Shown piece after piece: positions 1 through 7,978 of a DNA stretch of 7,978 bases (position 1 is the stretch's first letter; each line of letters opens with the position of its first letter). The DNA is from Clostridia bacterium (GTDB lineage Bacteria > Bacillota_A > Clostridia > Oscillospirales > CAG-382): positions 1 to 7,978 of the forward strand of contig JAFWWX010000177.1 of the NCBI GenBank assembly GCA_017517985.1, read 5' to 3'. Made by a program: the position numbers and the translations under genes. Below the pieces are notes generated by a model that saw nothing but the letters and a program-made list of their open reading frames with translations, ran no database searches and was not told where the DNA came from.

Positions 1-1164
1 CCTTATAGTGATTGGGCAAAATCAGATATTGAAAAAGCAATAGCATTAAATATAATAAATGTCGGTGGAAATTATAATTTCCCTGCTCCTATTACCCGTG
101 AAGAATTTTGCGAGCTTATATACAATTACTGCTATAATGTAGTTAAAGAGGTTGACACAGTTACAGGAGAAAACAAGTTTACTGATACAACAAATTCAAA
201 AATTATCAGATTAAATGCAATGGGAATTATCAACGGAAAATCCGAAACAGAGTTTGCACCTAATGACTTGCTTACCCGTGAGGAAGCTGCCGTTATTCTT
301 AACAGAATGGTAAACAAAACTATTCCTGTACCCGTAACAGAAATGTATTTTAACTTTGATGATGAAGCAAGTATTTCTGATTGGGCTTCTGATTCCATTC
401 AAGTAATGTGCAATATGGGAGTTATGAATGGTGTTGGAGAAAACAAATTTGCTCCACAAGACACATATACAACAGAACAGGCTATCGTAACAATCGTTAG
501 AGTATATGCAGCTCAATCCGCTAATATGGGAATTATCGGCGGAGCTGACGCACCAACAGAAATATATATCGGTGAAGATATTGAGGTTTCTGATTTCTAT
601 ATCGAGGAAGCATTTAAGCATACAAAAAAAGCCGGAGAGCTTGCCGGAACAAAAGAATTTATCTCAATGTATATTTCTGATGATGAAACAAAAACATCTA
701 TTGACAATCTTTCAAAGACAGATTTTGAAAAACCCGTCCAAATGTACTATGTTTCATATAACATTGATAAGGTTGTAGAATACTACAATAAAATGATTGC
801 AGAGGAAAATCCAGACGAAGAAATTGACGTCAAAAAATTCATAGAGCTTAACGGATTTAACCTTTCTGTCTTTGCTACTCAAATAAATGGTCGCTTTGGT
901 GCAAGAACACTTGCTGCTACAACTGTACTTACAAGCAGAGAGGGTTATATTATGCCAAAAGACTTTGAAAATGATTTCGGTATCTACCTGCAGTATGAGG
1001 GCGATTATTCAGCTCTTGTAACATTTAATAAGATTGGTGAGGGGGTTATCGAGGCTCGCATGCAGTTTGTGAGAAACGGTGAAAAAGCAGATATGCTAAT
1101 GTTTATGAGTGAAATTTACGACGCTCTTGGTGAGGAAAGTATAACAATCGGGAAAATTAAATAA
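1..1164 (+). CDS. SLH-domain cell-surface protein, 5' partial
   Basis: The frame is open from base 1 to TAA at 1162-1164, giving 387 residues; the true start and any signal peptide lie left of the window. Three S-layer-homology repeats are visible at about residues 2-45, 58-104 and 116-170, each with an SLH-like pattern of aromatic/Asp start, helix, 'G(I/V)(I/M)NG', 'F.P...(T/I)(R/T)E(E/Q)'. SLH repeats normally bind secondary cell-wall polysaccharide and hold exported proteins on the surface of Gram-positive cells. Residues 177-190 carry a 'GIIGGADAPT' motif resembling one in the beta subunit of Na+-pumping decarboxylases, but there is no membrane domain around it. Residues 194-387 form a C-terminal domain I do not recognise; it is probably the functional part. 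The next gene follows after 20 bases, so the two are likely co-transcribed. SLH assignment is confident; the molecular role is unknown. Confidence 0.85.
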   Translation, partial: PYSDWAKSDIEKAIALNIINVGGNYNFPAPITREEFCELIYNYCYNVVKEVDTVTGENKFTDTTNSKIIRLNAMGIINGKSETEFAPNDLLTREEAAVILNRMVNKTIPVPVTEMYFNFDDEASISDWASDSIQVMCNMGVMNGVGENKFAPQDTYTTEQAIVTIVRVYAAQSANMGIIGGADAPTEIYIGEDIEVSDFYIEEAFKHTKKAGELAGTKEFISMYISDDETKTSIDNLSKTDFEKPVQMYYVSYNIDKVVEYYNKMIAEENPDEEIDVKKFIELNGFNLSVFATQINGRFGARTLAATTVLTSREGYIMPKDFENDFGIYLQYEGDYSALVTFNKIGEGVIEARMQFVRNGEKADMLMFMSEIYDALGEESITIGKIK

Positions 1165-1180
1165 CCTGCAAGGAGGTTAT
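1161..1180 (+). promoter_or_regulatory. Hairpin over stop codon and ribosome binding site
   Basis: ATAACCT (1161-1167) and AGGTTAT (1174-1180) are perfect inverted copies separated by six bases. The left arm contains the TAA stop of the SLH gene and the right arm takes in half of the AGGAGG site of the next gene. If it folds in mRNA it would mask that site until a ribosome finishing the upstream gene opens it, giving translational coupling. The stem is short and AT-rich, so the effect may be weak. Confidence 0.4.
1171..1176 (+). promoter_or_regulatory. Ribosome binding site of the small membrane protein gene
   Basis: A consensus AGGAGG lies eight bases before the ATG at 1185, which fixes that start. 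It partly overlaps the right arm of the hairpin at 1161-1180. Confidence 0.85.
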
Positions 1181-1184
1181 TGAT

Positions 1185-1583
1185 ATGAAAAAGAGATATT
1201 TTATTATACCAATTCTAATAATTTTGATAGTATCAACTGTGCTGCTTATACATAAGAAAGATAAAGGAATAAACTCCCATATCGCCGTTATGTGTTCGGG
1301 AACAGAATATACAGAAGCCGAAAATATAGGATATTTGAAAATTGTATTTGATGATGAAAAAAAATCACCCAAAACCATTATGGTAAAAGACGAAGAATTA
1401 AAAAAAGAACTCTCAAATTCCAATATTGAGGATATAATAGGAGCACAAATTTTCTTGCATTTGCCTAATGATGTTATTAAAGAAAATCATATTGATACAA
1501 ACACGTTTGAGCCAACAAACCTTTTATTAAGCACATCTGAATACGATAAATACTACGAAATTGTAGATGTGTCATACAAATAA
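1185..1583 (+). CDS. Small membrane-anchored extracytoplasmic protein, unknown function
   Basis: This encodes 132 residues. It opens with MKKR, then a hydrophobic stretch at about residues 5-22 rich in Ile/Leu/Val, then HKKDK. This is a typical uncleaved N-terminal anchor with the remainder outside the cell. There is no lipobox Cys after the hydrophobic segment, so it is not an obvious lipoprotein. The exposed part (about residues 28-132) is hydrophilic with alternating beta-like stretches and one Cys (residue 37), and I do not recognise a family. The start is supported by AGGAGG eight bases upstream. It follows the SLH gene by 20 bases and runs straight into the terminator hairpin, so it is the last gene of that unit. 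Its pairing with an SLH protein suggests an envelope role, which is inference only. Confidence 0.7.
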   Translation: MKKRYFIIPILIILIVSTVLLIHKKDKGINSHIAVMCSGTEYTEAENIGYLKIVFDDEKKSPKTIMVKDEELKKELSNSNIEDIIGAQIFLHLPNDVIKENHIDTNTFEPTNLLLSTSEYDKYYEIVDVSYK

Positions 1584-1640
1584 AAAAACAACCGTGATAC
1601 ATGCCGCTTATGATTGCGAACTGTATCACGGTATTTTTTT
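1584..1640. terminator. Bidirectional intrinsic terminator between convergent units
   Basis: ACCGTGATACA (1591-1601) pairs perfectly over 11 bases with TGTATCACGGT (1622-1632) around a 20-base loop. On the right it is followed by ATTTTTTT (1633-1640). On the left an A-run (1582-1588) becomes a U-run in the opposite transcript. It therefore has the form of a Rho-independent terminator for the rightward SLH pair and for the leftward operon. Confidence 0.85.
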
Positions 1641-1722
1641 GCGGTCTATGTCACGCATTAGAGGGCGTTTTTTAAGGTTTTTGGATAAAGAGTATTACCC
1701 CTTTGGGATTTCACTCTAAAAC

Positions 1723-1737
1723 CCCTTATTTTAAGGG
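1723..1737 (-). terminator. Short hairpin at the end of the leftward operon, possible weak terminator
   Basis: CCCTTA and TAAGGG are inverted copies around three bases and cover the stop codon of the cysteine-rich VLP gene. In the leftward transcript the stem is followed by G and four U. This is weaker than the hairpin at 1584-1640, which is the better end point. The stretch from 1641 to 1722 holds no gene I can support. Confidence 0.3.
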
Positions 1738-2117
1738 AATAAATTGCCTTTATTCCGTGACATAAGACGCTGTTTTTGTTTTCGTTCCGCTGCTTGCCGT
1801 CTTGTGATGACTTTTCTGCAATCGGAACAATACTTTGACCTATTACTGTTTGGTATATAATATCTGCCACATATAGAACACAGTTTTGTGTTCGGTGGCT
1901 TCATCAGTTCAATATGCAAATCTTTATCAACAGGCAGTACGGCAACCTTAAACCATTTGCAGATAATATGTGAGTATGTTATAAGCTGGGGACATACGCA
2001 CGGATCGCCGTCGTCAAGCAAAATACAATGGCCGCCGTCGTAGTTGCAACAGAGCTTGCGAACAAGTGCATTTGTACGTCTGCTTTGCTTCGGGGAAAGT
2101 AATATTATTCTGCTCAT
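1731..2117 (-). CDS. Cysteine-rich VLP family protein
   Basis: This encodes 128 residues and matches the cysteine-rich VLP family of Firmicutes mobile elements by pattern. The N-terminal part has CC at 23-24 and further Cys at 31, 40, 42 and 53, around the 'CILLDDGDPC' stretch. The name-giving V-L-P sits at 60-62, followed by D-K-D-L-H. The second half has C80-x2-C83-x13-C97-x2-C100, a likely zinc-binding knuckle. The end (about 103-124) is Arg/Lys/Gln-rich and could touch nucleic acid. Its ATG overlaps the TGA of the 645-aa gene (ATGA), and a GGAG lies eight bases upstream within that gene's last codons, so translation is probably coupled. It is the last gene of the operon. The family usually occurs among conjugation genes of gut ICEs, and its biochemical role is not known to me. 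Confidence 0.85.
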   Translation of the reverse strand: MSRIILLSPKQSRRTNALVRKLCCNYDGGHCILLDDGDPCVCPQLITYSHIICKWFKVAVLPVDKDLHIELMKPPNTKLCSICGRYYIPNSNRSKYCSDCRKVITRRQAAERKQKQRLMSRNKGNLFP

Positions 2118-2206
2118 AGCTCCGGCTCCGATTTATGAGGTGCTTTTGAAGGTTCCTTTTTCTCTCCATGCTCTTTGGCAGAATTTTTTATCTGTTCCCG
2201 GATAGA
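2114..2206 (-). repeat. Shared tail-coding module, diverged copy 6
   Basis: This is the tail of the 645-aa protein: SIREQI, a Lys/Glu/Pro linker and SEPEL. It keeps the layout but has lost the GATTTGGAGGT end. A GGAGCCGGAG stretch before the ATGA overlap provides the ribosome binding site instead. Confidence 0.6.
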
Positions 2207-4051
2207 CGGCTTCGGCGGCTCGTTGTTTATTAAACCGTCAATCTGATTGAAATTCTGCTCCGTGTGCTTTTCTGCATTTGCAAGATAGTTAAAAGGCTCT
2301 CCTGCAAAAGTAATTTCTTTTTTGCATTTGAGCCTTGATAATACACCTGTTTTCAGTTCTGCAAATTCTGCGTAATTTTCCGTAGTGAAAGCTCCGTTTT
2401 CAAGCATTTGCTGTTGAGAAACTACCCAACCGTCGCCATACAGGAACGAATACATCTTGTGATTATCCGATATATGAATAACGGATTTATCTGAATTATC
2501 GTAGTATGAAGGCGCGTCAAACATAAAGTGATAATTTTCATTTGTTCCCAAGTACACTTTATCGTCAGTTCCTACAAGAGCAGTATATCCCTCGTAATTA
2601 CTTATTACAGCGCTCCTGATTCTGATATAGTCAAGAAATTCGGGCACTTCCTTAAATCCCACACTATCACAGTAATACGCCTTTTCTTCACCTTTGCCGT
2701 AAATAACAATAATATCCGATACACTCAAACTATGTCCTTTGAAATCCTGCGGAATATCTATATTAAATCTCTGGAAAAGTTTTTCCAATGTATCAGACGG
2801 CATATATGCTGCAGAATAAATCAAGTCATAATTGTTTTTGTCTGCAAATTCTCCTTTGCTATGCAGCCGTTCCAAACTTTCAAAACGGAAATCTCTTGTA
2901 TCATCACCCGATTTAAGCTGATAAATGAAATACTTAACAGGGATATATTTTTCCTCATACTCTTTGAGTTCAAGAGGAAGAACATCATCATCTGTCTGTC
3001 CTAAATCCGCAAGCATATCCTTGATATAATCGGTGCGTCCGTTATAAAGGCTTTCCGACAATTTCATTGCCATAGCCCCGTCAGAATATTTTGCGGCATA
3101 GTCCATATCGTGAGCAACAAAAAACCTATCAAGTGAATTTGCAAGCTCCATACTGCGCTTAATCTTATCATCAATAAAGCTATCGTCATTCTCAATAGGT
3201 GTTATTCTGCAGAAGTCAGGAATTTGTGCTGTGTTTCCGTCATAGTAGGTTGTATATGGCCCCTGTTCTTTCTCCAAAACGGCACTATCAACCATAATAG
3301 CCTTTCGTTCCTCTGCCTTGTCTTTTCCGTACTGCTCAAAATTGATGTAGTCCTCAATATCATAGAGTAATCTTAAATCAATTCCGTTTTCCTCCATAAC
3401 ATATTTACCGTAATCGTCCCAATCATACATATTATCAACCAAAGTATAACAATCGGTATTTTGAGCAAGATTTATAAGGTTTTCAATGGAATGTATATCG
3501 GCTTCGTCCTCCATAGCAGAAAGAAAGATTTTCATTTCTTCGGAATTGAGATTTTTAAGTAAGTACGCAAGATAGTTGAGTTCGTCAACATTTTCACCTG
3601 TTGCGATATAATCAGCCAAATCACCGTATGAAATAACATAACTTGAAACGGCATATTGTTCAGGCGAGGCATCTTTTGAAAGCCCAATATCATTAAGGAG
3701 CTTTTCAAAACGTTCAGGCTTTGCCGGAAGCAATAACCACTGTTCAGCTTGCGTCTCTTTGTTGTAAATCAACACAGAAAACGGCCCCGTGTCCTGTAAA
3801 AAGTTTTCCCGGTATTCGTCAAGCCTTTTGAAGAAATCTTCATTTTGGGTAGCATACCTTGTTAGAAGGCCTTTCACATTATCAAAATTACCTGAAATAA
3901 TATCATCAGCGATATTTTCCTGTGCTTCCATAACCTCTGTATGCTCCGAATTATATGTACTGCTGTGTTCCCTTAAATGAACATCAATATCAAAGGCTAA
4001 ATCCGTAGCGTCGTCCAACGCCATATCCTGATTTATATTATCTTTTGCCAT
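2114..4051 (-). CDS. Multidomain ArdA-like / YodL / DUF4316-like fusion protein
   Basis: This encodes 645 residues. Visible order: helical module at about 16-88; ArdA-like region at about 89-285, with 'DELNYLAYLL', 'LINLAQNTDCY', 'YGKYVMEE' and 'YINFEQYGKD' patterns; a second copy of the helical module at about 298-369; a YodL-type domain at about 371-476 ('IYQLKSGDDTRDFRFES', 'FKGHSLSVSDI', 'SVGFKEVPEF'); a beta-rich stretch at about 477-575 that I cannot name; and a DUF4316-like end at about 576-613 ('NQIDGLINN'). The basic tail (616-645) begins SIREQI and ends SEPEL, a diverged form of the tail on the other operon proteins. ArdA proteins mimic DNA and block type I restriction enzymes, so an anti-restriction role during transfer is plausible but not shown. 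The YodL domain is named after a Bacillus subtilis protein linked to MreB-dependent cell shape. The ATG is fixed by GGAGGT six bases upstream. Confidence 0.8.
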   Translation of the reverse strand: MAKDNINQDMALDDATDLAFDIDVHLREHSSTYNSEHTEVMEAQENIADDIISGNFDNVKGLLTRYATQNEDFFKRLDEYRENFLQDTGPFSVLIYNKETQAEQWLLLPAKPERFEKLLNDIGLSKDASPEQYAVSSYVISYGDLADYIATGENVDELNYLAYLLKNLNSEEMKIFLSAMEDEADIHSIENLINLAQNTDCYTLVDNMYDWDDYGKYVMEENGIDLRLLYDIEDYINFEQYGKDKAEERKAIMVDSAVLEKEQGPYTTYYDGNTAQIPDFCRITPIENDDSFIDDKIKRSMELANSLDRFFVAHDMDYAAKYSDGAMAMKLSESLYNGRTDYIKDMLADLGQTDDDVLPLELKEYEEKYIPVKYFIYQLKSGDDTRDFRFESLERLHSKGEFADKNNYDLIYSAAYMPSDTLEKLFQRFNIDIPQDFKGHSLSVSDIIVIYGKGEEKAYYCDSVGFKEVPEFLDYIRIRSAVISNYEGYTALVGTDDKVYLGTNENYHFMFDAPSYYDNSDKSVIHISDNHKMYSFLYGDGWVVSQQQMLENGAFTTENYAEFAELKTGVLSRLKCKKEITFAGEPFNYLANAEKHTEQNFNQIDGLINNEPPKPSIREQIKNSAKEHGEKKEPSKAPHKSEPEL

Positions 4052-4053
4052 AA

Positions 4054-4140
4054 TTACACCTCCAAATCGTTATTTTTACTCTTTGCAGGTTTCTTTTGAG
4101 TAGAAATATTTTTATTATCGGAAAGCTGCTTTTTTATTGA
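4054..4140 (-). repeat. Shared tail-coding module, copy 5
   Basis: This is the tail of the 173-aa protein, with GATTTGGAGGT at 4058-4068 and A-AAA-AAG in frame at 4129-4135. It is closest to copy 4, as expected for the paralogous pair (both have SIKKQLSD). Confidence 0.8.
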
Positions 4141-4575
4141 CGGTTTAGGCTCAAGCTCTATTGACTTATCACGGAATATGTCAAGATAGTTTTTTACATT
4201 TTCTTTCAATATTTCGTAATGCCTTTCTTTTGGTGCAGCCGCATACCATTCCGTTTTTCCGTCGTAAGCCCATATATGAGGCGCAACACCCTCTTTGAAA
4301 TTAGGATTGCCCGGAACAGGAAGCCTGCCCCAAACATCAAAAAACTGTATTGCGTGCTTATCTACAACGCCGTCTTTTCTGTTAATAACGGTTATTCGCA
4401 GTACATCATAGTTTCTGCTCACGCCGCTATCGTCAATCTGGCATTTTATTTTCAAATCACTGTCAAGTTCACCGTAGCACACGCCGGAGATATATTTTGT
4501 GTTTGAAAACATATCATCATTACCGAAAATCTTTCGCAATTCATTTTCAAGAAAATTGTTAGTTGACATTGCCAT
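4054..4575 (-). CDS. Unknown ICE accessory protein, paralogue of the upstream neighbour
   Basis: This encodes 173 residues and is clearly homologous along its whole length to the 170-aa protein of the gene just upstream (4578-5090). Shared blocks are 'NTKY', 'CYGELD', 'GVS..(Y/F)D.LR', 'INR.(D/E)G', 'VPGN.N...GV(A/S)PH(I/L)W' and a helical 'ILKE/ILRE...V' segment. Residues 1-140 look like one compact alpha/beta domain. From S146 the protein changes to the shared basic tail (SIKKQL...NNDLEV). I recall similar proteins in Firmicutes ICEs but cannot name a family. The first ATG at 4575 is chosen over the one at 4569 because GGAGGT (4582-4587) lies six bases before it. It starts two bases after the upstream stop, and its own tail carries the ribosome binding site for the 645-aa gene. 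Confidence 0.8.
   Translation of the reverse strand: MAMSTNNFLENELRKIFGNDDMFSNTKYISGVCYGELDSDLKIKCQIDDSGVSRNYDVLRITVINRKDGVVDKHAIQFFDVWGRLPVPGNPNFKEGVAPHIWAYDGKTEWYAAAPKERHYEILKENVKNYLDIFRDKSIELEPKPSIKKQLSDNKNISTQKKPAKSKNNDLEV
4058..4063 (-). promoter_or_regulatory. Ribosome binding site inside the DLEV codons, for the 645-aa gene
   Basis: GGAGGT within the last codons of the 173-aa gene lies six bases before the ATG at 4051. Confidence 0.85.
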
Positions 4576-4577
4576 AA

Positions 4578-4661
4578 TTAAACCTCCAAATCGTTTTGTT
4601 TACTTTTTGCAATCTTTTTTGGTTGCGTTTCTTTTTTATCGGAAAGCTGTTTTTTTATAGA
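4578..4661 (-). repeat. Shared tail-coding module, copy 4
   Basis: This is the tail of the 170-aa protein and the shortest linker. The common GATTTGGAGGT lies at 4582-4592, with a seven-base A-run in the SIKKQL codons (4650-4656). Confidence 0.8.
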
Positions 4662-5090
4662 TTGCTTTTTTTCCTTTTCCACCGAAAAATCCTTAAATAC
4701 ACTTGCATATTCTTTGACACTTTCTCTTAAAATGTCAAAATCCTTTGTTGTGGGCTGGTACAAATACCAAGCCAATTTTTCATCACTTATCCATAAATGC
4801 GGAGAAACACCGTCACGGGAATTGGTATTGCCCGGAACAAACTTTTTACCCCAAATTTCATTAAATCTGATAACTGTTGCGTCAATTTCACCCTCTGTAC
4901 GATTTATAAGTTCCAATCTCAAAGCGTCAAAATGACTGCTTACACCCATAGAAACAAATCGTGCTTTCATACGGATATTTTCGTCAAGCTCACCGTAACA
5001 ATTTCTGCCTACATACTTTGTGTTATTCAGAATTAAATCATCACCGAATATTTTTTTTAGTTCTTTTTCAAAAGTCGTAGCAATCATCAT
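4578..5090 (-). CDS. Unknown ICE accessory protein, paralogue of the downstream neighbour
   Basis: This encodes 170 residues, the upstream member of a tandem paralogous pair. The conserved core includes 'F.(K/N)EL(K/R)KIFG' at the N-terminus, 'NTKYVGRNCYGELD' (23-36), 'GVSSHFDALRLELINR' (49-64), 'VPGNTNSRDGVSPHLW' (85-100) and 'DILRESVKEY' (119-128). The body ends near residue 140 and is followed by the shared tail (144-170: SIKKQL, Lys-rich linker, NDLEV). No catalytic motif, metal site or membrane segment is visible, so it is probably a small cytoplasmic protein. The start has two adjacent ATG codons (5088-5090 and 5085-5087); the first is six bases from GGAGGT and is preferred. It begins two bases after the stop of the 536-aa gene. 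Function is unknown; context suggests a role in element transfer or establishment. Confidence 0.8.
   Translation of the reverse strand: MMIATTFEKELKKIFGDDLILNNTKYVGRNCYGELDENIRMKARFVSMGVSSHFDALRLELINRTEGEIDATVIRFNEIWGKKFVPGNTNSRDGVSPHLWISDEKLAWYLYQPTTKDFDILRESVKEYASVFKDFSVEKEKKQSIKKQLSDKKETQPKKIAKSKQNDLEV
4582..4587 (-). promoter_or_regulatory. Ribosome binding site inside the DLEV codons, for the 173-aa gene
   Basis: GGAGGT within the last codons of the 170-aa gene lies six bases before the ATG at 4575. Confidence 0.85.
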
Positions 5091-5092
5091 AA

Positions 5093-5185
5093 TTAAACCT
5101 CCAAATCATTCTTTTTATTTTTTGTCGGAGATGCCGGAACGTCAGCAGTCTTGCCTTTGTTTTCTTCAAGCTGCTTTTTTATGGA
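5093..5185 (-). repeat. Shared tail-coding module, copy 3
   Basis: This is the tail of the 536-aa protein, with the common GATTTGGAGGT at 5097-5107 and A-AAA-AAG in frame at 5174-5180. Confidence 0.8.
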
Positions 5186-6703
5186 ACGCTTTATACTTGC
5201 CGGCTCCATTGTAACCCTGTATTCTGTCGGAATAGTGCTTTTGTCGCCGTTATACCTTGCAGCCAAGCCCAGCGTTTTATTAGCGTGATTTATAAGGTCG
5301 GTAAGATTTTTAATGTTTTTATCTTTTTCTATCTCACTCATAAACCTATCGCACATTCCGTCGTCCATACGAAAAACAAGAGCTGAAAAGTAGTTCAGCT
5401 CGTCAAGACTTTCAGTAGGCTTTATAACAGAGTGTAGTTTTTCGCTGTATAGGTGAAAATCGTCAAACATATATTCACCCTGTACTGCGTGAGGTAAGAG
5501 CCCTATTTCTTCAAACGCTCTTGAAACGGTTTCTTTATCTGTCGGAAGATAAATCTTTACACTTTCAAAATCGCCTTTTAGATAATCTTCTGCATTGGTT
5601 ATTACTGCAATAAAATTGTAGTCCTTTTCAATGCCTTTGTTTTTATCAAAATTATCAAGCCTATCAAGATATGGCTGTATTTCGTCCTCCGACAAGTGAT
5701 GTTCCTTTTTCATACCGTGAATTATCTGTTTTACCTGTGCTGTGTTATTGGTACGGATATAATCGGCAATGTGTTTTTGAGCTTTGACGACATCATCAAA
5801 CATATTTGAATACTCGTCGCTTGTTTCCCGGAAAAAGCTATCTAAATCAACAGCAAATATTTCTGTTGTATCAATCAGCTTGTCGTCAACGTCCTCAATA
5901 AGAGAATTGGGGCGGAAGAAAGGAAGCTCTTTACAGTTCCATTCATCACCCGACGGGTATAAATATCCTTTTGATGTAAAAACGCCATGCTCTGCTTCAA
6001 TGATGTAATTAGCAAATGCAGTTGGGTTAATAGCGTCTTTGTAATGGTCGGGTAAACTGTCTAACATTCCCGAATCATAAATAAAATATAAACCGAGCTC
6101 TGTCGGATTGTCTTTATCCATTTCAAAAACATAGTAATCGTCATTATGTGTAAATTCTCTGATTTCCGCAAGGCTATTAAATTTTGCTGCGGTCTGCATT
6201 ACTGCGTCCAGCTTCATCATCTGAAAGCCGTCAAAGGTGTCAAGACGTTCTGCAGTTTTTGCAAGTTCGTGTATATCAGTACGAACATTTACAAGCGGAT
6301 TGAGGCTTTTTAATATACATTGGCACTCGTCAATAAAATACTGTCCTTGTTCCGCATCAGGAGGGAGGCCTATATCTTCAAGAGCATTTTCAATACGCTT
6401 AATATCTGCCGGAAATTCGAGCCATATCCCGGAAGTTTCTTTATTGCCGTTGTCATACTCGGAAGCATTTACAAGATAAAAACGAAATACTACATCTGTG
6501 GGTTTTTCCACAAATACCATACTGTTAGAAATAATTGCACTGTCAATTTGTTCCTGACTTAACCTGTGATAAAACTGATAGGCTTTTCCGTCATTATCAA
6601 CACCGTTTGCAATGTAGCCTTTATCAACCTTTTCAACATTGGTGAAAACCTGTTCCTGCCCGTGAATGTTGATTTTATAATATCTTTTATCCGGTTTACT
6701 CAC
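5093..6703 (-). CDS. Protein with two ArdA-like domains (probable anti-restriction)
   Basis: This encodes 536 residues from GTG at 6701-6703. That codon is eight bases after GGAGGT (6712-6717) and overlaps the end of the TTRAP gene by eight bases. A small beta-rich N-terminal region (8-57) is followed by an ArdA-like domain at about 72-255 ('WLEFPAD', 'ALEDIGLP', 'GLYFIYDSGML', 'GVFTSKGYLYPSGDEW'). Next is the helical module (278-352, 'AVDLDSFFRE...HIADYIRTNN'), then a second ArdA-like domain (362-498) with 'FEEIGLLP' and 'ESLDELNYFSALV'. This second domain lacks the middle segment found in the 645-aa protein. The shared tail (507-536) closes the protein. ArdA family members are acidic DNA mimics that inhibit type I restriction-modification; this protein is similarly rich in Asp/Glu apart from its basic tail. 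Anti-restriction activity is inferred from similarity alone. Confidence 0.8.
   Translation of the reverse strand: MSKPDKRYYKINIHGQEQVFTNVEKVDKGYIANGVDNDGKAYQFYHRLSQEQIDSAIISNSMVFVEKPTDVVFRFYLVNASEYDNGNKETSGIWLEFPADIKRIENALEDIGLPPDAEQGQYFIDECQCILKSLNPLVNVRTDIHELAKTAERLDTFDGFQMMKLDAVMQTAAKFNSLAEIREFTHNDDYYVFEMDKDNPTELGLYFIYDSGMLDSLPDHYKDAINPTAFANYIIEAEHGVFTSKGYLYPSGDEWNCKELPFFRPNSLIEDVDDKLIDTTEIFAVDLDSFFRETSDEYSNMFDDVVKAQKHIADYIRTNNTAQVKQIIHGMKKEHHLSEDEIQPYLDRLDNFDKNKGIEKDYNFIAVITNAEDYLKGDFESVKIYLPTDKETVSRAFEEIGLLPHAVQGEYMFDDFHLYSEKLHSVIKPTESLDELNYFSALVFRMDDGMCDRFMSEIEKDKNIKNLTDLINHANKTLGLAARYNGDKSTIPTEYRVTMEPASIKRSIKKQLEENKGKTADVPASPTKNKKNDLEV
5097..5102 (-). promoter_or_regulatory. Ribosome binding site inside the DLEV codons, for the 170-aa gene
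   Basis: GGAGGT within the last codons of the 536-aa gene lies six bases before the ATG at 5090. Confidence 0.85.
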
Positions 6704-6920
6704 TATCAAGCACCTCCGAATCTTCACCTGCAGAAAAATCTATGCTGTTAAATTCTGTATCTGTCATTCCTACAAGTTTTGAAATCAAAGCGGAAACAGT
6801 TTCCGTAAGCTCCGCATCTTCGATATGAGGCAAGGCCTGTTGTAAATCCATTATGAGCTTTATCCTATCTGATGTGTCGTACATATTTATAATTTTTGTT
6901 TCATCAACTGAAAATCTCAT
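6696..6920 (-). CDS. TTRAP-family putative transposon-transfer assisting protein
   Basis: This encodes 74 residues. The start 'MRFSVDETKIINMYDTSDR', a central 'DLQQALPHI.D.EL' and the 'KL..MTDTEF' segment fit the short TTRAP family found in Firmicutes conjugative elements. The usual size is similar. The family is named for context, and its activity is not established. The start at 6918-6920 is chosen because GGAGGT (6929-6934) lies eight bases upstream; longer in-frame starts up to 7061 run through the upstream gene. The acidic C-terminus replaces the SIKKQL tail, yet its SEV codons still contain the GGAGGT used by the next gene, which starts by GTG within this gene's last codons. Confidence 0.8.
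   Translation of the reverse strand: MRFSVDETKIINMYDTSDRIKLIMDLQQALPHIEDAELTETVSALISKLVGMTDTEFNSIDFSAGEDSEVLDSE
6712..6717 (-). promoter_or_regulatory. Ribosome binding site inside the TTRAP gene, for the 536-aa gene
   Basis: GGAGGT is read as part of S-E-V near the TTRAP C-terminus. It lies eight bases before GTG at 6703, which decides that start over the GTG at 6727. Confidence 0.8.
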
Positions 6921-6924
6921 AAAA

Positions 6925-7017
6925 TTACACCTCCAAATCATTATTTTTGTTTTTTGTTTTCTTTGCCGGAACGCCGCCGTCCTTTGCTGCATTATCTGCA
7001 AGCTGCTTTTTGATTGA
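6925..7017 (-). repeat. Shared tail-coding module, copy 2
   Basis: This is the tail of the 279-aa protein. It ends in the common GATTTGGAGGT (6929-6939), and the linker between the two conserved ends differs from the other copies. Confidence 0.8.
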
Positions 7018-7764
7018 CGGCTTTTTTGCGTGTATGAGAGCATCATACAAAGCATAGTCAAATGTGGTTATATTCCTTGTATCGCCGTAGTCCAAGCGAT
7101 AATGTATAAGCTCTATATGGTCTGATTTTTCCTTATCTGTCATACTGATAATTCGATTAGCAACAGCAGATTTTATTAAATCGTCAATATGTGTTTCAAT
7201 ATTTCCGACAGGGTAATTGCTTCTTTCGCTGCGTACCGATTTCAAAGTGTCTTTTAATTTTTCTGCGTCATTGGGTATATAATCTAAACCGATATATCTA
7301 CCGTAATATTTGTGTTCATCAGCAGAAAACCATTTGCCAAAATCCATAACCACGTCGCCGTTTTCATAATGCAGAATTTGACTATCGGCCTTTATTGCGT
7401 TTTTCTTTATATCTGCAACATTTTTTTCATAATCAAGCTGATACAAATTCCCGTAAATATTGTTATACTCGGTATAAGTTATTTCAAAAGCGTATGCAAT
7501 CGGGTTATCGCTTTTCTGCTCAAACCAATGTTTCCAAGCCACATTTGCAGATGTGTTTTTTATGAAAACATCTTTTTCAAAAAAGCAATGTGTACCGTGA
7601 GTACGGGAAAGCCATAGCATATTTCTGTCCTCTGCATTATCTGACATAGCAGCTTTTTGAATGGCGTCTATATCATACTTGAAATCCTGCTTGTAATACT
7701 GCGTATGAGCCTGCATAATTTGCCTTAAAGTATCTATCAAATCAACATTCTCAAATTTCTGCAT
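6925..7764 (-). CDS. Unknown ICE accessory protein with W-L-S-R-x-x-G-T-H-C motif
   Basis: This encodes 279 residues. The N-terminal 45 residues look helical. A conspicuous block follows at 51-64 (WLSRTHGTHC then FF), with 'AYAFEITYTEY' (90-100) and 'GNLYQLDYEKNV' (105-116) after it, suggesting one mixed alpha/beta domain to about residue 170. A helical region extends to about 245. The shared tail occupies 250-279 (SIKKQL, linker, NNDLEV). I have an impression of similar proteins in other gut Firmicutes ICEs but cannot assign a named family, and His/Cys within the block could be functional or structural. The ATG lies seven bases after GGAGGT (7772-7777) and three bases after the previous stop. 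The tail supplies the ribosome binding site for the TTRAP gene. Confidence 0.75.
   Translation of the reverse strand: MQKFENVDLIDTLRQIMQAHTQYYKQDFKYDIDAIQKAAMSDNAEDRNMLWLSRTHGTHCFFEKDVFIKNTSANVAWKHWFEQKSDNPIAYAFEITYTEYNNIYGNLYQLDYEKNVADIKKNAIKADSQILHYENGDVVMDFGKWFSADEHKYYGRYIGLDYIPNDAEKLKDTLKSVRSERSNYPVGNIETHIDDLIKSAVANRIISMTDKEKSDHIELIHYRLDYGDTRNITTFDYALYDALIHAKKPSIKKQLADNAAKDGGVPAKKTKNKNNDLEV
6929..6934 (-). promoter_or_regulatory. Ribosome binding site inside the DLEV codons, for the TTRAP gene
   Basis: GGAGGT is contained in the last codons of the 279-aa gene, eight bases before the ATG at 6920. It decides the TTRAP start. Confidence 0.85.
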
Positions 7765-7767
7765 AGA

Positions 7768-7866
7768 CTATACCTCCAAATCCTGCGATTTCTTTTTAGT
7801 TGTTTTCTTCGGTTTAGGCTCGTCAGCTTTCTTTTCTTTGTCCTTTTCAAGCTGTTTCTTGATAGA
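7768..7866 (-). repeat. Shared tail-coding module, copy 1
   Basis: This encodes SIKKQL, a Lys-rich linker and SQDLEV plus stop. The 11-base GATTTGGAGGT at its end (7772-7782) is identical in copies 1-5. The SIKKQL codons here are ATC AAG AAA CAG, without the long A-run of copies 3-5. Confidence 0.8.
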
Positions 7867-7978
7867 GGGCTTTTTGCCTGTTTTCTTCTCAATGGCCTTT
7901 TCGGTCTTAACCGACTCTGCCAGGTCGAGAAGCGAAATAGGCGTGCCGGATTTTGCTGTTTCTTCAAGTTCTGAAACA
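7768..7978 (-). CDS. C-terminal end of an ICE protein with DUF4316-like terminus, 5' partial
   Basis: Seventy codons are visible before TAG at 7768-7770; the rest lies beyond the right edge. The fragment begins VSELEETAKSGTPISLLDLA, a pattern I associate with the C-terminal part of DUF4316-type and related large ICE proteins. A Lys/Glu-rich connector follows, then the shared tail SIKKQL...SQDLEV (33 residues from the Ser). The parent protein cannot be identified from this piece. It is the most upstream visible member of the leftward operon, and its final codons contain the GGAGGT that serves the 279-aa gene. Confidence 0.7.
   Translation of the reverse strand, partial: VSELEETAKSGTPISLLDLAESVKTEKAIEKKTGKKPSIKKQLEKDKEKKADEPKPKKTTKKKSQDLEV
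7772..7777 (-). promoter_or_regulatory. Ribosome binding site inside the DLEV codons, for the 279-aa gene
   Basis: GGAGGT (on the - strand) is read as the last codons L-E-V of the upstream partial gene and lies seven bases before the ATG at 7764. Confidence 0.85.

Follow-up and report, generated by a model that had tools for sequence, protein, structure and literature searches.

Gene content of the window

In its gene content, the window, i.e., the whole 7,978-nucleotide stretch analysed here, resembles the end of a conjugative element of the Tn1549 family. The gene set of Tn1549-type elements (an ArdA/YodL polyvalent protein, a member of the 279-aa protein family, TTRAP, and Cys_rich_VLP) is present together. 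Compared with those elements, the families are the same, with their order varied and the set expanded by the 544-, 170-, 173-, and 645-aa proteins. An element end 98% identical to that of the window was found in another genome (G481, locus L212), where a gene for a Relaxase (PF03432) and an ORF judged by eye to be MobC-like lie approximately 20 kb from this end; a coupling protein was looked for in G481 and not found.

Six ORFs, all on the minus strand like the other genes described below, share a C-terminal tail, and their ends are exactly those given in a preliminary description of this DNA (five in DLEV and one in SEPEL). They encode a 645-aa protein with ArdA, YodL, and DUF4316 domains (2114..4051; tail SIREQI..SEPEL at 2114-2206 including the stop; C-terminal end ..SIREQIKNSAKEHGEKKEPSKAPHKSEPEL), a 173-aa protein (4054..4575; tail SIKKQL..NDLEV at 4054-4140; ..SIKKQLSDNKNISTQKKPAKSKNNDLEV) of the same family as a 170-aa protein (4578..5090; tail at 4578-4661; ..SIKKQLSDKKETQPKKIAKSKQNDLEV), a 544-aa protein with an ArdA match in two stretches (5093..6727; tail SIKKQL..NDLEV at 5093-5185, its start placed by hand at the second S of SIKRSIKKQL; ..SIKKQLEENKGKTADVPASPTKNKKNDLEV), a 279-aa protein (6925..7764; tail at 6925-7017; ..SIKKQLADNAAKDGGVPAKKTKNKNNDLEV) whose family also has a member in the Enterococcus vanB element, and the C-terminal end of a partial ORF that exits the window at 7977 (7768..7977; tail at 7768-7866; ..SIKKQLEKDKEKKADEPKPKKTTKKKSQDLEV). 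The tails are 27-34 residues long and follow the pattern S-I-[KR]-x-x-[LI], then a Lys-rich linker, and then, in five of the six, DLEV. Two genes of the window have no tail: the TTRAP gene (PF14203; 6696..6920; 74 aa counted from the ATG of MRFSVDET.., a start chosen by us), an in-operon negative between the 279- and 544-aa genes, and the Cys_rich_VLP gene (PF14194; 1731..2117), the 3' neighbour whose start overlaps the stop of the 645-aa gene.

When the last 40 residues of each protein were shuffled, the core arose within their first 25 at a frequency of only 0.001 to 0.010 per protein, so that tails on six of six proteins are not attributable to chance, with the caveat that the six are not all independent (the 170- and 173-aa proteins are paralogues with 48% identity, and the 544- and 645-aa proteins both contain ArdA). 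Accordingly, the earlier statement that the bodies belong to at least four families (ArdA, YodL/DUF4316, the 170/173 family, and the 279 family) holds, but they are not six unrelated proteins. The partial ORF resembles, by eye, the C-terminal end of a large ArdA protein in a Monoglobus element, and its body is therefore expected outside the window. PcfB was considered for this ORF on a weak match to the C-terminal end of Pfam DUF3801 (model positions 95-131, E 0.012) and set aside, because the upstream residues match the C-terminal end of a polyvalent protein by eye.

AlphaFold models of the 279- and 170-aa proteins place the tail as a low-confidence C-terminal region on otherwise different proteins. 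For the 279-aa protein, pLDDT is 86 overall, averages 52 at residues 251-260, and is below 50 at residues 261-279, with a helix (251-257) drawn at the tail core. For the 170-aa protein, pLDDT is 82 overall and below 50 at residues 138-149 and 151-170, and a short low-confidence helix (146-150) lies in the tail region. The secondary-structure make-up of the two models, compared without superposition, differs, and a PDB search with both gave no match at E ≤ 0.001. Judging from these two models, the tail is probably disordered.

Distribution and carriers of the tail

A word-based search of a large protein set with the 544-aa tail region returned no more than five candidates and three close relatives. 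Given that such a search needs shared exact words, the tail was then searched in genomes instead. In the stretches examined first, 59 of 634 ORFs fitted the tail rule, compared with 149 of 31,700 shuffled C-terminal ends and 7 of 1,861 internal windows. In 20 further elements, selected through their PcfB, the rule fitted 31 of 800 ORFs. The tail recurs across Tn1549-type elements, which fits the earlier suggestion that it is widespread in gut ICEs. The carriers identified were PcfB/DUF3801, ArdA, ArdC-N plus metallopeptidase, YodL/DUF4316, DUF3846/DUF4314, DUF3849, LPD34, DUF5688, a methylase-helicase giant, the 279 and 170 families, and four MobA/MobL relaxases. The body families were obtained by single linkage, which lumped 43 multi-domain proteins together, so their number is not a count of folds.

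Of 62 PcfB/DUF3801 proteins, 51 had the tail by rule and nine more by eye, with two lacking it. The C-terminal end of PcfB is itself the tail, and PcfB tails contain Arg. The PcfB gene is directly upstream of the VirD4 coupling protein gene, with a 4-base overlap in three annotated elements. Among 68 hand-picked CDS of these three elements, the tail was present in all three on PcfB, the big ArdA/YodL protein, and the 279-family protein, and absent from VirD4, VirB4, VirB6, PrgI, topoisomerase, TTRAP, VLP, MobC, and the PF03432-type relaxases. The vanB element on pMG2200 has three proteins with the tail. Furthermore, the last ~37 positions of the Pfam DUF3801 (PF12687) model weakly match an ArdA, a DUF3848 protein, and the partial ORF of the window via the tail; the cargo bodies of the window are other than DUF3801.

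A relaxase is a classical type IV substrate. Four of nine MobA/MobL relaxase homologues have the tail (three by rule and one by eye), with the cores KPSVIAQL, KESIIEKI, KQSVIAQI, and KPSVIAQI. Among 47 homologues of PF03432-type relaxases, only two were flagged, and their look-alike ends, in L062 and L162, appear to be chance hits; as nearly all relaxases of this type have no tail, they must be recruited otherwise. Look-alike tails on several short ORFs and the two relaxase homologues were judged by eye to be chance.

The possibility raised earlier that the tail occurs equally in genomes without conjugation genes was checked through DUF3801, which was present in 10 of 14 tail-positive Clostridia genomes vs 68 of 377 others. 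The remaining tail-positive genomes had a VirB4-like gene (G186), a coupling protein on the tail contig (G386), a VirB6-like fragment beside the tails in our reading together with a coupling protein on another contig (G001), and a relaxase homologue alone on the tail contig, with no coupling protein found in the genome (G196).

A second class of element with different C-terminal ends

In a second class of conjugative element, the cargo ends in a short Met-containing motif instead of the tail described above (class-1 tail). In class-2 ends, a stretch containing Glu/Gln/Asp precedes a motif of the kind [MI]-x-[ML], which lies close to the C-terminus. They are neither basic nor Lys-rich, so the basic C-terminal signal proposed earlier describes the Lys-rich class-1 tail but is not a general rule. 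Six protein families were found in both classes. With class 1 taken as every stretch not listed as class 2 (including chromosomal flanks, L182 beside a class-2 stretch, and locus L185), class-1 members comprised 32 with the class-1 tail, none with the class-2 end, and eight with neither, and class-2 members 0, 20, and 8, respectively (p = 7.9e-15 with the 16 untailed members left out, and p = 3.8e-12 with them counted as not class-1, kinship being ignored in both). The untailed members, eight per class, are not all truncated. This tally used a second pair of rules, drawn up with all stretches already in view; the first class-2 rule preceded the reading of ten further elements. The class-2 rule also fits 15 of 1,498 class-1 ORFs, including two MobQ relaxases, and flagged none of eight class-2 MobL relaxases. 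This swap on the same protein families provides the strongest evidence for what appears, by sequence comparison, to be an element-specific signal.

The tail changes with the coupling protein of the element, as seen in four class-2 elements. The four coupling proteins found in class 2 group in a clade of their own, separate from the other 30, a set in which three coupling proteins of unassigned elements (L213, L215, and L216) are counted as class 1. PcfB was looked for in class-2 stretches and none was found. Three genomes (G343, G177, and G075) each contain both classes of element; the tail therefore follows the element, not the host.

Class-1 elements also have variants of their own. In G050, the core is PSLLKKL on PcfB and PSLLAKL or PSLIAKL on cargo, and these variants recur in G040 and G027 on separate contigs; in G193 and G066:C18, PcfB and cargo have differing core variants. 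With a basic third core residue, PcfB and cargo agreed in nine elements and disagreed in one, and with a non-basic residue they agreed in six and not in one (p = 0.004), in a tally made by hand on 17 of 30 elements, leaving out nine without flagged cargo, four without detected PcfB, and flagged cargo judged to be chance. This agreement is suggestive only, because sister elements were counted apart. In two class-1 elements with a long PcfB (G149 and G213), the tail was on PcfB only by the rules used, a flagged 123-aa ORF in G149 being taken for chance; in a third (G408), one relaxase besides PcfB was flagged, by the looser rule only.

Possible role of the tail

We consider it likely that the tail is an element-specific C-terminal docking or address signal for the type IV coupling machinery, through which cargo would enter the recipient with the DNA. 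A Lys-rich, probably disordered extension would present a short helix-forming core, [KR]-P-S-[IVL]-[RKL]-x-x-[LI], and this core may dock on the type IV coupling apparatus, i.e., the VirD4-like protein (CD1115 family) and/or its partner PcfB/DUF3801. Docking would load early-entry proteins, including those against restriction, so that they pass to the recipient alongside DNA, and elements with a different coupling protein would have a different C-terminal signal on the same kinds of proteins. The comparative evidence (PcfB beside VirD4, the predicted early-entry proteins, some relaxases, and the swap) gives good support to the earlier proposal of selection for a shared partner, which is likely to be the type IV coupling system, and from it we infer both the identity of the tail-reading protein and the translocation of the tagged proteins.

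We also lean towards a broader reading, in which Gram-positive conjugative elements would use at least two interchangeable C-terminal codes, each read by its own clade of coupling proteins. Acquired cargo would get the local code, an anti-defence kit (ArdA, ArdC, YodL, DUF3846, DUF3849, LPDs, and methylase-helicases) would be injected with the DNA, and the code alone could predict the transferred set. How Gram-positive conjugation machines select their protein substrates, and whether their anti-defence proteins arrive together with the DNA, can be tested directly through a tag that is short, exchangeable, and naturally swapped between two classes of element. Such a tag gives a sequence-based listing of predicted transferred proteins and also offers a role for PcfB/DUF3801, for which the part of the literature covered by our search gave no function.

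On the other hand, the tail might be a by-product of translational coupling through an embedded ribosome-binding site, the rest being a DNA cassette that has spread and does nothing at the protein level. The word GATTTGGAGGTN plus a stop is common to five window tails (TAA in four and TAG in the partial ORF), and the DLEV codons overlap the GGAGGT ribosome-binding site of the next gene, as in AAT GAT TTG GAG GTT TAA at the end of the 544-aa gene (5093..5110, minus strand). Of 122 class-1 tails, 71 have codons overlapped by an SD-like word; however, the frame of this word is not fixed (34/23/14 for the three frames), 12 tails have it after the stop, and 39 have none, and at 20 class-2 ends read by eye such words are mostly after the stop or not near. 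Moreover, the core, ~20 codons upstream of the SD-like word, keeps its amino acids, and it is not DNA-driven because its serine codons vary freely (TCT 45, TCA 29, TCC 25, TCG 17, and AGT 6). Serine and the hydrophobic core positions were imposed by the search rule, whereas K/R at -2 (113 of 122) and P at -1 (82 of 122) were not. As judged from these codons and residues, the protein-level part of the tail is the core [KR]-P-S-[IVL]-x-x-x-[LI]. DLEV, earlier taken as part of the protein signal, appears to be at least partly the ribosome-binding site of the next gene. Within the limits of what codons can show, a pure ribosome-binding-site origin, or a spread module without a protein role, was rejected for the core, and it is still likely for the DLEV end; as an account of the tail, it is highly unlikely.

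It is rather unlikely that the tail is no secretion signal itself and only docks proteins to the relaxosome, PcfB, or DNA, either in the donor or at a later stage in the recipient. Such docking would suit the Lys-rich tail and the identical kind of tail on PcfB, encoded next to VirD4, and sequence cannot separate recruitment from secretion. PcfB is not known to undergo transfer itself, so the tail could serve docking and not translocation. Nevertheless, charge-based tethering to DNA was rejected as the role common to both classes, given that the class-2 ends of these families are neither basic nor rich in Lys. The core of a Tn1549-type relaxosome consists of MobC and PF03432-type relaxases, and these also have no tail. 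A host-protease degron or another host-factor motif limiting cargo protein levels, for which disordered C-terminal tails are typical, is extremely unlikely: the three genomes with both classes carry two different tails split by element class, and a split along element class and coupling-protein clade is not expected of a host factor.

An address signal of the proposed kind may be compared with known systems. Polyvalent proteins, including those of Tn1549-like elements, have the same bodies as the tailed cargo; their ArdA, ArdC, YodL, and LPD domains were predicted to be delivered with DNA, and transfer is stated for ArdC of pSa and for TraC1 of RP4 (PMC5512222). The sections of that paper at hand describe no shared C-terminal tail or element-specific signal on these proteins; the targeting element that is missing there would be the tail. 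In F-plasmid conjugation, the recipient receives SSB, PsiB, and Par proteins, which help the plasmid there; this co-transfer is Gram-negative and requires relaxosome-TraD engagement, and the sections at hand mention no shared C-terminal tag (PMC8406263). In the Xanthomonas X-T4SS, the XVIPCD is, like the window tail, a single C-terminal module on different proteins, and it is needed for VirD4 interaction and translocation of effectors (PMC10025392). However, it has ~120 residues with several motifs and a Gln-rich end and serves killing toxins, whereas the tail, with ~30 residues (27-34 in the window, by which length it is no XVIPCD) and a six-residue core, is on anti-defence and DNA-processing proteins of Gram-positive conjugative elements. 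The Agrobacterium VirB/D4 signals of VirF and VirE2, of which 19 to 50 residues move a reporter, are short, C-terminal, and positively charged like the class-1 tail (PMC10025392). They have an Arg consensus, in contrast to the PSIRxxL-type core and Lys-rich linker here and the non-basic class-2 ends. By eye, the window tails lack this consensus at the C-terminal end: they are Lys-rich, and their only Arg residues are those within SIREQI and immediately ahead of the 544-aa core.

A conserved C-terminal tail on proteins with different bodies

The minus-strand operon of the window encodes, in order, a partial ORF, a 279-aa protein, TTRAP, proteins of 544, 170, 173 and 645 aa, and Cys_rich_VLP. 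Six of these eight proteins end in the tail, i.e., a K/R-P-S-(I/V/L)-x-x-x-(L/I) core followed by a Lys-rich linker and often by DLEV; when the last 40 residues of each protein were shuffled, the core arose by chance in approximately 0.1 to 1% of shuffles. A profile built from seven tails (six from the window and one from stretch L003) matched 25 places in 14 of 391 Clostridia genomes (E ≤ 0.01); of these places, those in genome G001 duplicate the window, and one in G025 is the training row itself. The preliminary description suggested a link between the tail and conjugation genes. DUF3801 (PcfB), encoded directly upstream of the VirD4 coupling protein, was present in 78 of the same 391 genomes, namely in 10 of the 14 tail genomes versus 68 of the 377 others (p = 3e-5, kinship ignored). 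Among tail genomes without it, the tail contig carried a VirB4-like gene (P-loop_TraG) in G186 and a coupling protein in G386; in G001, a VirB6-like fragment (by reading) lies next to the tails and a coupling protein on a different contig. For G196, the only such gene was a relaxase homologue on the tail contig.

A tail rule fitted 59 of 634 ORFs in the fetched stretches; its background was 149 matches in 31,700 shuffles and 7 in 1,861 internal windows. In another 20 elements, selected for the presence of PcfB, it fitted 31 of 800 ORFs. PcfB proteins had the tail by rule in 51 of 62 cases, and nine more had the core by eye; it was missing from two (stretches L074 and L078). Beyond PcfB, 75 ORFs were flagged; a few are chance matches, and the set covers several kinds of bodies. 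According to Pfam searches of representatives, these include ArdA; ArdC-N with an M78 peptidase; YodL, LPD25 and DUF4316; DUF3846 with ArdA or DUF4314; DUF3849; LPD34; DUF5688; a methylase-helicase giant; and MobA/MobL relaxase, with DUF3848 and SSB below the cut-off. Much of this repertoire consists of polyvalent proteins, predicted to be delivered with DNA in the available portion of PMC5512222, which gives ArdC of pSa and TraC1 of RP4 as transferred, names the vancomycin-resistance transposon Tn1549 and describes no shared C-terminal tail.

Near full-length relatives of the 279-aa protein were found by tblastn in 14 Enterococcus plasmid records. One of these is pMG2200, in which the region read, taken here to be Tn1549, encodes PcfB, VirD4, VirB4, VirB6, a YodL protein, a 279-family protein, TTRAP, VLP, a relaxase and MobC, together with the vanB cluster. 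Among 68 hand-picked CDS ends (23 from pMG2200, 19 from a Monoglobus and 26 from a Vescimonas element), PSIRxxL or PSVRxxL with a basic tail occurred in all three elements on PcfB, the ArdA/YodL polyvalent protein and the 279-family protein (nine CDS), and one MobQ relaxase had the look-alike end QPIKEVL. The other 58 CDS had no tail, including VirD4, VirB4, VirB6, PrgI, topoisomerase 3, DUF4315, DUF4366-like proteins, peptidases, TTRAP, VLP, MobC, PF03432-type relaxases and DUF6017.

A second element class and exchange of the C-terminal end

Homologues P0043-P0046 of the 170-aa protein lacked the tail. Relatives of this protein occurred in five of 391 genomes besides G001, in another type of conjugative element (class 2; all other fetched stretches are class 1). 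The class-2 element of genome G165 has a PF02534 coupling protein, a MobL relaxase and a Toprim/DUF3991 protein; a search for PcfB in it found none. Class-2 ArdA, DUF4314, YodL, DUF3849, DUF3846, LPD28, SpoVG, DUF7659 and 170-family proteins have in common a Glu/Gln/Asp-containing stretch followed by, e.g., GGMTM, LNMGM, FKISM, GMELK, GMSMDSM, GGMSMG, AMSM, MDMTM or GMSMT, with SD-like words, as judged by eye, mostly beyond the stop or not near. A first class-2 rule was written after reading stretches L173-L183. In ten more class-2 elements, fetched around a VirB6 relative, it picked out 44 of 412 ORFs; the total over every class-2 stretch was 63 of 554. As background, it matched 8 of the 1,252 ORFs elsewhere, 787 of 55,400 shuffled ends and, among 5,358 internal windows, 18. 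In one conjugative element, on contig C180 of G165 (L174, L179, L180 and L181), 17 ORFs fit the Met-containing end, and the relaxase ends in LGIKMG; this end may represent a second address code, new with respect to the literature searched.

A second pair of rules was drawn up once every stretch had been inspected. By these rules, the class-1 tail was found on 148 of 1,498 class-1 and 1 of 557 class-2 ORFs, and the class-2 end on 15 and 82, respectively; internal windows gave 51 and 121 matches in 10,834, and shuffles 423 and 840 in 61,650. Six families occur in both classes (ArdA, YodL, DUF4314, DUF3846, DUF3849 and the 170 family). Their class-1 members had 32 class-1 tails, no class-2 end and 8 with neither, while their class-2 members had no class-1 tail, 20 class-2 ends and 8 with neither (p = 7.9e-15, or 3.8e-12 counting untailed members, kinship ignored). 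Among the 16 untailed members are cut or fused copies, as well as members in L097, L164, L167 and L183 that have a tail by eye that the rules missed. Earlier rules recognised fewer members, again with no mismatch apart from the mislabelled L185. The coupling proteins of four class-2 stretches grouped in a single clade, separate from the remaining 30 rows (support 100, with long branches), three of which come from elements without class assignment. Both classes are present in genomes G343, G177 and G075, and the tail therefore follows the element, not the host.

Relaxase ends

The tail ends four of nine MobA/MobL relaxase homologues (KPSVIAQL, KESIIEKI and KQSVIAQI by rule, KPSVIAQI by eye), in genomes G393 and G253, each stretch with two PcfB. 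The other five lack it, and two of them end in QPIKEVL..QDMEL, matching the class-2 rule. MobQ relaxases with this end lie at L041 757-2337 and L134 17241-18821 in a probable mobilizable element, and perhaps mimic the ICE signal to ride the ICE machine. None of 47 PF03432-type homologues was convincing (two flagged as class 1, one as class 2, and two look-alikes). No class-2 MobL match was flagged (0 of 8, some partial; one ends in LGIKMG), and two of six class-2 Toprim/DUF3991 relatives end in NFIMTM or NFTMTM.

Constraint on the tail and its possible role

The core serine in 122 class-1 tails, which include near-copies, is encoded by TCT (45), TCA (29), TCC (25), TCG (17) and AGT (6). The rule demanded the serine and hydrophobic positions of the core; conserved beyond these were K/R at -2 (113/122), P at -1 (82/122) and K at +9 (79/122). 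An SD-like word lay over tail codons in 71 tails (34, 23 and 14 in the three frames) and after the stop in 12, and was absent from 39. This pattern, taken with codon use, indicates that the end (DLEV and similar) serves at least in part as a ribosome-binding site and that the core does not. An embedded ribosome-binding site as the full cause of tail conservation, an explanation weighed in the preliminary description, thus fails for the core, where five serine codons are used and K/R and P are kept. AlphaFold models the tail at low confidence in both proteins inspected, with a short helix at the core of the 279-aa protein (residues 251-257; block mean 52, below 50 after) and at 146-150 of the 170-aa protein, where the surrounding region is almost all below 50.

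The tail is best read as a putative signal for docking to, or secretion by, the coupling apparatus, because it is C-terminal on proteins with different bodies, is borne by the VirD4-adjacent protein and some relaxases but not by the channel subunits read, and is exchanged when a body sits in an element whose coupling protein differs. It would be read by VirD4 or PcfB, and tagged proteins would cross to the recipient. Known parallels, in the accessible parts of the sources, are XVIPCD and the VirF/VirE2 C-ends (PMC10025392) and the co-transfer of SSB and PsiB by the F plasmid (PMC8406263). No description of the class-1 tail or class-2 end was found in the open-licence literature searched or in the accessible part of a 2025 T4SS review (PMC12857230).

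PcfB and the other tailed proteins (cargo) of one class-1 element tend to share a core variant. PSLLKKL on PcfB accompanies PSLLAKL/PSLIAKL on cargo in G050; G040 and G027 have this pair too, on different contigs. G177 pairs ESVMTQL with PSVLKAL/TSVLEKL/SSALEKL, and G066 contig C13 pairs ESVRDRL with ESLKDRL/PSLKERL/PSLVARL. Variants were not shared in G193 or G066 contig C18.

Copies of the element end

In genome G481, the element end recurs at 98% identity over window 1580-5025 (L212). The copy also matches window 1-1164, and approximately 165 bases replace the intervening 415 (window 1165-1579), so most of the 132-aa ORF (window 1185-1583) is missing. A PF03432 relaxase and a MobC-like ORF (by eye) lie approximately 20 kb off (L211). 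Between relaxase and tail operon, at about L211 7672-9947, are BlaI/BlaR1-like genes (by reading, no domain scan), possibly element cargo. A second copy, on an Oscillospiraceae MAG contig (L001; 97.7%, window 3680-6839), has a VirB6-like fragment (by reading) joined onto the TTRAP gene at L001 1-542, and at L001 3187-4123 its 645-aa gene passes into a serine-recombinase-like C-end (by reading). The join to the VirB6-like fragment looks chimeric, and the contig would be an assembly chimera or a rearranged element. Two 279-family relatives (P0014 and P0015) end in LGKKLDI without the tail. The SLH-domain protein encoded at window 1-1164 contains NMGIIGGADAPTEIYI, which is similar to a motif in the beta subunit of oxaloacetate decarboxylase; the protein's Pfam OAD_beta match (E = 0.0068) was below the cut-off.
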